NCBI RefSeq assembly: GCF_036226365.1
Contig: NZ_CP108462.1
Coordinates: forward strand, 9,594,501-9,658,500
Source: Streptomyces sp. NBC_01262
GTDB lineage: Bacteria; Actinomycetota; Actinomycetes; Streptomycetales; Streptomycetaceae
Length of the DNA: 64,000 nt
Direction of reading: 5' to 3'
Shown: positions 1 to 64,000 of the stretch, one piece after another
Layout of the letters: every line of letters begins with the position of its first letter
How positions within the stretch are numbered: the stretch's first letter is position 1
The notes under the pieces: generated by a model
Told to the model about the DNA's origin: nothing
Seen by the model: only the letters and a program-made list of their open reading frames with translations
Databases searched by the model: none
Translations under genes and position numbers: made by a program

Positions 1-614
1 TCGAACTGGTCCACCACCACCCAGGTGTCCCCGGCGCCGTCCACCGGGGCGAGCGTGCGCCCGTGGGCGAGGGCCGGCTGCTCGCCCGGGGTCAGAATCC
101 GCACCGCCGTCGGACGCTCCCCAGGCCAGGCCTGGCCGCGCAGCAGCGGGATCAGCCCCGCCCGCAGCAGTGACGACTTCCCGCTGCCGGAAGTGCCCAC
201 CACGGCCACAAGCCGGTTGTCCAGCGCCAGCTGCGAAAGGTCGGCGACCAGCTGGCCGCGGCCGAAGAACCGGCCGCTGTCACCCGGCTCGAACCGCGCC
301 AGCCCGCGGTACGGCGCCGCGCTCCCGTCATCCTCGGGCGGTTGTCCAGACTCGTCCTGGGCCGCCTGCTGCCAGTGCCGCTCCCACTCGTGGGCGTCGC
401 CGCCGCAGGCCCGCACGTACGCAAGGACAACCGGCAGGGACGCAAGCCGCTCCCCCGCCGCCGCCTCGGACAGCGTGGCCGCCGTATAGCCGGCCCGCCC
501 GGCCATGGCCCGGTAGGTGATCCCACCGGTCCGGTGCCGCAGTTCACGCAAGTCGACGGCAAACCGCTGGACCGGCCCAGCCTCAGGATCCAGCGGACTC
601 TCCGGACGCCCCAT
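1..614 (-). CDS. nSTAND1 NTPase with N-terminal HTH-like domain, partial
   Basis: The 5' end of a gene whose 3' end lies beyond base 1. The visible 204 residues begin at ATG (612-614). Residues 1-80 match the helical XRE-like start of large Streptomyces signalling ATPases. A Walker A motif GTSGSGKSS lies near 140-148 and a Walker B-like strand ending in WVVVDQF sits at the window edge. This is the nSTAND1 family (novel STAND ATPases), whose members usually end in WD40 or other sensor repeats; that part is not visible. Its start faces the secreted-protein gene at 1068 across 450 bases of repeat-rich DNA. Confidence 0.85.
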   Translation of the reverse strand, partial: MGRPESPLDPEAGPVQRFAVDLRELRHRTGGITYRAMAGRAGYTAATLSEAAAGERLASLPVVLAYVRACGGDAHEWERHWQQAAQDESGQPPEDDGSAAPYRGLARFEPGDSGRFFGRGQLVADLSQLALDNRLVAVVGTSGSGKSSLLRAGLIPLLRGQAWPGERPTAVRILTPGEQPALAHGRTLAPVDGAGDTWVVVDQF

Positions 615-754
615 CCCGCTCACCCTCCCACACCAAGACAACGACGGCCGAGCTCATCGCACGGCCGATCAGCAGCAGATCTCGGCCCTCAGCCCCAGGC
701 TCCCGGACCACTGACGGCACCGCCGGCCAGGACGCAGGCAGCGCCCGCACCCCG

Positions 755-938
755 GTGTCCCACGTTTCCTCCCCCGCAGGGAACGTGGGACACCTCCCCC
801 CTGCACCAACGAGTCCAGCCGACTCCCAGTTGATTGGCAGCCCCTTCCCGGCCCGCCAATCAACCCGCGAACGGCACTCCAGGAACCAGCGGCACCGAAC
901 CAGTTGTCAGGCCGCACCCGAGCGGGCTGCCAATCAAC
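755..938. promoter_or_regulatory. Inverted-repeat sites in divergent intergenic region
   Basis: Between the divergent starts at 614 and 1068 lie two repeat systems. GTGTCCCACGTT (755-766) and AACGTGGGACAC (782-793) form a perfect 12-base inverted repeat with a 15-base gap. GTTGATTGGC (829-838) pairs with GCCAATCAAC (855-864), and a third copy GCCAATCAAC follows at 929-938. They could be regulator-binding sites or RNA hairpins. The rest of 615-1067 holds no gene that I can support. Confidence 0.5.
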
Positions 939-1067
939 CAGCCAGCCGATGCAATCGGTACGTCCACCCCACGGGGGGCCTGGGAAGGCCAAGGACGCCC
1001 GCCCCGGCCGGACCGGGGCGGGCTAGCAGGTGCACGTCATTGCGCATTCCCGCGCAGAGGAGGAAAA

Positions 1068-1469
1068 GTGATCACGAACTTCAAGTCCAAGCTGATGAGG
1101 TACGGGCTCGCGTCAGCGGCCCTGGCCGCACTCGCTGTTCCGGTAACCGTGGTCGGAACGGCCGCCCCCGCATCCGCGGCGGCGTCCTGCGGCACGAATC
1201 CTTACGACCACGACTTCACCGCAAACGTGAGGCAGACGGCGGGCGTCAGCGCGAACATGCGCAGCGGCTCCAGCACAAGCTGCGGTGTCGTGGGCTGGGC
1301 CGACAATCAGGACGTCCTCGACTACTACTGCTACACGTGGAACTCCAGCGGCACGGCCACCTGGACGTACCTCCACAACGTCACCGACAACACGTACGGG
1401 TGGGTAAGCGACTCGCTGCTGCCCAGCAACGGCACCTTCCGCGGCTCCGGCTATGGGTGCGGCTTCTGA
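1068..1469 (+). CDS. Small secreted SH3-like protein
   Basis: 133 residues from a GTG start chosen because GAGGAGGAAAA stands directly in front of it. Residues 1-42 form a Sec signal peptide (positive start, Ala/Leu-rich core, ending ASA-A). The mature part of about 90 residues has five Cys and aromatic-rich strands such as WTYLHNV and GWVSDSLL, the pattern of secreted bacterial SH3-like domains that bind cell wall or ligands. No catalytic motif is visible. The fold call is from pattern only. Confidence 0.75.
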   Translation: MITNFKSKLMRYGLASAALAALAVPVTVVGTAAPASAAASCGTNPYDHDFTANVRQTAGVSANMRSGSSTSCGVVGWADNQDVLDYYCYTWNSSGTATWTYLHNVTDNTYGWVSDSLLPSNGTFRGSGYGCGF

Positions 1470-1591
1470 CCCGGAGACGCGCCGACACCGCGGCCATCGC
1501 TCTGAGAAGCCATCCGCTCTCCGCTCAGCATGCTTGATCAGTCGGACAGGTTTCGTGTTCGGGTGATCTCGCAGTGGTCGGGACACAACAG

Positions 1592-1648
1592 CAGGGCCTC
1601 TTGGCAGCTCGGGGTGCGAACCCATCCGAGTTGCGCCAGGAGGCCCTG
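1592..1648. repeat. Inverted repeat, probable insertion-sequence end remnant
   Basis: CAGGGCCTCTTGGC (1592-1605) and GCCAGGAGGCCCTG (1635-1648) are inverted copies with one mismatch, followed by an ATG at 1651 that opens a reading frame of only about 20 codons. The arrangement looks like the 5' end of an insertion sequence whose transposase has been lost. I cannot name the family. Confidence 0.4.
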
Positions 1649-1677
1649 TTATGTCACAGCCGTTTGGTTCGCCCACA

Positions 1678-1845
1678 GCGCCGGGCCGCCAGCTGACGTC
1701 TACAGCCTGGGGCAGCTGATCGGCTGGGCGATCACCGGCAGGAACCCGCTGGAGAACATTCCCCTGCTCCCGGACTCCGGTCTACGGCGTGGGGTCGTCA
1801 GGGAGGCGACGCGACCGAACCCCGCCCGTCGGCCGGCAAGTAGCG
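1678..1845 (+). pseudogene. Fragment of a Ser/Thr protein kinase domain
   Basis: About 55 codons read PPADVYSLGQLIGWAITGRN and onward to NPARRPAS. These match kinase subdomain IX (D-x-Y-S-L-G) and subdomain XI (D/N-P-x-x-R-P). The ATP-binding and catalytic loops are missing, so this is a relic. It is wedged between an insertion-sequence end on the left and the broken end of an IS701-type transposase on the right, so insertion and deletion probably destroyed the gene. Confidence 0.6.
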
Positions 1846-2676
1846 GGGTCCCTTCGCCCCGGCTCCGGCACTTTGCCGGTGCCAGGCCGAGGCGGGCAGG
1901 TGGTCGGCGGCGGCGTCCGCTCGGGCTGCGGTGCGGTCCTGGTTGATCCGCACCCGGGTGCTGCAAGCGACGGCGAGGACGTAGCCAATCCGGCGGGCTT
2001 CCAGCAGGGCCCGCAGGCCCGGGTCTTGGCCGTAGGCCTCGTCGCCGGTCGCCCATGAGGTGGTGATCCCGGCGTCCAGCGCAGCCTCGATCATCCGCCC
2101 GGCCAGGGCGGGCTTGGTCGCGAACTCCACGTGGTCGGGGACGCCGGCCCCGGCCCGGCGCTCGCCGTCCTGGCACCAGGCTTGCTCTGGCAGGTACAGA
2201 CGGCGGTCTATCAAGGCCCGCCCGTGGCGGGAGGCGTAGGCGAGGAACACGCCGACCTGGCTGTTCTCGATCCGTCCCGCGGTTCCGCTGTACTGCCGCT
2301 GCACCCCGGCCGAACCGCGGCCCTTCTTCAAGAATCCGGTCTCGTCGACGATCAGCACGCCGTCGTCGGCGCCGAGGTGCTCGACGACGTAGGCACGGAC
2401 GTCGTCGCGGACGTCATCGGCACTCCAGCGCGCGGTTCGTAGCAGGCGCTGCATCGGCCCAGGGCGGGCGTGGCCAGCCTGTTCGGCCAACCGCCAGCAG
2501 TTCTTCCGCTCGACGCCGGAGAGTAGTCCGAACAGGTAGGCGCGGGCCGTCGCCCGCGGCTCGACCCGGCGGAACCGGTCGGCGATCCTCGACATGGCCT
2601 GGTCGAACATCGCCTGCCAACGGGCTGCATCTATGCTGTGGCCCGCGGCCACCGCACGATCTTCAAGAGTCCACAC
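1798..2676 (-). pseudogene. IS701-family DDE transposase, 3'-truncated
   Basis: A 292-codon frame with the typical start of IS701-type transposases: RRVEPRATARAYLFGLLS, then VLIVDETGFLKKG (first catalytic Asp), VQRQYSGTAGRIEN, and WATGDEAYG (second Asp). Homology stops after SAGAGAKGPR near base 1845. The last ~17 codons are unrelated and the C-terminal part with the catalytic Glu is missing. Intact members run to about 400 residues, so this copy should be inactive. Confidence 0.85.
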
Positions 2677-2705
2677 AACCCTTGATCATCTCGCGGTGGC
2701 CGCGC

Positions 2706-3035
2706 TCAACTGTCGTAGTGCTCACCGTCGTCGCCTTGCACCCGAGCCCCCAAGTGCCTGGCGAGCTCGCACATCTTGGCGATCAACACGTCGCTCGGCT
2801 GCTTGGCACTGACCAGGCCCTCGTCCCAGTGCAGCACCTCGATCCCGTCCTCCCGGTCCGGTCGCGTCGTCATCAAAGCCGAGGAGAAGGCATCAGCAGG
2901 CCAGCCGTCGGGGATGGACTGCATGACCAGATCGGGATCGGCGGCAACGGCGGACTCCCACTCCTGCCGGCTGATCTCCGGCCCCTCCTCGTCCCACCAG
3001 TCGTCGCGCCGCGTGATGTGCAGGTCATACCCCAT
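2706..3035 (-). CDS. Conserved hypothetical protein (MGYDLHITR type)
   Basis: 109 residues from the ATG at 3033-3035, preferred over an earlier start because MGYDLHITR is the usual beginning of this group of Streptomyces proteins as I recall it. Soluble, acidic, rich in Trp and Asp, ending VQGDDGEHYDS. No catalytic motif, signal peptide or membrane segment. Function unknown. It lies alone between the IS scar and the pentapeptide gene. Confidence 0.65.
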   Translation of the reverse strand: MGYDLHITRRDDWWDEEGPEISRQEWESAVAADPDLVMQSIPDGWPADAFSSALMTTRPDREDGIEVLHWDEGLVSAKQPSDVLIAKMCELARHLGARVQGDDGEHYDS

Positions 3036-3301
3036 GCACAGCAGCGTACGAGGAAGCACCGACAGAGCCGCCGATCACGAAACCGCACTGGAGTACTAGG
3101 CGTGGGGCTCTGGCAGCCGAACGGGTCGAGGCGCTGGATGCGCTCGGGATGCGCTGGTCATAGGCAGGGGATTTGGCCTCAGGTCCCGCCTGGCCTTCGG
3201 CCGACGCGACCAACGCGCCGGGAACTTTTCACAGCGGCACCGAGCCCTGGGAATCCGGCAGTTGGCCAGCGCGCAGGCCTGACATCCGGTCGAATGCTGG
3301 T

Positions 3302-4417
3302 ATGAGAAGGGGAACAGCCCAGGCCGGGGCGCGCAGCGACCAGCTTCGCCGCATAGCAGGGCGGAGGCGTGCAACACCGCGGCAGCGGGCGACAGCGCCG
3401 CTGGGGGCGCGGCGCCCCTGGTTGCGGAGTCGGATAGCTGGCCGCGCCTGGGTGCTAGCAGAGATCGAGAACGGAAGCCGCTCGTCTGAAGGCAGAGATA
3501 GCGGCGGATGGTGGAACAGTATCGAGCGCTCCATAGGGCTGCTGGCGACCATGGCCACTCTGGCTGTAGCCGCGTTCACCTGGGTCTCGATCACTCAAGT
3601 CAGAGATGATCAGGCAATAACCCGTGAGGGGCAAATCACCGACCGGTACAACGCGGCCATTGAAAACCTCGGCAGCGATTCTCCCGACGTACGCCTCGGT
3701 GGTATCTACGCCCTCGTGCGAATCATGCAGGACTCGGCGCGGGACCAGCCCACGATCACCAACGTCCTTTCTTCCTATGTGCGCGCACACGCCCGCAAGA
3801 CGAACTCGTCCACAGTTAAACCCACGACCAGTCCATCCACCGATGTCGCCGCCGCATTGCGTGCTGTCTGTCTTCGTGACACCGCAGACGACACACCCTT
3901 CGACCCCCTGCCGGACCTTCACGGCGCAGATCTAAGTGGTGCTGATCTAGACGGCGTAGACAGAGGGGCCGTATATGCCCAACTGACCAGAGCAAAACTG
4001 AGCAGCACAGCCTGGCGCGGTGCACGCTTGATGTTTGCGGCCTTCGACTTCGCTGATATGGAACATGCCGACCTGAGTCGTGCCTACCTATTCACTGCCG
4101 ACTTCACCGGAACAAACCTGCGGGATGCTCACCTTGAGCACGCAGATCTGGCCTTTGCGTCCTTTTCTATGGCCGACATGAGGAGCGCGCATCTGCGGGG
4201 CGCCAATATGACCAACGCCCGGCTGCAGAGCGACAGCGCTTTCGGAGTAGCTGCCGATCTACGGGGTGCCGATCTGCGGGGCGCCGATCTGACCGATAGC
4301 GACGTGTCGGTGCAGCAAATCCTCAGTGCACGCATCGATGACAGCACCAAACTTCCCGCGCCGGTTGCTCGCAACCCTGCCGTGAAAGCAAGGGCTGTAT
4401 CCGGCCACGGTGAGTGA
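3302..4417 (+). CDS. Pentapeptide-repeat membrane protein
   Basis: About 371 residues from ATG 3302. This start is chosen because AGARSDQLRRI aligns with the beginning of the paralogue at 33742-34944. A basic N-terminus is followed by one membrane helix (LLATMATLAVAAFTWVSI), a conserved stretch (GQITDRYNAAIENLGSDSPD, then RLGGIYAL), and about 20 A(D/N)L-type pentapeptide repeats that should form a right-handed beta-helix. Such proteins can mimic DNA or act as scaffolds; no partner is evident here. The two paralogues keep the membrane-to-repeat linker best. Confidence 0.8.
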   Translation: MRRGTAQAGARSDQLRRIAGRRRATPRQRATAPLGARRPWLRSRIAGRAWVLAEIENGSRSSEGRDSGGWWNSIERSIGLLATMATLAVAAFTWVSITQVRDDQAITREGQITDRYNAAIENLGSDSPDVRLGGIYALVRIMQDSARDQPTITNVLSSYVRAHARKTNSSTVKPTTSPSTDVAAALRAVCLRDTADDTPFDPLPDLHGADLSGADLDGVDRGAVYAQLTRAKLSSTAWRGARLMFAAFDFADMEHADLSRAYLFTADFTGTNLRDAHLEHADLAFASFSMADMRSAHLRGANMTNARLQSDSAFGVAADLRGADLRGADLTDSDVSVQQILSARIDDSTKLPAPVARNPAVKARAVSGHGE

Positions 4418-4619
4418 CGGGCTGGAGTCCGCCTGCGACGCGGGGTGTTCTGGCACCCGAGCGGGGCTGTTGGACGCGCTCGGAATGTGGTGGTTCTAGC
4501 TAGTCGGCTACTCCAGGCCCGGCCGGTCTTGGACCGTACGGTCACGTCGACATCGTCGAGTGACGCCGCGCACCCCTCCATTTCTGGGGTTGCCTGTCAG
4601 TGAAGACCGCTGGACCGGG

Positions 4620-6077
4620 TCATTCCACGCTGAGCGGGACGTCAGCGTGCTGAACAGAGACACTCAGGTCGCCCTCTGCCCTGCCGTCCAGGTTCGTGCA
4701 GGTGGCTGTCCACAGGACGACGGCGGTGTCCCCGGCGAGAGAGCGGCCGTACACGGTGATCGGATCCAGCGACGCTCCGGAGTAGGGCCGTACGTCGACG
4801 GAAGGAAAGCGGATGATCAGCGCATCTGCGCTGGCACGGATCTCAGGACGCTTGGGTACCTGACGGTGCGTGTGCATCACGCCGAACATCCCCGACAGCC
4901 TCGGCGCCATGGGTGGTTCCGCAGCGCTGGACAGGGAGGACAGATAGGTCTTCTTTCCGTAGGGGACCGGTGCCGTCGGCCAGGCGATGCCTGCGTGATC
5001 CTCCAGTACGTCGTCCGAGGCGGTTGTCAGCTTGGCTGTGTGAGCGGGGGAAAGCCTGACGATCACTTCGACCTGACGGAGCATGACGGCAGAGTCGTTC
5101 TCCAGCTGAAGGCGCAGGGGCCTGCAACGCCGTGCCTCCGCCGCGAACAGTGCGGACGGCACCTGCTCCCGGCAGGCCTCGACGTAGGCGTCAACCTCCG
5201 CCACATACTGCTCTGGGGACCGGGTGTCCTTGAACAACACAGAGCCGGTCCCGGCCGACTCAACGAACTCTGCCAAGGCAAATTGAAGACGAGCAGCGCT
5301 CTCCCGAGCCATATCGAGGGCCGGCTGCTCGCCGGGCCCGCTCGGAGCGGCTCGGCCCGGAGCGGAGGAACGCGCTTGAGGCAGAGCCGACAGCAGACCC
5401 CGGCGCCGCACCTCAAGAAGCTGCTCGAACTGCGACTCCGGCATCCGCAAGTCCCACACGGCGCCATCGGCCGCCGCAAGGTCGACGTCTATCTGCCGCT
5501 CACCGCGCAGACCGTCGTTCAGCAGCCGGTAGGCGTCATCCGGCGAGAGATATGTGGTTGTGTCACCGTTGCGGATCGGGATCGCCCAGCTGCCCTTGAT
5601 GAGCTTGCCGTCTTCGTTCAGACCCCGGGTGACCAATGCCCATCGGTCGGATTCGGGCAGCGCGGCCACCTCGATCACGAAGTAGGACCCGGTGGCGGCC
5701 GGGTCGTCATCTGGGTGGTCGTGCCAGTAGTAATTGACCTTGACCAGCGGGCGCACGTATTCGGTGATGACGTCTTTGTACGAGCTGACGTTGACCAGCT
5801 TCCTTGCAAAGGGCGTCGACTTCACCGCCACTTCGTGGAGCTCGGCTGGCCTCCGCGTTGCCTTGAAGCCGCATACGATCAGACCGCCCCCGGCGTTGGC
5901 GAACGCGGCGACGTCCTTTGCAAGCTCGAACTTTCCCTTCTCGGTGCCCAGGTTGTAGGGCCCCTCAGGACTGACGCCCTTGAAGTCGACCCACTCACTC
6001 TCCGGCGTACCCAAGATCGCCTCAGGAGTCTTCCCTGCGAGGAAGGAGATGAGCTGGACGGAGCTGTCGGCGGTCAT
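4620..6077 (-). CDS. AlbA_2 (Schlafen-like) domain protein
   Basis: 485 residues from the ATG at 6075-6077. The N-terminal ~170 residues carry the AlbA_2/Schlafen AAA_4 signature: ESEWVDFKG, then AKDVAAFANAGGGLIVCGF. This domain is found in putative nucleic-acid-binding or ATP-binding regulators and some defence proteins. The remaining ~300 residues are unfamiliar, with a Pro/Ala-rich linker (SSAPGRAAPSGPG) and a beta-rich C-terminus. No membrane segment. The start lies 140 bases from the divergent HNH nuclease gene. Confidence 0.75.
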   Translation of the reverse strand: MTADSSVQLISFLAGKTPEAILGTPESEWVDFKGVSPEGPYNLGTEKGKFELAKDVAAFANAGGGLIVCGFKATRRPAELHEVAVKSTPFARKLVNVSSYKDVITEYVRPLVKVNYYWHDHPDDDPAATGSYFVIEVAALPESDRWALVTRGLNEDGKLIKGSWAIPIRNGDTTTYLSPDDAYRLLNDGLRGERQIDVDLAAADGAVWDLRMPESQFEQLLEVRRRGLLSALPQARSSAPGRAAPSGPGEQPALDMARESAARLQFALAEFVESAGTGSVLFKDTRSPEQYVAEVDAYVEACREQVPSALFAAEARRCRPLRLQLENDSAVMLRQVEVIVRLSPAHTAKLTTASDDVLEDHAGIAWPTAPVPYGKKTYLSSLSSAAEPPMAPRLSGMFGVMHTHRQVPKRPEIRASADALIIRFPSVDVRPYSGASLDPITVYGRSLAGDTAVVLWTATCTNLDGRAEGDLSVSVQHADVPLSVE

Positions 6078-6216
6078 GAGTTCAGAGTCTAGGAGCACGC
6101 AGAGCAGACACACCGCCTGTTTACGGGGCAGCACCTCATCGGGGCCAGGCCGTCACCTCTGCGCCAGCCGAGTGACTCCGGTCAGGGACCGGGCGGGGGA
6201 TGCCGTAGATCACCAC

Positions 6217-6879
6217 ATGATGACGAACGCTGCGCGCGGCCTCGCTGCCGCTCTCGCTCTCCTGGCCCTGACCGCCGCCCCCGCCCACGCCGCACCCGAT
6301 CCCGCACCGCAGACTGTCCCGTTGCGCCAGGCCGTCACGTCGCTGCCGGTGGCCGATGAGTCCCGAGCCGGGTACGAGCGGAGCAAGTTCCGGCACTGGA
6401 TCGATGAGGACAGCGACGGCTGCTCGACCCGGGTTGAGGTGCTCTTCGACGAAGCCGTCGGGAAGAAGCCGGACGCCACCTGCAAGGACCTGACCGGCGA
6501 CTCCTGGTACAGCCACTACGACGACACCTGGGTCAGTGACCCGCGCGGTCTCGACATCGACCATATGGTCCCGCTCGCCGAGGCCTGGGACTCCGGCGCT
6601 TCCGCCTGGACCCCGGCCCGCCGGCAGGCTTACGCCAACGACCTGGGGGCCGAGCTGAGCCTTGTCGCCGTCACCGCCCGCTCCAATCGCAGTAAATCCG
6701 ACCAGGACCCCGCCGAATGGATGCCCCCGGCCGCTGGCGCCACCTGCCGCTACTTGGAGGACTGGACGGCCACCAAGCTCCGCTGGGCCCTGACCGTGGA
6801 CACCGCCGAGCAGCAGAAACTCGCCGATCTGGCGGCTGGCTGCCCGGATGAACCGATCACCTACGCCATCGCCGAGTAA
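6217..6879 (+). CDS. Secreted HNH-family endonuclease
   Basis: 220 residues beginning with two consecutive ATG codons. A signal peptide runs to about residue 26 (APAHA-A). The core motif GLDIDHMVPLAEAWDSGA is the HNH/DUF1524-like active site of secreted Streptomyces nucleases: Asp-His for metal binding and catalysis, followed by LSLVAVTARSNRSKSDQDPA with the later metal-side residues. Four Cys probably form disulfides. It should cut DNA or RNA outside the cell for feeding or competition. No immunity gene is visible beside it. Confidence 0.85.
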   Translation: MMTNAARGLAAALALLALTAAPAHAAPDPAPQTVPLRQAVTSLPVADESRAGYERSKFRHWIDEDSDGCSTRVEVLFDEAVGKKPDATCKDLTGDSWYSHYDDTWVSDPRGLDIDHMVPLAEAWDSGASAWTPARRQAYANDLGAELSLVAVTARSNRSKSDQDPAEWMPPAAGATCRYLEDWTATKLRWALTVDTAEQQKLADLAAGCPDEPITYAIAE

Positions 6880-7791
6880 CCCCCGTTGCCACGATCTGCT
6901 GCCCGCCCGGAGGTCGCCTGACGGCACGTCGGAGCGGGCAAGCAGGTGGGTTGGCGGTGACCGTCCCTCGCGCAGGCACCGGGTCCGATCGCTACCCCGC
7001 AGGCTGTGGTTGGAGGGGGAGGGGGAGGGCCGCGGCGTGGGCCAGGCCGAGCTTGAGCCCGGCCCGCCAGATGTCCCCGGCCGTCGTCACGCCAGCAGCC
7101 AGGTGCTCGCATTCCGCGAGCGCCTCGTCCTCCTCGGCGGACCTGGATCCTCCCCAGGGGAGCGCCTCTTCTCTGTCAGGTTCAGTTTATTGAAGTAGCA
7201 GGCCGTACTCGGTGGGGTCATAGACCTGGTCAGAGGGACGACAAGTATCGCCAGGACCGGGCAATGGGCTGCGAGACGGTCGGTGAGCGCGGTCCTCTGT
7301 GGTGTCGTGCCCGAGCCGCTTCATCTCGTACACGGTGAAATGACCCGGCAGCGGGGGTCGGGGCCTTGATATTCCGACGGCGGTCAGCGCGGCTTTGAAC
7401 TTGGGGCGGACGTTCGCGGGTGCTGATCCTCTCGGCGAAGCGAGTAGCGGGCGTGCCCGCTGCGGATGTCGGCGCTCGGGGTGTCCGGAGGCGCCGGGGT
7501 GTGCACGCGCAGGAGCCTGGTGAGCCGGGGCATCTTCGTGCGCCACGCAAGACGCTCGGCCGGGAATCCCCGGCCGAGCGTCTCTCCCGCCTTCTTCATC
7601 CGGGCATGGCCCGGCGAGGAGCCTGGGGGCCACGGTTTGCCGGTCGCCGTCTCCCACCGCGTGTTCGCCGCCGTCTTCTCCCCGTCGGCGCCTCGGCCGA
7701 CCCGTGGCGTTCATGCCGACGACGAGGAAGCTGCTGGAGGGGGCCGGTGCGGCTGGCCCGTTCGCGTCCGGGTGGGCCGCACCGGGGGGGG
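6880..7791. other. Gene-poor stretch with a coding relic
   Basis: About 900 bases without a convincing gene. On the minus strand 6992-7186 is an open frame lacking an ATG that contains EEDEALAECEHLAAGVTTAG and WRAGLKLGLAHAAA; its composition looks protein-coding, so it may be the tail of a lost gene. A 175-codon minus frame at 7187-7714 has unnatural composition and is not supported. A strong hairpin lies at 7550-7583. Confidence 0.4.
7550..7583. terminator. Perfect 15-bp hairpin
   Basis: AGACGCTCGGCCGGG (7550-7564), loop AATC, and CCCGGCCGAGCGTCT (7569-7583) form a perfect GC-rich 15-base-pair stem with a four-base loop. There is no U tract, as is common in Streptomyces terminators. It would stop transcripts running out of the flanking genes from either side. 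Confidence 0.65.
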
Positions 7792-9486
7792 TCAGTTGAC
7801 GGGGTGGAGGGGGACGTCGAGGTAGGACTCGGTGCCCTTGGGCGAGGTGATGTCGATGGTGAACACCGGGGTGGTGGTGTTGGGTGCGGCGAAGAGGGGA
7901 TCGTGGGTGTCGATGACCAGCTGGAGCTGGTGGCCCTTGGCCAGGACGTAGTCGGCGGGCTGGAGGGGGAAGGTCGCGGTGGTGGCCTGGCCCGCCTGCC
8001 CGGAGGTGAAGGTGTAGGGGGCGTGGGTGACGATGTGCGCCCTGCCGGTGGCCGGGTTGTGGTCCAGCAGGTAGGCGACGATCGTGGCGTCCGTCTGCTG
8101 CGGCTTCACCGTCACCCGCAGTTCCAGATCACCCCGTACACGCGCGGCCTTTTCCAGCGGCGCGGTGGCGAAGACCGCCGCGAGGCCGCGGTCGATGTCG
8201 GCCGTCTTGTAGACGTGCGGCAGGCCCAGGCGTTCGGCCAGACCGGTCTGGACGAGCTGGGGGGCGACGACGATGCAGGTGCCCGTGCCGGTGGCCTTCA
8301 CCGAACGGGTCCAGCCCGCCGCCGCGGCGCCCTCGACCAGCTGTCCGTCGCTCTGCCCGGAGGCCGCGTCGGCGAGGTGGAACCGCTTCTTCGGCAGGGC
8401 GTAGTCGGTCCAGGAGGGGTGGCGGAGGTCGGAGAGGGGGTTGAACATGTACTCCGAGCGGACGTCGAACCGTGGCGTCTCCCCGTCGCCGGCGCTGCCG
8501 CCGAGGTAGTGGTCCATCCACCGGTAGGCCATGTCCGTGGGCTTGGCGGGGAGGCCGAACAGGCCCGGGAGCTCGGCGTTGCCGTGGTCACCGACCTGGA
8601 CGAGGAGCGTCTTGGGCCCGGTCAGACGGCTGTGGAAGTCGATGACGGCGGGCACCGAGAAGATGGTCTCGTGCCAGGCGGTGGTCATGAGGATGGGCGT
8701 CGCGGCGTCGTTGAACGCCTTGAGGCAGTTCTTGGGCGACCGTGCCTCGGCGAACTTCCTGACCTCGTCGTCGATGGTGTTGGCGCGGATCTTCTGGATG
8801 ATCTCGCGGAACTCCTCCGAACACCGGTCCTCGCCGAAGAGCGTGACGAGCGCCTCGAACGCCTTGAGGTGCCGGGTGCCGTTCTCGTACAGGGAGGCGA
8901 ACAGGTCGGTCCAGGCGCTGGTGCCCGCGACGGCCTTGATCCGCTGATCCTTCGCGGCCCCGAGCAGGCTCGTGCCGGCGCCGTAGGAGGCGCCGAAGAA
9001 GCCGATCCGCTCCGGATCGACCGCGTCCTGCTGGATCAGCCAGTTGATCACCTCGGTGGCGTCGGCGACGTCTTGCGGACCGGCGACGTGGATCTCGCCC
9101 GTGGAGTTGGCCAGACCGCGCTGGCTGTAGGCCAGGACGACGTAGCCGCCCAGCGCCCAGCGGACGATCATGCCGAGGTAGGCCCGGTGCCCGATGCCGA
9201 CCAGCGGGGCGGGCAGGACGACCGCGGGACATGTCTGCCCGGGCGCGAGGTGCCTCGGGACGCTCAGCGACGCGTCCAGGACCGTCCCGTCAGCCATCGT
9301 GAGGGAAACCTCCGAGTACCCGGCGGTCTCCGCGTACACCTCGTACTCGTCGGCCAGACCCCACTGGTCCAGACGGCCGATCCGGCGCGGCGACGGATCC
9401 AACAGCGCCTCACGGATCGCGGCCAGTTTCGCGAGGTCTTCGGCGCCGAGCGCGAACGGCGTCTCCGGGGTTCCGTCAACAGACAT
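7792..9486 (-). CDS. CocE/NonD-type alpha/beta hydrolase (X-Pro dipeptidyl-peptidase family)
   Basis: 564 residues from the ATG at 9484-9486, which has AAAGGTGGGT eight bases upstream. Residues ~60-350 form the S15/CocE hydrolase domain with nucleophile Ser167 in GFFGASYGAG and a likely oxyanion strand at PAVVLPAPLVGIGHR. The C-terminal ~220 residues match the jelly-roll X-Pro dipeptidyl-peptidase C-terminal domain (KGHQLQLVIDTHDPLFAAPN). No signal peptide, so intracellular action on esters or peptides is likely. The substrate cannot be inferred. Confidence 0.85.
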   Translation of the reverse strand: MSVDGTPETPFALGAEDLAKLAAIREALLDPSPRRIGRLDQWGLADEYEVYAETAGYSEVSLTMADGTVLDASLSVPRHLAPGQTCPAVVLPAPLVGIGHRAYLGMIVRWALGGYVVLAYSQRGLANSTGEIHVAGPQDVADATEVINWLIQQDAVDPERIGFFGASYGAGTSLLGAAKDQRIKAVAGTSAWTDLFASLYENGTRHLKAFEALVTLFGEDRCSEEFREIIQKIRANTIDDEVRKFAEARSPKNCLKAFNDAATPILMTTAWHETIFSVPAVIDFHSRLTGPKTLLVQVGDHGNAELPGLFGLPAKPTDMAYRWMDHYLGGSAGDGETPRFDVRSEYMFNPLSDLRHPSWTDYALPKKRFHLADAASGQSDGQLVEGAAAAGWTRSVKATGTGTCIVVAPQLVQTGLAERLGLPHVYKTADIDRGLAAVFATAPLEKAARVRGDLELRVTVKPQQTDATIVAYLLDHNPATGRAHIVTHAPYTFTSGQAGQATTATFPLQPADYVLAKGHQLQLVIDTHDPLFAAPNTTTPVFTIDITSPKGTESYLDVPLHPVN

Positions 9487-9957
9487 GGCTGTACCCACCT
9501 TTGTGAAAGGGATGGCGACGAAGTATCGGACATATGCTCACATCGCCAAGATCACTTCGGGGAAGCGACTCGCGCCGGCCACTCGAACGGATGAATGGCA
9601 CCGTGCAAACCTTCAGGCGGACAACAGGCCAGAGTGCGGCCGAGAACGGCGGGCGCAGCCGAAGGCGCCAGCCAGGAGCCCACAGCACGCAAGGACGGCC
9701 GTCAGTCTCCGGTGCACCGCCAATCGCGGAGCGGCCGCCTCGCCCGCCGACCACAGCGCCGCGACGTCCCCCGCCAGGCACGGCCCCACCCCAACTCGAT
9801 CCGCTTCAACGCGCCGATCCAACAGGGAAGTCGGTCGGATGGTCGTCTCTCCAATCGCGCAGCAGGGCGATCGCCGGCGCACTGGTGTGCCAGCACGCGG
9901 ACCATACCCGCAGTACCAGGTCGGACGGCAGCCGTACGGGGATCTGATCAGGGCAGT
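9487..9957. other. Intergenic stretch without a recognised gene
   Basis: 470 bases between the hydrolase start and the next gene's stop. Several short frames exist on both strands, but none has a ribosome-binding site, a recognisable motif or natural residue composition. Confidence 0.4.
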
Positions 9958-10302
9958 TCACGTCGCGGGAGCCGGCCACCGGTCAGAGCTTCGCGGGGGG
10001 AGCGGCGGCCACTTCTTCCGGCTCCATCCCCGGCGCTTCAGCTCCAGGCGCACCCCGTGCGCCACCAGCACATCGCGGGTGTCGACCAGCTGCCCGCGCT
10101 CCTGCAACTTCGCCTTGTGGATCTCCCACTCGGCCTGCCGGTTCGCCGCCTCCTGGCTGGGCAAGTCCTTCACGCTCCACCGAGACCCGCGCTTGAGCTT
10201 CCTGGCGCGCTCCCGCTCCGCAGCGAACAGCGCCTTCAGCTCGGCGAGCTTGTCCTTGGCATCGGCAGGCGCGGAGATGGTGACGGGTGTGCTGGCGGTC
10301 AT
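9958..10302 (-). CDS. Small charged hypothetical protein
   Basis: 114 residues from the ATG at 10300-10302. Strongly helical and charged in the middle (AKDKLAELKALFAAERERAR, then KLKRGSRW), so a coiled coil is likely, with a basic tail ending RSSDRWPAPAT. No known motif. It is the next gene downstream of the membrane protein at 10372-10998 on the same strand, about 70 bases away, so the two may be co-transcribed. Confidence 0.5.
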   Translation of the reverse strand: MTASTPVTISAPADAKDKLAELKALFAAERERARKLKRGSRWSVKDLPSQEAANRQAEWEIHKAKLQERGQLVDTRDVLVAHGVRLELKRRGWSRKKWPPLPPRSSDRWPAPAT

Positions 10303-10371
10303 GCCGCCCATCTTGCCTGGGCGCGTCGGCACCGTCTCACCGCTTGGAGGCAGCGGTGACGGCGACTCGGC

Positions 10372-10998
10372 TCAGCCACGGCCTGCCCCGTGCGAGGCGG
10401 TGGGCACGGTGGTTACGTCCACGTCGACCAGCGGGAATCTCGTGCAGCGCACGGGCACCTCGTCGCCATCAACCATCACGGTTACGGTGACGGACTGCCG
10501 CCGACTCAGCAAGCATGGCCTGATTTCGAGACCTCCCCGCATGCGGCCACCCGTACCCGGGATGAGTTCCTGCCACGTGTCCACCTCGGGGCACAGACTG
10601 CCCGCTGGTGTCGTGGTGACTTCCAGAACCGCGCTGACGTCGATTCCGAAGTCGAACTTCATCGCCGCACCCTCATGGAACATGGCTGCCGTAATGTCTC
10701 GCCGACCTTGATTGGCGATGACCAGCTCGACGATGCGGGGCTTGGCCAGGCGGGTCTGGCCAAGACTCACGCTGAGAGGTACGCGAGCGCCAGTAGAGAG
10801 CCGTGGCGACTCGAAGAGCGCGGTGTTGGACTGGACCCGCCAACTGATCTTCCGCTTCGGATTGTTCGACCTCATCGTGGACCATGTGGCAAGGCCGCCG
10901 AGCACAAGGCTGGCCACGATCGTGATGGCGAACTGCCACCAGGAGCCAGACTCCCACCACTGCCCCGCAAGGATCTCCATGAGGACGGATTCAATCAT
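10372..10998 (-). CDS. Single-pass membrane protein, unknown function
   Basis: About 208 residues from the ATG at 10996-10998. One membrane helix (FAITIVASLVLGGLATW) near residues 20-37 is followed by a beta-rich soluble domain of ~160 residues (for example VELVIANQGRRDITAAMF and SVTVTVMVDGDEVPV). The topology suggests a cytoplasmic or periplasmic sensor-like domain, but no family is recognised. Confidence 0.6.
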   Translation of the reverse strand: MIESVLMEILAGQWWESGSWWQFAITIVASLVLGGLATWSTMRSNNPKRKISWRVQSNTALFESPRLSTGARVPLSVSLGQTRLAKPRIVELVIANQGRRDITAAMFHEGAAMKFDFGIDVSAVLEVTTTPAGSLCPEVDTWQELIPGTGGRMRGGLEIRPCLLSRRQSVTVTVMVDGDEVPVRCTRFPLVDVDVTTVPTASHGAGRG

Positions 10999-11160
10999 CG
11001 ACGGCGCTGGCGAGAGCACGACTTCGTGGCGCCCGTAAGGCCTGGCCGACCAGGAAGATCATCCGTCGCCGTCGCCAGCCCTCCGTTGCCCTGGCTGGAT
11101 GCACCTGATGTGGCATGAGCGACTCCAGCCGTTGGATCGCCTTGCCCGAAAGGCGGCCGC

Positions 11161-12369
11161 TCAGGCCTCCGGTGCGCTGGAGAGCGCGTTGTCGACGAAT
11201 GCGCGGACCAGGTTCGCGACATCGGCGGTGCTGAGTTCCTTTGTCCAGGTCGAGATGTACGCGTGGGAGTAGCAGGCCAGCGAGAACCGGTGCACTCCCT
11301 GCGTGAGCTCGGCGTTGTGGACGCGAGGGCGTTGCCGGCATCGGCCGTGGCGCTCGGACGTCTCCAGGTGGCTGCGAACCACGTCCAGGTGGAAGCGGCG
11401 GGGGAGGGTGCGCTGCTCTCGGCAACCCGGGCACTCCAGGAGGTGCAGGACGCTTCCTTCACCGCTCAGGAAGGACACGCCCTTGCCCTCGAACGTGTTA
11501 CAGCTTGCGCAGAGTGGCCCTCGGACATAACCGTGATCATGACAGTGATCCCAGCTGAAGGCGCGGCTGTCAGCGCACAGCTGGCACAGGTACTCGTCAG
11601 CGCGCAGGGTGCGGCGCAAGGAGCTGTAGGCGACGCCGCGCAGATGGCCCTCGTAGTGCGGGTAGGCGGCCTTGGAGCAGGCCGGGCACAGCGTGACGTA
11701 ACCGCTCGCGGTAGGGGTGCGCCAGCCAGCCCAGGAGTTGCGTGGGCGCTGCTGCTGGCAGCCGGAGCAGATGCGGGCCTTGTCCGCCAAGGTCAGATCC
11801 AGCGTGTCCGAACGGTCCAGGAGGTCCGCGTAGGCACGCGGGAGGAGCCAGTGAGTTCCGGACCAGGATAGAAGATCCAGCGGCCGGGTGCCGGCGACGG
11901 AGCGGCTGCCGAATTGGGCGGTGAACTCTGCCATGGTGAGCCGGCCGGGCAGACCGTTCTCGCCGATCTCCGCCAGACCCGACCAGTCCCGGCCCTCGTC
12001 GAGCTCCTTCTGCAAAGCAGCGGAGTGCATCCAACTGCTCAGGGTTCGGCGCCAGTCAGCCCGGTTCCAGGACTCGGCGGCGTCTGTCTCTCCAGCGAGC
12101 AGGGGACGAGGGACCTGGATCTCGATGAGGTCGTGGTGGTCGACGTCGACGGCCGCGAGAGCCTGCCCGGCGCGACGCACGTCTCGATCGTCGTACTTCC
12201 AGCGACCCTTGTCCTTGAACCCGCGCAGGGCGATATCGCCGATGATCACGTGCCCGTGCCGGAGAAAGTGGCCTTTCCCGGGGATCACTTCGCCAGGGTC
12301 CAGGGGGAGGCAGCAGTCCTGCGTCAGATCGGCCAGGGTGTCCCGGGCCAGTTGGGGTGTCCAGTGCAT
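11161..12369 (-). CDS. Endonuclease VII-type HNH protein
   Basis: 402 residues from the ATG at 12367-12369. The N-terminal half is unfamiliar. The C-terminal half carries Cys pairs CSGCQQ and CPAC, then the recombination endonuclease VII signature YLCQLC...WDHCHDHGYVRGPLCASCN, with zinc-binding Cys and the catalytic Asp-His. Phage T4 endonuclease VII resolves branched DNA. Chromosomal and plasmid homologues like this one are common in actinomycetes, with roles not established. The long N-terminal extension may recognise its target. Confidence 0.8.
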   Translation of the reverse strand: MHWTPQLARDTLADLTQDCCLPLDPGEVIPGKGHFLRHGHVIIGDIALRGFKDKGRWKYDDRDVRRAGQALAAVDVDHHDLIEIQVPRPLLAGETDAAESWNRADWRRTLSSWMHSAALQKELDEGRDWSGLAEIGENGLPGRLTMAEFTAQFGSRSVAGTRPLDLLSWSGTHWLLPRAYADLLDRSDTLDLTLADKARICSGCQQQRPRNSWAGWRTPTASGYVTLCPACSKAAYPHYEGHLRGVAYSSLRRTLRADEYLCQLCADSRAFSWDHCHDHGYVRGPLCASCNTFEGKGVSFLSGEGSVLHLLECPGCREQRTLPRRFHLDVVRSHLETSERHGRCRQRPRVHNAELTQGVHRFSLACYSHAYISTWTKELSTADVANLVRAFVDNALSSAPEA

Positions 12370-12648
12370 GGCCGGATAGTGGCAGTTGGGTCTGACATCT
12401 CCTGGTTGCGATCATCTGGTCATATGGAGCGACCGCCTGCGGTGCTTGGCGATCCGGTCGACCCTCACGTCGTCTTGAGTGCGAATCTGCCGGCTGCCGA
12501 TTCCGCTCGGCGTCGGCATGCCGTCCGTACGCCATTTCACTGCGACTTCGTTCCACAACCCGTCCGCCCTGCCCCGCACCCGGGGGCTGCAGGCGATCCG
12601 TCACGGTCGAGGGCGTGGGCCCCGAGGTACGACTGTCGATCTATCGGT
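12370..12648. other. Intergenic region with possible minus-strand relic
   Basis: 279 bases between the nuclease start and the regulator stop. On the minus strand a stretch reading LWNEVAVKWRTDGMPTPSG has natural composition and could be the relic of a gene, but it has no start or ribosome-binding site. Confidence 0.3.
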
Positions 12649-13971
12649 TCAGGCTGCGGTGGTGAGCCGGGTGCGTGCCTGGTCGAGAAAGTTCCGGACG
12701 CCGGGTTGCGCGGCGTGGGGCTCCAGCCGGGACACCAGCCCTTGGACGAGTCCGGCGCAGCGGGCAGCTCCGGTGGCCAGGGCGGTGTCGAGGGCGTGGT
12801 GGGCGTGGAGGGTGGCGGCACCGAGGTCGTGGGCGTGGAGGGCGCCTTCGGCTTGGTAGGTCTGGAAGACGGCGCGGCTGCGGGTGCGGGCCGGGTCCAG
12901 CAGGCGCAGTCCGGTCTCCAGGGTGGTGGCGGCGCGGTGTGGTTGGTGGAGGTCGATCCAGCAGCGTCCGGCGTCGACGGCGAGGTCGGCCTGGGACATC
13001 CAGGACACCCAGTCGGGGGTGCAGTCGGGTCGAGCGTGGCTGAGTTCGGTTTCGGCGCTGGCCAGCGCGCGGGCACAGCCGGCGGGGTCGGCGAGCGTGG
13101 CCAGGGCGCGGGCACGGCGCAGGTCGAGCAGGGAACGGGCCGCGGGGGAGTGGGTGCGGCTGCGGGCGTGTTCCAGGATGGTGACGGCGTGGTCGGGGTG
13201 GGCGAGCCAGGTGGCCTGGTAGGCGAGGTCGGACAGGATGCCCGCGCCCAGGTCCCGGTCGTCGGCGGTGTGGGCGGCGTGCAGGGCGGCGTTCCACAGG
13301 CGTTGCGCGGCGCCGTGCCGGGCCTGGTCGAAGCGCAGCCATCCGGCCAGGTGTGCGAGGTGCGCGGCGGTCGTGTGCAGCCGGGTGCCGGCGGCGGTGG
13401 TGTAGGAGCCTTGGTCGATGAGGGTGACGACGGTGTGCAGGTGGGCGTCGACCAGTTCGGTGAGCGGGCCGGGGCTGGCGGTGGTCAGGGCGCGTAGTTC
13501 GGTGCTGCGCTGCTCCAGCCAGGTCAGTAATGCGTCGTCGATGCGGCTGCCGTCCATGGCGGTGGTGAGTCGGCCGGGTTCGGTGGTGGCCCATTTCTGG
13601 GCGACGCTGGTGACGGTGGCGGCGGCCAGGACGAGGAAGGCACGGCGGTCGGTGCGGGCCACGGATGTCTCCAGGAGGGCGGTGCGGCTGCCGGACGGCG
13701 TGAAGGGCAGAGCGTGGGCGCAGGCGGGCAGCCAGGCGGGCCAGCCCAGGGCGGCCACGCTACCCGCTGGGACCTGCAACACGGCGGCGAGCAGGGCCTG
13801 ATTGTCGGCCGACGGCGTGGTGCCGTGCTCCCACTTCCACACCCGATTTCGGTCGATCCCCGAGCGACGGCCGGCCCGGGCGGCCGCACGGTGCAGCAGC
13901 AGGGCGAGGTCGTCCATCGACCAGAGATGCTCGTGCCGGATCCACGCCAGCGGATGCCCGATCAATTCCAC
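12649..13971 (-). CDS. XRE-type regulator with TPR-like domain
   Basis: 440 residues from a GTG start (13969-13971) with GAGGGGG upstream. Residues ~10-70 form a helix-turn-helix (MDDLALLLHRAA, then RNRVWKWEHGTTPSADNQAL). The rest is all-helical with repeated Ala/Leu/His-rich helices, the TPR-like sensor layout of large Streptomyces regulators that sense a small molecule or peptide. It is divergent from the oxidoreductase operon at 14167, with an inverted repeat between them, so that operon is its most likely target. Confidence 0.75.
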   Translation of the reverse strand: MELIGHPLAWIRHEHLWSMDDLALLLHRAAARAGRRSGIDRNRVWKWEHGTTPSADNQALLAAVLQVPAGSVAALGWPAWLPACAHALPFTPSGSRTALLETSVARTDRRAFLVLAAATVTSVAQKWATTEPGRLTTAMDGSRIDDALLTWLEQRSTELRALTTASPGPLTELVDAHLHTVVTLIDQGSYTTAAGTRLHTTAAHLAHLAGWLRFDQARHGAAQRLWNAALHAAHTADDRDLGAGILSDLAYQATWLAHPDHAVTILEHARSRTHSPAARSLLDLRRARALATLADPAGCARALASAETELSHARPDCTPDWVSWMSQADLAVDAGRCWIDLHQPHRAATTLETGLRLLDPARTRSRAVFQTYQAEGALHAHDLGAATLHAHHALDTALATGAARCAGLVQGLVSRLEPHAAQPGVRNFLDQARTRLTTAA

Positions 13972-13989
13972 GACGGCCCCCTCGGCCGG

Positions 13990-14036
13990 CTGCCGTCCCA
14001 GCCCTGTTCATCACGCTGCCGCAGCCGGGACGGCAG
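13990..14036. promoter_or_regulatory. 10-bp inverted repeat between regulator and operon
   Basis: CTGCCGTCCC (13990-13999) and GGGACGGCAG (14027-14036) are perfect inverted copies 27 bases apart, just upstream of the XRE regulator. A partial copy (CCGGGACGGCGG) recurs near 14129-14140 before the divergent operon. Likely operator for the regulator, or a leader hairpin. Confidence 0.5.
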
Positions 14037-14166
14037 GGCAACCCCTCATGCCGGGTGGCACACAGCGGGCACACACCCGTCCTCTTCGCCCGCGCCCCGG
14101 GTCCGGTGACGCTGGCCGGACCGGGCTGCCGGGACGGCGGCCCACGGGATGTACTCAGGAGGCGCA

Positions 14167-15720
14167 GTGCCCGCCACTCACGCACCGCAGACCCTTCACG
14201 CCGACCCGGCGGGACGCACGGTGCGCAAGCACGTGGTCATCGCGGGCGCCGGCCCGGCCGGACTGGCCTGTGCCCGGGCGATCATGACCGGGCGGCCGGA
14301 TCTGGACGTGCTGCTGCTCGAAGCCGGACGCCCCTACCGGCGCCGGCCGTGCCCGGTAGACAAGGGCTTTTCGTGCACGGGCTGCGGCGGGGTGTGCAAC
14401 GTCGTATCCGGTTTCGGAGGCAGCATGCACTACGGCGACGGGGCCAAGCTCAGCCTGCTGCCGTCCGGGCGACGCCTCGTCAGCCACCTCGGCGACGACC
14501 GGGCCCAAGCGTTGTGCACCACAGCCTTCGAGTGGCTCACCGAACCCCTCGCAGCCCGCCCGCCCCTGCTAGGCCAGGGACTGTCACCAGCGGCGGTGAG
14601 CGCCTTCCAGGCCAACAGCCTGCGCATCCGCGAGTACCCGGTCGCCGTGCTGGGAGAGAGCGATCTGCGCCGGGTCATCGAGGGCTGGTACGACCTGCTC
14701 ACCCCGGCTGTTGGCCTGTGGCACTTATCCGAGCTGACCGGCGCCGAGCCGGATGGCACCGGGCTGCGGCTCCAGGTGCGTACCGGCGACGGCGTACGGC
14801 AGCTGCACACCGATCACCTGGTGCTCGCCACCGGCCGCCGGGGCGTCACCTCCACCACGGCCCTGCTCGACGAGCTGGGGGTGGTGCAGCAGGACCCCGA
14901 CATCTCCGTCGGTGTTCGCTTCGAGATGGCGGCCGGACTGCTGCGGGCGATCGGTGACGAGCACCCCGACCTGAAAATCACCCAGCTCGGCAGCGTCCCG
15001 GTCAAGACCAAGACGTTCTGCTTCTGCGGCGGCCAGAACGGCGGCCGCATCAAGTTCACCAACTACGAGGGCAGCTTCGGCGACCCGGTGATCACCCTGG
15101 ACGGGCACGAGACCACCGAACGCCCCACCGGCGAACGCGCCCTGTCCGCGAACTTCGGGCTGCTGTGCCAGGTCCAGGACCGGGGGAGCGCCTACCAGGC
15201 CCGCGACTCCTTCCTCGCCGCCTACCGCAAGCTCAACGGCGGCCGCCCCGTCGTCCAGAGTCTGCGCAGCTTCCTGAACCGCACCAGCGAACCCCGGCGC
15301 TGGGCCGACCTGGCGGCGCGCCTGCCGTTCACGCCCTCCGTCCAGGACCTCGTCACCGGCCGGGCCGACCAGCTGTTCACTTCGGCCGAGCACGCCAGCC
15401 TCGCCGCCGGGTTCCGCCGCCTGATGGACTCCATCCTCAGCCACGGCGGCGACGGCACCGGCTTCGAGGACCTGCTGGACGACGTGCTCGTGGTCGCCCC
15501 CGAGATCGAGTTCCTCTGGCCCCAGCCGCAGATCGACGCCACCGGCAAGGTGCCAGGCCTGCCGGTGTACGTGGCCGGCGACGCCGCCGGCATAGCCCAG
15601 GGCATCGTGCAGGGCGCCATGATGGGCATCGCCGCCGGCCAGGACATCACCCGCACCCACGCCGACGCCGCAACCCCGGCCGGACCCGGCCGGGCACCGG
15701 CCGGAGTGACCGGCCGATGA
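14167..15720 (+). CDS. FAD-dependent oxidoreductase (COG2509-like)
   Basis: 517 residues from GTG 14167, which has AGGAGGCGCA directly upstream and is therefore preferred over the ATG at 14149. An N-terminal dinucleotide-binding motif HVVIAGAGPAGLACARAI is followed by a Cys-rich loop (CPVDKGFSCTGCGGVCNVVS) and GFGGSMHYGDGAK, the pattern of uncharacterised FAD dehydrogenases of the COG2509 type. A C-terminal FAD motif (VYVAGDAAGIAQGIVQGAM) is present. The Cys cluster could bind metal or be redox-active. Its stop overlaps the next start (ATGA), so translation is coupled. Confidence 0.8.
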   Translation: MPATHAPQTLHADPAGRTVRKHVVIAGAGPAGLACARAIMTGRPDLDVLLLEAGRPYRRRPCPVDKGFSCTGCGGVCNVVSGFGGSMHYGDGAKLSLLPSGRRLVSHLGDDRAQALCTTAFEWLTEPLAARPPLLGQGLSPAAVSAFQANSLRIREYPVAVLGESDLRRVIEGWYDLLTPAVGLWHLSELTGAEPDGTGLRLQVRTGDGVRQLHTDHLVLATGRRGVTSTTALLDELGVVQQDPDISVGVRFEMAAGLLRAIGDEHPDLKITQLGSVPVKTKTFCFCGGQNGGRIKFTNYEGSFGDPVITLDGHETTERPTGERALSANFGLLCQVQDRGSAYQARDSFLAAYRKLNGGRPVVQSLRSFLNRTSEPRRWADLAARLPFTPSVQDLVTGRADQLFTSAEHASLAAGFRRLMDSILSHGGDGTGFEDLLDDVLVVAPEIEFLWPQPQIDATGKVPGLPVYVAGDAAGIAQGIVQGAMMGIAAGQDITRTHADAATPAGPGRAPAGVTGR

Positions 15721-17021
15721 CCCTGACCCCGCCCCTGCGCGCTCCCACCGCCGTCCCGGGCATCCGGTCCGGCAGCCTGGACGACCTGTACCCGGATGCG
15801 GCGTGGGATCTGCCAGTCAACCCGGCGCTGCCCGCTCCCCGGCTCCCGCACCCGCCGCCCGAACAATCCAACCCCGCCGCCTACCGGGCCCACTACCACC
15901 CCTTCATCGTCGAAGAGTTCGCCGTCCCCGGCGCTGCCGAGCGCATCGCGGTCATCGACAAGGCCTTCCCGCACAGCCTCTACGACCTCATGCTCCTGGT
16001 GGCCCGGGACGACATCTTGCGCACCAGCGTCGCCGACACCCCGGACCCGGCGCTCGCCGGCCTGCTCCGCGCCGCCGCCACCTTCACGACGTTCGTCGCC
16101 GACCCCGCCACGGTGCGGGCCTTTGGCCTGGACGACAGCCAGTTCACTATCGGCTGGAACCACGACCCCACCCTGGACCGCGACAACGGCCAGTGGTGGG
16201 ACAAGCGCCTGCACCTGCACCTGAACTGCTGGCCCGCCACCGTCCGCAGCGCCGTCCGGCCCGTGGCGCTACGGGACATCACCGACGCCACCATGCGCCG
16301 CTCCCTGGTCGACCCAGCCGCCTACCTCGCCCACCAGGTGATGGCCGACGCCCTCACCACCGCCGACCTGCCCGCCGGCTGCACCGTCCTGGCACCCGAT
16401 CCCTGCCGCGACGCTGCCGAGCTGCTGCCGGTCGGCCTGAAGATCCGCATCCCCGGCTGGCCATTCATCACCACCACCGCCTGCCGGATGCTGCTGCGCA
16501 CCCTGCACCAGACCGCCACCATGGCCTACCGCGCGGCGCTGGCCTGCTTCACCGGCACCCGGGAGATGCCCGGGGTGTGGCAGCGCCCGCAGCTCCTGCC
16601 CTCGGCCCAGCTCGATAGCCGACTCGCCCAGGTGCGATGGCTCTCCCCAGCCGGCCGCTGCGCCCTGGTCCGCCTGCGGGAGGTTCTGCGGGACGTGACC
16701 GCGACGGAGATGCAGCTGCTCCGTGCCCGTCCGGACCTGGCCAACCGGTGCCTGTCGCTCGGTGGCCTCAGCTACAACCTGACCTTCTTCACCCCGCGCC
16801 CCATCAGCGCCGACACCCCGCAGGCGGACCCGGACGAGGTCTACGTCGTGATGCAGCTCAAGGTCATCAGCTACGTCGGCCACAGCCCCGCCGTCGGGGG
16901 AGCCGTGGCCTCGGTGATCGACCGCCACAACGGGCCGGTGATGGCCCAGGGCGACCGCGCCCGGCGGCACGCCTTCCAGCACGCCTTCGTCGACCAGCTC
17001 CGCACCCACGCGCTGGCCTGA
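15717..17021 (+). CDS. Unknown protein of oxidoreductase operon
   Basis: 434 residues, starting inside the stop of the oxidoreductase gene. Soluble; no domain that I recognise. A notable stretch around residues 140-170 reads FTIGWNHDPTLDRDNGQWWD then KRLHLHLNCW, whose clustered His could bind metal or nucleotide in a HIT-like way; this is only suggestive. The context (FAD enzyme before, methyltransferase after) suggests an enzyme in the same pathway. Confidence 0.65.
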   Translation: MTLTPPLRAPTAVPGIRSGSLDDLYPDAAWDLPVNPALPAPRLPHPPPEQSNPAAYRAHYHPFIVEEFAVPGAAERIAVIDKAFPHSLYDLMLLVARDDILRTSVADTPDPALAGLLRAAATFTTFVADPATVRAFGLDDSQFTIGWNHDPTLDRDNGQWWDKRLHLHLNCWPATVRSAVRPVALRDITDATMRRSLVDPAAYLAHQVMADALTTADLPAGCTVLAPDPCRDAAELLPVGLKIRIPGWPFITTTACRMLLRTLHQTATMAYRAALACFTGTREMPGVWQRPQLLPSAQLDSRLAQVRWLSPAGRCALVRLREVLRDVTATEMQLLRARPDLANRCLSLGGLSYNLTFFTPRPISADTPQADPDEVYVVMQLKVISYVGHSPAVGGAVASVIDRHNGPVMAQGDRARRHAFQHAFVDQLRTHALA

Positions 17022-17049
17022 AGCCGGAGCCGTACGAGAGGAACCTGCC

Positions 17050-17883
17050 GTGCTCGATCCCGACATCGCTCGCTACTACGCCCAGGGCATGGAGAAGGAC
17101 CGCCTGGCCGATCCCCGGCGCTCCATCGAGTACCTGCGCACCATGGACATCCTCGGCCGCTACTTGCCCCAGGCCCCCGCGACTGTCCTCGACGTCGGCG
17201 GCGGCCCCGGCCGGTACGCGCTGGCACTCGCCGCGACCGGATACGACGTCACCCTGCTCGACCCGGTCGCACTGCACGTCCAGCAGGCGCGTGAAGCCTC
17301 GAAGTCGGCCGCGCGCCCGCTGGCCCGGGCCGACGTCGGCGATGCCCGACACCTGACGTTGCCGGACGGCTCGGCCGACGCGGTGCTCCTGCTCGGCCCC
17401 CTGTATCACCTGGTCGAAGCCTCCGACCGGCAGCAGGCATGGCGCGAGGCACTGCGCGTCGTACGCGACGGCGGGGTTGTCGTGGCGGCCGGCGTGTGCC
17501 GCTACTACACCACGTGGGAGATGCTCTCCAAGGGCAAGCTCGACCTGCCCGGCGCCGAAGCCGCGGTGCACGCGCACGTCACCACCGGGCAGCACCGCAA
17601 CCCCGACCACGACTTCGAACGCCTCTTCACCACGGCCTACCTCCACGACCCGCACGAACTCGCCGCCGAGGCGACCACGGCCGGACTGACCGTGCAGGCC
17701 CTGCTCCCGGTGGAAGGCCCCACGAAACTCCTGCCCGACCTCGCCGCCCGGCTCCAGGACCAGGCCGGCCGCGACCAGGTGATGCGCGCCCTCCAGCGAC
17801 TGGAAGACCAGCCCAGCGTCCTGGGCACCTCCGAGCACGTCCTCGTGGTCGCCACCCGCGACAACACCCGGCCAAGCCCGTGA
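17050..17883 (+). CDS. Class I SAM-dependent methyltransferase
   Basis: 277 residues from a GTG start with GAGAGGAAC upstream, 28 bases after the preceding gene. SAM-binding motif I is ATVLDVGGGPGRYALAL (residues ~40-55). An acidic motif II follows (VTLLDPVALHV), and motif IV-like ADAVLLLGPLYHLVE places it with the Methyltransf_11/25 groups. The methyl acceptor is unknown. As third gene of the operon it probably methylates a product of the FAD enzyme or of the unknown protein. Confidence 0.85.
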   Translation: MLDPDIARYYAQGMEKDRLADPRRSIEYLRTMDILGRYLPQAPATVLDVGGGPGRYALALAATGYDVTLLDPVALHVQQAREASKSAARPLARADVGDARHLTLPDGSADAVLLLGPLYHLVEASDRQQAWREALRVVRDGGVVVAAGVCRYYTTWEMLSKGKLDLPGAEAAVHAHVTTGQHRNPDHDFERLFTTAYLHDPHELAAEATTAGLTVQALLPVEGPTKLLPDLAARLQDQAGRDQVMRALQRLEDQPSVLGTSEHVLVVATRDNTRPSP

Positions 17884-17984
17884 CGCGCAATGCCCAGGCC
17901 TGACGGGTTCACCGACCGGACAGGGCCAGCCAGCCGACCCCAGCCGTAGTCCACATGGCCAGACAGTAGGGACGTGCCGTACCG

Positions 17985-18338
17985 ATGGATGAGCGACTGA
18001 CGGAGGCCAGCGCGTTGCTGCACGCCGTCTCGCAGTGGCTCGACGACGCGCCGGCCAACCGCGCCCGCGACCGGGAAGCACGGACCTGGGGCCGGGTCGC
18101 GAAGGTGTCCGAAGAAGCCGGGGAAGTCGTCTCCGCCCTCATCGGCGCCACCGGCCACAACCCGCGCAAAGGCACCTACGCCACGATGTCCGACGTCGAG
18201 CGGGAGCTGCTGGACGTCGCGATGACGGCCTTGTGCGCCGTGGCCCACCTGCACGCAGCCGACCGCGAGCAGACCGACGTGCTGGGCTTGCTGGGCGACC
18301 ACATTCACGCGGTCGCCCAGCGCGCCGGCCTGCTGTAG
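17985..18338 (+). CDS. MazG-like nucleotide pyrophosphohydrolase
   Basis: 117 residues from the ATG at 17985. It has the all-alpha NTP pyrophosphatase motifs: VSEEAGEVVSALIGA (the EExxE metal site) and ELLDVAMTALCAV (the second acidic site). MazG-type enzymes hydrolyse nucleoside triphosphates to monophosphates for housecleaning. It follows the methyltransferase by about 100 bases and may be part of the same transcript. Confidence 0.75.
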   Translation: MDERLTEASALLHAVSQWLDDAPANRARDREARTWGRVAKVSEEAGEVVSALIGATGHNPRKGTYATMSDVERELLDVAMTALCAVAHLHAADREQTDVLGLLGDHIHAVAQRAGLL

Positions 18339-18398
18339 ACCCCAACCGATCCGGCTACCTGAGAGGGCGGGACGCGGCCGAGCCTGTCCCGGGGACGA

Positions 18399-19706
18399 TC
18401 AGGCGGGAGTCTGCGTGGCGCGACCCACGCCCATGTACGTGAACCCGGCGGCCGCCAGTTCCTGCGGGTCGAGCAGGTTCCGTCCGTCGAAGCAGACCGC
18501 CCGGCGCATCACCGATCCGGCGGCTGCCCAGTCGATGGCCTTCACCTCGGGCCACTCGGTGACCACGATCACCGCGTCCGCACCGGTGACGGCTTCCATC
18601 GGGCTGCTGTGCCGGGTCGTCGACGCCCAGGGCTCGACATCGGCCAGCCGCGCCAGCGGATCCCAGCAGCGCACCTGCGCGCCCTCGGCCAGTAGCCGCG
18701 CCGCGATGATGCCGCTGGGCGCTTCGCGCATGTCGTCGGTTCCGGGCTTGAAGGTCAGCCCCAGCAGTGCGATCCGGCTGCCCTTGAAGGTGCCCAGCAC
18801 GCTCTTGAGTCGCTGGATGGCCCGCCGCGGCTGCAGCTCGTTGACCTGGATGACGGCGTTGAGGAGCTGGAAGGGGTAGCCGGAGTTGCTGGCCAGCGCG
18901 CTCAGCGCCCGCGAGTCCTTCGGGAAGCAGCTCCCTCCGTACCCGAGGCCGGCCTTGAGGAAGTGGGGGCCGAGGCGGTGGTCCATGCCGATGGCCTTGG
19001 CGACTTCCTCGATGTCCGCGCCGGTGGCTTCGCACACCGTGGCGATCTCGTTGATGAAGGAGATCTTCGTGGCCAGCAGCGCGTTGGACGCCAGCTTGAC
19101 CATCTCCGCCGACGGCACGTCCATCACCTCCACCGGGCCGTCCACGCCCTCGTGAAGCTCGCGCACCAGCGCCGCCGTCGCGGCGTCGGCCGTGCCGACC
19201 ACGACCCGGTCCGGGCCCAGGAAGTCCGCCACGGCCTTGCCCTCGGCAGTGAACTCCGGATTGGCCGCGTACCCGACGTGACTGAGCCCGGCCCCGTCCA
19301 GTGCGGCACGAACCCGCTCCCCGGTGCCCACGGGCACGGTGCTCTTGACCACGACCGCTGCCAGGTGCGTCGCGTCCTTGAGCGCGTCGATGACCGCCCA
19401 GACGCGGGACAGGTCCGCGTCGCCCGACGCCATCGGCGGGGTGTCGACGCACACGTACACGACCTCGGCGCCGGACACCGCCTCCTGCACGTCGAGCGTG
19501 AACGTCAGGCGGTCCTTGTTCTTGCTGATCAGGTCGCCCAGGCCGGGCTCGAAGAACGGGATCTCGCCCGACTGGAGGAGCCTGATCCGTTCGGGCTGGA
19601 TGTCGCGCACGACGACTCGGTGACCCAGGTCGGCGAAGCATGCGGCCGTCACCAGGCCGATATACCCCGCACCAAAGATTGCGACGTTGCGTTTCGGCAT
19701 AACCAT
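18399..19706 (-). CDS. ugd: UDP-glucose 6-dehydrogenase
   Basis: About 435 residues; start taken at 19706 (MVMPKRN), with alternatives at 19700 and 19715. NAD-binding GAGYIGLVTAACFADLG, the family motif STVPVGTG, a central dimer helix, and the catalytic Cys near residue 258 in GYGGSCFPKD are all present, ending with the UDP-binding C-terminal domain. It oxidises UDP-glucose to UDP-glucuronate for polysaccharide or glycoside synthesis. No other sugar gene is nearby, so its pathway is unknown. Confidence 0.9.
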   Translation of the reverse strand: MVMPKRNVAIFGAGYIGLVTAACFADLGHRVVVRDIQPERIRLLQSGEIPFFEPGLGDLISKNKDRLTFTLDVQEAVSGAEVVYVCVDTPPMASGDADLSRVWAVIDALKDATHLAAVVVKSTVPVGTGERVRAALDGAGLSHVGYAANPEFTAEGKAVADFLGPDRVVVGTADAATAALVRELHEGVDGPVEVMDVPSAEMVKLASNALLATKISFINEIATVCEATGADIEEVAKAIGMDHRLGPHFLKAGLGYGGSCFPKDSRALSALASNSGYPFQLLNAVIQVNELQPRRAIQRLKSVLGTFKGSRIALLGLTFKPGTDDMREAPSGIIAARLLAEGAQVRCWDPLARLADVEPWASTTRHSSPMEAVTGADAVIVVTEWPEVKAIDWAAAGSVMRRAVCFDGRNLLDPQELAAAGFTYMGVGRATQTPA

Positions 19707-20008
19707 TCGTGACAATCCATTTCCGATTCATTCGAGGGTGAAATTAGACGGCTCAGACAGCACCGTGCGGCAGCCGGTTCCACCGCGCCCCCACCCTGCC
19801 ACGTCTCCCCCAACTGCTCGTGGCAGTGCGCCAACTGTCCTCGATGTCCTGGCAACTGGGATCTCAAGATCTTGCGCCCCGACTTCCTGTTCTCCACGGC
19901 GTGGGCAGCCCCATGGAGTGAGGCACATGTGATTAACAGCCTTGTTCGGCAGTACGTCACGATCATTCCAGGGTCGAACAAGCGGCCCCGAGAGAGTGTG
20001 GAGAGCAG
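19707..20008. other. Divergent intergenic region
   Basis: Three hundred bases between the start of the dehydrogenase and the small gene at 20009, lower in GC than its surroundings and presumably holding both promoters. CAAGATCTTG near 19864 is a perfect 10-base palindrome. No gene is seen. Confidence 0.35.
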
Positions 20009-20230
20009 ATGAGCAGGGAGAGTTTTGGCCGTGCGTGGGATTACCGCTTCTATGACGCACGGGGCCTGATCACCTCCGATCAGTACCCGGACGGCATCAA
20101 CGGCACGCTCGACAGCAACGAGCTGGCCTGGCGGGCCGCCGAGGTGTTCCAGAAGGACGTGGGGATCACGGTCACTCGCATTGAGCGGCAGAACAAGGCC
20201 GGGGACTGGGAGGCGGTCCCCGTCCTGTAG
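20009..20230 (+). CDS. Small conserved-looking hypothetical protein
   Basis: 73 residues from ATG 20009 with GGAGAG eight bases upstream. Mixed alpha/beta composition (WDYRFYDARGLITSDQYPDG; VFQKDVGITVTRIERQNKAG) with no low-complexity bias, which supports a real gene. No family is recognised. It precedes the NUDIX gene by ~190 bases. Confidence 0.55.
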   Translation: MSRESFGRAWDYRFYDARGLITSDQYPDGINGTLDSNELAWRAAEVFQKDVGITVTRIERQNKAGDWEAVPVL

Positions 20231-20420
20231 AAGCGCGACGAACGGTCCGTGAGGGGCGGATACGTCGCCCCTTACAACCGAACCAACGTTGCCCAGTTCG
20301 CCGGACGCCGTCAGCGCCACCTGGTTGTCGACCAGCCCATCCGATCGAGTGAAACGTCCTCGGTGCTGGACGCATACCGCCGGTTCGACCTCGACGTCCA
20401 CCCTCGACACACTGGACGGT

Positions 20421-20882
20421 ATGACCACACCGCTGCGCGAGGCTGCCCGCGTGGTCGCTCTGGACGATGCCGGCCGGGTGCTGCTGCTGGCCTATGACGA
20501 GGCCGGGGGCTTCTGGGCTACCCCGGGCGGCTCCCTGGACCCGGGGGAGGACTACGAGAGCGCCGTACGGCGCGAGGTCCGCGAAGAGCTCGGCATCGAC
20601 GACATCGCGCTCGGCCCGCAGATCGCCGTACGCGATCTGCACCACCTGGTCGGCGGCCGCCCGGCCCACCAGGTCGAGCGATATTTCCTCGCCCGCATCG
20701 CGCCCAGCGCGGTCGACCCCGACCGGGCCACCCAGCCCGACGGCATCCGCGCCCGCCGCTGGTGGACCCTGGCCGACCTCCACGTCACCGACCAGACTGT
20801 CTACCCCGTGGGGCTCGCGGAACTGATCACCGGCGTACTCACTCAAGGTCCCCCGCAACGCCCCGTCGTCCTCACCGGCTGA
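20421..20882 (+). CDS. NUDIX hydrolase
   Basis: 153 residues from ATG 20421. A complete Nudix box is present: GGSLDPGEDYESAVRREVRE then ELGI, fitting Gx5Ex7REUxEExGU, so metal-dependent hydrolysis of a nucleoside diphosphate derivative is expected. The substrate is not predictable. Its last 11 bases overlap the convergent gene at 20872. A mutated copy of its 3' end lies 1.35 kb away at 22191-22230. Confidence 0.9.
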   Translation: MTTPLREAARVVALDDAGRVLLLAYDEAGGFWATPGGSLDPGEDYESAVRREVREELGIDDIALGPQIAVRDLHHLVGGRPAHQVERYFLARIAPSAVDPDRATQPDGIRARRWWTLADLHVTDQTVYPVGLAELITGVLTQGPPQRPVVLTG

Positions 20883-21366
20883 CCCAGGCCGCATCCTCGC
20901 CTCCGCAGGAGCCCGTCTTACGTGCCCGGTAGGCGGCCTGACGGCAGGCGTTGGAACAGTACTTGCGCGGACGGCCGACCGCTGGGCGGTACAGATGAAG
21001 CGCGAGCACCGGGCGTTTGCAATGCGCGCACTGCGGTGCTGCCTCCAGTTCTGCGAGTCCGAACTTCTGTAACAAGATCTGGAGATCGGCCGAGGTCGCG
21101 ACCACGCCGTCGAGTTCTGCCTCGAACCCCGCCACGAGCCGCTTCGGATGCCGTATCCAGGCCATCGCGGTGCGGCTGAGTCGGTCTATCTGATTCACCG
21201 GTATGTCGAAACGCCGGGACGTCTGCAGATCGCTCAGGCCGTACACACGCGTGGCCAGGAGAGCGACAACCTGGTCCCTGGACAGGTGTTCCAGCACCTC
21301 GGCGATGCTGTTGGTCCGGGCGCGCGCGGGCGTCGGGTCGCTGTGGGTGGTCCGTCGTCGCTTCAC
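20872..21366 (-). CDS. HTH protein with C-terminal Cys4 zinc motif
   Basis: 164 residues from a GTG start (21364-21366) that overlaps the stop of the upstream gene (GTGA), so the two are translationally coupled. Residues ~15-60 resemble a sigma-region-4/HTH segment (LSRDQVVALLATRVYGLSDL). The C-terminus has CAHCKRPV and RPRKYCSNACRQAAYRARK, a Cys4 zinc-binding motif common in actinomycete DNA-binding proteins. Probably a regulator working with its membrane partner. Confidence 0.7.
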   Translation of the reverse strand: MKRRRTTHSDPTPARARTNSIAEVLEHLSRDQVVALLATRVYGLSDLQTSRRFDIPVNQIDRLSRTAMAWIRHPKRLVAGFEAELDGVVATSADLQILLQKFGLAELEAAPQCAHCKRPVLALHLYRPAVGRPRKYCSNACRQAAYRARKTGSCGGEDAAWVSR

Positions 21367-21731
21367 TGGGCGCCTCCGGAAGGACCGGACTTGGGGGGAA
21401 CCTGTTCGGGCAGCGGTATGGCCGCTGGCCCGTCCTTCGCCGTTGACATCACGCCCGAAAGGGGCAGGACCGTCTCGGACAAGGTATGTGCCTTTGCTGC
21501 TGCAGGGATGTCCTCCGGGTCGTTCCTCCAGGCGCGCCAGGGCAGGAATCCGGCCGTCGCCTCCAGCACCTGGCTCAGGCCGGTCAGTACCTCCGGCAGA
21601 TCCTCTGCACGTGCCTTGGCCACTACCGACCGGACGATGATCGTTGCAAGGATCGCCAGAGCCACGATGGCGGCCAGGCCGGCGCCGGCGAACCATGCCC
21701 AGGCGGTTTGATCAGGAGAAGCAACGGACAA
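21363..21731 (-). CDS. Single-pass membrane protein, coupled to HTH gene
   Basis: 122 residues if translation starts at TTG (21729-21731), preferred because GGAGG lies five bases upstream; a much longer frame without a good ribosome site also exists. One membrane helix near the N-terminus (AGAGLAAIVALAILATIIV) and a soluble tail of ~80 residues. A terminator-like hairpin lies directly upstream at 21751-21781, so expression may be attenuated. Its stop overlaps the start of the zinc-motif HTH gene. Confidence 0.6.
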   Translation of the reverse strand: MSVASPDQTAWAWFAGAGLAAIVALAILATIIVRSVVAKARAEDLPEVLTGLSQVLEATAGFLPWRAWRNDPEDIPAAAKAHTLSETVLPLSGVMSTAKDGPAAIPLPEQVPPKSGPSGGAQ

Positions 21732-21750
21732 CGGGACCTCCAGAACAGCG

Positions 21751-21781
21751 AAAAGCCCCCGGCCGTAAGGGGCCGAGGGCT
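21751..21781 (-). terminator. Leader hairpin with U run (possible attenuator)
   Basis: Read on the minus strand: AGCCCTCGGCC, loop CCTTAC, GGCCGGGGGCT, then TTT. It is an 11-base-pair stem with one G-U pair. It sits about ten bases before the GGAGG of the membrane-protein gene. A second small hairpin at 21820-21835, followed by GGGGGC and seven T, lies further upstream. Confidence 0.6.
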
Positions 21782-22190
21782 GGACGGGCAGGCTGGTGCG
21801 AGGGCAAAAAAAGCCCCCGTTCCTCACATGAGGAAGGGAGCAAGTGCCACACGGCGCACTGATGCCTGAGTGGGACCATGCTTGCAGTCGCATCTGGCCG
21901 AGTCAAATGACTGAATCTGCAGCACACGAAGATCGCAACAGGTCAATTGGGCCGCGACTTGCCAACGAAATGTTGTCGGCCTTTCGTAACGGGTTACCGC
22001 TCCTCGGGCGTGCCGTGGTCTCTCAGGAAGCGTCGACGCTGCCCGGTACCCCGTCGCCCGGGCTGGATCCTTCTCGGACTACCTGCCGCCGAGCGGCGCG
22101 GTGACCGCTGGTACCAGAGGCAGCGGGATGCCTAGCGTCCTGGCCCGCAGATTCGTCGCAGAAGCAGGCAAGGGCGGTCGGCCTTCTTGA

Positions 22191-22230
22191 CCGAGGTGCC
22201 CCGCAGCAACCCGTCGTGCTGACCGGCTGA
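22191..22230 (+). pseudogene. Relic of NUDIX gene 3' end
   Basis: Reads RGAPQQPVVLTG and stop, against GPPQRPVVLTG and stop at the end of the NUDIX gene at 20882; the bases after the stop also match for a few positions. Nothing of the Nudix box precedes it, so it is a short duplicated scrap. Confidence 0.55.
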
Positions 22231-22239
22231 CCCGAGCGC

Positions 22240-22541
22240 CTATCCGGCCTCAGCGGCCTGCTTCGGCAAGCCCTTCTGTTCACCGCCATACGCGCGTCCA
22301 CGAGGTCCTCGCGCGCGACGGTGGCCCACCAGTCGTCCACCGCGATCCGCCCCGCCAGATCCCGTAGCCGCTCCCGCAGCCCCGCCATCTGGTCCAGCTG
22401 CTCCGTAGTCCAGGGCCGGCCGCCGATCTCGGGATCGATCGGCGGGGTGGGGATCGCTTCGAGCTCGGCTTCGGTGGCGTACCACTCCTGCTGCAGCAGG
22501 ATGATCCGGTCCGGGACGTCGAAAACCTTGGGTTCGGCCAT
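22240..22541 (-). pseudogene. Small hypothetical gene with probable frameshift
   Basis: Starts at ATG 22539-22541 (MAEPKVFDVPDRIILLQQEW) and reads a natural, charged helical protein to DARMAVNR. After that the same frame runs into unnatural Arg/Ser-rich residues as far as 22023, while the neighbouring frame gives KQAAEAG and a stop at 22240. A one-base shift near 22280 would restore a compact ~95-residue protein. Function unknown. Confidence 0.5.
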
Positions 22542-22592
22542 GATGCGATCGTACGTTCGACACGAAGGCGCGCTGCGCGCGGCACGAGCCCG

Positions 22593-22628
22593 GGTGTCCG
22601 TTCTCACCCAAGTCAGCCGCCGTCTCAT
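22593..22628 (-). repeat. 36-bp inverted repeat, left copy
   Basis: Read on the minus strand it matches 23262-23297 on the plus strand at 35 of 36 positions (from ATGAGACGGCGGCTG to GAACGGACACC). The two copies point away from each other and flank the gene at 22776-23216. Confidence 0.85.
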
Positions 22629-22775
22629 TGTCCGGCCGCGCAGAGGACGTCCGTCGCCGACTTGCCCGGAAGGCGTCCACGAGTCACGGACATGGGTGAT
22701 TGCGTCGGATAACCTCCCAACGCGACAAACGCGACATGACGGCCGGTCAGTGCCGGTCCTTCCGACAGGGGATTT

Positions 22776-23216
22776 ATGAGCACCGTCACTGAGTCCGCGG
22801 CCCCGGCTGACGAGCTGACCCACGCCGCCGCGCTCACCCAGGCTGACGTCGACGCACTGGAAGCCTTCCTCAGCGCGCAGTTCGACGCGCTGCGATCCGC
22901 GAACCACGTCTCCAGCGACGCGTACAACGCGGCGGTCGCTCTGAAGGGTGTCCTGCGGGACCTAGTCAAGCCGGTGCGCGCCTCATTCCGCTACGACGAC
23001 GGCTCGCCCGAACTGCTCCGGGCCCGAATGCGTCACTGGAACCGGCTGCGCGGCGTCGCGGAGTCCTGGGAGGACACCGACGGCTACGACCGGGGCCGCT
23101 GGGGCTATCTCACGCACCTCGACGCCTCAGAAGTAGCGAGCTCGGCGGAGTACGCACGTCGGCGCGAGGAGGAACAGGCCGCGTACGAGCGGGACCGTCT
23201 GCTGCGGAGCCTGTGA
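22776..23216 (+). CDS. Hypothetical soluble protein flanked by inverted repeats
   Basis: 146 residues from ATG 22776, with CAGGGG about eight bases upstream. Predicted largely helical, acidic N-terminus, with FRYDDGSPELLRARMRHWNR and a Glu/Arg-rich C-terminal helix. No family is recognised. It is the only gene between the two copies of the 36-bp inverted repeat, so it may be the cargo of a small mobile cassette. Confidence 0.65.
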   Translation: MSTVTESAAPADELTHAAALTQADVDALEAFLSAQFDALRSANHVSSDAYNAAVALKGVLRDLVKPVRASFRYDDGSPELLRARMRHWNRLRGVAESWEDTDGYDRGRWGYLTHLDASEVASSAEYARRREEEQAAYERDRLLRSL

Positions 23217-23261
23217 GGACGCAACATGATGCCCGCCCTTCAGGTCAGCCGACTGGATTCG

Positions 23262-23297
23262 ATGAGACGGCGGCTGGCTTGGGTGAGAACGGACACC
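23262..23297 (+). repeat. 36-bp inverted repeat, right copy
   Basis: Partner of 22593-22628. Here the repeat opens a reading frame MRRRLAWVRTDTGCICPWTA and onward with natural composition (ICDDWIECQTPW) to about 23400, where it runs into the opposite-strand gene. This frame may be the head of a truncated gene; the left copy encodes the same first ten residues. Confidence 0.8.
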
Positions 23298-23381
23298 GGG
23301 TGCATTTGTCCTTGGACAGCGAAGTTAGTCGGGGGCGACTCTCTGATCTGCGACGACTGGATTGAATGTCAAACGCCGTGG

Positions 23382-23906
23382 TCAGGTTCGCGCACGCGGG
23401 AGCAGGCGATCCAGCTCTTCACGGGCCCAGCGGCAGTGGTCCACACCGCAGGGGGTCAGACCACGCGCCTCTGCTTCGGACTCGAACTGCGTGTGGAAGG
23501 AGTCAGGATGCCGCCCGGCACCGGAGACGCGGCCGCAGCTCATGCTGTAGTGGTAGATCTTGAGGGCAGCGCCGATGGTGGTCCGAGTCCAGACAACGGG
23601 GTCGTTCCAATGGGCCCTTAGGCTTGCCTCCCGTGCTTCGAGGGCTTGACGTTCACTGGGGATCGGGTCGAGGGCGGTAGCGAAGTCCGCGCGTGCCAGT
23701 CCTCGAACGCGCTGACTCTCTCCGCTGTCTTGGAACAGGAGGCGGTCGGCGTCGGTCTCGTGAGTCATGCACCGCTCGCGGATAGCTTGCGCTGCCTGAC
23801 TGCGCCGCCGCTCGTAGGCTTCCCGATCCGCGAGAAGCTGCTTGAGCTGGCGCCCTCGGTGTTCGTTACGCCAGACGAGTAGGTCCGAAGTACTGATGAC
23901 GTCCAC
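23382..23906 (-). CDS. Hypothetical protein, HNH/zinc not evident
   Basis: 174 residues from a GTG start (23904-23906) with GGGGGAAAAG upstream, giving MDVISTSDLLVWRNEHRGRQ. The N-terminal two thirds are charged and helical (coiled-coil-like). The C-terminal part has three Cys and several His (MSCGRVSGAGRH, GLTPCGVDHCRW), a possible metal site. No family is recognised. Confidence 0.6.
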   Translation of the reverse strand: MDVISTSDLLVWRNEHRGRQLKQLLADREAYERRRSQAAQAIRERCMTHETDADRLLFQDSGESQRVRGLARADFATALDPIPSERQALEAREASLRAHWNDPVVWTRTTIGAALKIYHYSMSCGRVSGAGRHPDSFHTQFESEAEARGLTPCGVDHCRWAREELDRLLPRART

Positions 23907-24372
23907 GGTGCTTTTCCCCCTAATGCGCGTTGTGCGCGCGAGCGTACATCGCGAGCCGAGGACGGGGCCGGAGTGTGCTCGATGTGTGGACGGAGGGAAC
24001 TCCACGTCCGTGACTACCGCGACTGGGTTGGCTGACACGGAACGTCAGTCGCCAAAGTACGGTGACACGACGACTGAGTTAGGTGACAACGGACAGCATT
24101 GTCCAGTGCCACCGAGTCTTGGTCCGTTGCCATCGCAGATGAACCGAACGCGGTTTGTGACGGCGAAACCTGACCACCGCGGGTCGGCGCCGGGCGGGCC
24201 GTTCTGCGACCAGATGCGGTTGATCTCCGTTCACCTTCGCTCGACTTCCGGTCGGAGACGAAAGAATGCACTCGCTTTCCGGTTGGTTGCGGTCGGCGCC
24301 GTTCCGGAGTGCACAGGGTGGGGACCCTCAGATTGGTACACGTGTGTCCTGCCCGACGGGAGCGAGCGAGCC
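23907..24372. other. Intergenic region with phased repeats
   Basis: 466 bases between divergent genes. It contains three related TGACA elements: GCTGACAC at 24031, GGTGACAC at 24061 and GGTGACAA at 24082, 30 and 21 bases apart, roughly three and two helical turns. No gene is seen; the longer upstream extension of the next frame has no ribosome site. Confidence 0.45.
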
Positions 24373-24963
24373 GTGAGTGTTGTCGACCATCGCCATGAGC
24401 GTGATATCGCCCGCGAGCTGGGCGGCCCGGCCCCCTACGACCCAACCTGGCTGAACGGTCAGGCCCGTGCCCTGGGGGGCGTGGACAGCATCGCGATGGC
24501 CCAGTTGTACGGGGCGGCCCGGGACGGCTGCGACGACTGCCGCGAGGACCTGCTGGAGCAGTTGGGCCGAGTCCCGGGCCAGGTGGCCGCGCTGGCTTTG
24601 TGGGCCTGCATGCACGTGATGGACGTCTTCAACGACCTGCCCATGGAGATGCTGCAGCGCGGCGACCCCGCCTTTCGACAGCTGGCGCGGGCCTACTCCG
24701 ACAGTACCTTCCGGCACGGCTTCGAGGTACGCGAGTTGAAGGACCTGCACGAGGTCTGCCTGCGCCTGGACCGGCACGCCCTCCAGCCCGCCGCGGAGCG
24801 GGCTCTGCAGGTGCTGCTCTCAGACTCAGCCGATCCGGTCCTGTTCGGCTCCCTGACCGGTGTCTACACGCCCTGCGACGAGGACGATGCCCAGGACTAC
24901 ACCCTCACGAGGCAGTTCGTCGGCTCGGAAGCCGTCATCACCCTCACCACGCACGTTGATTGA
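24373..24963 (+). CDS. Hypothetical soluble helical protein
   Basis: About 196 residues if GTG 24373 is the start (GGGAGCGAG upstream); the open frame extends further 5' but with poor composition. Mostly helical, with Cys residues at GCDDCREDLLEQ and an aromatic/acidic tail (YTPCDEDDAQDYTLTRQFVG). No known family, no membrane segment. It is the only gene in the plus direction after the phased repeats. Confidence 0.6.
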   Translation: MSVVDHRHERDIARELGGPAPYDPTWLNGQARALGGVDSIAMAQLYGAARDGCDDCREDLLEQLGRVPGQVAALALWACMHVMDVFNDLPMEMLQRGDPAFRQLARAYSDSTFRHGFEVRELKDLHEVCLRLDRHALQPAAERALQVLLSDSADPVLFGSLTGVYTPCDEDDAQDYTLTRQFVGSEAVITLTTHVD

Positions 24964-25276
24964 GACCACCTGCGCCATGGCGGCCGGGACCCGAGCATTT
25001 CCGGCTGCCACATAACGCACGTGCAGAATCCCGTCCTGGCCTGCGGCGGCCAATCTTCGCTCTACGCGAGGCCGCGACAGCCCGGCACACTGCACAGCGG
25101 GCTCTGGCCGACGCCGAGCAGCGCCTCCGGGACGCCGGGACAGCCGCGCAGCGGGCCCGACAGCGGGCTGCGGACAGCGCCGCCCGGGCCGAAGAAGCCG
25201 GTTCGCCCTGACCGCCGACCAGGCCGGCGCGCACCGTCCACGGCAGCGCTCACTCCTTCCGGGGCCGTGCCGGGTA
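24964..25276. other. Stretch with coiled-coil coding relic
   Basis: Between two hypothetical genes. The plus frame at about 25044-25211 reads REAATARHTAQRALADAEQR and AQRARQRAADSAARAEEAG to a stop. It has a heptad pattern like the tail of a mobilisation or plasmid protein, but no start of its own. Probably the remains of a lost gene. Confidence 0.35.
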
Positions 25277-25606
25277 GTGTTCGGCGTCGTTGTGCAGCCT
25301 GTGACGACGACCGCGCTGGCCGACGCACTACGCCGCGACGCGGCGGCCCTGCTGGAGGCGTACGGGAACCGGACGTGGACGCCCGCGCCGGAAGAACACG
25401 ACCTCGCTGAAGGCCTGGCCCGGGCGCTGTGGAGCGGCTCCGCGTTCCGCACCGCCTTGCGTGACGTGCCGCCCGCCGTACGGTCCGGGCGGCTCATCGA
25501 TGTCCTCGAACCAGCCGCCGCCGTCCTGGACGACGGCGCTGCGGACCAGGAGGACACGGTGCTGCAGCTGCGCGTCCTGGTCGACGCCCTCACCGCCGCG
25601 CCCTGA
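25277..25606 (+). CDS. Small hypothetical protein
   Basis: Up to 109 residues from GTG 25277; in-frame GTG codons at 25292 and 25301 are equally possible starts. Helical, Ala/Leu-rich (TTTALADALRRDAAALLEAY), acidic towards the C-terminus. No family is recognised and no membrane segment. Confidence 0.5.
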   Translation: MFGVVVQPVTTTALADALRRDAAALLEAYGNRTWTPAPEEHDLAEGLARALWSGSAFRTALRDVPPAVRSGRLIDVLEPAAAVLDDGAADQEDTVLQLRVLVDALTAAP

Positions 25607-25634
25607 CCGGCATCCTGCGCACGGAGCCAGGCGT

Positions 25635-25973
25635 TCATGGACGCCGCCGTCGGCGGCTCCGGTTTCGAGTTCGTTTGCGTTCACGGTGTTGGAAGAACTC
25701 GCGGCACAGTTCCAGCCGGTGCTCCGACTCCTGTGGCACAAAGGCCTGAGCCACCTGAGCCACACCTGCCGCGATGGCGGCGACGGCCACAGCCCCGACG
25801 GTCGGCGCCGCCAGGATTGCCACGGCCCACCAAGGCGCCCCGATGTACGCGAGGATCCCGGCAGCGGGAAACCCGAACGCGGCACCGGCCCCAGCTGCGG
25901 CGCGCCCTCTTCGCGCAGGCCGCGAAGACGGGTCATCGGACTGGGTCGCGGGGGAGTTGAGAGTTGCGGTCAC
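25635..25973 (-). CDS. Small membrane protein, copy 1 of a local family
   Basis: 112 residues from a GTG (25971-25973) with GAAGGA upstream. A Pro/Arg-rich start is followed by a hydrophobic region (GAPWWAVAILAAPTVGAVAV and onward) long enough for two helices, then VPQESEHRLELCREFFQHRE and a basic tail. The order (membrane part, PQ-E/D-S motif, Trp or Phe, Arg/His-rich tail) is shared with 29154-29402 and 38921-39307. Function unknown. Confidence 0.65.
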   Translation of the reverse strand: MTATLNSPATQSDDPSSRPARRGRAAAGAGAAFGFPAAGILAYIGAPWWAVAILAAPTVGAVAVAAIAAGVAQVAQAFVPQESEHRLELCREFFQHRERKRTRNRSRRRRRP

Positions 25974-26484
25974 GTCGGGTCCTTCGGTTTCTGGCGACGG
26001 TGGGCGAGCGGTCCGGCAGATCATCAAGAGCTCCACCCCCTTGTGTCGCGGGGTGAAGCGCCGCAGTGTCCAGGCGCTGCGAGGGAGCCGACCGCACTGT
26101 GGCGGGTGGTTGAGTTAGCGGCGCAAATTCGCAGGTCAAAGCCCACGTGCCAGGAGCATCACGTTCCCGGTCCCGGCTCGTAGCACAAGCAGGGGTAAGC
26201 GGTGCAACAGGTTCGGACCGGGATTCGGGGTGATGCGCTCGCCCCGCAGGGCGCCGGACGGCCGGACAGCTAGGTTGCTGACAAGACAGTTATGGGTATG
26301 GGCACCATGCCTGTGAGGGGCATCGTCACACTTCGCTGCTGTTCCTGCCCTGACCACCGGCCCCGTCGGCCTTCACCGCCCGAGCTGAACCCGGCCAGTT
26401 CCTACTCCAAGCCGCTGAGCGGTGCGGAGCCGGCGGGCCGCCCGAAGCGTGACTCCGGCCCCGCCTCGGGCGTTCACTGGAGGT
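25974..26484. other. Intergenic region without a recognised gene
   Basis: 510 bases between divergent genes. A stem CTCCACCCC/GGGGTGAAG around 26031-26058 is the only structure noticed. Short frames lack ribosome sites and motifs. Confidence 0.35.
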
Positions 26485-27294
26485 ATGCCGGATTACAGCG
26501 CTAGCTCCGTAAAACGGCCCCGCCGCACAAAAGTCCAGGTAGAGGCCCTACGGGCGGCGATCTGCGAGGTCGCGGAAGCGGCGCAACCGTGCAGCGTCCG
26601 CCACGTCTACTACCTGGGCATCGGGATCTTGTGGGACAAGGACACCGGCCGCTCCCGCCGGAACTATTCGGTGGTCGTCCGCGAGCTGGGCCACCTGCGG
26701 GAGACCGGCAGGCTGCCCTGGGCGTGGATCACCGACGGGACCCGCATGGTCCGCCAGGAGACCCAGTACGACTCCCTTGACGACGCGATGCAACGCACCA
26801 CGGAGAGCTACCGGCGCAACCTGTGGGCCTCGCAGAGCCGCCGCGTCGAAGTCTGGTGCGAGAGCGACTCCGTCGGGGGCGTACTTCTCCCGGTGACCTC
26901 CGCCTGGGGCGTGGGCCTGTACTCCTGCCGTGGCCAGTCCTCCAAGACCTTCGTCTACGAGGCGGCGCAGCAGTACGCCCACCAGGGCAAACCCGTGACG
27001 GTGATCTTCTGTGGCGACTGGGACCCGACCGGCAGATGTGTCCCTCGCTCCGTGGTCGAGCGCATGAAGCGCTACGGCAACGGCGAAGGCGAACTCGATC
27101 TGGACTTCCGGCAGATCGCCATCACCGCCGACGACGTACGCTCCGGCCGGCTCACCACCCACGACGTCAACACCCGCGATGTCAACTACGCCCGCTACCG
27201 CGAGGAGTGCCTGCGCGAAGGCCTCGACCCGCACACCGCCGTCGAAGTCGAAGCCCTCCGCCCCGGGCTGCTTCGGCTGCGGCTCGACGAGTAG
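26485..27294 (+). CDS. TOPRIM-type protein, ended by an in-frame amber codon
   Basis: 269 residues from ATG 26485 (GGAGGT immediately before it, unusually close). The N-terminal ~110 residues form a winged-helix-like region (SVRHVYYLGIGILW). Then VEVWCESDSVGGVLLPVTSA and VTVIFCGDWDPTGR give the Glu and DxD of a TOPRIM-like domain, as in the topoisomerase VI A-subunit/Spo11 group and related phage proteins. A TAG at 27292-27294 ends the frame, but natural coding continues directly after it (27295-27441). Confidence 0.75.
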   Translation: MPDYSASSVKRPRRTKVQVEALRAAICEVAEAAQPCSVRHVYYLGIGILWDKDTGRSRRNYSVVVRELGHLRETGRLPWAWITDGTRMVRQETQYDSLDDAMQRTTESYRRNLWASQSRRVEVWCESDSVGGVLLPVTSAWGVGLYSCRGQSSKTFVYEAAQQYAHQGKPVTVIFCGDWDPTGRCVPRSVVERMKRYGNGEGELDLDFRQIAITADDVRSGRLTTHDVNTRDVNYARYREECLREGLDPHTAVEVEALRPGLLRLRLDE

Positions 27295-27441
27295 ATCGAG
27301 GGCCTGGTGGACGACATCCAGCAGTGGAACATCCTGTTCAGGGCCGAAGACGCCGAGCGGGAGCTGCTGCGCTCCCTGCAAGGAGTCGTGAGGAAGATCG
27401 GCGCGGGCGAGCCGCCAGCAGAAGACGACCAAGGCGAGTAG
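27295..27441 (+). pseudogene. In-frame continuation of the TOPRIM gene
   Basis: Directly after the amber codon the same frame reads IEGLVDDIQQWNILFRAEDA then ERELLRSLQGVV and a Glu-rich tail to a TAG at 27439-27441: 48 codons of natural helical sequence, the kind of C-terminus expected here. It looks like a recent nonsense mutation or a readthrough stop. Confidence 0.65.
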
Positions 27442-27661
27442 CCCCGTGCCGTGCACCGCGCCGGTCGCATCCGCTACGTGCTCGGGACCGCTCCTGAGCT
27501 GCGAAACCTCCACGGGCGCTGAAGGCGTTCCTGCGTCGCTGGGAAGGCTGGAATTCTGGCTGATGACCATCTGCGACCCGCCCGTACCGCACGTCACCGG
27601 ATTGGGCGGTGGAGCAACGGTTCGCCGCCCCGGCCCCAGCAGCGCCTCTACCCTTTCCGTT

Positions 27662-28096
27662 GTGCCGTCCTACGCGAAAGACCGTCGCTGCATCGCCATG
27701 GCCGAGGCAATCGTTCCCCTGCTGCGCCGCAGCTGCCCGGAGGGCGCAGGCGGGTACGGCGGTTCGTACCAGGTGAATCTCGATGACGAAGAGGCCGTCG
27801 GGCTCGGCGGAGTGGAGCTGATCCGCGCTGCGATGCGCAAGGCAGCCCGCACGCTGGGCTGGAAGGTCAACAGCATCGGGATGATCGGCACCAAGTTCGG
27901 CACCATGGTGGTGATCCAGGACGTGCGGGAGATCCCCGAGGAGCACGCCGCGGTAGTCACCAAGGACATGAACGAGCGGGTGCGAGCCGCCCTGCACCCG
28001 GCGCGGGGCGAGCCGGGCGAGGCGCCCGTCCAGCAGGACACGGTGGCGCTGATGACCCAGGAGTTCCGAGCCGCCGTCGCCGCGGTGACTGACTGA
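27662..28096 (+). CDS. Hypothetical protein
   Basis: About 144 residues if GTG 27662 is used (VPSYAKDRRCIAMAEAIVPL); the ATG at 27698 is an alternative and neither has a clear ribosome site. Mixed alpha/beta (GWKVNSIGMIGTKFGTMVVI, a likely beta hairpin) with an acidic region, then a helical tail. No family is recognised. It lies downstream of the TOPRIM gene on the same strand. Confidence 0.55.
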   Translation: MPSYAKDRRCIAMAEAIVPLLRRSCPEGAGGYGGSYQVNLDDEEAVGLGGVELIRAAMRKAARTLGWKVNSIGMIGTKFGTMVVIQDVREIPEEHAAVVTKDMNERVRAALHPARGEPGEAPVQQDTVALMTQEFRAAVAAVTD

Positions 28097-28126
28097 CCCC
28101 GCGCCACCCCCTCTTGCCAGGCGCGG

Positions 28127-28390
28127 TCAGCGGGTTGCGGTCGACAGCGCGAAGGACAGCGCGGTGAGCGCGGTGCCGGACAGCACAGCGGCCGCGGTCA
28201 GGCCGAGCTGCCGGCGGCTGAGTCCCCAAACTGCGCAGCCGAGCGTCGCCAGGCAGATCGTGAGGCTGTTAATCCACAGCAGCCACACCGACCCGGTGAG
28301 TGCGCCGGCCGTCAGCCAGACAGCCTCGGCCCCGGCGATACCGAGGACGGCGTCCGTGTTGATCCTCGCCATGCTGGTTGTCGTGCCCAT
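28127..28390 (-). CDS. Small membrane protein
   Basis: 87 residues from the ATG at 28388-28390. After ~15 polar residues almost the whole protein is hydrophobic, enough for three helices (AVWLTAGALTGSVWLLWINS, then ICLATLGCAVWGL, then LTAAAVLSGTALTALSFAL). No conserved motif. It follows the gene at 28420 on the same strand by 29 bases and may share its transcript. Confidence 0.6.
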   Translation of the reverse strand: MGTTTSMARINTDAVLGIAGAEAVWLTAGALTGSVWLLWINSLTICLATLGCAVWGLSRRQLGLTAAAVLSGTALTALSFALSTATR

Positions 28391-28419
28391 CGACGCCTCC
28401 GTCCAGTCCTCGTCCACGG

Positions 28420-29046
28420 CTACCGTGCCCGGTGTGCGGGCGGTGCGCTCAGCCACATCTTGATCACTGCGGCTGGGGGCGGCACGGGCGCGTACGGGGC
28501 GATGGCATCGGCGATGGCCTGGGCCAGTTCGTCGACGGTCCGTACGAGGTACTGGGGCGGGGTGATCCAGATCCGGGGTTCGGCATCCGGGCCGTCCTGG
28601 TTGTGGATGATCTGGGCGTACAGATGCCCGAGGCCGTCCTCGTAGCCCCAGGTGCTGTAGTGGTCCCACCCAGGCATCCAGAAGGCCTGCGGTGCGCCGT
28701 CCGACGCCTCGCGCGAGGCTCCCGAGCCGGGGGCCGGCTTCTTGCGGTCGGTGTACGACGGCCCGTAGACGATCTCCCATACGCCGTCGGCGTGTTCGAG
28801 GACGTCCATGGGGACGGTCTGCTTCAGCACGCGCAGCAGCCGCCGGAACTCCGCCGCGTCGATGCCCGCCCTGGCTGCGAGGGCGGGGATGTCAGCGTCC
28901 GGGAGCTCAAGCCCCATCACGGGCGGTTCCCCGTCCCTGGGGTCGCCCAACGCCGGCGTACGTTCGGCCAGCAGCAGGAACACCCGCTGGGCACGCTCAT
29001 CGGCGATGCGGATCCTCTGCGCGTATGCAACGGCCTGCCTGCTCAC
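28420..29046 (-). CDS. Hypothetical protein with winged-helix-like region
   Basis: 208 residues from a GTG with GGAGGGGAAG upstream. The first ~90 residues are helical (LLAERTPALGDPRDGEPPVM; DIPALAARAGIDAAEFRRLL), compatible with a small DNA-binding fold. The C-terminal half is Trp/Tyr-rich (WMPGWDHYSTWGYEDGLGHL) and ends in a helix. No family is named. Likely first gene of a pair with 28127-28390. Confidence 0.6.
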   Translation of the reverse strand: MSRQAVAYAQRIRIADERAQRVFLLLAERTPALGDPRDGEPPVMGLELPDADIPALAARAGIDAAEFRRLLRVLKQTVPMDVLEHADGVWEIVYGPSYTDRKKPAPGSGASREASDGAPQAFWMPGWDHYSTWGYEDGLGHLYAQIIHNQDGPDAEPRIWITPPQYLVRTVDELAQAIADAIAPYAPVPPPAAVIKMWLSAPPAHRAR

Positions 29047-29153
29047 TCGAACTTCCCCTCCACCGGCACCCGGGTGATCACGCTACCGCTCCAGCTGGAA
29101 CACCCCGCGACGCCGAGCAGGTGCGGTCGCTACGGCGCGGCCGGTTATCGGCC

Positions 29154-29402
29154 CTAGGGTGACCTGTTCGATTGGCCTGGTGCAGTGCACTGTCTGTCGC
29201 GGCGTTCGCGGTGACGTCGGCGGTCTTGCCACCAGGTGAGGCGGTCGCTGGAATCCTGGGGGAAGACGGCGTGGAGGCCGTTGAGGGCGCAGCCGAGCGC
29301 GACGCAGGTGACGGCGGCCCACCAGGGGGCGCCGGCGAAGGTGCTGACAGCACCGCTGAGCACACCGGTGGCGGGGATCGTGGTGCGGGGCGTGGGAGTC
29401 AT
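29154..29402 (-). CDS. Small membrane protein, copy 2 of a local family
   Basis: 82 residues from the ATG at 29400-29402. It contains AGAPWWAAVTCVALGCALNG (hydrophobic helix), then VFPQDSSDRLTWWQDRRRHR and a basic tail. GAPWWA matches the copy at 25635, and the DS-x-DRLTWW-x-x-RR stretch matches the copy at 38921. A membrane-anchored protein with a basic cytoplasmic tail; role unknown. Confidence 0.7.
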   Translation of the reverse strand: MTPTPRTTIPATGVLSGAVSTFAGAPWWAAVTCVALGCALNGLHAVFPQDSSDRLTWWQDRRRHRERRDRQCTAPGQSNRSP

Positions 29403-29625
29403 CGGGCTGGTTCTTTCGAGGCATGCCGAAGGTGGGCGCTGGACGGGGGGAGTGGTCCTTGAAGACCGGCCTTGCGGTGAACAACGGGCCGTTGCCATCG
29501 CCGGGATCGCGGCTGCTTGTGGCCTGAGCTGGGATCGGGGGCTTGTTTCGACCCTATGCAGTGGCGGCCGGTCAAGACCTCCTGAGCGGGCCCCGGCAGG
29601 CGGCAAAGCGGTGTAATTTCCAACG

Positions 29626-30483
29626 GTGCAGCCGTGGGAGCAGATCACCGAGCCGGGGACCATCGACGACCTGGTCGCGGATGCGACGACTGCGGGACAC
29701 CGGGTGACGTTGCGCGTGGTCCGGGACTGGATCGCCGAGGGTCTGCTGGACAGCCCTCAGCGGAGAACCAAGCACCGCGGCTCGGACAAGGCCCTGCACA
29801 CCGTCAACCAGCGCAAGCTGTTCTTGCTGCTGCTGGACAAGCGGCAGGCCATGCCGAAGATCCCGAGCCTGGCCCAGATCCCGCTGGGCCTGTGGCTGTA
29901 CTACGGCGACGCGTACGTGCCCACCCGGCAGGCGGTGAAGGCACTGGGGACCTGGTTGCGCGATGGGGCACGCAACCAGACGGTCAGCCGGGACGGGGCC
30001 CTCAGAATGCTCGCCCAGCTCGATCACCCGTTGGCGTCGGACACCGACCGCCGACGACTGGAACGGGTCATGACCGAGATCGCCTACAGTTCGCGCTTCG
30101 GCCCCCGGGAGAAGGACGAGCTCACCCGGGCGGCTCGCGCGGTCTTCGAACCCAAGAGCGTCTTCCGTGTCAGCGGCATGGTGCGCGCCGTCGGCCACCC
30201 TGCCGCGCCGTTGACGGTGGAGAGGGTCGTGGCACACACCGAGGCGCTGTGCGCGGCGATCGCCCACGTCCGGAACGGGTGCCTCGATGCCGCGCGCATG
30301 GAACGCGTCCGTCAGGTCCACCGCAACACGATGCCCGACTACCTTGCCCAGCGACCCGCTCTCGCCGCAGCCGCCCCACCGGCCCTCGCTCAGGCCTTCG
30401 CCGAACCCACCCTGGACTATCAGCTCAACAACTGCGGGCAGCAGCTGCTCACCATCCTCGGCTACGACATCGTGCGTGCCTGA
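29626..30483 (+). CDS. Putative MerR-like DNA-binding protein
   Basis: 285 residues. The first ~80 look like a winged helix of the MerR type: VTLRVVRDWIAEGLLDSPQR, a wing-like RTKHRGSDK, then KLFLLLLDKR. The remainder is helical (RRRLERVMTEIAYSSRFGPR) without a recognised effector domain. No ribosome site is obvious because the start lies in a GC-rich stretch. Possibly a regulator of the small genes around it. Confidence 0.6.
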   Translation: MQPWEQITEPGTIDDLVADATTAGHRVTLRVVRDWIAEGLLDSPQRRTKHRGSDKALHTVNQRKLFLLLLDKRQAMPKIPSLAQIPLGLWLYYGDAYVPTRQAVKALGTWLRDGARNQTVSRDGALRMLAQLDHPLASDTDRRRLERVMTEIAYSSRFGPREKDELTRAARAVFEPKSVFRVSGMVRAVGHPAAPLTVERVVAHTEALCAAIAHVRNGCLDAARMERVRQVHRNTMPDYLAQRPALAAAAPPALAQAFAEPTLDYQLNNCGQQLLTILGYDIVRA

Positions 30484-30993
30484 GGGGGTTTGGTTTCGTG
30501 AACCCAGTCCTTGTGAAGGGTGGCGGGTGACAGAAAGCCAGAGGGCATCCGGGGTGAGCGCGGACAGTGTCCAGCGGCGTCGGCTCGACGGCATCTGAAG
30601 TCGGCCCGTAGGCTCGGGGATGGCACTGATGGCTCCTCCTGATGGTGGGGCGGTCGGTTTCTTCACATAGGCGGCTCCCTGCTGGAACAGGGAGCCGTCG
30701 CCCTTTCGGGCGGCGGCCAGCGCCGCAGCTGAAGCCCGCTGGTTGCGCGGCGAGTTCAGCCGTACAGCACGTTACGGAGCATTCGGGAATTCGTTCCCCC
30801 TGCTCCTCCTGGAGGCGGCAACAGCAGCGGTCTTGCAACCAGTCTGGATGGCCCGCCAGACCGGTTGGTCACACGGATTTGCGCTGGTCAGCGCGTTTTT
30901 AGCGGTTGTCGATGTGGGTCATCACGAGTTTTGCGTGGGCCACTGGTTGTCATCGATAGACTTCCCTGGCCGAAGCGACCGGGGGATAGTGTG
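30484..30993. other. Intergenic region with hairpins
   Basis: 510 bases. CGGCTCCCTG (30672-30681), loop CTGGAA and CAGGGAGCCG (30688-30697) form a perfect ten-base-pair stem, followed at once by a second stem CGCCC-TTT-CGGGCG. The tandem stems may terminate the preceding gene or belong to a small RNA. The following 250 bases are AT-richer and probably hold the promoter of the next gene. Confidence 0.5.
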
Positions 30994-31422
30994 ATGGCGC
31001 AGGTCCTGAAGATGCCGACCACGACGGAGTTGCCGGACAGCCCGCAGCGGAAGTTCGTGGAGGAGCTGTTCGCCTACTACCGCGACGCTGGACGTCCCGC
31101 GCTGCGGATCATCACCGACGACATCGCCGCCCAGTTCGACGCGTTCACGGCGAGCCGCGAGACGATCCGCAGGATGCTGCGGGGCAAGACCGTCCCAGTG
31201 AACTGGCAAGTGGTGGATGCCGTCCTCACGGTGCTGTGCGCGCGGGCGAACATCGACCCGGACACGGAGCGCTGGGAGGGCAGCTACGACGACTCACCCA
31301 CGCACCGCAAGAACCTGCGGAACCTGTGGAACGAGGCGCTGGACGCACCGCCACCACCACCCGCCCAGGCTTCCGGCTGGGGAGCGCCCGCCAGGTCGTA
31401 CTCCGACGAACCGCCGTTTTGA
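30994..31422 (+). CDS. HTH-domain protein
   Basis: 142 residues from ATG 30994, with GGGGGA seven bases upstream. Residues 15-80 form a helix-turn-helix (RIITDDIAAQFDAFTASRET then IRRMLRGKTVPVNWQVVDAV), the N-terminal type found on many Streptomyces signalling proteins, here nearly alone. The Pro-rich tail (PPPPPAQASGWG) looks like a severed linker, so it may be a shortened or stand-alone version. Confidence 0.65.
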   Translation: MAQVLKMPTTTELPDSPQRKFVEELFAYYRDAGRPALRIITDDIAAQFDAFTASRETIRRMLRGKTVPVNWQVVDAVLTVLCARANIDPDTERWEGSYDDSPTHRKNLRNLWNEALDAPPPPPAQASGWGAPARSYSDEPPF

Positions 31423-31616
31423 CCCTCGTTGTATTAGCCGAGGTCACAGCGCGCGGCTCAGGATCGGGGCTGTTTCTGCGCTCCAGCGCGTCTCCTGACC
31501 CACACCGTCCCGGCTTTGAGTGGCCATCCACGGCGGCCACACAGCCGATCCTCAGGCCCGAGGGTGCCCCGTACGAGGGACTGTCCGGGGTGGTCCTGGT
31601 CGGCGAGACTGAGCCG

Positions 31617-31796
31617 GTGAATGAGAAGGAGCTCGCGGCGTATGCCGCGTGGGCCCAGACGCTGTCGCCGGTCGAGCTGGACGCGCACATCACGCTCTTG
31701 GAGGCCCGAGAGACGGTCGCTGAAGAGGGCTTGGCCGACGTGAGATGGCAGTTGGGGATGCATCGTGCGCTCGCCGATACCGAGCGGCCGGACTGA
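31617..31796 (+). CDS. Small acidic helical protein
   Basis: 59 residues from GTG 31617 (MNEKELAAYAAWAQTLSPVE, then LDAHITLLEARETVAEEG). It ends about 30 bases before the palindrome that precedes the SIR2 gene. No family is recognised; the regular helical pattern supports a real protein. Confidence 0.45.
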   Translation: MNEKELAAYAAWAQTLSPVELDAHITLLEARETVAEEGLADVRWQLGMHRALADTERPD

Positions 31797-31828
31797 CTGA
31801 CGTCGGCGGCGGCGAGAGCACCGAAACG

Positions 31829-31851
31829 CTTTTCGTCAGAATGACGTAAAG
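31829..31851. promoter_or_regulatory. 23-bp palindrome upstream of SIR2 gene
   Basis: CTTT-T-CGTCA-GAA-TGACG-T-AAAG is palindromic in 9 of 9 outer positions on each side except one (CTTTnCGTCAnnnTGACGnAAAG). It lies 54 bases before the SIR2 start, where an operator for a dimeric repressor would be expected. Confidence 0.65.
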
Positions 31852-31904
31852 TAGAGCGCGTGACGCTACCCGCGTCGTAACGGTGCTCTGCCGGAAGGCC
31901 TGTG

Positions 31905-33608
31905 ATGGAACCTCATGTGACGTTGGCGTTCGCCCTGCGCGCCACCCCGGGCGCGTACGCGGTCCTGTTGGGAGCGGGGGCCTCGGTGGCCTCGGGCGTG
32001 CCGGCCGCCTGGGAGATCCAGCAGGATCTGATCGAGCGCCTGGCCGCCGCCGAGGAAATCGGCGATCCCTTCGCCTGGTACAAGCGCCGATTCGGCCACG
32101 AGGCGACCTATGACGGCCTCCTGGACGCGCTGACCGCCACCACCTTCGAGCGCCAGGCGCTGCTGAAGACCTTCTTCGAGCCCGACGAGCAGGAACGCGA
32201 GCAGGGCCGAAAGCGGCCGACGGCCGCACACCGTGCCGTGGCCCGCCTGGCCGCCGCCGGACTCGTACGGATCGTGCTGACCACGAACTTCGACCGGCTC
32301 ACCGAGACTGCGCTGCGCGAGGCCGGCGTGGAGCCCACCGTGGTCTCCCACCCGGATGACATCACCGGCCTAGCCCCGCTGCACACCGTCGCCTGCCTGG
32401 TCGTCCACCTGCACGGCGACTACCTCAACCCCACCAGCATGCTCAACATCCCCGAGGAACTCGGCGCCTACACCCCGCAGGCCGACAAGCTCCTGGACCA
32501 CATCTTCGACAACTACGGCCTGATCATCGCGGGATGGTCCGCCAAGTACGACCCGGCGCTGCGCAACGCCCTGTCCCGGTGCACCACCCGCCGGTTCAAC
32601 ACCTACTGGACCGACCCCCGCCCCCTGAGCGACGAGGCGCAGGACCTCCTCACCCGCCGGTCGGCCGACTACGTCCAGGCCGACGCCGACACCTTCTTCG
32701 GACAGGTCGCCGACGCCGCCGACGCCCTCGCCGACTCCACCCACGAACACCCGGTCAGCGTCGCGATCGCCGTCGCCTCCGCCAAGCGCGCTCTCGCCGG
32801 CGCCCACCTCGCTATCCCGTTGCACGACATGCTCCGCCGCGAGGCCAACCACGTCGCCGCCCTCCCCCTGCGCACGAGCGGCCCCTTCGACGGTATCGGC
32901 GACAGCAAGGCCATCGAGACTGAACACGGACGCCGCTTGCGGCTACTGGAAGCGGAGACGGAGCGGCTGCTGGCGCTGGTCGCCACCACGGCGTACTGGG
33001 GCAGCGAGAACACCGACTCCTGGCGGCTCCCCGACATCGGGCAACTCGCCCAGGCCCCGTCAGCCAGCGGCCTGACCGCCTTGATCAATCTTGCGAGCGC
33101 GCCGGGCACCATGATGGTGTACGCCGCGGGCACCGCCGCCGTCGCCGCCCAGCGCTGGCACCTGCTTGTCCGTATCCTCACCGAGCCCCGCATTTTCAAC
33201 TCGTATAAGGGCGAGCACGAGCCCGCCGCCGCGCATGGCCCCCAATCCACTGTCGGCCTCCGAGACGCCTCCGAACGCCTCCATCGCCAGCTGCTCCCGG
33301 TCTTCACCGACCACCTCGCGCTGAGCGAGACCGCGTACGACGACGCCTGGGAACGCTTCGAATACCTCCGCCTGCTCATCCAACATTCCTCCGGCCGGGG
33401 CATGGAGGCCACCTATCTCCGGCGGACCGGGAGCCTCGGCCAGTACCGAGTCGCGCCCGAGGCCTGGCTCCGCGAAGGCCTTGAGCACCACGCCGAGGAC
33501 CATCCCCTGCTTCGCGCCGGATTCCTCGGCGGCGACCTGGCCGAGCTGAAGGCAGCCAAGGAGGCATTCGATACCGCGTACTCGGCGATGGCCTCGCGGA
33601 CGATGTGA
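31905..33608 (+). CDS. Stand-alone SIR2-domain protein, putative NADase defence effector
   Basis: 567 residues from ATG 31905 (GTG 31902 is also possible). Residues ~18-260 carry the SIR2 hallmarks: LLGAGASVASGVP (NAD binding, 23-27), VLTTNFDRLTE (126-134) and VVHLHGDYLNP with the catalytic-type His (168-173). The helical C-terminal ~300 residues have no known domain and may sense infection. SIR2 NADases are effectors in several anti-phage systems (Thoeris, DSR, AVAST). No partner gene is adjacent, so a single-gene system is the simplest reading. Confidence 0.8.
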   Translation: MEPHVTLAFALRATPGAYAVLLGAGASVASGVPAAWEIQQDLIERLAAAEEIGDPFAWYKRRFGHEATYDGLLDALTATTFERQALLKTFFEPDEQEREQGRKRPTAAHRAVARLAAAGLVRIVLTTNFDRLTETALREAGVEPTVVSHPDDITGLAPLHTVACLVVHLHGDYLNPTSMLNIPEELGAYTPQADKLLDHIFDNYGLIIAGWSAKYDPALRNALSRCTTRRFNTYWTDPRPLSDEAQDLLTRRSADYVQADADTFFGQVADAADALADSTHEHPVSVAIAVASAKRALAGAHLAIPLHDMLRREANHVAALPLRTSGPFDGIGDSKAIETEHGRRLRLLEAETERLLALVATTAYWGSENTDSWRLPDIGQLAQAPSASGLTALINLASAPGTMMVYAAGTAAVAAQRWHLLVRILTEPRIFNSYKGEHEPAAAHGPQSTVGLRDASERLHRQLLPVFTDHLALSETAYDDAWERFEYLRLLIQHSSGRGMEATYLRRTGSLGQYRVAPEAWLREGLEHHAEDHPLLRAGFLGGDLAELKAAKEAFDTAYSAMASRTM

Positions 33609-33741
33609 GGCGCGTAGAGACCAGCCCGTTCCCCGAGGTGGCCGAGCGGTATTGGGCGGTGGAGCCGTGGCAGGGAGGCCGCGGCGGAAGTTGAAGAATC
33701 TTGACTGCGGAGTTCACGGTGCTGGTCTGCCCAAGAGGGCG

Positions 33742-34944
33742 TTATCCGACGGCTCCGACGGCGGCGATTCGAGCCAGGACTTTGGGATCCGAGGCCAGGT
33801 CGGCCGGAAGTTTCGTGGACGGGCCGGGATGGGCACTCACTACCTGAGAAAGCGTGAGGCCCCGGGCTTTCTTGAGGTCCGCGCCCTGAAGGTACGCGTC
33901 CTTGAGGTCTGCGCCTTTGAGGTTCGCACCGTTGAAGTTCGCATAACGAAGGTCTGCGCGGGTGAGGTCCGCGCCCCAAAGGAACGCGTCCGTGAGGTCC
34001 GCCTTGTAAAAGTCCGCGGAGTAGAGCACCGCGCGCGCAAGATTCGTCCTAGTGAGGTTCGCGCCGCCAAGGTCCGCGCCGCTGAGGTCTGCGACGTTGA
34101 GGTTCGCGCGGGTGAGGTCCGCGCCGTGGAGGGACGCATTGGTGAGTTTCGTGCCGATGAGGCTCGCACTGGTGAGGTCCGCACTGGTGAGGTCCGCACC
34201 AGTGAAGTCGGCACCGATGGGGTCACCATTACTGATGTCTGGCAAGCAGCCCGCGCTGTGGCCAGATTCCGCCTCGATGCCGAGGTTCGCCTGTCTCAGG
34301 TCGGTGCCATGCAGATCGACCGGGGCCGTGTCGTGCGGCCCGTTGGCCCGAGTGCACAGCACGTTGAGGGCCGCGGTGATATCCGGAGGAGCTTCGCCAT
34401 TGCGTGCCCTGCCGCGGGTCCTGTCCGATGCGGAAGCGTGGACGCGGACGAAAGCGCTGAGGACGCGGACCACGGTCGGCTGGTCGCGGGTGGAGTCGGT
34501 CATGATGCGCTGCAGGGCGTAGATACCGCCCAGGCGTTGGTCGACGGTATCGGAGCCGAGGTTGGTGACGGCGTCGTTGTACCGGTCGGTGATTTGCCCT
34601 TGCTCGCTGACACGCAAGGTGTCGTCAGCCTGCTGCACCGTGGTGAAGGTGAAGATCAGCGCGATCACGGCGGCGATGCCCGGCAGGCCAGTCGCAGTGA
34701 CCATGGCCCATTGAGTCCGCAACAGGCGCAGTTCCCGCTCGCGTTCCGCTGCCGTGGCGGCGGCTGGATCAGCATCGGGCGCCGGCGGGGGGCCGAACGG
34801 TGGCGGCACGCTAGGCGGTAGCGGTGGTCTGGGCGGAAGCGGTGGTGTGGGCGGAGGCGGAGCGTCCAGCGGGTCCTGTAGCCGTCGTTGCCTGATGCGC
34901 TGTAGCTGTGAGCTGCGGGCCCCTGCCCGAGATATCTCCCTCAT
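33742..34944 (-). CDS. Pentapeptide-repeat membrane protein, operon-borne paralogue
   Basis: 400 residues from the ATG at 34942-34944, two bases after the stop of the winged-helix gene upstream. A Pro-rich N-terminus is followed by one membrane helix (GLPGIAAVIALIFTFTT), the linker GQITDRYNDAVTNLGSD shared with 3302-4417, and about 25 pentapeptide repeats (ADLTSADLTSASLIGTKLTN and onward). The conserved linker marks both as one subfamily. The tight spacing suggests a function tied to the two winged-helix proteins. Confidence 0.8.
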   Translation of the reverse strand: MREISRAGARSSQLQRIRQRRLQDPLDAPPPPTPPLPPRPPLPPSVPPPFGPPPAPDADPAAATAAERERELRLLRTQWAMVTATGLPGIAAVIALIFTFTTVQQADDTLRVSEQGQITDRYNDAVTNLGSDTVDQRLGGIYALQRIMTDSTRDQPTVVRVLSAFVRVHASASDRTRGRARNGEAPPDITAALNVLCTRANGPHDTAPVDLHGTDLRQANLGIEAESGHSAGCLPDISNGDPIGADFTGADLTSADLTSASLIGTKLTNASLHGADLTRANLNVADLSGADLGGANLTRTNLARAVLYSADFYKADLTDAFLWGADLTRADLRYANFNGANLKGADLKDAYLQGADLKKARGLTLSQVVSAHPGPSTKLPADLASDPKVLARIAAVGAVG

Positions 34945-34946
34945 GG

Positions 34947-35429
34947 TCAGCGCACGGGTTTGAGCCGTGGGCGTCGGCCCGCGATCGAGGTGACCTTGCT
35001 GCGCATCTCGGCTTTGCGGGCTTTCTCCTGCTGGTGGAGTTCGAGGCGGCGTTCGTATTCGTCTTCGAAGTCGCCCTCGTCCAGGCGCATGTCCTTGGGC
35101 AGGACCTTGACGGCGCGCTGCTGGTCCCTGGGGGTTTCGAAGGCGGCAAGCATCGGGTGGATTTGGAAGCGGCCGCGGCGTACGACGGTGACGAGGCGGG
35201 CGGCGACGAGGTACGGCATGGCGCGGCTGATCATGCCGCGATCCATGGCGAGGCCTGTGGCGAGTTCGTCGTGGGTGGCGACGACCAGGCCGCCGGGCTC
35301 CTGCTCAGTGAGCAGGTGCAGGAACAGGGTGTAGGCGGTCGGGGGGAGTCGCGGCACGTACGCGAGGCCGTTGAAGCTACCCCAGAGCACCGAGCGGAGA
35401 GGAGCCCATTCCTCGGCAGCGGACGTCAT
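34947..35429 (-). CDS. Winged-helix protein, second of tandem pair
   Basis: 160 residues; start overlaps the previous gene's stop (ATGA). A winged helix spans ~25-95 (PPTAYTLFLHLLTEQEPGGL, THDELATGLAMDRGMISRAM, wing RRGRFQIHPML), then a Lys/Arg/Glu-rich tail. It is a shorter paralogue of the upstream protein. The fold is like RepL-type replication proteins and MarR regulators; I favour a plasmid-type replication or copy-control role from the repeats and the DciA gene nearby. Confidence 0.65.
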   Translation of the reverse strand: MTSAAEEWAPLRSVLWGSFNGLAYVPRLPPTAYTLFLHLLTEQEPGGLVVATHDELATGLAMDRGMISRAMPYLVAARLVTVVRRGRFQIHPMLAAFETPRDQQRAVKVLPKDMRLDEGDFEDEYERRLELHQQEKARKAEMRSKVTSIAGRRPRLKPVR

Positions 35430-36073
35430 GTCGTCTTCCCTTCCGTTCCGGACCCCTTGCGCGCTTCCAGCTGCACCCCGGGCTTGGCCATTGCCTTGAA
35501 GGCCTCGGGTGCTGCCGGGTCCTCCAGGATCGCGCGCAGGAGGTCGAGCTGTTCCACCTTCTCAGGTTTCCCCACCTGGCCGCGCCTCTTGTCCTCGGGC
35601 TGGCGCAGGCCTCCGCGCAGGGAGGCGGCCGGGTTGAGCTGGTACAGGCCCCGGCGTTGGCGGCACAGGACTCCGTCGTCTTCCAGGACCTTGAAGGCCC
35701 GGGAGATGTGGGGCCGGCTGTAGCCGAGGTGCTGGGCGACGTCGTCGTGGGTGGTCTCGATCAGTCCGCCGGGTTGCTGGGATCCCATGAGGGTGACGAG
35801 CACGACCAGGACGAAGCGGTCGTCGTCGTAGCGGACCGCGGCCCAGCGCATGAACTCCAGGCTGTCCATGGAGAAGGACTCGCCGATGAAGCCCGACTTG
35901 GAGGTCAGCGGGAAGACCTGTGCGCCATGGCCGGGAGGCAGGTCAATGGTGGGGCCAACGGCGCGGGTGTACGCGGTGGGCGGCGGCTTGGGCCGCTTCG
36001 GTTGGGGGCGCCGACCGGGTGACGGGACAGGCAGCTTTCTGGCTGAACTGCCGTCCGTGAACCCTGAGCTCAT
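35426..36073 (-). CDS. Winged-helix protein, first of tandem pair (RepL-like)
   Basis: 215 residues from the ATG at 36071-36073. A disordered Pro/Lys/Arg N-terminus (~60 residues) precedes a winged-helix core: MRWAAVRYDDDRFVLVVLVT, GGLIETTHDDVAQHLGYSRP, HISRAFKVLEDDGVLCRQRR. This resembles RepL replication initiators of small plasmids and MarR-type regulators. Three iteron-like repeats stand immediately upstream (36107-36168). It leads an overlapping three-gene operon ending with the pentapeptide protein. Confidence 0.65.
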   Translation of the reverse strand: MSSGFTDGSSARKLPVPSPGRRPQPKRPKPPPTAYTRAVGPTIDLPPGHGAQVFPLTSKSGFIGESFSMDSLEFMRWAAVRYDDDRFVLVVLVTLMGSQQPGGLIETTHDDVAQHLGYSRPHISRAFKVLEDDGVLCRQRRGLYQLNPAASLRGGLRQPEDKRRGQVGKPEKVEQLDLLRAILEDPAAPEAFKAMAKPGVQLEARKGSGTEGKTT

Positions 36074-36106
36074 GGGGCGCGCTCTCCTCGATGTGATGGG
36101 GGCGTT

Positions 36107-36168
36107 GGCACCTAAGTGCACCGTGGCACTACAGCCACGAAAACACGGCAGTAGAGACACGAAAGTCA
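36107..36168. repeat. Iteron-like tandem repeats
   Basis: Three tandem copies: GGCACCTAAGTGCACCGT (36107-36124), GGCACTACAGCCACGAAAAC (from 36125) and GGCAGTAGAGACACGAAAGT (from 36147). The last two have a 22-base period and share GGCA-S-TA-S-AG-M-CACGAAA. They lie 35 bases upstream of the first winged-helix gene and may be an operator or a replication origin element. Confidence 0.6.
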
Positions 36169-36305
36169 CCCGAACGTCAGCCCTGGACTGACATATCTCG
36201 TGCCGCGCCATCGGTTCGTGCGCGGCGCCGGCCGGTGGGTGAGTTGCTGGGTCCTTCGGGCTGGGCGACGTCGGCCTGGCCCTGGAGCAGCTCGCCCGTG
36301 AGGAG

Positions 36306-36476
36306 GTGGTCGACATCAGGGCTGCAGCTCAGAAGGACCCTCAGATGATCCACCTAGCTATCGAAGAACGCGGTGAGGCGTACGCCCGCAGGTTGTTCAC
36401 CAGCGACTTGGTCGACCGGGTGCGGCGCAGCGGCAGCACTTTGATGATCATCGACCAGCGTTGGGGGTTGGCATGA
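36306..36476 (+). CDS. Short frame coupled to DciA homologue
   Basis: 56 residues from a possible GTG start (VDIRAAAQKDPQMIHLAIEE), ending LMIIDQRWGLA. Its TGA overlaps the ATG of the DciA gene (ATGA), which supports translation. The frame stays open further upstream to about 36241 without another start, so it may be the tail of a longer, damaged gene. No family is recognised. Confidence 0.45.
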   Translation: MVDIRAAAQKDPQMIHLAIEERGEAYARRLFTSDLVDRVRRSGSTLMIIDQRWGLA

Positions 36477-37300
36477 GCGAGAGCATGCAGAAGCCGGAAC
36501 TGTCCGGTATCGACCTGGCCAGGGTCGCCCTGCAGGCCGCGAGGGAAGCCGCCCGCATCCGGCCCGCCGACGCTCCGGGAGGTCGTGGCAGCACCCGGCG
36601 CCGCGGCCGGTCGATCCGGCGCATGGACGGCCGGGAGCCGATGACGTTCGGGGCAGCGATCACCGAGCTGATGGCGGAGCGCGCCTGGGAGGCCCCGATC
36701 GCCGGCGGCAGCGTCATCGACCAATGGCCGGACATCGCGCCCGAGCTTGTCGGCAGGGTCGTCCCCGTGCGGTTCGACGAGGACTCCGGGCAGCTGGACC
36801 TACGGCCGGTCTCTCCGGCCTACGCCACCCAACTGCGTCTCCTGGGACGGCAGATGATCGCCCGGATCAACACCAAGACCGGCAGGGAGGCCGTGAAGTC
36901 GATCCGTGTCCTGCCACCCGGCCCCGATCAGGGCGCGCAGGCAGGCGGAGCGCCCGGGTCGGCGTCCCCGACCTCGCTGGAGGCAGCGGAAGCGGCGCCG
37001 GTGCGGACCCGGGAGACCGCATCCGCCGGCTACCGCGAGGCTCTCGCTACGGTCCAGGCGGCCAAGCCCGAAAATCTGGCCAACCCGGCCATCCGGGCGG
37101 CGATCGAGCGGCAAAACCAGGCGCTGCTCCGCAAGCGTGAGCCGGAGGTGGCGTTCACCGACGGCCAGGTCCTGCGCGACCAGCTGCTCGGCCGAGAGGC
37201 GGCTGCGGCTGATGTGGAGAACCGGGCGCGGGCCCGGGCACGGGCTGAGAAGGCCGGCCGCCTGCCCCATGTGGCCCGCGTATTCGACCGCATCGCATGA
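36473..37300 (+). CDS. DciA-like (DUF721) protein
   Basis: 275 residues from the ATG at 36473. The first 145 match actinobacterial DciA: SGIDLARVALQAAREAAR, basic linker GRSIRRMDG, then the KH-like fold (GGSVIDQWPDIAPELVGRVV, YATQLRLLGRQMIARIN). DciA proteins load the replicative helicase. The chromosomal copy normally lies beside recF and gyrB, so this one is an accessory version. The C-terminal ~100 residues are an added helical extension. It faces away from the winged-helix operon across the repeats. Confidence 0.8.
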   Translation: MSESMQKPELSGIDLARVALQAAREAARIRPADAPGGRGSTRRRGRSIRRMDGREPMTFGAAITELMAERAWEAPIAGGSVIDQWPDIAPELVGRVVPVRFDEDSGQLDLRPVSPAYATQLRLLGRQMIARINTKTGREAVKSIRVLPPGPDQGAQAGGAPGSASPTSLEAAEAAPVRTRETASAGYREALATVQAAKPENLANPAIRAAIERQNQALLRKREPEVAFTDGQVLRDQLLGREAAAADVENRARARARAEKAGRLPHVARVFDRIA

Positions 37301-37424
37301 GGAGCATCGTGAGCGCCCGTTGCCCCACCGCATGGCAGGACAGCGAACGGTCAATGGCTCGTCCAGCTACCGGCATGCTGAAGTGGGCCCGCCCGCGGCG
37401 GCCAGATGCGAGAGGGTGTCCAAC

Positions 37425-38270
37425 GTGGCGAACGCGAAGAAGAATCCAAGCACCCGGGCGAAGCAAGTACAGCGTCAGCGGTCAGCCGCCGAACGGCGGC
37501 GACAGGCGCAGGAATACGCCGGTATGCCCGACGAGATCGTGGAGCTGCTGGAGTCGCCTGGCATCCTGCCTGAGTGGGAGAGGTTCTACCGGGCTTTCCC
37601 CACGGTCACGGCTGCGGTGGAGGCGGCCAAGCGGGGCGAGCCAGTCGAGGTCTTCAGCAGCGAGCATGAGCATTATCTGCTGCGGGTGATCGTGCCGGAT
37701 GACGATCCCGTGGTTGAAACCACCCTGTATGTCCCCTACGGAACGCGTGACGCCTTGTGGAGCGGACTGCTCAATAGCGACGACCAAGACCACACCCTCG
37801 AACGGATCGCCGGCGCACTGCCCGATCTGCTTCCCGATGACGTCCGGGTTGAAGGTCTTGAGTACGTCATCGAAGAACCGCCGCCTGGCGCCCCCTTGCC
37901 CCGGTTCGCCTACCGGTACCGGATCCCGGCCGCTGACCTGGACACGTGGCGCTCACACGGGGAGGCATCTAGCTGCTTCCAGCCGCTGCAGGAGGCGCTG
38001 GGCTGGATGGACACCGGGACGGCCACCCACGCTGACGCCGTGGAGATCCTGCGCAAACACGGTGTTCCAGCGGTCAGTTGCGATGCCTGTGGTCACGCCG
38101 TTACAAACCGTCATCCTGCCTGGCATGGGATGTGGGTGGACCTCATCGACGAGTGCGGTCCGGTATGCCCGGCATATGACGACTCTGCTCTGCAGACGGG
38201 CCACGAGTTGGATGACATCGCCATCGGTGGCCCTCACAACGTCAGCCTTCCTCTGACGGTCGCCTCATAA
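37425..38270 (+). CDS. Hypothetical protein downstream of dciA-like gene
   Basis: 281 residues from GTG 37425, with GAGAGGG nine bases upstream. A Lys/Arg/Gln-rich start (AKKNPSTRAKQVQRQRSAAE) is followed by an alpha/beta body with an acidic, Pro-rich middle. The C-terminal region has a possible metal site (VSCDACGHAVTNRHPAWHGM ... CGPVCPAYDD). No family is recognised. Same strand and 125 bases after the DciA gene. Confidence 0.6.
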   Translation: MANAKKNPSTRAKQVQRQRSAAERRRQAQEYAGMPDEIVELLESPGILPEWERFYRAFPTVTAAVEAAKRGEPVEVFSSEHEHYLLRVIVPDDDPVVETTLYVPYGTRDALWSGLLNSDDQDHTLERIAGALPDLLPDDVRVEGLEYVIEEPPPGAPLPRFAYRYRIPAADLDTWRSHGEASSCFQPLQEALGWMDTGTATHADAVEILRKHGVPAVSCDACGHAVTNRHPAWHGMWVDLIDECGPVCPAYDDSALQTGHELDDIAIGGPHNVSLPLTVAS

Positions 38271-38421
38271 GGGCAGTTCCTCACCTTTTCAATCCCCAGA
38301 CGAGTGCTCTCGGACCCTGGCAGCCCGGCCGGGCGTCGGCGGGCGTCAGGCTGGTCGACGGGCGGCGCCGATCAAGGCGGCCTCTTCGGGCCGTGGCCGG
38401 TAACGAGGCCGGTGCCGTCAG

Positions 38422-38832
38422 GTGGGCGTGTACGGCCCCTCCGCCGCGCTGTACAGGTTCCAGGTCACCATCGAAGACCCCGAACTGCTGCTCCTGTCCG
38501 ACCAGGTCGTCGTTGCGACGTATGCCGTCAAGAGCAAGGGCGAGGACCTGTTGGCCGTGAGCGGCCCCGACATGCACGCCCGTCGGGGCCCGGTGCAGCG
38601 GCCGGCCTGCTCGGACGTGCAGCTCGGCGGCGACCCCAACGACCCGCGCAACCTGTGGGTGGAACCCCCCTCGCCCGGACACACGGCGGGCGCCGGCCCC
38701 AACAACCCCAGGGACGTCGTGGAGACCAACCTCCACACCGCGGTCTGCGCCGGCACCACGACCCTGGCCAAAGCCCAGCAGGCCATCGCCACCGACTGGT
38801 CCACCGCCCTGACCAGCCTCGGCATCGGCTGA
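38422..38832 (+). pseudogene. Chimera ending in an HNH-like secreted-protein tail
   Basis: 136 codons from GTG 38422. The first ~65 (VYGPSAALYRFQVTIEDPEL and onward) belong to an unrelated protein. From LGGDPNDPRNLWVEPPSP to the stop it is nearly identical to the tail of the lipoprotein gene at 46797-47456. The signal peptide and the Asp-His of the nuclease motif are absent, so the tail is not a working enzyme. Confidence 0.7.
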
Positions 38833-38852
38833 CACCGCACCAGCAGCAACAC
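38618..38852 (+). repeat. 235-bp duplication, copy 1
   Basis: Matches 47242-47476 over 235 bases with seven mismatches and no gaps by direct reading (~97 %). The match runs 20 bases past the stop codon, so it is a DNA duplication and not only protein similarity. Confidence 0.85.
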
Positions 38853-38920
38853 CCCAGTTTCATGAGCCTCAACAGGCGCGCCTCTCTGCGCGAGGGGTCA
38901 CGGCTCTGGCGTCTCAGCCG

Positions 38921-39307
38921 TCAGCCGGGACGTCGACGTCCCGGTCGCGGCCTGGCCGCCTGGCGCTGGTGCCGGGCTTGGCGGGCGCGCCGGTTGGTCC
39001 ACCAGGTGAGGCGGTCGGCGGAATCCGGCGGCATCACGCTGTGGAGTAGGGACTGGGCGGCCACAACGGCGAGTCCGGCCAGGACAGCCGAGGCGTACGG
39101 CCTGAGCTGCGGCTCAGTCTCGAATTCTTCCTGGTTGGGTGCGTATCCCGGCTCCGCTGAGAAGCGGGGTGTTTCCGTTTGCCGTTTCGGGCGCGTCCTG
39201 ACGGTCTGCCCCGCACAGTGCCGCGAGTCCGAACCTCCATGGTCGGTTACCCAGAGTATCTTCTCGTTGCGTGAGGTGATGAATGCAGTACGGTCAGCAC
39301 ATCGCAT
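38921..39307 (-). CDS. Small membrane protein, copy 3 of a local family
   Basis: Up to 128 residues; the true start is uncertain and probably nearer the stop, because the 5' end overlaps the NACHT gene start. A hydrophobic helix (PYASAVLAGLAVVAAQSLLH) is followed by SVMPPDSADRLTWWTNRRAR and a very basic tail. The PxDSxDRLTWW...RR pattern matches the copy at 29154-29402. It is divergent from the NACHT ATPase. Confidence 0.65.
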   Translation of the reverse strand: MRCADRTAFITSRNEKILWVTDHGGSDSRHCAGQTVRTRPKRQTETPRFSAEPGYAPNQEEFETEPQLRPYASAVLAGLAVVAAQSLLHSVMPPDSADRLTWWTNRRARQARHQRQAARPRPGRRRPG

Positions 39308-42180
39308 GGATTGCAGCAGTGATCGTCACCGGAGCGCTCCTGGGCGTAGCGGTGGCGACGGGCAAAGCTGGCGACGCCGGAACGCTGACGGCGATTCTCG
39401 GTTTCAGCGTGTCCATGGGCGGCTTCGTGCTCAATCTGACGCGCACGGGTGGTGTTGACGCGCACCCGGAACCCTCGGAGCGACTGGACCGCCACTGCGG
39501 TCAGCTGGCGGCCGCGGTCACGGAGCAGTGGCAGAGGGAGTGGCGTCTGCGGCGGTTGCAGGATCCGGAGCCGCTGCAGGTGCACTGGCGCCTTGCCGAG
39601 TCCTGGCTGACTGACCCCTGGGAGGGTGAGGACGACGGCCGGATGCTGCAGGACCGGCTTGAGAATGTCGCCGACGTGTTCGACCGGGTGCCGTCCAGGC
39701 GTCTAGTCGTGCTCGGCGCGCCGGGCAGTGGCAAGACGGTCCTTGCGGTGCGGTTCACCCTCGACGTCCTGCTCGCCCGGCAGACCGGCGACCCGGTGCC
39801 GGTGATCTTCTCCCTGTCGGGCTGGCGGCCGGACCGGCAGACCCTGCACGCCTGGATGGCCGATTCCATCGCCGCTACTTACCCGGGGGCTGACTGGAGC
39901 CGGGAACTGCTGGCCGCCGGACTTGTGCTGCCCGTGCTCGACGGGTTGGACGAGATCCCTGGTCCTCTTCGGGTCCAGGCCGTCGAGCAGCTGAACGCAT
40001 CGTTCGATCCCGGTGCCCCGGTGCTCCTGACATGCCGCACCGAGGTCTACACGCACATCGCGCAGACCGGGGACGTGTTCACCGCGGCCGCCGCCGTCGA
40101 ACTGCAATCACTGTCCTTCGAGGACGCCAGCGCCTACCTCGACAAGACGGCCCGCCCCGTCCGAGGTCTGGATGGGCGCCGTGCCACCCGCTGGGACCCC
40201 GTCCTCGCTCACATCCGGGCGCAGCCTGACGACGGGGCGAGCAGGACCGTGCGGCAGGTCCTGCAGACCCCGCTGATGGTGGCGATGGCACGCCAGGTGT
40301 ACGGGGAGGGCACCGCCGATCCCCGGGAACTGCTCGATGGGCGCTACGCCGACGCGGACGCCCTGGAGGAACACCTCCTCGGAGCGTTCGTCCCAGCGGC
40401 CTTCCGCGACGATCCCCAGGCAGACAGAGCCGGTCACTGGCTCGCCTTCCTGGCCACCCACCTCGAACATCAGCACACACGTGACCTGGCATGGTGGCGG
40501 CTGCGCCTTGCGCTGCCGCGACCGTTGCGCGACATCGGGCCGTTCCTGCTGCTGGGCGTGATCGCCGTCGTACTCAGCCTCGTCATCGCCGAGCGACCGA
40601 CGGCGGAGACCCTTCTTGTGACGGTTGCTTTCCTGACCGGTGCAGGTCTCGGCCATCTGCTCCTGACCAGGACTCCGGGAAAGAAGGCGGCCGCTCCGAG
40701 CCGTGGCCGTGTCCTGCCCCCCGCTGCCCTGGGCGTTGGCGCTGCCGCCGTTCTCGGGACACTCGCCGGGTTGACCGGTGACCTCGGTCTCGCCCACAGC
40801 TTCTCGTTCAACTCGTTCATCTCGAGCCGCGAATCGACCAACCACCTGGCCCTGGCGGTGACGGCCGGACTGGCTACATCGGTGATCTTGACCGTTGTGG
40901 GCACCACTAGAGACCCCGTTCCTGCCACCGCCGCCTTCGCCCGCGGACACAGGACCTCCCCGCTGGTCCGGGTACTCACCGTGGCAGCGCTGCTCGCCAC
41001 CGTCGCAGCAGCGCTCCTCTCGCTCCGGGAAATCTTCCAGCTGGGCGCGGACCCGAAACCAGCATTCATCAGCCTGGGTGCGGCAGCCGTACTCGCTGTC
41101 GTGACCGTGATCGTGGCGCTGCTCACCAGATGGCTCAGTTCGCCGAAGCGTGCACGGCACGGCCCAGGATCAGCGCACACCTCCCGGGAGCATCGCCACG
41201 CGGCGCGGGCGGTGGGCCGCGGCGCGGCGGCCGGCCTCCTCGCCGGCTTCTGTTTCGGGATCGCCTTCGGACTCGGCGACGGCACGGTTCTGGCACTGCG
41301 GGCCCACATCAGCAGCAGCTACCCTCATGGGGCCGCAACCCATGTCCTGGCCGACGGCACTCGATACGTCATCACGGCCGAGGGCTGGCGCCTCGGCTAC
41401 CTGCCTGACGGCACCAGGTACGTGCGTACCCCAGGCCCCGTGCACGGGATTGAGGCCCAAGAGTCCTATAGCAGCAACGAGTACGCCATCGCCACCTCCG
41501 AGGCAGGGGACTACTGCACCGGCACGACACGCTGCGTGCCCTTCTACGGGCCTGTTGAGATCCGCAGGCCCGGCACGGTGAAATTGCCCCAGGGCACCGT
41601 AGTCGACGACTACGGCCTCCAGGATCGGCTCCCGCCAGGCATCTCGGACTGGCTCTTCGGGGACGGCCCAGGCTGGATGTTCAACTACGCCATGAGGTTC
41701 GGCCTGCAGGCCGGCCTGTCCCTCGGGCTGGTGAGCGGACTCCTCACCGGTGTGCACCGGCTGCTGTTCGCCTCCGTCGACGTCACCCGGTACCTCAGCC
41801 CACTCGCCAGCCTGCACACCGACCGCACCACAGCCGCGGCACGCAGCATCATGATCTTCTTCCTCGGACTCATCGGCGTCACAGTCTCCCTCGCCGTCGG
41901 CTGGGGAGACGCACCCAGCGTCGCCGTGATCATCTGGACCGTGGCTGGACCGCTCTCTCTCCTCCTGAGCGCCTGGGGCTGGCTGCTCACCGCACGTCTG
42001 TGGCTGTGCACCACGGGACGACTGCCCTGGCGCCTCATGGCCTTCCTCCACCAGGCACACCACCGGGGCGTCCTGCGACAGGTCGGCGCCCTGTACCAGT
42101 TCCGCCACGCACGACTCCAAGAACACCTGGCCACCGCAGGTACCGACGACTGCGGCACACATCCGACCCGTTACCCGTAA
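39283..42180 (+). CDS. Membrane NACHT-domain NTPase
   Basis: 965 residues from ATG 39283 with GAGGTG seven bases upstream. Two N-terminal helices (~6-50) precede a NACHT ATPase domain with Walker A GAPGSGKT (145-152) and Walker [13 protein letters not shown] (~215-226). From ~450 there are about ten more membrane helices, interrupted by a soluble beta-rich segment ([20 protein letters not shown] to the region near [15 protein letters not shown]) that should lie outside the membrane. NACHT proteins are NLR-like sensors, several of them anti-phage. The signal sensed here is unknown. Confidence 0.85.
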
Positions 42181-42305
42181 CCCGAGCCGTCCGAGTTCAC
42201 TCGGACGATCCCGCCGCGTTGGATGACGGCGGGCACGAGATCCTCAAGGTGTGCGAACGCGACGGGTACGACTTCGACATCCTGCACTGGCGGACCTGGT
42301 ACTTC

Positions 42306-42443
42306 GTGGGCGCCGGGGAAGAGCAGGTTGCTGACGGTGGCGACCTTGATCCGGCGGATCTCGGAGCGGCCGTGGCCGCTGCCCCGGGTGCGGCCCTGGA
42401 GCGGAATTTCCTTCCAGGGCAAGGACTTGAGCTGCTTGCGCAG
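42306..42443 (-). pseudogene. Transposase fragment, inverted segment
   Basis: Reads [20 protein letters not shown], then [20 protein letters not shown], ending LLFPGAH: the middle of an ISAs1/H-repeat-type transposase. It lies on the opposite strand to the fragment at 42449, which carries the residues that should follow. Confidence 0.75.
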
Positions 42444-42448
42444 CCTGC

Positions 42449-42795
42449 CAGGCGGTCCAGATCAAGCGCCGCCGCACCGACCGCAAGACCGGCAAGGTCA
42501 CCATCGCCACCGTCTATGCGGTCACCAGCCTGACCGCCGAGCAGGCCACCCCGGCCCAGCTCGCGAAGCTGATCCGGGACCACTGGAAGATCGAGGCCCT
42601 GCACCACGTCCGCGACACCACCTTCGCCGAGGACGCCTCGCAGCTGCGGACCGGGAACGCTCCCGGGGCCATGGCGACCTGGCGCAACCTCGCCATAGGC
42701 GCCCTCCGGCTGGGCGGTGTCAGCAACATCGCCGCCCCCTCCGCCACAACGCGCGTGACGCCCGCCGCCCTCTCGCGATCCTCGGCCTCGCGTGA
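42449..42795 (+). pseudogene. Transposase C-terminal fragment (ISAs1-like)
   Basis: Begins [20 protein letters not shown] and continues through [41 protein letters not shown] one-base shift near 42740 separates NIAA from [14 protein letters not shown] and the stop. This is the end of the same transposase as the inverted fragment. Inactive. Confidence 0.8.
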
Positions 42796-43006
42796 TCACA
42801 AAACGGGTGTCGGCCGACTACGACGAAGCCCTGACCCCCAGCACGGTCACCGAATCCGGGACCACGTTCATGTTGAGCCCTTGAGCGAGTCGCCCGCCTG
42901 GGCGGTGTGGCGGGCCGGTTTCACCGCAGAGATCAGCAGGATGAGCGCTGGGGCAGGGAATCGCGGTGGCCATCCCGGCCCCGCGACCACCCTGGCCACC
43001 GGCACC
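42796..43006. other. Region between transposase relic and SRPBCC gene
   Basis: No gene is seen. The plus-strand stretch 42223-42310 on the other side of the relic ([20 protein letters not shown]) also looks like a severed coding piece. Confidence 0.3.
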
Positions 43007-43447
43007 TCACGCACCCGGCCCGAGCTCGGTGCGGACTTCCACCCGCTGCTTGAGGCCGGTGTTGAACGCGGCGTACCCGTCTTTTTTGGGTGTTCTGAGG
43101 AAGGGCCGGATCAGGGTGACCAGGGCTCCGGAGAATTCCTCGTGGTTGGTCAGGCGGGTGGTGCCGTCGTGGTTGGGGGAAAGGACGAAGGAGTGCTGGC
43201 CGTGGAACAGCTGCTTGATGCCGAGCGTGCCGACCCACCGCAGTTCCTGGCCGGGTGTCGCGACGGTGACCGTGGGCCTGAAGGTCATGCCCGGCATGCG
43301 CATCGTGAGCCGGCTTCCCACTTGAGCGGTTCCCTCGGCTGCGGAGAAGGTGCTCCACTCGCCGTAAGCGGCGAAGTCGGTGAGGACGTCCCACACCGCT
43401 TGCGGGGTGGCGTCGATGTCAATCACGGCGGTGAGGACCGGCTTCAT
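43007..43447 (-). CDS. SRPBCC-family protein
   Basis: 146 residues from the ATG at 43445-43447 (an ATG four codons upstream is also possible). Typical START-like/SRPBCC pattern: [20 protein letters not shown] at the start, [19 protein letters not shown] in the sheet, and a long C-terminal helix ([14 protein letters not shown]). Such proteins bind small hydrophobic ligands or act as cyclases. Third gene of an operon with the hydrolase and TetR genes. Confidence 0.8.
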
Positions 43448-43559
43448 GGTGGTTTCCACTTCTGGCTGGTGCGGGAGGGAGGGGCGGGGGTTCGGCGAGC
43501 GGGTGGTCTACCGGTGGTCGGTGGGGCCGGGGACTGGCGTGGAGCGCAGTCCACAGCGG

Positions 43560-44180
43560 TCAGAGCGTCACGCCCGGCGCGGCCCTGCGGGAGGGGGCGC
43601 TGTTGGTGCTGGTGGCCGTGGTCTCCTGCAGGCCGTGGTCGATGAAGTCGATCATCCAGGTGAAGCTGTCGTCGATGTCGGTGGCGAACTGGAACCCGCC
43701 GGCTGCTTCCAGGGATGCGTATCCGTGCAGGACGGTGCGCAGCATCCGCAGCGCGTGGATCTGCTGGTCGGGGTCGATCCGGTAGCCGTGCAGCATGGCC
43801 GCCCAGGAGTCGACCACCCGGTTGAGGGCGTCGATGAGGGGGTCGTCGGGTCCGGTCGGGCGGGCGGCGTTGGCTGCGGCGTATCGGCCGTGGTGGTCCT
43901 TGACGAACGTCCGCATCGCCTGTGCGCCGCGGGCCAGGGCTTCGGTGCCGGCCCGGCCCTGGATGGCGTCGCGGATGGCGTCGGCGCACTGGTTCATGGC
44001 CAGGATGGCGATCCGGTGGGCGAGGTCGGTCTGGCCGGTGACGTGCTTGTACAGCGAGGGGGTCCTGACCCCGAGCCGTTCGGCGACCAGGCCCATGCCG
44101 AGCTGGTCGAACCCGACCTCGTCGACCAGGGCGGCGGCGGCTTCGGTGACCGTCGCGGCGGTGAGTCCGGCCCTAGGCAC
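43560..44180 (-). CDS. TetR-family regulator
   Basis: 206 residues, overlapping the hydrolase gene end by eight bases. HTH at ~8-52 ([40 protein letters not shown]); C-terminal ligand domain of the WHG type ([20 protein letters not shown]). It probably represses its own operon by binding the two palindromes upstream of the hydrolase gene at 45029-45063. Confidence 0.85.
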
Positions 44181-45009
44181 CGGCAGCCGCCTTGGCCAGG
44201 AACGGCAGGGCCAGCGCGAGGACCTGGTCGGGGGTCTGGGCGTGCGGGTAGTGGCCGGCGCCGTCGATCACGGCCAGCTCGCCGAGGCCGGCGGGCAGGT
44301 CGGCGATGATCTTCGCTCCTTCGGCGCGGGGGTCGGCCCAGTCGGGGTCCAGGCTGCCTTCGACGATCAGGACCGGGCAGGTGACGTGGGCGAGCTGGGT
44401 GCCGGCGTCGGTGGGCTTGGACTTGCACATGTCCTGCAGGGCCTTCATCCGGCCGGGCTCACTCAGCGTGGCCTCAATGCGGGCCAGTTCGCTGTTCCAG
44501 TCGGCGGGCTTGGCCGGGTAGGCCACGTCGAGGTACTTCTTCCAGTCCGCCAGGCGTCCCCGGACGATGACCTGCGCCATCCGCGTGTACCCGGTCCGGA
44601 AGCGCTTGACCCGGATCAGCCCGCCCAGGTCGACCGGCTGCGCACGGGTGAACGGAGCCAGCTCGATCACTCCGCTGATCACGTCGGGCGCAGTGGCGGC
44701 CGCGATGGTCGCGGCGCCGCCGCTGATCGACTGCCCGATGATCACGGCCGGGCCGCCGAGGTGACGCACGACGGCGACCAGATCTCCGGCGATGTCGGTG
44801 CGGCTGTAACCGTCCCAGCCGAGGCTGGACTCACCGCACCCGCGGATGTCGACGTTCGCGACCCGGTAACCGGCGGCCACCAGGCCGGGAACGAGGAAGC
44901 GGTAGGAGTGCCGGCTGTCGCCGATACCGTGCGCCAGCACGACCAGGGGACCTTCCCCGGTCACGTCGAAGGCGATGGTGTTCTTGCCGATTCTCAGGTG
45001 CTCGGTCAT
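44173..45009 (-). CDS. Alpha/beta hydrolase
   Basis: 278 residues from the ATG at 45007-45009. Oxyanion motif VVLAHGIGDSRHSY, nucleophile Ser94 in IIGQSISGGAA, late acid around EGSLDPDWADP and catalytic His in IDGAGHYPHAQ. No signal peptide, no extra domain. First gene of an operon with TetR and SRPBCC genes; it may detoxify or modify the TetR ligand. Confidence 0.85.
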   Translation of the reverse strand: MTEHLRIGKNTIAFDVTGEGPLVVLAHGIGDSRHSYRFLVPGLVAAGYRVANVDIRGCGESSLGWDGYSRTDIAGDLVAVVRHLGGPAVIIGQSISGGAATIAAATAPDVISGVIELAPFTRAQPVDLGGLIRVKRFRTGYTRMAQVIVRGRLADWKKYLDVAYPAKPADWNSELARIEATLSEPGRMKALQDMCKSKPTDAGTQLAHVTCPVLIVEGSLDPDWADPRAEGAKIIADLPAGLGELAVIDGAGHYPHAQTPDQVLALALPFLAKAAAGA

Positions 45010-45028
45010 GCCGTCCTCCACCGAAATA

Positions 45029-45063
45029 GCTAATCTGATTAGCCAGAGGCTAGTCGTATTAGC
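45029..45063. promoter_or_regulatory. Two tandem palindromic operators for the TetR operon
   Basis: GCTAATCTGATTAGC (45029-45043) is a perfect 15-base palindrome. GCTAGTCGTATTAGC (45049-45063) is a second copy with one changed base, centred 20 bases away. Both lie 20-55 bases upstream of the hydrolase ATG, where they would overlap the promoter. Confidence 0.8.
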
Positions 45064-45400
45064 CATGAGGGTCAACACCACGCCCAGCCGTGCTCGATCG
45101 GGGGCCGGGCATCGGGAACGAAGAGTCCCCGCCGAACGCCTTCGGGCCTGGCTTCCCAGGTTGGTCAAGAACGGGAGGGATCAGGGAGGATGCAGGTGCA
45201 GGCACGGTCTTCCGTAGGAGTCATGGGAATTCGACACTCATGATCATGGAATTCGGTGCCTGCTTCGTTTCTGTCCACCCCGCCCCGACTGACGGGCGGT
45301 GGGGGCGTTCGGGACCTGCACCGCCCTGAGAGATCCTCGCGTGTTCAACTTCGGGATCGAGAGGTACAGGCCGCAGTGACTGGCCGGCCGCAGCGCCGTC

Positions 45401-46333
45401 ATGGCCGGCCAGGGCGACCGGCTGCGTTCACTCTGCGGCCGCACGCTGACCCGCGCCTGGCTGGTCTGGGACCTCCAGGACAACGAATGGTTCCCCGACT
45501 GCCCCGTCCTGCTCGACTTCGACGGGGAGCAGGTCGAGATCAACCACCACAAGTTCGACGAGCTCTCCATCACCTGGAACACCATCGACCCCCACAAGCC
45601 GGTCCTATGGCCCGACTTCGACCTCCAGTGGCGCCACGACGCACGCCCCGAACTGCAAGCCCTCCAGGATCAGGCCCTCCAGGTCGTCGAGCTCCTCGAA
45701 TGGACCGGCAACGACCTCGCCCAGGGAGCAGCCAACCTCAGCTTCCTCTTCCCCAAGGAGCGGTTGACCATCGTCAACTCCCTCGATGAGAACGGGCTGA
45801 CGTCCGGACCCCCGAGGCGCACCACCTACACCACTCACGGCGCTGACACCGCTCACAAAGCGGGCATCACGCAACTTTGCCGGGGCCTTGGCGAGGGCGG
45901 GGCGTCTGGGTCAGCTCAGTCCGAGTTTGGCCAGGGCGGTGGTCCAGTTGGTGGCGATTGCTTTGCGGGCGGCGGACAGGGTCACGGTGTCGTTGCAGAC
46001 GGCTTTCTTGAGTTTGTTCTCGACGGTGTCCTTGTTGCCGGCCGTCTTGGTTTCGTAGCGCGGTTCGGGCCACAGGTTGGCCGCGGCCTTGGGTGCGCCG
46101 CCGAGTTCGAGGGGCACCTGGTGGTCTTCCTCGTAGTCAGCGGTGGAGGTGTCGGAGTAGCCGTATTGGGCTATCTGCTTGATCTTCAGTGCGTTGGTGT
46201 AGGACGTGGACGGGCGCACGGTGGCCGTCCAGCCGGATACGCAGATGGTGGAGTCGATCGTGGACTGGGTCACGTCCGGGTTGTAGGCGCCCGGGGTGCA
46301 GGTCGGGTCCGGCAGCGGCAGGTAGGCCTGTGA
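45401..46333 (+). pseudogene. Hypothetical gene with lost or shifted stop
   Basis: From ATG 45401 a natural protein runs ~140 residues (CGRTLTRAWLVWDLQDNEWF, VEINHHKFDELSITWNTIDP, SFLFPKERLTIVNSLDENGL). After GPP the frame stays open only because it is the mirror of the opposite-strand secreted gene, reaching 46333. A shift or loss of the normal stop near 45815 is likely. The intact part is an acidic alpha/beta protein of unknown role. Confidence 0.5.
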
Positions 46334-46438
46334 GCAGGTGCTGCTCTGCGCCGCGTACCCGGTGCCCATCACCAGCCCTCCCACCGACAACGACAACGCG
46401 GTAACGCCGACGGCGACACGCAGGGGTGTAAGGCGCAT
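45911..46438 (-). CDS. Secreted HNH-like nuclease paralogue
   Basis: 175 residues from the ATG at 46436-46438. The signal peptide ends near TGYAA. The mature part has four Cys, LPDPTCTPGAYNPDVTQSTI, a repeat-like VRPSTSYTNALKIKQIAQYG, then DYEEDHQVPLELGGAPKAAA and NLWPE: the Asp-His...Asn of an HNH fold. The family layout is the same as 46797-47456, which starts divergently 358 bases away. Probably an extracellular nuclease. Confidence 0.75.
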   Translation of the reverse strand: MRLTPLRVAVGVTALSLSVGGLVMGTGYAAQSSTCSQAYLPLPDPTCTPGAYNPDVTQSTIDSTICVSGWTATVRPSTSYTNALKIKQIAQYGYSDTSTADYEEDHQVPLELGGAPKAAANLWPEPRYETKTAGNKDTVENKLKKAVCNDTVTLSAARKAIATNWTTALAKLGLS

Positions 46439-46796
46439 GCAGACTCCCGAAGGTCCAGGCCCCGCACAGCACGCGGGGATCACAGGCATCACGGCTCGCG
46501 GTGAGGCACCCGGCCTACTTCCTGTCCGCCGCACTCTGTCCGGCGTTGCTAACGCCCGGCCGACGCACCGCTAATCTGTGCGATTCCTGTGAGGCGGTGC
46601 CGGAATGCTCAACGGGGCCGCCGCCGGGCCGATGCACGTTCAAAGAGGGAGAAGGCGCGGCGAGGCGTAGGTCAGGTGGGCCTGGCCAGGCTGATCCGCG
46701 GAGATTCGCCCTCAGTTGTGGCCCCCCGGAAGCGGGGCGCGATGGCGGGTCGGGCAGCATGTTCCCACCTCATCACCGTAAGTACGGAGAATTCCG
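46439..46796. other. Divergent promoter region between secreted paralogues
   Basis: 358 bases separating two homologous secreted-protein genes that read away from each other. No gene with natural composition is seen. Confidence 0.4.
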
Positions 46797-47456
46797 ATGC
46801 TGTCCCATGCCGCCAGACGCGCCCCGATTGTTCTCCTGCTACCGCTGCTCGGGCTGACAGGCTGTGACCCCTCTGCCATCGGCACCAGCGCGGCGGAACC
46901 CTCCGGCAACACCAACGCTTCCGCCACCGGTTCAGGGCATGCCATTGCGGTCGGGGCCGGCCCGCAATCCCACTACGCCGTGCAGCAGCAGCCCGCGGTG
47001 GGCAGTTGCCATTACCGGTACGACCACAGTCAGCCACTGGAGGACCCGGCGTGCACGCCGGGCGCGATCTCGCCGGCCGTCACACAGGCGAACCTGACGT
47101 CGACGATCTGCCGCAAGGGCGGCTACACCTCCAGCATTCGCCCCTCGTCGTACGTCACCGGCAAGGAGAAGAAGCTGAACGCGAAGTCGTACGGCTACAC
47201 CGGCTCCATGCGGGACGCCGAGTACGACCACCTGATCTCCCTGCAGCTCGGCGGCGACCCCAACGACCCGCGCAACCTGTGGGTGGAACCCCCCTCGCCC
47301 GGCCACAAGGCGGGAGCGGGCCCCAACAACCCCAAGGACGTCGTGGAGACCAAACTCCACACTGCGGTCTGCGCCGGCACCACGACCCTGGCCAAAGCCC
47401 AGCAGGCCATCGCCACCGACTGGTCCACCGCCCTGACCAGCCTCGGCATCGGCTGA
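46797..47456 (+). CDS. HNH-like lipoprotein nuclease paralogue
   Basis: 219 residues. A lipoprotein signal with lipobox LTGC (Cys near residue 23) anchors it outside the membrane. A low-complexity linker is followed by DPACTPGAISPAVTQANLTS, IRPSSY, then AEYDHLISLQLGGDPNDPRN-LW (His-type metal motif) and VETKLHTAVCAGTTTLAKAQ. Same family as 45911-46438. Its last 215 coding bases are duplicated at 38618. No immunity gene is recognised. Confidence 0.8.
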   Translation: MLSHAARRAPIVLLLPLLGLTGCDPSAIGTSAAEPSGNTNASATGSGHAIAVGAGPQSHYAVQQQPAVGSCHYRYDHSQPLEDPACTPGAISPAVTQANLTSTICRKGGYTSSIRPSSYVTGKEKKLNAKSYGYTGSMRDAEYDHLISLQLGGDPNDPRNLWVEPPSPGHKAGAGPNNPKDVVETKLHTAVCAGTTTLAKAQQAIATDWSTALTSLGIG

Positions 47457-47476
47457 CACCGCACCAGCAGCAACAC
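47242..47476 (+). repeat. 235-bp duplication, copy 2
   Basis: Partner of 38618-38852, seven mismatches. This copy lies in an intact gene, so it is the likely source. Confidence 0.85.
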
Positions 47477-47931
47477 TCACCACGGCCGCCTTCACCCATC
47501 ACCACGCCGCTGACTGCCACGCCTCGCGCGCCTGCGAGCAGAACGACCAGGTCGTCGCCTACCGCCCCAGCAGACCTGCGAGCCCCCGACCTCAGCCTCA
47601 ACCCCGCCGACAGCCCGGACGACACGGACCCCCCCCGCAGGGATCACCGCCCGTCAACCCCCACGACACCACGCATTCAAGGTCAGTAGTTCTTACCGAC
47701 ACCTCAATGCAAAGTCTTACTAAAGACGCCATGGTGTACTTATGTGCCGGATACCCGTACGTAGAGCACTCTTTATCCCATCTTGGCCATGATCAATTCG
47801 GGCGAATGGTGCACGGGCTGGCGTGCGGCTGCGCGCCTCCTCGATGATGCAGACCCTGGTCAAGTGCCGTGCGGAGCAGGTAGATCTCTCTTCGTTGATC
47901 TCTTATGTGGAGATCTGTTGAAGGAGATGTG
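47457..47931. other. Intergenic region upstream of DNRLRE gene
   Basis: 475 bases; 47690-47790 is clearly AT-richer than its surroundings and probably holds the promoter. A minus-strand frame with REIYLLRTALDQGLHH near 47870 may be a relic but lacks a start. No gene is supported. Confidence 0.4.
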
Positions 47932-50715
47932 ATGGGTTCTTGGTTCATCGGCGGGCCGTCCGGCCCGCTCAGAGCGTCCGCCGCGCCGGGCGCGCGAAGA
48001 CGGTTGAGACAGGTCGCAGGGGCGGTGTCGCTGCTGCTGGCCGTCGAAACGGCGATGGTTGCGGAATCGACGGGGCAGGCGATGGCCGAGACGCCGGCGG
48101 CGGTTTCCTCGGCGTCGGAGTCCTCGGAGGTGTCGGGGCCGGCGGAGGCGGCTGACAAGGCATCTGCGGTGCTGATGGCGCGGTCGCAAGACCGGAAGAT
48201 CGAGGTGCTGTCGGAGCGGACGACTGACTCGACGACGTATGCGCTGCCGGGTGGCGAGTTGCAGACCAGCGCGTATGCCGGTCCGGTCCGGGTGAAGCAG
48301 GACGGGCAGTGGCAGGACATCGACACCTCCTTGTCCGATTCCGGTCCGAGCCTGACCCCGCAGGCGGCGGCTGCCGACATTGCCGTGTCCGACGGAGGGG
48401 ACACGGCGCTGGCCTCGGTGACCAAGGGAGGCAGGTCGTTCGGCCTGGGCTGGGAGGACAAACTGCCCGCGCCGGTGGTGACGGACAACACCGCCTCCTA
48501 CGACCTGGGCGGTGGGCAGGAGCTGACGGTCACCGCGCTGGCGCAGGGGTTCTCGCAGAACGTGGTGCTGGACAGAGCCCCGGACGGGCCGGTCTCCTAC
48601 CGCATACCGATGGACCTGGACGGGCTGAAACTGTCCCAGGCGGACTCCGGGCACCTGTTGCTGAACGACACTGACGGCAAACTGGTGGCCGAGGCGTCGG
48701 CACCGATGATGTGGGACTCCACCAAGAACGACGCCTCCGGTGAGTCGGATCATCAGGCGCAGGTGGGCACAACCGTGGAGACGGCCGGCGACGGCAGGCA
48801 GACGCTGGTGCTGACCCCCGCGGCGGACTTCCTGGCCACGGCCACCTACCCGGTGACGGTGGATCCGACCTCGACCCTCGCGGTGACCACGGACACCTGG
48901 GTGCAGACCCCGGACTACCTGGACTCCCAGCTCGGTTCGCAGGAGCTGAAGTCCGGCACGTACGACGGTGGCTCGGACGTCGCGCGGTCGTTCATGAAGT
49001 TCGATGTGTCGAACTTCGTGGGCGAGACGATCACCGACGCGAACCTGGCCCTGTACTCGTACTACTCCTCCTCCTGCAGCCCCGGGGCCGGCACGCGGGC
49101 CCGCAGGGTCACCTCCGACTGGTCGTCGTCCTCGATCACCTGGGGCGCCCAGCCGACCACCACCACGGCGAACGCGGTGGTCAACACCGGAGCCTGGGGC
49201 TACAACTCCTCCTGCCCGGCCAACTGGTCGCACTGGAACCTGACCGACATGGTCCAGGACTGGGCCAACGGCCTGCCCAACTACGGCATCCGCATCAACA
49301 GCGCGGGCGAGTCCGACTCGCTGACCTGGCGACGCTACCGCTCGGCGAACTACACCACCTCCGGCTACGCGCCCAAGCTGACCGTGACCTACGAGGACCC
49401 CGACATCAAGGACGACGGCGGCCTGGGCACGGCGCTGCCCTCCGGCGGCCCCACCATCACCGCCCAGCCGACCTCCACCGACCCCACCACCGTCACCGGA
49501 CCGCCCACGGTGAGCGGCAAGTTCACCCTGGGATCCGGCGCGCCCCTGGCCAACCGAACGGTCAACATCACCGCGGTGGACTCGGTGCCCGACGACGGAA
49601 CCACCGTCACAGCCACCAGCGTGGGCACCGCCACCACCGCCTCCGACGGAACCTGGTCCTTCACCCTGCCCACCACCTTGCCCAGTGACCTGCAGGCACT
49701 GGCCGACGCCAATGGAGGCGTGCTCTCCCTGGAAGCCTCCTACAACGGCGTCGCCTCCGACGGCACCGTGCTGACCGGCTCGGACTACATGGACGCAGGC
49801 GTGGCCACCGGCTCCGCGACCACCCAAGGCTCGATCGCCGCCCGCGCCGAGACCGCGCGCACCGTCGCGATCCATCCCGACGCCGACCACACGACGCCGA
49901 CTGTCTCCCTCAACGACACCACTGACCTGACCGACGACGATTCCCTGTCCGTCGACCGGACGGTGTCCACCTGGCAGAGCTCCACCGGCGCATCGACCGA
50001 CAGCTACAGCCCGAACGTCGTCAACGGCGTGGACTACAGCTCGGTCACCCCCATGATCGGTGCACCGTGCGTGTCGCACGACTACACCATCAAGACCGGC
50101 GTCTACTACACCACTGTCGGCGAGGCCCATGCCTTCTACGACACCAAGGCGTCGTTCGAATACAACGACACCCTCTCCAGCACCTGGGGCGTGGCACAAA
50201 GCGTCGACGGAACCAACTGGTCCGTCACCGGAAAGGCCTCACGCAAGAGCAGCACCGGCCATGCCATCGGCTTCACCGGCAAGGGACCGAACTGGGCCAA
50301 GCAGTTCCGCATCCCCATCAAATACAAAGAGGTGAATCACCAGATCGCCTGCACCGGATCCCAGCCGGCCAACCACTACTCCATCCTCCCGGTGAAATTT
50401 GCGGTACCCGCCGGCGGCGCGGTGAGCACGTTCGGAGCCGACGTCAGGTCGAAGGACGGCCCGGAAGCCTACTCACACTCGAAATCCGCGTACCGGGCGG
50501 TGCTCCCCAAGTCGAACTACTACACACTCTCGGCCGGCACCTCCGTCACCTTTGGCGTAGCGGTCAAGGTCTTCGGCGTGACCATCAGCCTCGACACGGA
50601 ATACGGCTCAACGCACAACCAGAAGATCACCGCGGGAACCGGAAAGTACGAGCACGACATCTGGGGTGCCAAGGGACCGATAGACGAGGAACCCGGTGTC
50701 ATCTATTCGTACTAG
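47932..50715 (+). CDS. Large secreted DNRLRE-domain protein
   Basis: 927 residues from ATG 47932 (AAGGAG five bases upstream). The signal peptide core is AGAVSLLLAVETAM, cleaved near AMA-E. After an N-terminal beta region (~100-300) comes a DNRLRE domain (SFMKFDVSNFVGETITDANL ... RRVTSDWSSSSITWGAQP ... WNLTDMVQDWANGLPNYGIR), an Ig-like/CNA-like repeat (TVSGKFTLGSGAPLANRTVN) and a ~200-residue C-terminal domain with two Cys. Likely a cell-surface or secreted adhesin or toxin-like protein; RHS repeats are absent. It overlaps a lipoprotein gene by 20 bases. Confidence 0.8.
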   Translation: MGSWFIGGPSGPLRASAAPGARRRLRQVAGAVSLLLAVETAMVAESTGQAMAETPAAVSSASESSEVSGPAEAADKASAVLMARSQDRKIEVLSERTTDSTTYALPGGELQTSAYAGPVRVKQDGQWQDIDTSLSDSGPSLTPQAAAADIAVSDGGDTALASVTKGGRSFGLGWEDKLPAPVVTDNTASYDLGGGQELTVTALAQGFSQNVVLDRAPDGPVSYRIPMDLDGLKLSQADSGHLLLNDTDGKLVAEASAPMMWDSTKNDASGESDHQAQVGTTVETAGDGRQTLVLTPAADFLATATYPVTVDPTSTLAVTTDTWVQTPDYLDSQLGSQELKSGTYDGGSDVARSFMKFDVSNFVGETITDANLALYSYYSSSCSPGAGTRARRVTSDWSSSSITWGAQPTTTTANAVVNTGAWGYNSSCPANWSHWNLTDMVQDWANGLPNYGIRINSAGESDSLTWRRYRSANYTTSGYAPKLTVTYEDPDIKDDGGLGTALPSGGPTITAQPTSTDPTTVTGPPTVSGKFTLGSGAPLANRTVNITAVDSVPDDGTTVTATSVGTATTASDGTWSFTLPTTLPSDLQALADANGGVLSLEASYNGVASDGTVLTGSDYMDAGVATGSATTQGSIAARAETARTVAIHPDADHTTPTVSLNDTTDLTDDDSLSVDRTVSTWQSSTGASTDSYSPNVVNGVDYSSVTPMIGAPCVSHDYTIKTGVYYTTVGEAHAFYDTKASFEYNDTLSSTWGVAQSVDGTNWSVTGKASRKSSTGHAIGFTGKGPNWAKQFRIPIKYKEVNHQIACTGSQPANHYSILPVKFAVPAGGAVSTFGADVRSKDGPEAYSHSKSAYRAVLPKSNYYTLSAGTSVTFGVAVKVFGVTISLDTEYGSTHNQKITAGTGKYEHDIWGAKGPIDEEPGVIYSY

Positions 50716-51232
50716 AGCCTCCGTGCTCCTCATCCTTCTCCTTGCGGCCGCAGGGTGTTCGACCAGTAGCGTGAGGACCGGAACTGCCCTGGTCGGCCAG
50801 GGGCCCGGCCTGAGCGGGGTGATCGGAAACCCGAACGCAAAGGTCGGTAGAGACTACCGGTTCGCCTTCCCGCTCCTCAGGAACAACTCCAAAGAACCCG
50901 TTTCGATCACCGAATTCCGCATCGCGAGCCTGCCCTCCGGCGTCAAGGTCATCGGGTACCCGGTGTACTCGGTGAATCACACATCGGGATACCAACTGGC
51001 CTACGACGACTCCTCCCACGAAGGCGGCCCCGAACTCGACAAGACCCCGAACTACGCCGGACACCCCTACACCATCAAGCCAGGGGTGCTCAGCGACAAG
51101 TACGCGATGGTGCACCTGCACGTGACCGGAAAGCTATCCGCGCACGTCAAGGGATGCGAGGTGTACTACACGCAGGACGGACAGTCGTACCGCCAGTCCC
51201 TGAACTGCGAGTTCGCCCTCGACATGAAATAG
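50696..51232 (+). CDS. Lipoprotein partner of DNRLRE protein
   Basis: 178 residues from a GTG inside the end of the preceding gene. Lipobox LAAAGC (Cys21). The mature part is beta-rich (PVSITEFRIASLPSGVKVIG) with two Cys near the C-terminus. Overlapping translation ties it to the large secreted protein; it could anchor it or protect the producer, but neither is shown. Confidence 0.7.
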   Translation: MSSIRTRASVLLILLLAAAGCSTSSVRTGTALVGQGPGLSGVIGNPNAKVGRDYRFAFPLLRNNSKEPVSITEFRIASLPSGVKVIGYPVYSVNHTSGYQLAYDDSSHEGGPELDKTPNYAGHPYTIKPGVLSDKYAMVHLHVTGKLSAHVKGCEVYYTQDGQSYRQSLNCEFALDMK

Positions 51233-51264
51233 ACGGCAAGCAGACAGCTCGCAGTCACTCACCC

Positions 51265-51303
51265 CGAACCGGGTACCCGACCATCCGTCGGGTACCCGGT
51301 TCG
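51265..51303. terminator. Perfect 16-bp hairpin after lipoprotein gene
   Basis: CGAACCGGGTACCCGA (51265-51280), loop CCATCCG and TCGGGTACCCGGTTCG (51288-51303), 33 bases after the stop. A strong terminator without a U run. The following ~240 bases up to 51543 hold no supported gene. Confidence 0.8.
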
Positions 51304-51543
51304 CGCGATGGTGCCAGCACGCACTTGTAGTGCAGCGGTAACCGGTGCCCCAGCCCCACGCACCCCGCGTACACGCCCTCGGCTGAGCACCCTCCGGGAC
51401 CGCCGAAACCGGCAGGCCCCGGCGCCCTCCCCGGACCGCACCGCGCAAGCTCGTACGACAAGCGCCTCTTCCCAGCATTCGATCTCCTCGGAAACGGGTG
51501 ACCCAGCCCTTCTTCTTGTCCCGCCGCCAGCGGGCCAGGTTCC

Positions 51544-52053
51544 CTACTGAACGTGGTGGTACCAGCGTCGGTGCACCGTAGGTTCGACGCACAGCACGGC
51601 TGCGCCTGCGATCGTGCCGACCAGCAGGGCGGACCCACCGCCGCCGTTGAGGACCGCGCCGAGGCACGCGGCGGCAATGGCGAGCGGGCGCAGCAGGGTC
51701 AGCGGGCCAAGGCCGACAACTACCGCGAGGGTGCTGGCGCGGAACGGCAGGGCGAAGTAGGCGGCGAGTGAAAGCAGTACGGCGGTGGCGTAGACGGTGA
51801 GCGGGAGCAGGTAGCCCAGGCCGCCGGCGGCCAGAGTGTTGTAGGTCCGTGCCTGGTCGCCTGTGACCAGCAGCAGGGCGGCGGTCAGGGTTGGGGCGAG
51901 CAGTAGGGCGGCCCCGACGGCCAGCCCGCGCAGGCCGGCTCGGGTGGCGAACCGTTGTTTGCGGATGCGGGCGTCGCTGCCGGCGTAGGCGCGGAAGCCG
52001 CTGAACGCTGCGTCGAGCAGACCGAGGAGTACAAGCGGTATGGCGGGCGTCAT
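51544..52053 (-). CDS. Membrane protein coupled to methyltransferase
   Basis: 169 residues from the ATG at 52051-52053, overlapping the methyltransferase stop (ATGA). Four to five membrane helices (GLAVGAALLLAPTLTAALLL; LLPLTVYATAVLLSLAAYFA; LAIAAACLGAVLNGGGGSAL) and a basic N-terminal loop (YAGSDARIRKQRFATRAG). No family is named. The overlap suggests that the methyltransferase product or substrate is handled at the membrane. Confidence 0.65.
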   Translation of the reverse strand: MTPAIPLVLLGLLDAAFSGFRAYAGSDARIRKQRFATRAGLRGLAVGAALLLAPTLTAALLLVTGDQARTYNTLAAGGLGYLLPLTVYATAVLLSLAAYFALPFRASTLAVVVGLGPLTLLRPLAIAAACLGAVLNGGGGSALLVGTIAGAAVLCVEPTVHRRWYHHVQ

Positions 52054-53015
52054 CGGGTGGTCTCGGCGAGGTGCTCCGGGCCGACCATGCGGCGTGCGTC
52101 CCGCCCGAGGGCTCGGCGAAGCGGCGCCTCCAGTTGCGGGCGTACGCCGATGATCGGGCGCAAGGTGGTGCAGAACGGGTTCACCGCGCCGCGCGGCTCG
52201 TACAGCAGTGCGCGGATGCCGGGTACCGCGGCGGCACGCAGCAGCGTTTCGTCGCTGTGCGCGCGCAGTGCGGAAACGACGCCGTCGTGGCGGCCGAGCG
52301 GGTTGCGCATCCGCGCACGGTGGAAGATCCAGGCGCCGATGGGCGCGAGAGGGGTTGCGGCGATGTCGAAGTGACAGAAGGCATGCGCCGGTGAGGCCGC
52401 CTGGGCCTGGAAGAACTCGGCCAGAGCAGGGCCACGGAAATGATGCAGCACGCCGGTGGAGACGTAGACGGTCGCGACCTCCGGCAGGTCGAAGGCATTT
52501 CCATGGGCGAAACGGCATGTGAGGCCCTCTGCGCGGGCCAGGCGGTCCGCTTCGCCGACCAGCGTGGCGTCGAGGTCGACCCCGACCAGCTCGACGTCCG
52601 CGCCCAGGGCGTTGGTGGTCGCCAGCCAGCGGACCAGGTAGCCCAGGCCGCAACCGATGTCGACCAGCCGGTACGGCCCGGGCTGCCCGGTAGTCGTTCG
52701 AATCGCGGTGAAGAGCGGGCTGAGCAGGTGGACCAGGCGTTGGCCGATCCGTAGCTCCTCGCTCAGGCGCTGGAGCTCGGTGTGCACGCTGATGAGCAGG
52801 CGGTCCACGGCGTGCGGGTCGAGTACGCCGTTCTGGTCTGTGGGCAGCTCGGCAACGATCCGGGCCGCGCGCTCGTCTCCGCTCTCGCGGAACTGCTGGA
52901 TCACCTCGGCGCGCCGGACCGGGAGCCGGTGGCCGGTATGCGGATCCACCGCGGTGATCAGGTCGGAAATCTCAAGCCGGTGCACGAGGCAGAACCATAC
53001 GGCCTCCCCTGCCAC
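52050..53015 (-). CDS. SAM-dependent methyltransferase
   Basis: 321 residues from a GTG. A helical N-terminal ~110 residues precede the Rossmann fold: YRLVDIGCGLGYLVRWLATT (motif I), VELVGVDLDATLVGEADRLA (motif II), VYVSTGVLHHFRGPALAEFF (motif IV). It resembles small-molecule methyltransferases. Its stop overlaps the start of the membrane-protein gene, so the two are translated together. Confidence 0.8.
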   Translation of the reverse strand: MAGEAVWFCLVHRLEISDLITAVDPHTGHRLPVRRAEVIQQFRESGDERAARIVAELPTDQNGVLDPHAVDRLLISVHTELQRLSEELRIGQRLVHLLSPLFTAIRTTTGQPGPYRLVDIGCGLGYLVRWLATTNALGADVELVGVDLDATLVGEADRLARAEGLTCRFAHGNAFDLPEVATVYVSTGVLHHFRGPALAEFFQAQAASPAHAFCHFDIAATPLAPIGAWIFHRARMRNPLGRHDGVVSALRAHSDETLLRAAAVPGIRALLYEPRGAVNPFCTTLRPIIGVRPQLEAPLRRALGRDARRMVGPEHLAETTR

Positions 53016-53493
53016 CCCGGCAGGTCAGCTGTCCCCGCCGGGGAGTGCCCACAACCCCCTCATTCCTTCGGCACCGGTGCTGTCGAGAGCCATGCACATT
53101 TCGATTCACTCGCGGGCGTCGGCTGCGACTTCCTCGATGTACGGCAGGCCACCCAGGCAGGCCGCCGGTCCCTGACCGGCGGCCTACGGGCGGAATCCTG
53201 CCCCCGTCTCACCCACCACGCCACGAAAGCGTGCCTGCGATGGCAGCCTTCCCGGGACGGGGCACCGAATACAAGGCCAACCGGACGGCACGGATGCCGT
53301 CGCCGGGGCGACTAAGGCCGCCGACACCGCGCGGGAGCGCACCGCGCAGCACCTGCTCACGGTGCGGCTGGAGCAGCTGCGCGAGCAGGCCGCGGCCCGC
53401 TCCGGAGGCGGCAGGGCCCGCGCCGTGGGCCGGCCGGCTGACCGAGCTCGCCGCCCGCTCCCTCGATGGCGACCGGGCCGGGGCGGTGAGTGC
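53016..53493. other. Stretch with frameshifted plasmid-type gene remnant
   Basis: Natural coding appears at about 53286-53415 in one frame (ATKAADTARERTAQHLLTVR, EQLREQAAARSGG) and then in the next frame (AGRLTELAARSLDGDRAGAV) to a TGA at 53495-53497 that overlaps the GTG of the DciA fragment. Joining the two needs one frameshift near 53420. The first 250 bases are featureless. Confidence 0.45.
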
Positions 53494-53760
53494 GTGAGCA
53501 CCGAGTTGAGCGGGGTCGACCTCGCGCGCCAGGCCCTGGTCGCGGCCCGGGAGGCGGCGAAGAAGAACGGCGGCCGCCGCAAGGAGAAGCCGAAGCGGCG
53601 CACCGGCCAGGTGGTGCGGCGGGATGGCGGCGACCCGGTCGTGCTCGCCGCCGCGATCACCATGATGACGACCGAGCGCGGACCTGCCGTCCCGGCCGCC
53701 GGCTGCAGCGTCCTCGCCCAGTGGGAGCACATCCCTGCTGGGCGCCTTCACGCCAGCGGC
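53494..53760 (+). pseudogene. Truncated DciA-like gene
   Basis: GTG 53494 opens TELSGVDLARQALVAAREAA, the basic stretch RRKEKPKRRTGQVVRRDGGD, then ITMMTTERGPAVPAAGCSVL-AQW. This matches the start of the DciA homologue at 36473, and then identity stops where the KH-like core should continue. The frame runs on out of register through the toxin-antitoxin genes. A second, broken replication-type module. Confidence 0.7.
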
Positions 53761-53789
53761 GTCTGGCTCAGACCCCTCGCTTGCGGGCT

Positions 53790-53813
53790 TGTACTGGCGG
53801 TACTGTCAGTACA
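53790..53813. promoter_or_regulatory. Antitoxin operator overlapping start codon
   Basis: TGTACTG (53790-53796) and CAGTACA (53807-53813) are perfect inverted halves, and a further GTACTG lies between them at 53800-53805. The last base is the first base of the antitoxin ATG. Expected binding site for an autoregulating ribbon-helix-helix antitoxin. Confidence 0.65.
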
Positions 53814-54121
53814 TGACTGCCAAAGGGATGAACGTCCCCTTCACCGACGAAGACGAGCTCGAAACCGTCAGGGCCGCGGCCAAGGCCGCGGGTCTCAGCA
53901 CCCGCGAGTACATCCGTCAGGCCGCGCTGAACCAGGCCCTCGCCGTACCCACGGCGTTCCTGGACGCCGCCCTGCAGCACCAGGAACGCATCCGGGACGC
54001 GTTCGCCGAAGTCTTCCCCGAGGACGCCGCCCCCAAGACGGAATACCGCGACGCCGAGGCGGAGGCCGCCCGCCGCCTGGCCGAACTCGACGGCGGCCAG
54101 GCCCGCGGGACCGCCGCGTGA
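53813..54121 (+). CDS. Ribbon-helix-helix-type antitoxin
   Basis: 102 residues from ATG 53813. The N-terminal MNVPFTDEDELETVRAAAKA, AGLSTREYIRQAALNQALA is a short strand and two helices as in CopG/DUF1778-type antitoxins. The acidic helical tail should wrap the toxin. Its TGA overlaps the GTG of the next gene, the classic order of an antitoxin-toxin operon. Confidence 0.75.
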   Translation: MTAKGMNVPFTDEDELETVRAAAKAAGLSTREYIRQAALNQALAVPTAFLDAALQHQERIRDAFAEVFPEDAAPKTEYRDAEAEAARRLAELDGGQARGTAA

Positions 54122-54504
54122 GCAGTCCCGAAGGTGTGATCTACGCAGAGGTACCGTGGCTGCTGCAGGTCGCCGAGCACATCGACGGCGACCCGCAGCC
54201 CGACGACCTCGGCCCGCTCATCGCCGGCGTCGCCCGCCACCGCGGGCAAGCGCTGGGCCGCGACGTCTACGGCTCGATCTGGCTCAAGGCCGCATCCCTG
54301 CTGCACACCCTGGCAAGACTGCCGTCCCTGGAGCACTCCAACGCCCAGTTCGCATGGCTGACCGCGGTCGCCTTCCTCCAGGTCAATGGCCACACCCTGG
54401 ACTACCCGCCGAAGGACGCGGCCGCCCTGCTCCGCGACGTCGTCACCGGCGACATCGGGCCGCAGCGGATCGCCCTCCAACTGCGCCAGTGGGCCAGCGC
54501 CTGA
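54118..54504 (+). CDS. Fic/Doc-type toxin with degenerate active site
   Basis: 128 residues from a GTG that overlaps the antitoxin stop. The helical core AASLLHTLARLPSLEHSNAQ, FAWLTAVAFLQVNGH aligns with Doc toxins, but the HPFxDGNKR motif reads PSLEHSNAQ: the catalytic His is replaced by Pro and the basic residues are lost. In Streptomyces such variants are annotated as Fic-family toxins. Whether it still AMP-ylates or phosphorylates is doubtful, and it may act by binding. Confidence 0.65.
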   Translation: MSSPEGVIYAEVPWLLQVAEHIDGDPQPDDLGPLIAGVARHRGQALGRDVYGSIWLKAASLLHTLARLPSLEHSNAQFAWLTAVAFLQVNGHTLDYPPKDAAALLRDVVTGDIGPQRIALQLRQWASA

Positions 54505-54631
54505 CGAGGCGTGCACGACTTCCGCGGCCGTTGCTGTCTACGGGGCGGGCGATCGCCCGGCTGAACGACTCAGCCTGCAATCCGCCCGGCGTACAGGTGG
54601 GCGTTTAGGGTCACCACCACCTCGGCGGCGT

Positions 54632-56191
54632 TCATCGCTCCGGCGTGGTTCCCGCCGTCTGGTCGTCGAGCCCGAGGCCGAGGTCGTGCAGCGCGGCGAC
54701 CACCAGGGTCTCCGGAAGCTCGAAGCGCCGGGCCAGCTTCGGGCTGCCGAGCCGTTCCACGACCTGCCGGTCCCCCGTCTCCCGCAGGACGGCGATCTCA
54801 CTCACGGCCCTGGCCACCCGGTCCACGGCCGTCCCCGGGGCCTGCATCACCTTGGGGCTCGGCGCGCGGTACGGGTCGTCCTCGGGCTCCGGTCCTTCCG
54901 GTGCCGGGCCGCCCGCCGTCTTCCCCTCCGTCGCCCGGGCGTCCCGCGCGTCCAGCTCGTACGCCTTCGGCCCCCACTTCTCCCATGGAATCGCCTGCTC
55001 GGCGTAGCGGCCCGTCAACAGGTCCTGGGCCGAGGCCCACTGGAGCCACGACCGGGAGGGGCGCAGGGCCGCCGCGACCCGCTCCGCCGGGCTGCCCGCA
55101 GGCAGCACCCGGCCGTCCTGGGCGTCGGCGGGCAGAAGGCAGTGCCGGTACGCGGAACGGAGCATGGGCGGCCACGGCACCGTCATCGGTGTCAGCCGGG
55201 CCGCGGCGGCCAGGACGTCGGGATGCGCCGGCCGCAGCCGGTCCAGCAGCCCAAGGAGCACCTTCTCGTAGGCCTTCGACGGCTTCCACCGGTCCCGCTC
55301 CCGGTGCAGGGCGAGGATCGCCAGCATGGGATTGGCCCGCTTCTCCTTGGCGAGTTCCTTGATCGCGTCCGCGGCGGGCATCACTCCATCTCGCAGCCCC
55401 GCCAGTGCGGCCTCGACCGCCATCGCCGTGGGGTCCCAGGGCTCCCAGGCCTCGTGCAGGGGAACCATGTGAATCGAAGCGCCCCTCGGGTCCGGGCCAC
55501 TGGGGGTGTTGGGGAGGAACACGAGGGTCTGCCAGCCGGCGCACAGCCAGAGTGTCTGGTCGGTCCACTCCGTCCAGCGCCCTTCCATGACGGCCCCCGG
55601 GTAGGCCTCCGTACGGTCTTCTGCGGAGTCCGGCGCTGACCCCGGGTACGCGGTGCGGCCGGTGCGCAGGACATAGGGCCCCGGAGTCAGACGCCCGTAC
55701 CGCCCGATCGCGGTCCCGTGGTCAGGATCGGGGATCCACTCCGAGCTCCACTCGGACACCGGGCGAAGCCGCGAGTCGAGCAGCACGGCCAGGTCCCCGA
55801 ACAGCGGAGCCTTGGGTGAGTCGCGCAGGGTGCGCAGGATCAGCACCGCGCCCGATCCGGGGCCGAAGTTGGCCGCGAGCTTGGAGCTGAGGCGGAACGC
55901 CAGTTCGCCGTGGGTCTCGTTGGCGGTTCGGGTGCCGTACGTCGGGGCGCTAGCGGCAAACTCTACCGTCAGGTCCCGGTGCTCCTTCGCGCCGGGCGCC
56001 AGCGTGATCAGCTGCGTGTTCTCGGCACTGCCCACCCTGCCCTGGATCCGGTAGACCCCGGGCTCCAGGGACATCTTCAGGATGCCCTCCGTGGAGGCGA
56101 TCAGCCGAAGCGTGCTGTCGAACACGCTGAGCAGCGTGTTCGAGACCCGGCTGGAAAGCGTGAGCTTGGCCGGCTCAGAGCTGGATGACAC
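54632..56191 (-). CDS. Partner protein of caspase-lipase operon
   Basis: 519 residues from a GTG (56189-56191) with GGAGGC six bases upstream, starting 17 bases inside the caspase gene. The N-terminal ~220 residues are beta-rich (TLRLIASTEGILKMSLEPGV, HGELAFRLSSKLAANFGPGS), like an immunoglobulin or carbohydrate-binding sandwich. The rest is helical with Trp/Pro-rich stretches. No catalytic motif or membrane helix. A sensor, adaptor or protease substrate is possible; the function is unknown. Confidence 0.7.
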   Translation of the reverse strand: MSSSSEPAKLTLSSRVSNTLLSVFDSTLRLIASTEGILKMSLEPGVYRIQGRVGSAENTQLITLAPGAKEHRDLTVEFAASAPTYGTRTANETHGELAFRLSSKLAANFGPGSGAVLILRTLRDSPKAPLFGDLAVLLDSRLRPVSEWSSEWIPDPDHGTAIGRYGRLTPGPYVLRTGRTAYPGSAPDSAEDRTEAYPGAVMEGRWTEWTDQTLWLCAGWQTLVFLPNTPSGPDPRGASIHMVPLHEAWEPWDPTAMAVEAALAGLRDGVMPAADAIKELAKEKRANPMLAILALHRERDRWKPSKAYEKVLLGLLDRLRPAHPDVLAAAARLTPMTVPWPPMLRSAYRHCLLPADAQDGRVLPAGSPAERVAAALRPSRSWLQWASAQDLLTGRYAEQAIPWEKWGPKAYELDARDARATEGKTAGGPAPEGPEPEDDPYRAPSPKVMQAPGTAVDRVARAVSEIAVLRETGDRQVVERLGSPKLARRFELPETLVVAALHDLGLGLDDQTAGTTPER

Positions 56192-57227
56192 AACTGCCTC
56201 CAATGGCCGCCATGAACATGCCTCCGTCGGCGAAGGGCGCCCCGTCGAATGTGCCGCAGCGCACGACGGCGTACGCGCCGGGCGGGAGGGGGAGGGTCCA
56301 GGGGCCGACTGTCGGATCGTAGGTGGTCCGCACAGTGCCCTGGAGGAGATCCACCGGCGCGGTCCAGCCACTGGGGAAACGAATGGTCACCATGCCTGTC
56401 TCCTGGCCCCTGGCACTGCTGAAGACGATGGGATGCCCGGCATCCGAGGGCATCTCCACCTGCTGCGGCACCGGCCTTCCCCGGGTGGCCTCCAGCACCG
56501 CGACCGCGACGTACTCGGCGAGCGTGACGGAGGTGACGGCGTTGAAGGCGGGGTCATTGCGCGCACGGCGCAGGCCGTCCACGAGTGCCCGGGTGAAATA
56601 GCCCCGCCGCTTGTCGGGGTCGATGGCCAGCTCCCGCTCCTCGTACGCCGGATCATCCGGTCCGGCCGCGTACCCCACCAGGGTGCGGACCCGTTCCTTG
56701 GGTCGGGAACACACGTCGAAGCCCACCGTGGACGGCTCCACCAGCCGGAAGTACGTGCGGCAGCAGTCGGCGAACACGACTACCTCGCGGAAGACCGCGC
56801 AGTTGCGGTACCAGTCGACGTAGGACCGCAGTTCGAGGTTCTCGTACCGCCCGGGCCGGGCGTCCGCGAGCAGCAGGGCTGCGTCGCCACGTCCGGGCAT
56901 GATGCCGTGCCCGGACACGTAGAGATACAGCCGGGTGTTCTCCCAGCGCTGAGGATCCTCCTCCACGGCCTGGTTCACTTCGGTGTGGATCAGTTCGAGC
57001 GCGTGGTCGATCTGACGCTTGATCGGGCGTGCGAGGTAGGGGTCGGTGACGGCGGTTCCGGTGGGTTTCGTGGTGATCGTCTTGACGTGTTCCTTGGGGA
57101 GCTGACCGCCGAGCGGGTCGACCAGCCAGTCGCGGAACATCCGTGCGTCCATCACCGGCGACTGAAGGTCGTTGACCCCCGGATACCGGGTGATCCCGGC
57201 GACCACCGCGTAGTGGTCCCGGTTCAC
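56175..57227 (-). CDS. Caspase-like protease (peptidase C14 type)
   Basis: 350 residues. N-terminal strand HYAVVAGITRYPGVNDLQSP, catalytic His107 in YLYVSGHGIM and catalytic Cys in VVVFADCCRTYF (Cys156 fits the D-x-C-R pattern). The p20-like core is complete. The C-terminal ~120 residues are beta-rich (GMVTIRFPSGWTAPVDLLQG). Bacterial caspases often cut and activate a neighbouring effector upon infection. It overlaps the lipase gene (ATGA) upstream and the partner gene downstream, so the three should act together. Confidence 0.8.
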   Translation of the reverse strand: MNRDHYAVVAGITRYPGVNDLQSPVMDARMFRDWLVDPLGGQLPKEHVKTITTKPTGTAVTDPYLARPIKRQIDHALELIHTEVNQAVEEDPQRWENTRLYLYVSGHGIMPGRGDAALLLADARPGRYENLELRSYVDWYRNCAVFREVVVFADCCRTYFRLVEPSTVGFDVCSRPKERVRTLVGYAAGPDDPAYEERELAIDPDKRRGYFTRALVDGLRRARNDPAFNAVTSVTLAEYVAVAVLEATRGRPVPQQVEMPSDAGHPIVFSSARGQETGMVTIRFPSGWTAPVDLLQGTVRTTYDPTVGPWTLPLPPGAYAVVRCGTFDGAPFADGGMFMAAIGGSCVIQL

Positions 57228-58741
57228 GGGGTGCCCCTGAGGATCGCGGCGATGCTGTCGAGCACCTGTTTGTCCTCGTCGAAGGAGGTGTGGCTGGTGG
57301 CTCCGGAGGCCCTGCCAGGGGCGGCACCTTCGGCCGTGGGGGAGAGGACCACCCGGGCGTCCGTCAGGTAGTCCCGACCGGCTGCCAGGCCCGGGACGTC
57401 CTTGAACTTTCCGTCCGCGTAGGCGGGTTCGCGGTAGCGGGCCATTCCGACCAGCGGTGTCCAGGCGGAGGCGCCCTTGGGGTCGCGTTCCAGGACACCG
57501 GAGATGAGGTGCAGCAGGGACCGTGGGTAGAGGGGGCCGACCAGGTGGTCCTTCTCCTCGGTGTCGCGCTTCATGGTGAACATCCGCAGGTCCGAGATCA
57601 GGTCCTTGTCCTTGTCGAGCACGGCCGCGAAGTTGTCGTACGTACAGGCCGGTGCGAGGAACACCACCTGGAAGTGGGCGTCCTGCGGCCAGGTCCGGTC
57701 GCCCTGCGTGCGGCCGCGGGCCACCTCTGCGAGCAGATGGTTGATGTAGACGGCGCCGGTACTGTGCCCGACGAGGGCGATCCGGGGGCGGGCCCCGGTG
57801 GCGAGGGCCTCGCTCAGTCCGTCCAGCAGGGTGCGGCCGAAGCGGTCCGCGCCGGGGGCGAAGGTGTCCTGGGTCTCCTTCTTCATGGCGGACCAGACCG
57901 AGCCGCCGGCGTTGGCAAAGTAGAACTCGCGCAGCAACTCCTCAACGACGGTGCAGTAGACCCCGTGGTCCTCGTCCGCACGGAAGCGGTCGATGACGCG
58001 TTTGAGGACCCGGGCGGCCTTCACCGCGAGACCGATGGTGGTGAGGACTCCGCGTTCGCCCTCCGCCGCCGGTTCCCGCTGGTCGATGGAATCGAGGGCG
58101 TCGGGATCCATAAGCGTGGCGCTCGACGCCACCGTGCGTACGGTGATCCCCCGCCCGCCCTCGTCCTGGACCTTGGTCTCGGGATGCCGGGCCGCCAGGA
58201 TCGCCTCCAGATCGGCGAGCAGGGCCGCGTCCTCTTGGATGGAGAGCCGCAGTTCCTCTTCCTCGGCGGCGTTCACCTCGGTCAGCCCGGCGGGAGCCCG
58301 CGCCGCGGCGTACGGTTCCCCGCCTGCGGTACGCGTGGCGATTTCGAGGTCCACCTCGCGGTCCTTGGGCAGCGGTACGGACCCGGCGGCGCGCTCGCCC
58401 GGCCCTTGCCGCAGCTTGCCCACAGTGAACTGGGTGATCCGTTTGAGCATCCGATGGAAGATGTCCTCGCCCACAATCTCGTCGAGGTTGTGCTTAAGGA
58501 TCTCCAGCAGCCCGCTCTGCCACACGACGAACACGGGCCGGGCCCGCGCCGCGAGGTAGCCGTTGGTGAGCCGGAGTGCGGTGTCGGTACCGCTGCGCTC
58601 GTTGACCAGGCCACCGTGGAGATGGATGACGATGGACTCTCCGGCACGGGCGGCCGCGAAGAGGTCTTCGAGCTTCGCCGACTTCTCCGGGTCCAGCTCC
58701 CCGTTGCGGCCCGTCGTGTAAATGTACTCGTTCGGTGCCAT
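57224..58741 (-). CDS. Lipase-like alpha/beta hydrolase
   Basis: 505 residues from the ATG at 58739-58741. It has the oxyanion-type motif IVIHLHGGLVNE (residues 37-48) and nucleophile Ser327 in ALVGHSTGAVYINHLL. Between them lies a ~250-residue helical insertion (DREVDLEIATRTAGGEPYAA to the region around YFANAGGSVWSAMKKE) that may be the regulatory or caspase-cut region. A membrane phospholipid substrate is plausible but unproven. First gene of the caspase operon. Confidence 0.8.
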   Translation of the reverse strand: MAPNEYIYTTGRNGELDPEKSAKLEDLFAAARAGESIVIHLHGGLVNERSGTDTALRLTNGYLAARARPVFVVWQSGLLEILKHNLDEIVGEDIFHRMLKRITQFTVGKLRQGPGERAAGSVPLPKDREVDLEIATRTAGGEPYAAARAPAGLTEVNAAEEEELRLSIQEDAALLADLEAILAARHPETKVQDEGGRGITVRTVASSATLMDPDALDSIDQREPAAEGERGVLTTIGLAVKAARVLKRVIDRFRADEDHGVYCTVVEELLREFYFANAGGSVWSAMKKETQDTFAPGADRFGRTLLDGLSEALATGARPRIALVGHSTGAVYINHLLAEVARGRTQGDRTWPQDAHFQVVFLAPACTYDNFAAVLDKDKDLISDLRMFTMKRDTEEKDHLVGPLYPRSLLHLISGVLERDPKGASAWTPLVGMARYREPAYADGKFKDVPGLAAGRDYLTDARVVLSPTAEGAAPGRASGATSHTSFDEDKQVLDSIAAILRGTP

Positions 58742-58988
58742 GACGTTCCTCCGCGCTGGGCGGCGCGCCTGCGTATCTCATATGGTCCCATGTGAGATGT
58801 CACCGCGCGCGCCGGAGACTTGCGGCGTTCCCGCCTCGCGGCTCCCCATGCCCGGCTCGGAGAGGCAGAGGAGGGCGAGGGTGCACCGCGCTTAAAAGTT
58901 CCTCCTCCGTCCCGATTCGCAAGGTGGTTGGGCCGGGTCTTCTGGTCGCCAGGTCTGGTCGCGCCCCCGTCTCAACGGCGGGAATGGT
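58742..58988. other. Intergenic region between two candidate systems
   Basis: 247 bases between the lipase start and the S41 peptidase stop. CTCATATGGTCCCATGTGAG near 58776-58796 is a near-palindrome (CTCATATG...CATGTGAG) immediately upstream of the lipase gene and could be its operator. Confidence 0.4.
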
Positions 58989-60938
58989 TCATGCCTGCGG
59001 GAGTTTCGCGGTGCGGCTCGCGACGAGCCGGCTCTGTGTGAAGCCGTCCACCCGCAGGGTTTTCGCTGCCCCCGGTTGGTTAACGCTGACCTCGGCGTGG
59101 CCGTCGGTGACATCGATTGAAGCGCGAGGCCGCTGGTCGAGGTAGACGTCTACTCGGTCGAGATTGGCAGTGTCCATCGTGATCCGGATGGCACCGTTTT
59201 GCGAGGTCGTACCGGTGATGGAGAGGGAGTGCGCTGGGAGGCTCTTCAGGAGTTCGCCGGCTCGGGCCAGCAAGTCCTCGTTGTCGTGGAGCACGTCGCG
59301 CTGGGTCATGTGGTGTCGGTGTTCAGGAACGACGCCCAGGTCTTCGACTGGGGTGCCTGACCGAGCACCCACGCGGAGGGTGCGTCTGGCGGCTACTCGC
59401 ATACCCGCCTTTTTGGGCAAGCCTGCATAAGGTGATCCTGGCGTACCCTGCGCCAACGCGGTGAAGACTTCATGAGACCAGACGTTTGCGCCACCGGCGC
59501 CGGTGTTGTCATCGACACCAAGGACCACGCCGACCTCGTGATCCTGAAACCCGGCTGCGAAGATGTCGGTCGCCGAGTAGCAGAGCGCATTGGTGACGAG
59601 AACGACTGGGCCGAAATACGCCTGACCGAGGCTGTTGGCCCGGTCAGAAGGGGTGAGCGGGAAGGCATTGGACAGGGCCGCTCCGGTCTCTGAGGCTTGC
59701 TCCATCGAGGGAAGCCACGGTGTGAAGTCAACGCGCGGATCGTCTTGATGCGCACGGCATATGCGCAGGTTGAGCGCACTGTTGAGGAACTGCGCCGGCT
59801 CGGGCGTGATCCTGCGGGCGGTCAACGTCTGGAGCAGGCATTCGCTTGCGAGGATGGATCCACCACCGTTGTCACGAACATCGACGATCAGACCGTTCTG
59901 GGGCAGCAAATCGGTGAGCCGGGCGAACTCCTTCACGAAGGCGTCCGCATTGGGGGTGGCGAACGTGAAGATCCGGATGTGCCCGAAAGTGCCGGACGGA
60001 GTCTGGACCTCACGCGCCCGGAATGTCTGCGGCATGCTGGTGAGAAGGACACCGTTGGCCGGGACTTCCTCGCGGACATTTCCTGACTCAGCGTGCCGCT
60101 GCCGGTCGACGATCTGGGGGGCAAAAAGCAGAACCTTGGCGCGCCTTGTCTCGTCCGCATTGAGGTCCATGCCCTGACTCGTAGCCGTTGCGCTGATCGT
60201 GTCGGTGTCGACGGTCCCAGGCAGGTTGGTCACAACCCGCCACTTCTCACACAATTCCTGGTGCGTGCCATTTGCATCGGTGTAGCTGACGGTCACCCAC
60301 TCCTCGAATGGGGGAAGGTGAACGATGAGCGGGCGAATCGTCAGCGACTCCAGGCCCCGGCTGTGCCGTGCGGCCTCGTTGCTGCCGGCGAAGCGTGCAG
60401 CATTCAAATCGACCGCAGCGGCGATAGGGATCCCGCTCCAGTGCGTTACCTCTGCACCTCGCTCGAAGCCGGGGGCGGAAAAACCAGGGGCGATGTGAGT
60501 GACGGCGTAGTGTGAGCCCCGTTGGTCGGTGTACTCCTCGATCAGGAACGGAAGGAAGGCTACTTTTCCCGCGAAGGGTTCCGGGAGCAGGTAGACGGTG
60601 TGGAGGTCGTGAACCGAGTGGAAGACCTCAGAAACTTCGGAGTGAAAGATCCACTCCGCAGGCATGGTGTCACTGCTCTGGCGTTCGATCCTGCTCCGCA
60701 GAACGCGCAAACGTTGAACCGGGTTCACGGCGTACATGGCCATCTTCTCCGGGAGATGCACATAGTTCTGCTCCAACAGAACCAGCGCCTGCTCGACGAT
60801 GAGCCGTCTCTCATCCAGGGTGAGGACACCTGCGCTCCGCAGGAACTCTTCAAGCTCCGAGGAAGCGGCAAGGCGTTCGCGTACTGCCCCAGCCGCCTCG
60901 CTGATGAAGGGGGGAATGGTGTGGGCTGTTCGTTCCAC
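58989..60938 (-). CDS. S41-family peptidase
   Basis: 649 residues from a GTG with GAGGAG five bases upstream. The N-terminal ~330 residues are non-catalytic (PDZ not recognised). The S41 core is seen in FGHIRIFTFATPNADAFVKE, IVDVRDNGGGSILAS and NALCYSATDIFAAGFQDHEV, the last with the nucleophile Ser. The usual Lys region reads GVDDNTGAGGANVW with no Lys. A beta-rich C-terminal domain follows. No signal peptide, so it acts in the cytoplasm, where it could process the two small peptides upstream. Confidence 0.8.
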   Translation of the reverse strand: MERTAHTIPPFISEAAGAVRERLAASSELEEFLRSAGVLTLDERRLIVEQALVLLEQNYVHLPEKMAMYAVNPVQRLRVLRSRIERQSSDTMPAEWIFHSEVSEVFHSVHDLHTVYLLPEPFAGKVAFLPFLIEEYTDQRGSHYAVTHIAPGFSAPGFERGAEVTHWSGIPIAAAVDLNAARFAGSNEAARHSRGLESLTIRPLIVHLPPFEEWVTVSYTDANGTHQELCEKWRVVTNLPGTVDTDTISATATSQGMDLNADETRRAKVLLFAPQIVDRQRHAESGNVREEVPANGVLLTSMPQTFRAREVQTPSGTFGHIRIFTFATPNADAFVKEFARLTDLLPQNGLIVDVRDNGGGSILASECLLQTLTARRITPEPAQFLNSALNLRICRAHQDDPRVDFTPWLPSMEQASETGAALSNAFPLTPSDRANSLGQAYFGPVVLVTNALCYSATDIFAAGFQDHEVGVVLGVDDNTGAGGANVWSHEVFTALAQGTPGSPYAGLPKKAGMRVAARRTLRVGARSGTPVEDLGVVPEHRHHMTQRDVLHDNEDLLARAGELLKSLPAHSLSITGTTSQNGAIRITMDTANLDRVDVYLDQRPRASIDVTDGHAEVSVNQPGAAKTLRVDGFTQSRLVASRTAKLPQA

Positions 60939-61122
60939 GACGTCTCCTCGATCGGGGCCGACGGCGCGAGCGGTCGCGGCGCCATCGCCACGTCAACTTG
61001 AGCGGCACCGGCAGGTCAGGGACGGTCCGCATCCGCAGACTGGCAGCAGGGAGGCATGCCACTCAGGGCTTCCGTTCCGTCAAGGGTCCTGCAGGTCGCG
61101 GCGGGGTGAGTCCTTCGTTGCG

Positions 61123-62382
61123 CTATCCGTGCCGCGTACGGAAATCGAGAGCAACCGCTGCTGCCAGGGATGTAGCGGTGGTAACTCCGTACCGTTTCAA
61201 TCGTTGGTGGAGAACAGCAACAGTTCTCAGGTCGTCGGCCCGGTAGGCACTCGCTAGCGCTCCGTCCAAAACACATGCGATGACCGTCTGAGTGGGTTCG
61301 AGAACTCCATCGATACCGGTTACCCATGACGCCGAAAGCCGTTCAGGCTGATTGACCAATCGTAGGGATTCAAGCGCCTCTTCCGTGACCAGAGCCCGGT
61401 CCGGCCCAGGAGTTTGATTTTGAGGAGAATTCACGGGGGGTGCTGCAAGATATGTCGCACACAGAATTCCGGCCACGAGCGTGGTGTGGTAGCAGGACCC
61501 AAATACTTCGACATCGTAAATGGAGTTCATTCGATGCCTTATGTGAGCTGCGAAAGGACCCCGCACAACCGGCCTATTGAGCTCACTCCAGACGGCGGTC
61601 AGCGCCATGTCGGAATACCGGCTCGGCAGCGCGCAAGCATAAGCAGCGGCAAGGAGTTCGCCCACCAGATCAAGGTCATCCTCCCAAAGTTGCCACGCCA
61701 GAAGGGCGTCCAGGGAAGCCGTGACCCGCTGAGTGGAGACGCAATCTGGCAGCGGATAGGCTCCGAAATCGGTAGCGTAGAACAGGGTATGAGTAAGTGC
61801 GTAAGCGTCTTCCCGGCGCGCGACGAGCGATGGGAGGGTACAGGCAGGGGCCATCGCGATCAGATCATCCGCATCCGGGCGGCACCCGTTTAGCACTCCG
61901 CTGGCCCAGCGTATTTCGAGCGAACGGAATAGCGGCCGGTCGACTCTCTCCCCCCAGCCGAGGTTGAGGCATCCTTGGAGCAGTTCATGGAACTGCTTGT
62001 CCATGATCCCAAATCGTTGGAGCACGGCGTGAGTGATCCCAAGCGGCCACACTACGTGAGGAGCGCGACGAAGGAGGCTCGTGTGCCTCTCCCTTTCCAG
62101 CCGCGCTCGCGTAGCTAGTGCCTCCCGCAGGCTGGCGCAGCCATCCTCGACGCCTTCTTCGACTCCGCGATCGGCAACAATAGCCCTATATGCCACATGT
62201 AGAAGGGTTGCAGACTCGGCCATCACTTTGTCTTCGACGGCGTCCGGCGTGGGAGCTCCCCAGTTATTTTTCGCGTCGGCTCGATTTGCTGGCAGAAGGT
62301 CATCTAGATGAGTAATCCACGCCGCAGCAAGGTGAAGAATCTCTTGAAGCCGGTGGTGAATCTCGTGCCGTGAAGGCATCAT
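61123..62382 (-). CDS. Helical protein of unknown function (DUF6895-like)
   Basis: 419 residues from two tandem ATG codons. Entirely helical with spaced His, Trp and Asp: EIHHRLQEILHLAAAWITHL, LTHTLFYATDFGAYPLPD, AWQLWEDDLDLVGELLAAAY. The HTLFYxTDFG motif recalls the Streptomyces DUF6895 proteins; this naming is from memory. It may be a peptide-modifying or binding partner, since it lies 72 bases after the second small peptide gene and precedes the S41 peptidase. Confidence 0.7.
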   Translation of the reverse strand: MMPSRHEIHHRLQEILHLAAAWITHLDDLLPANRADAKNNWGAPTPDAVEDKVMAESATLLHVAYRAIVADRGVEEGVEDGCASLREALATRARLERERHTSLLRRAPHVVWPLGITHAVLQRFGIMDKQFHELLQGCLNLGWGERVDRPLFRSLEIRWASGVLNGCRPDADDLIAMAPACTLPSLVARREDAYALTHTLFYATDFGAYPLPDCVSTQRVTASLDALLAWQLWEDDLDLVGELLAAAYACALPSRYSDMALTAVWSELNRPVVRGPFAAHIRHRMNSIYDVEVFGSCYHTTLVAGILCATYLAAPPVNSPQNQTPGPDRALVTEEALESLRLVNQPERLSASWVTGIDGVLEPTQTVIACVLDGALASAYRADDLRTVAVLHQRLKRYGVTTATSLAAAVALDFRTRHG

Positions 62383-62454
62383 TTTCTGTCCTCGATCGTC
62401 GTGCCCGCCGCTGGGGTCGCTAACTCCCCAACGGCAGGCGAATTCGGGTTCTGA

Positions 62455-62655
62455 CTACTGTTCTGCCGTGTCCCAGTGGGGGACAACGGCATAGTGACTT
62501 CCGCCGATGATGTACCAGTCGCCAACCTCCTGGAAGTCGTTCAGCGGGCTGAGGTTCTTTCCAGAGACATAATCCTTGACGCTTGCGTCCAGGTTGATCA
62601 GGTTGGCGGCGCCGAGGGACTCGGTGAGGGCGGAGACCTCTTGCGGTGTGGGCAT
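62455..62655 (-). CDS. Small peptide 2, candidate precursor
   Basis: 66 residues from the ATG at 62653-62655 (GAAGGG nine bases upstream). The N-terminal half PTPQEVSALTESLGAANLIN matches peptide 1. After a variable middle, WYIIGGSHYAVVPHWD aligns with WYIVGGAHYVIFPSGG of peptide 1. A conserved helical leader plus a conserved aromatic segment and a divergent end is what a modified-peptide precursor would look like. Confidence 0.7.
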   Translation of the reverse strand: MPTPQEVSALTESLGAANLINLDASVKDYVSGKNLSPLNDFQEVGDWYIIGGSHYAVVPHWDTAEQ

Positions 62656-62805
62656 GATGTGACCCTTCACTGGTGTTTTCTGTCATCGAGGACAGCTGGT
62701 TTTTGAGATTTCAGCGAGGCCATTTGGCGAGAATTGATGGTCCACAGTGTTCGGATCCCGGCGGACTCAGCGTTCCCGTCTGCGGCCACGGCGCTGCGGT
62801 ACGTG

Positions 62806-63057
62806 TCACGCGGGGGGCTCGGGATTGGGTTCACCCTCCGGCGGCACGATCATGGGGGGGACCGGGTAGCACTGACCACCGCTGGGGAAGATCACGTAGT
62901 GAGCGCCACCGACGATGTACCAGGGAGCACAGGGTTCCTGGTCAAACTTGACATCTCCCAGGGTTCTGAAGTGTTCCCTTGCGGACGCGTTGGTATTGAT
63001 CAGGTTAGCGGTCGCCAACGCCTCGGCGAGTTTCTGAACTTCTGCGGGAGTAGGCAC
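62806..63057 (-). CDS. Small peptide 1, candidate precursor
   Basis: 83 residues from a GTG (63055-63057) with AAAGGG eight bases upstream; an earlier ATG at 63117 lacks a ribosome site. PTPAEVQKLAEALATANLIN, a variable part with one Cys, PWYIVGGAHYVIFPSGG, then a second Cys and a Pro-rich tail (PVPPMIVPPEGEPNPEPPA) absent from peptide 2. First gene of the minus-strand set, divergent from the SARP activator at 63342. Confidence 0.7.
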   Translation of the reverse strand: MPTPAEVQKLAEALATANLINTNASAREHFRTLGDVKFDQEPCAPWYIVGGAHYVIFPSGGQCYPVPPMIVPPEGEPNPEPPA

Positions 63058-63341
63058 GGCTAGACCCTTTCTTGGTGATGCGTCGAGGACGCGGATCACT
63101 TTCTTCAGTTCAATCATCCAGTTGGCCCGTCACACCTGTGTTCTCTCAAGCGTTCGAAAAGCGTTACGCATGTATCCCACGCTTATGCCTGCCGCGTTGT
63201 TGGCGCAGGAGGAACGGCTGTCACCCGAATGGCGAAAAACGCCTTGTGGTGACAAGAAAACCTGGGAAGAGTGAGGGCTGATGCCCGTGTCACTGGCATA
63301 CCCAGGTGCGCGGAACCCGGACTGGCTGCACAGTGGTAGGC

Positions 63342-64000
63342 GTGTCTTGCAGTGGAGCGTTCCTGGAGCTTCTGGGCGTCATTGAGCTCAACTACGCCGA
63401 GAACAGGATCCCCCTACCCGCTGGGGCACAGCGCCTGCTGGCATTTTTGGCGCTGCAAAATGACGGGGCGCACCGGGTCAGGGCAGCTGAGCAGTTGTGG
63501 CCGGACTACACGGGGTGCCGGGCGGCAGCGAATCTACGGTCAGCCCTGTGCCACGTCAGGCGGCTGCGATCCGTGACGGTGGTTGAAAGTGTTGGCCAGC
63601 GCCTGCGGCTCTCGCAGTCGGTCCAGGTCGACTTCCATGGCGCCCGGGAATCGGCGCGGCAAGTCATCGCAGGCCTGTACCCCGTGCGCGGCGAGTGCGA
63701 CAACCTCGTTGATGACCTGAGCAAGGAACTGTTGCCGGGCTGGTCAGAAGACTGGCAAGCGCTGGAACGTGAGCGCTGGGACCAGATGCGCGTACGCGCC
63801 CTGGAAAGCCTGGCCCAGCAGTTCCAGACGGAGCGACAGTACCTGCCCGCGCTGCAAACAGCACTGGCGGCCGTCTCCGTCGACCCGTTTCGGGACACAG
63901 CCCAACGCATCGTCATCGAAGTACATATCGCTGAAGGAAACTTCGCCAGCGCTCTCAAACGATACAAGGATTACCGGGCGTTCTTGCGCCGGGAACTCAA
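63342..64000 (+). CDS. SARP/BTAD-type transcriptional activator, partial
   Basis: Runs off the right edge; 219 residues are visible from GTG 63342 (GTG 63333 is also possible). An N-terminal OmpR-like winged helix (LELLGVIELNYAENRIPLPA, RLLAFLALQNDGAHRVRAAE) is followed by the bacterial transcriptional activator domain (LPGWSEDWQALERERWDQMR, FASALKRYKDYRAFLRREL). SARP proteins switch on natural-product clusters. It faces away from the peptide genes and is their most likely activator. Confidence 0.85.
   Translation, partial: MSCSGAFLELLGVIELNYAENRIPLPAGAQRLLAFLALQNDGAHRVRAAEQLWPDYTGCRAAANLRSALCHVRRLRSVTVVESVGQRLRLSQSVQVDFHGARESARQVIAGLYPVRGECDNLVDDLSKELLPGWSEDWQALERERWDQMRVRALESLAQQFQTERQYLPALQTALAAVSVDPFRDTAQRIVIEVHIAEGNFASALKRYKDYRAFLRREL

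Follow-up and report, generated by a model that had tools for sequence, protein, structure and literature searches.

Two neighbouring one-gene elements with Tn7-like ends on a Streptomyces chromosome arm are probably non-autonomous mini-transposons

In laboratory mini-Tn7 vectors, cargo lying between Tn7 ends is mobilised in trans by TnsABC+D. The two elements described in this work differ from such vectors in being natural and in having other ends; further, the target sites differ among these elements and their relatives, and no target of the glmS type was seen. Among natural systems, the actinobacterial Tn7-like transposons (the second TnsB clade of the survey by Benler et al. 2021, PMC8649781) have in common with them a 5-bp duplication, arrays of subterminal sites of about 20 bp and asymmetric ends, and this Actinobacteria-dominated clade is presented in the main text of the survey as lacking experimental characterisation. 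However, the two elements differ from the transposons of that survey, for which its main text gives median lengths of 14-29 kb, in having no tns gene and in being shorter than 0.8 kb. Because the survey started from TnsB homologues, transposase-less elements would be missed in it, and the words 'nonautonomous', 'miniature' and 'MITE' are absent from its main text (hyphenated spelling excepted). The nearest published analogue appears to be the Tn3-derived TIMEs, which, in the passages describing them in PMC4133298, are also transposase-less, have long terminal repeats and 5-bp duplications, and carry genes or form composites; however, TIMEs have Tn3-family ends, whereas the elements described here have Tn7-like multi-site ends. 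MITEs, according to the relevant sections of a review (PMC10969869), are likewise short and non-autonomous with inverted ends and a target duplication, and relatives of 72, 167 and 337 bp found in this work fit this description. However, MITEs are usually shorter than about 500 bp, lack a gene and are present in many copies, whereas the two elements are 701 and 789 bp long and hold a gene each, and only three elements of this kind were found in their own genome. In the text of the same review Tn7 occurs only twice, as attTn7 and in a reference (PMC10969869). Integron gene cassettes are different again, as they have attC and no target duplication, whereas the elements described here have 5-bp duplications and inverted ends. 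A different arrangement is seen in a variant of the type I-E CRISPR systems of Streptomycetaceae, which as described in the pertinent part of PMC12231136 has tnsB and tnsC and lacks transposon ends. No description of natural miniature Tn7-like elements was present among the matches listed in the open-licence full-text literature (inclusive of PMC10293859).

The DNA analysed here (the window, i.e. the whole stretch of 64,000 nucleotides from Streptomyces sp. NBC_01262) sits about 78-142 kb from the right end of the chromosome. The original prediction described in it 36-bp inverted repeats, identical at 35 of 36 bases, around a single 146-codon gene, and regarded them as either a non-autonomous mobile cassette or two gene heads duplicated by inversion. 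Sequence comparison confirms these repeats and extends them, with the inverted arms 22590-22628 and 23262-23300 being identical at 37 of 39 bases (mismatches at 22592 and 22613). The outermost 5 bases of both 39-base arms are CCGGG, the direct target duplication of element 1, and as this sequence is almost its own reverse complement, the apparent inverted repeat is lengthened by it. Due to this, the element proper extends over 701 bp (Table 1), its termini being TGTCCGTTCTCA...TGAGAACGGACA, viz. TGTCC...GGACA pointing outward, with an exact CCGGG beyond them on both sides, as sought in the target-site check that had been proposed. When the arm pattern was searched for with up to 3 mismatches in 100 genomes, it was found in only one of them, the genome containing the window (9.74 Mb), in exactly those two copies, and in none of the other 99, and the reversed control pattern gave no matches across the same 100 genomes. 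The repeat was not seen solely as the coding start of one gene family, the finding that had been named as speaking against a mobile cassette. The match between the arms is not due to chance, in that the similarity to three loci in other genomes ends at or near them. Further, element 1 looks like a right-end/right-end type with one side weak, because its left end copies the outer 34 bases of the right end (33/34) and then diverges. In a type I-F3 system, two right ends allow reduced transposition but two left ends do not, according to the cited passage of a preprint (PMC13370975), and because of this a right-end/right-end element such as element 1 could move.

The three loci (L006, L007 and L008), all from other Streptomyces, were found by a search of genome contigs with the 146-residue protein. 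In L006 and L007 the DNA similarity detected by BLAST extends from 22605-22606 to 23295, and in L008 from 22566 to 23216, together with a separate right-end piece (23266-23292), the flanks being unrelated in all of them. This recurrence in other contexts, with boundaries at or near the repeats, together with the exact target duplications, upholds the suggestion of a mobile cassette. The outermost ~11 bases of the left end are missing from L006 and L007, where the right end bounds a larger unit. This unit covers 59-5520 in L007 (S. stelliscabiei), has the duplication ACTTT, and holds a 1463-residue NTPase-like ORF along with the element 1 gene. The ORF shows only weak Pfam signals below the cut-offs (NPHP3_N 0.011, Ribosomal_L17 0.022) and PADLOC gave no match for it; the designation 'NACHT-like' is our own reading, and it looks like a defence-type gene. 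The 5.5-kb composite sits upstream of valS, and a left end of this family in L006 has a group II intron reverse transcriptase (826-2643) immediately inward of it.

A second element of the same kind, which the original prediction missed along with the Tn7-like nature of the first, starts 11 bp past the end of element 1 (789 bp, duplication GCATT). Its end at 24095 was found by a degenerate search, in which the partner end at 23307 scored 20/28; the latter was spotted by eye through the shared flank GCATT and then scored. Both elements thus have paired TGTCC ends and exact 5-bp duplications. A third element, of 337 bp with the exact duplication CCGGC, is located in the same genome far from the window (C1:1700397-1700733; 5398-5734 of L080). 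To the right of element 2, the segment 24101-25061 matches a linear plasmid from Streptomyces sp. NBC_00280 with 91% identity, and this match begins at the first base past the element 2 duplication, the left side being without similarity. On the other side, the similarity of left-flank paralogues ends at 22586 (own genome 9566845, and L200 of G029), 3 bp short of the element 1 target duplication, or at 22564 (L201); the gene left of element 1 (22245-22586) is 82% identical to the stretch at 9566845, located 50 kb away on the same chromosome arm. As for the empty sites that had also been proposed as a check, none was found for element 1 or 2 among the plasmid matches and flank paralogues compared, and one was recovered in part for a related element in L017, where plasmid pSV2 (L188) is continuous through CACTACCGCGATCCGG and the right flank of L017 diverges after 4 further bases, by which pSV2 would represent only a partial empty site.

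Table 1. Positions in the window of the two elements, their ends, target duplications and cargo genes.
Feature	Position	Strand	Basis or remark
Target-site duplication, element 1, left copy (CCGGG)	22590..22594	.	Identical to 23296-23300
Element 1, 701-bp mini-element, predicted non-autonomous Tn7-like	22595..23295	.	Terminal inverted repeats, 5-bp duplication, BLAST boundaries
Left end, element 1	22595..22628	+	One terminal site, 33/34 bases as right end, then diverging
Cargo gene, element 1, 146 codons	22776..23216	+	ORF list; relatives on Streptomyces plasmids
Right end, element 1	23246..23295	-	Two direct sites 21 bp apart
Target-site duplication, element 1, right copy (CCGGG)	23296..23300	.	
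Target-site duplication, element 2, left copy (GCATT)	23302..23306	.	
Element 2, 789-bp mini-element, predicted non-autonomous Tn7-like	23307..24095	.	Paired ends and 5-bp duplication
Left end, element 2	23307..23371	+	Terminal site and inverted site at +47, the tniQ-side layout of tns-bearing elements
Probable cargo gene, element 2	23382..23906	-	ORF; GTG start at 23906 assumed
Right end, element 2	24020..24095	-	Direct sites at 0, +51 and (weakly) +21, as on the tnsA side of tns-bearing elements
Target-site duplication, element 2, right copy (GCATT)	24096..24100	.	

Plasmid searches with the end pieces (5, 11, 18, 28 and 13 records, overlapping) matched Streptomyces, the exceptions being one record from Kitasatospora and six from other genera at E>=0.4. 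An end matrix of 25 positions was trained on 48 ends, and at a score >20 it identified 77 ends (73 distinct, 4 being doubly counted via overlapping loci) in 134 loci comprising 2,402,085 bases (2.40 Mb), as against a mean of 0.25 for 20 column-permuted control matrices, this count being partly circular in that the training ends were drawn partly from the same loci. The count of target duplications is not circular, because the duplication lies outside the matrix. All left-right pairs of ends 60-12,000 bp apart were compared (n=38, no pair being doubly counted), and the target bases were identical at 5/5 positions in 19 pairs, at 4/5 in 7 and at fewer in 12; in a shifted control (1900 comparisons, shift of 6-30 bp) 5/5 was reached in 0.26% and 4/5 in 1.6%. 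Most of the 12 pairs with less than 4/5 join ends of different elements or internal sites, although one of them (L025 9209-9380, 3/5) looks like a real element. Among the 26 pairs with 4 or 5 identical bases, three mix the ends of neighbours (L028 twice, L033 once), leaving 23 elements, four of which hold tns genes or a fragment of them. Ends without a partner are present in L014, L015, L031 and L035, and also at 1355 and 3816 within the 6-kb L028 element. Where paired ends have duplications, they enclose genes for a PLP-dependent enzyme (L017), a phosphotransferase (L034) and a NACHT protein (L029), and in L028 a 6.0-kb segment with a nitrile hydratase operon and an aminoglycoside phosphotransferase-family gene; in L024 they enclose just 72 bp. 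The absence of tns genes from the plasmid elements refers to the genes listed, as the PLSDB gene tables are incomplete.

The relatives that carry tns genes were sought in two ways. Matches to PF09299 (Mu transposase C-terminal) were present in 53 of 121 family genomes, and of the 80 regions examined, 79 surround such matches and one is the third mini-element of the own genome. Strong paired ends around the transposase were found in 2 of the 79, viz. L135 (10.9 kb, TGTGA) and L143 (4.5 kb, GGGGG); those in L127 (GAGGG) were weak, and none were found in the remaining Mu-transpos_C regions; because of this, the ends are taken to belong to a part of the Mu-transpos_C group. A tblastn search with the L143 TnsB found relatives in 111 of 249 family genomes (5 candidates scored per genome) and added L172 (4.5 kb, ACACA) and L173 (3.1 kb, CCACG, with a tnsB fragment only), as well as weaker end pairs in L185 (CCAAA) and L176 (GCCGG). 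Nine loci (L116, L120, L135, L143 and L170-L174) have a TnsB 72-100% identical to that of L143, and of these four show both ends with an exact duplication, four show one end, and one, on a short contig, shows none. L143 encodes a TnsA-like nuclease, TnsB, a TniB/TnsC ATPase and TniQ (Tn7_TnsA-like_N 2e-7; rve 2e-5 with Mu-transpos_C 1e-4; TniB 6e-12; TniQ 8e-5, the rve and TniQ scores being below the Pfam cut-offs), and the full relatives thus carry tnsA, tnsB, tnsC and tniQ as do the actinobacterial Tn7-like transposons. An insert interrupts tnsB in L135, and in L172 the gene is matched as two pieces. The matrix that detected L135 and L143 had been trained solely on tns-free elements, which makes their detection the best independent test in this work; the same matrix also detected L172 and L173.

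In the genome containing the window, no relative of the L143 TnsB was found at E<=1e-20 among the 5 of 29 candidates scored. A Mu-transpos_C search of this genome (19 of 19 candidates scored) revealed two genes with equal scores and frames of 754 residues near both chromosome ends (G000/C1 33575 and 9702342); these belong to a different transposon family and were rejected as a source, the left-arm copy (L079) being without such ends around it and neither gene being a TnsB relative at the same threshold and scope. Mu-transpos_C genes near contig ends are also seen in several other family genomes. Two further candidates were set aside, viz. a six-copy Mu-transpos_C element of about 3.5 kb in G117, which is of a different family, and a Mu-transpos_C trio (L037) with no matching ends. 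As a separate observation, a plasmid (NZ_CP108855.1, L203 2761-11820) carries the type I-E genes cas3, casA, casB, cas7e, cas5e and cas6e, with no cas1/cas2 adjoining among the genes listed in its incomplete table.

The four elements enclosing tns genes or a fragment (L135, L143, L172 and L173) show a common layout, with direct sites at +20/21 and +50/51 in the end on the tnsA side and an inverted site at about +47 in that on the tniQ side. The inverted site is weak in L172 and L173, for which the side was deduced from the tnsB strand. Element 2 shows this layout in full (inverted +47 on the left, direct +51 on the right), and element 1 shows it in part (+21 on the right, a single recognisable site on the left). 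The left end of element 2 is identical at 26/28 bases to an end of L172. The best matches of the other three window ends to the tns-bearing loci are 19-20/28 (right end of element 2 at most 19/28, ends of element 1 at most 20/28), and because of this none of the three is assigned an exact partner. Both elements have the TGT/ACA termini and the 5-bp duplication that mark Tn7-like transposons, and their ends appear to be common to tns-encoding elements in pattern and layout, the left end of element 2 alone being matched closely. However, they do not have the tnsB and tnsC of their own that define an autonomous Tn7-like transposon: no tnsB/tnsC-type Pfam match is present in their ORFs, and because of this absence, and since no close TnsB was found in the genome, they are read as non-autonomous. 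Based on these features, elements 1 and 2 very probably inserted separately, each as a non-autonomous one-gene mini-transposon that belongs to an actinobacterial Tn7-like family and is moved in trans.

Other interpretations must be weighed against this one. Terminal inverted repeats with a 5-bp duplication are also found in Tn3 and in some IS families, and the elements could then be non-autonomous members of another DDE transposase family (IS21, IS481 or Tn3), which would be in keeping with the assorted IS genes in or near some copies and with the match of element 1 to tns-bearing ends at no more than 20/28. However, four elements of the same pattern with exact duplications enclose tns genes or a tnsB fragment, and the site layout is the same as in these. 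TIMEs are recognised by 38-bp Tn3-family ends, which would differ from the ends described here, these following the tns-bearing pattern. We consider an origin from such a family unlikely. The back-to-back arrangement of one-gene units between inverted sites would also be expected of a site-specific recombination cassette (integron-like, or a phase-variable inversion unit) whose recombination sites are the repeats, but 5-bp target duplications at unrelated target sites, homologues at different places, and the fact that a recombinase was recognised in neither element 1 nor element 2 make this very improbable.

The original prediction also noted that both repeat copies open with the peptide MRRRLxWVRTDT, and this is correct, in that the terminal site yields this peptide when read in one frame. 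From this observation alone, the repeats could be conserved coding sequence, the two gene heads of one family having been duplicated by inversion. However, ends of the same pattern in other Streptomycetaceae flank unrelated genes, or no gene at all in an element of 72 bp that is too short for one, duplications are present on both sides, and the reading frames belong to no Pfam family, due to which we regard duplicated gene heads as extremely improbable.

Returning to the reading of elements 1 and 2 as Tn7-like mini-transposons, their close spacing is not an isolated case. Gaps of at most 40 bp between the end of one element and the start of the next were seen in the window (11 bp), L013 (5), L026 (6), L028 (3), L033 (7) and L025 (30), with one additional weak back-to-back case at 5 bp in L028. 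When only ends with scores >20 are considered, there are 6 junctions in five loci (L013, L025, L026, L033 and the window; L026 is doubled via an internal site), whereas random placement within the loci (1000 runs) gave a mean of 0.12 junctions and a maximum of 2; these loci were chosen for holding such ends, and the comparison addresses the clustering and not its cause. The junctions suggest insertion beside existing ends, and shared hot spots are another possible source of the clustering. Classical Tn7 target immunity would not give back-to-back insertions. The junctions thereby raise the question of targeting and target immunity in a group that the main text of PMC8649781 presents as uncharacterised.

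We infer the mobility of elements 1 and 2 from their sequence, and it may have proceeded as follows. An incoming Tn7-like element would supply TnsA+TnsB with TnsC and TniQ in trans; the TnsA+TnsB transposase would bind the mini-element ends and excise the cassette by cut-and-paste; and the cassette would be inserted through a 5-bp staggered cut, with TniQ guiding the targeting. The cassette would have arrived in, or close to, a plasmid-derived part of the chromosome arm, and the 11-bp spacing of the two elements would fit a preference for sites beside existing ends. Neighbouring elements could later mobilise larger segments by pairing their outer ends, a possibility suggested by the 5.5-kb S. 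stelliscabiei composite. More tentatively, and in our estimation with somewhat less than an even chance of being correct, the linear plasmids and chromosome arms of Streptomyces may harbour a gene-cassette economy run by Tn7-like machinery, in which swarms of one-gene mini-elements insert beside each other's ends, stack in arrays and pair outer ends to form composites (e.g. with NACHT-type or nitrile hydratase genes), as a DDE counterpart of integron cassettes. Surveys starting from a transposase gene cannot detect transposase-less elements, and should such elements be common on Streptomyces plasmids, then Tn7-like machinery moves more cargo than has been counted, and single genes annotated without function gain a route of spread. 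Further, the natural ends, being defined and paired with natural one-gene cargo, could aid tool building for Streptomyces.

Regarding the cargo genes themselves, the element 2 protein has no match in the plasmid collection at 1e-5, and the element 1 protein has no Pfam or PADLOC match. Relatives of the latter with 34-40% identity are present in 13 plasmid records from Streptomyces, all of them covering less than 80% of the protein. Three plasmid contexts were inspected, of which one is close to an integrase gene, and in none of them is a function named. An AlphaFold model predicts this protein to be all-helical (mean pLDDT 62, which is weak). The comparison of its gene between the window and L006 (dN 0.048, dS 0.094) suggests that it is under mild constraint only.

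Follow-up and report, generated by a model that had tools for sequence, protein, structure and literature searches.

A conserved peptide family encoded directly upstream of DUF6895 in eight bacterial phyla suggests a minimal RiPP-like system

Two small homologous genes, pepA and pepB, lie near the end of the 64,000-nucleotide stretch of Streptomyces DNA that we analysed (the window), and their products belong to a real, conserved family of peptides encoded directly upstream of DUF6895 genes across eight phyla. The pairing of these peptides with DUF6895 is close to certain, and neither the libraries nor the open literature searched seem to describe the family. We favor, with moderate confidence, a stand-alone ribosomal-peptide system in which a precursor-like peptide, duplicated in the window, is coupled to a DUF6895 protein that probably epimerizes it.

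A sequence-only reading of the window had proposed twin peptides, a helical protein, an S41 peptidase and a SARP-type activator as a candidate peptide pathway, and all five genes were found in place (Table 1). The two peptide genes stand in tandem and are followed by the DUF6895 gene and then the S41 gene, with the SARP gene divergent.

Table 1. Genes of the peptide module, with positions in the window
Feature	Position	Strand	Description
pepA	62806..63057	-	83 aa, GTG start; N-terminal helix with LIN motif, WYIVGGAHYVIF block, Pro-rich tail
pepB	62455..62655	-	66 aa; helix motif LINLDAS, WYIIGGSHYAVV block, short tail
DUF6895 protein	61123..62382	-	419 aa; PF21836 E 1.2e-39; predicted peptide-modifying, epimerase-family enzyme
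S41-family peptidase	58989..60938	-	649 aa; PF03572 E 4e-13; cytoplasmic-looking, CPAF/C-terminal-processing-like
SARP-type (BTAD) regulator	63306..64000 (ends 55 bases past the window)	+	249 aa; divergent from pepA

About 77 kb separate the end of the window from the end of a 9.74 Mb Streptomycetaceae chromosome, which is a single contig. The sequence-only reading had advised looking for the remaining genes past position 64000; 3' of the SARP gene we found transposases and short ORFs only, and zero further pathway genes. Two identical 424 aa transposase genes, apparently of IS110 type, adjoin the SARP gene just past the window end (L004:10385-12119 and L004:14929-16663), in inverted orientation and with another transposase gene between them. 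Scanning the intergenic stretch for SARP boxes, promoter signals and terminator signals returned none exceeding chance. Third-position GC of the module genes (0.71-0.79 in the peptide and S41 genes) is lower than the 0.87-0.90 of an adjoining caspase operon, and by this value the module has the look of a single acquired block. The caspase operon itself (54632-58741, minus strand) comprises three genes. One encodes a Peptidase_C14 caspase-like protein with kinship to EACC1-associated caspases, another a possible alpha/beta-hydrolase of 505 aa, and the third an unknown protein of 519 aa. The operon resembles an effector set for conflict or cell death and is distinct from the peptide module by its GC.

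PepA and PepB are 44% identical over their alignment and have two blocks in common, MPTPxEV..L.E.L..ANLIN..AS and WYI-V/I-GG-A/S-HY. Querying their own genome with PepA recovered PepB with an E-value of 1.5e-9. The homologous twins of the sequence-only reading are confirmed. Neither peptide matched any family in Pfam, NCBIfam, PHROG or PADLOC. Sequence searches for homologues in 395 genomes of the family returned the own genome and one weak partial match; the exact patterns of the peptides had no match in the genome contigs, and plasmids yielded no credible homologue. A peptide profile run against 376 genomes of the phylum, in which some first-look candidates per genome were scored, likewise matched the own genome only.

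With plain peptide searches returning almost nothing outside the own genome, the only route to the family was through its DUF6895 partner. When all genome contigs were scanned with a DUF6895 alignment, 61 DUF6895 loci from across the bacteria were obtained, and in relatives a short ORF lies directly upstream of DUF6895. This position is taken by a family peptide in 30 of the 61 loci. The pairing spans at least eight bacterial phyla: a similar peptide precedes DUF6895 in Actinomycetota, Acidobacteriota, Chloroflexota, Bacteroidota, Ignavibacteriota, Myxococcota and Pseudomonadota, and also on a Bacillota plasmid that lay outside the set used for model building. Two Streptomycetaceae plasmids, equally outside that set, carry the pair with both genes annotated as hypothetical, and two species of the same genus as the window have twin peptides ahead of DUF6895. 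Among the matches we again met genomes of this genus, namely Streptomyces sp. NRRL F-5123 and H39-S7. When ten of the DUF6895-associated peptides were compared with Pfam and NCBIfam, nothing reached a cut-off.

The assignment of PepA and PepB to this family was obtained with an HMM built from the peptides of other loci, leaving out both the window and Rhodococcus. Over the 964 frames of the window, this HMM ranked PepB first (E 4.8e-6) and PepA second, the latter with a weak E-value of 0.35 that is not significant alone. The training peptides of this HMM were chosen by eye from ORFs adjoining DUF6895, so that a mild selection bias is possible. HMMs built with one group left out at a time were run over 9,939 frames. 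Each run gave 26-28 matches in the position directly upstream of DUF6895 and a single match outside it, which proved to be a second peptide copy in the same Dictyobacter locus. In that locus (Dictyobacter aurantiacus, L156), the second peptide is diverged and lies about 7 kb from the peptide-DUF6895 pair, and the pair adjoins gas-vesicle-type genes for GvpL/GvpF, an ArsA ATPase and an AAA ATPase. We rejected a general link to gas vesicles, as such neighbours were met at this one locus only.

Family peptides are real genes with two constrained parts under purifying selection. Among 25 members of the largest peptide subgroup, pN/pS was lowest in the aromatic hairpin (0.15), followed by the helix (0.31) and the linker (0.70). 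An AlphaFold2 model of PepB has a moderately confident helix at residues 4-16 and a weak, low-confidence C-terminal hairpin. The idea of a shared leader with a variable tail has to be modified: variation is restricted to the last residues, and the C-terminal aromatic hairpin is, in the largest subgroup, more constrained than the N-terminal helix. Near the C-terminus of the variable tails, an [AITS]-N-P-[GV] motif recurs in the peptides of L142, L149, L150, L168, L177 and L178 and is a possible processing signal.

The helical protein of the window scored 136.8 bits against PF21836 (cut-off 23.8), which settles the DUF6895 likeness noticed earlier. This protein is the key partner in the peptide system, and DUF6895 is strongly tied to ribosomal-peptide clusters. 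H198 and D238 are invariant in all 40 aligned DUF6895 members, the window protein included, and Y194, T197, G207, E242 and H299 occur in at least 90% of these members and all in the window protein. Its structure model is all-alpha (pLDDT 84.8), with no significant sequence match and no fold match with E < 0.001 in the PDB, and a recognised cofactor motif is absent. In a DUF6895 tree, the window and Rhodococcus enzymes grouped together (support 100/99), the lanthipeptide members formed one clade and the radical-SAM members another, and peptide-paired members filled most of the rest; the tree is unrooted, so that an ancestral state for the pair is a suggestion. Five loci (L148, L156, L158, L162 and L174) encode a second helical protein downstream of DUF6895, which by hhalign is remotely like DUF6895 and the C-terminal half of long Streptomyces DUF6895 proteins.

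DUF6895 belongs to peptide clusters of several kinds. LanB/LanC genes, usually together with ABC genes, are present at 16 of the 61 loci; radical SAM genes, often with glycosyltransferase genes and once also with YcaO, at eight; and PatG-like subtilases at two. The family peptide was found together with LanB/LanC, radical-SAM or PatG enzymes at none of the 61. In Streptomyces (L087, L091-L097 and similar loci), tandem pairs of DUF6895 genes follow a conserved peptide of another kind, 60 aa long and with LLLSPPTPRPKKG at its end. It represents a second peptide family associated with DUF6895, likewise without a name, that is common among the Streptomyces sampled. A further type, with an Ala/Leu-rich middle and the C-terminus VQNLA.A.AF, was seen in other actinomycete families (L088-L090). 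LanB/LanC/DUF6895 clusters with a planosporicin-like precursor make up L151 (L151:812-1042) and six similar loci; the L151 precursor ends in ITSISYCTPGCTSDGGGSGCSHCC, which resembles planosporicin, and DUF6895 may correspond to the gene of unknown function that follows the transporter in planosporicin and microbisporicin clusters. In Microtetraspora (L190 and L191), a 64 aa peptide is accompanied by a DUF6895 gene directly after two subtilase genes, one with PatG domains, possibly a cyanobactin-like cluster in actinomycetes.

In the mechanism that we infer, the N-terminal amphipathic helix of the peptide, with its [LIVM]-[IVL]-[ND]-L-[DNSE] motif, would dock on DUF6895. The enzyme would then act on the aromatic segment at the C-terminal end, WYI.GG.HY..V, with L-to-D epimerization as the most likely modification. 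The S41 peptidase may afterwards trim the modified peptide, and activation of the operon may be the task of the SARP. Direct modification of PepA and PepB by DUF6895 is likely. We place the chances that this modification is an epimerization at about even, the link to that chemistry being the title of a paper: in the literature searched, as far as its text was available, DUF6895 had a single mention, in a review (PMC13352647) whose reference 371 (Shi et al., ACS Catal. 2026) by its title concerns a DUF6895 epimerase in lasso peptide modification.

That title is the only tie between DUF6895 and epimerization, and a modified peptide could also be made by a DUF6895 protein with some other chemistry, or with DUF6895 serving as a docking or protease-assisting factor. 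DUF6895 is diverse, with a mean column identity of 26% in its alignment, and this diversity and the missing PDB fold match may mean that activities differ between clades. However, the ionizable residues H198, D238, E242 and H299 are conserved through the clades, as would be expected for common acid-base chemistry, and we consider this alternative rather unlikely.

The main rival to the peptide being a substrate is that it is a small partner subunit or activator of DUF6895, both acting on something else. Such a role would suit the hairpin being the most constrained part, the many loci that hold just the peptide and DUF6895 without protease or exporter, and the spread of the pair across phyla. 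Yet DUF6895 occurs without a family peptide in lanthipeptide, radical-SAM and PatG clusters, so a subunit is not needed there. Moreover, diverged twin or multiple copies of the peptide (in the window, L049/L054 and Dictyobacter) are better suited to substrates, and the peptide model is confident in the helix only. We therefore judge a subunit role to be unlikely and retain the precursor as the preferred reading.

The S41 protein carries a Peptidase_S41 domain and matches a CPAF model with an E-value of 1.2e-18, under that model's cut-off. Its N-terminus, judged by eye, has no hydrophobic stretch, in agreement with the sequence-only reading, which had noted the lack of a signal peptide. Homologues with about 60% identity are encoded in roughly a dozen among 390 genomes of the family and on a Nonomuraea replicon, and more distant relatives in proteobacteria. 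Their neighbourhoods are unrelated, and for this reason S41 was rejected as a core member of the peptide system; one homologue has a divergent SARP without a peptide. The divergent SARP-type regulator of the window carries a BTAD domain (E 3.1e-14), with no Pfam detection of the N-terminal winged helix in this protein. Neither S41 nor SARP was found near any of the 30 peptide-DUF6895 relatives, so that the four-gene unit once proposed reduces to a conserved unit of peptide and DUF6895. From their position, S41 and SARP may well be local accessories of the window's system, with S41 as a possible leader or tail peptidase; trimming by S41 and control by SARP we hold to be plausible at most.

Some 1.8 kb separate the S41 gene from the Peptidase_C14 caspase-like gene downstream of it, a neighbour that could point to a toxin-antitoxin or phage-defence unit, perhaps tied to the caspase operon. 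This is very improbable, as neither the peptides nor DUF6895 have a PADLOC or PHROG match and S41 has no PADLOC match, the third-position GC of the caspase operon is clearly higher, and no other DUF6895 or S41 locus was seen to have its genes nearby. We rejected the operon as a component of the system on its base composition and its absence from relatives. That unrelated small ORFs and enzymes stand together by chance would agree with S41 and SARP varying independently of the pair, but is barely credible, being refuted for peptide and DUF6895 by their positional enrichment and by the ranking with the blind HMM.

Seen as a RiPP, the system has a gene-encoded precursor-like peptide beside a gene of a modifying-enzyme family. 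Where a conserved leader and a variable core would be looked for, there are two constrained segments, the hairpin more so than the helix, and only the tail varies; as a candidate for a dedicated leader peptidase there is S41 in the window, which was not seen near the 30 paired relatives. Conservation of a C-terminal hairpin above that of the helix is unusual for a leader/core peptide and, like the lack of a dedicated protease or exporter in most relatives, counts against a RiPP. We describe the peptide-DUF6895 system as minimal and RiPP-like, with an enzyme family now linked to RiPPs, and there is a fair chance that it forms a class of its own. A bolder proposal, which we put forward tentatively and at somewhat less than even chances, is that a helix-LINLD peptide and a DUF6895 epimerase with a fold outside the PDB together produce a class of ribosomal peptides that spans phyla and is so far undescribed. 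This pair would be ancestral to a single lanthipeptide and a single radical-SAM/glycosyltransferase recruitment of DUF6895. The product function we infer from the hairpin would then be a conserved D-residue signal or cofactor, not an antibiotic.

These results provide a peptide family lacking any database model with its likely enzyme, and the newly reported DUF6895 epimerase family with what are probably its native substrates. For the production of D-residue peptides, an epimerase that needs no cofactor and takes a short, genetically simple peptide as its substrate would be of use. The strong conservation of the peptides in eight phyla hints at a role wider than that of strain-specific antibiotics.

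The view that the system matches no described class was supported, and the lasso, lanthipeptide and epipeptide defining genes that were looked for are absent nearby. Among the Pfam-scanned genes of the module and downstream of it, we found no lasso B (transglutaminase-like) or C (Asn-synthetase-like) enzyme, no LanB/LanC or LanM/KC/L synthetase and no radical SAM epimerase. The epimerase of the lasso pathway named in the title of Shi et al. is, by its Pfam name, of the DUF6895 family like the window protein, whereas no lasso cyclase or leader peptidase is recognised at the window and the substrate peptide is of a different family. Class I lanthipeptide clusters (e.g. L151 and L152) also have DUF6895 beside a peptide precursor, there after an ABC transporter gene, but the window is without LanB, LanC and ABC genes and without a Cys/Ser/Thr-rich core. 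Epipeptides are products of radical-SAM peptide epimerase systems with a small precursor and one stand-alone epimerase, and the window pair would work in the same way; it differs in having no radical SAM gene and an all-helical DUF6895 protein without a recognised cofactor motif. Among the 61 loci, the closest enzyme is an orthologue in Rhodococcus sp. BP22 (L142), which is 38% identical to the window protein over residues 6-414. This locus has one peptide instead of two and no S41 or SARP nearby, and like the window it encodes a homologous peptide and a full-length DUF6895 enzyme in the same order.
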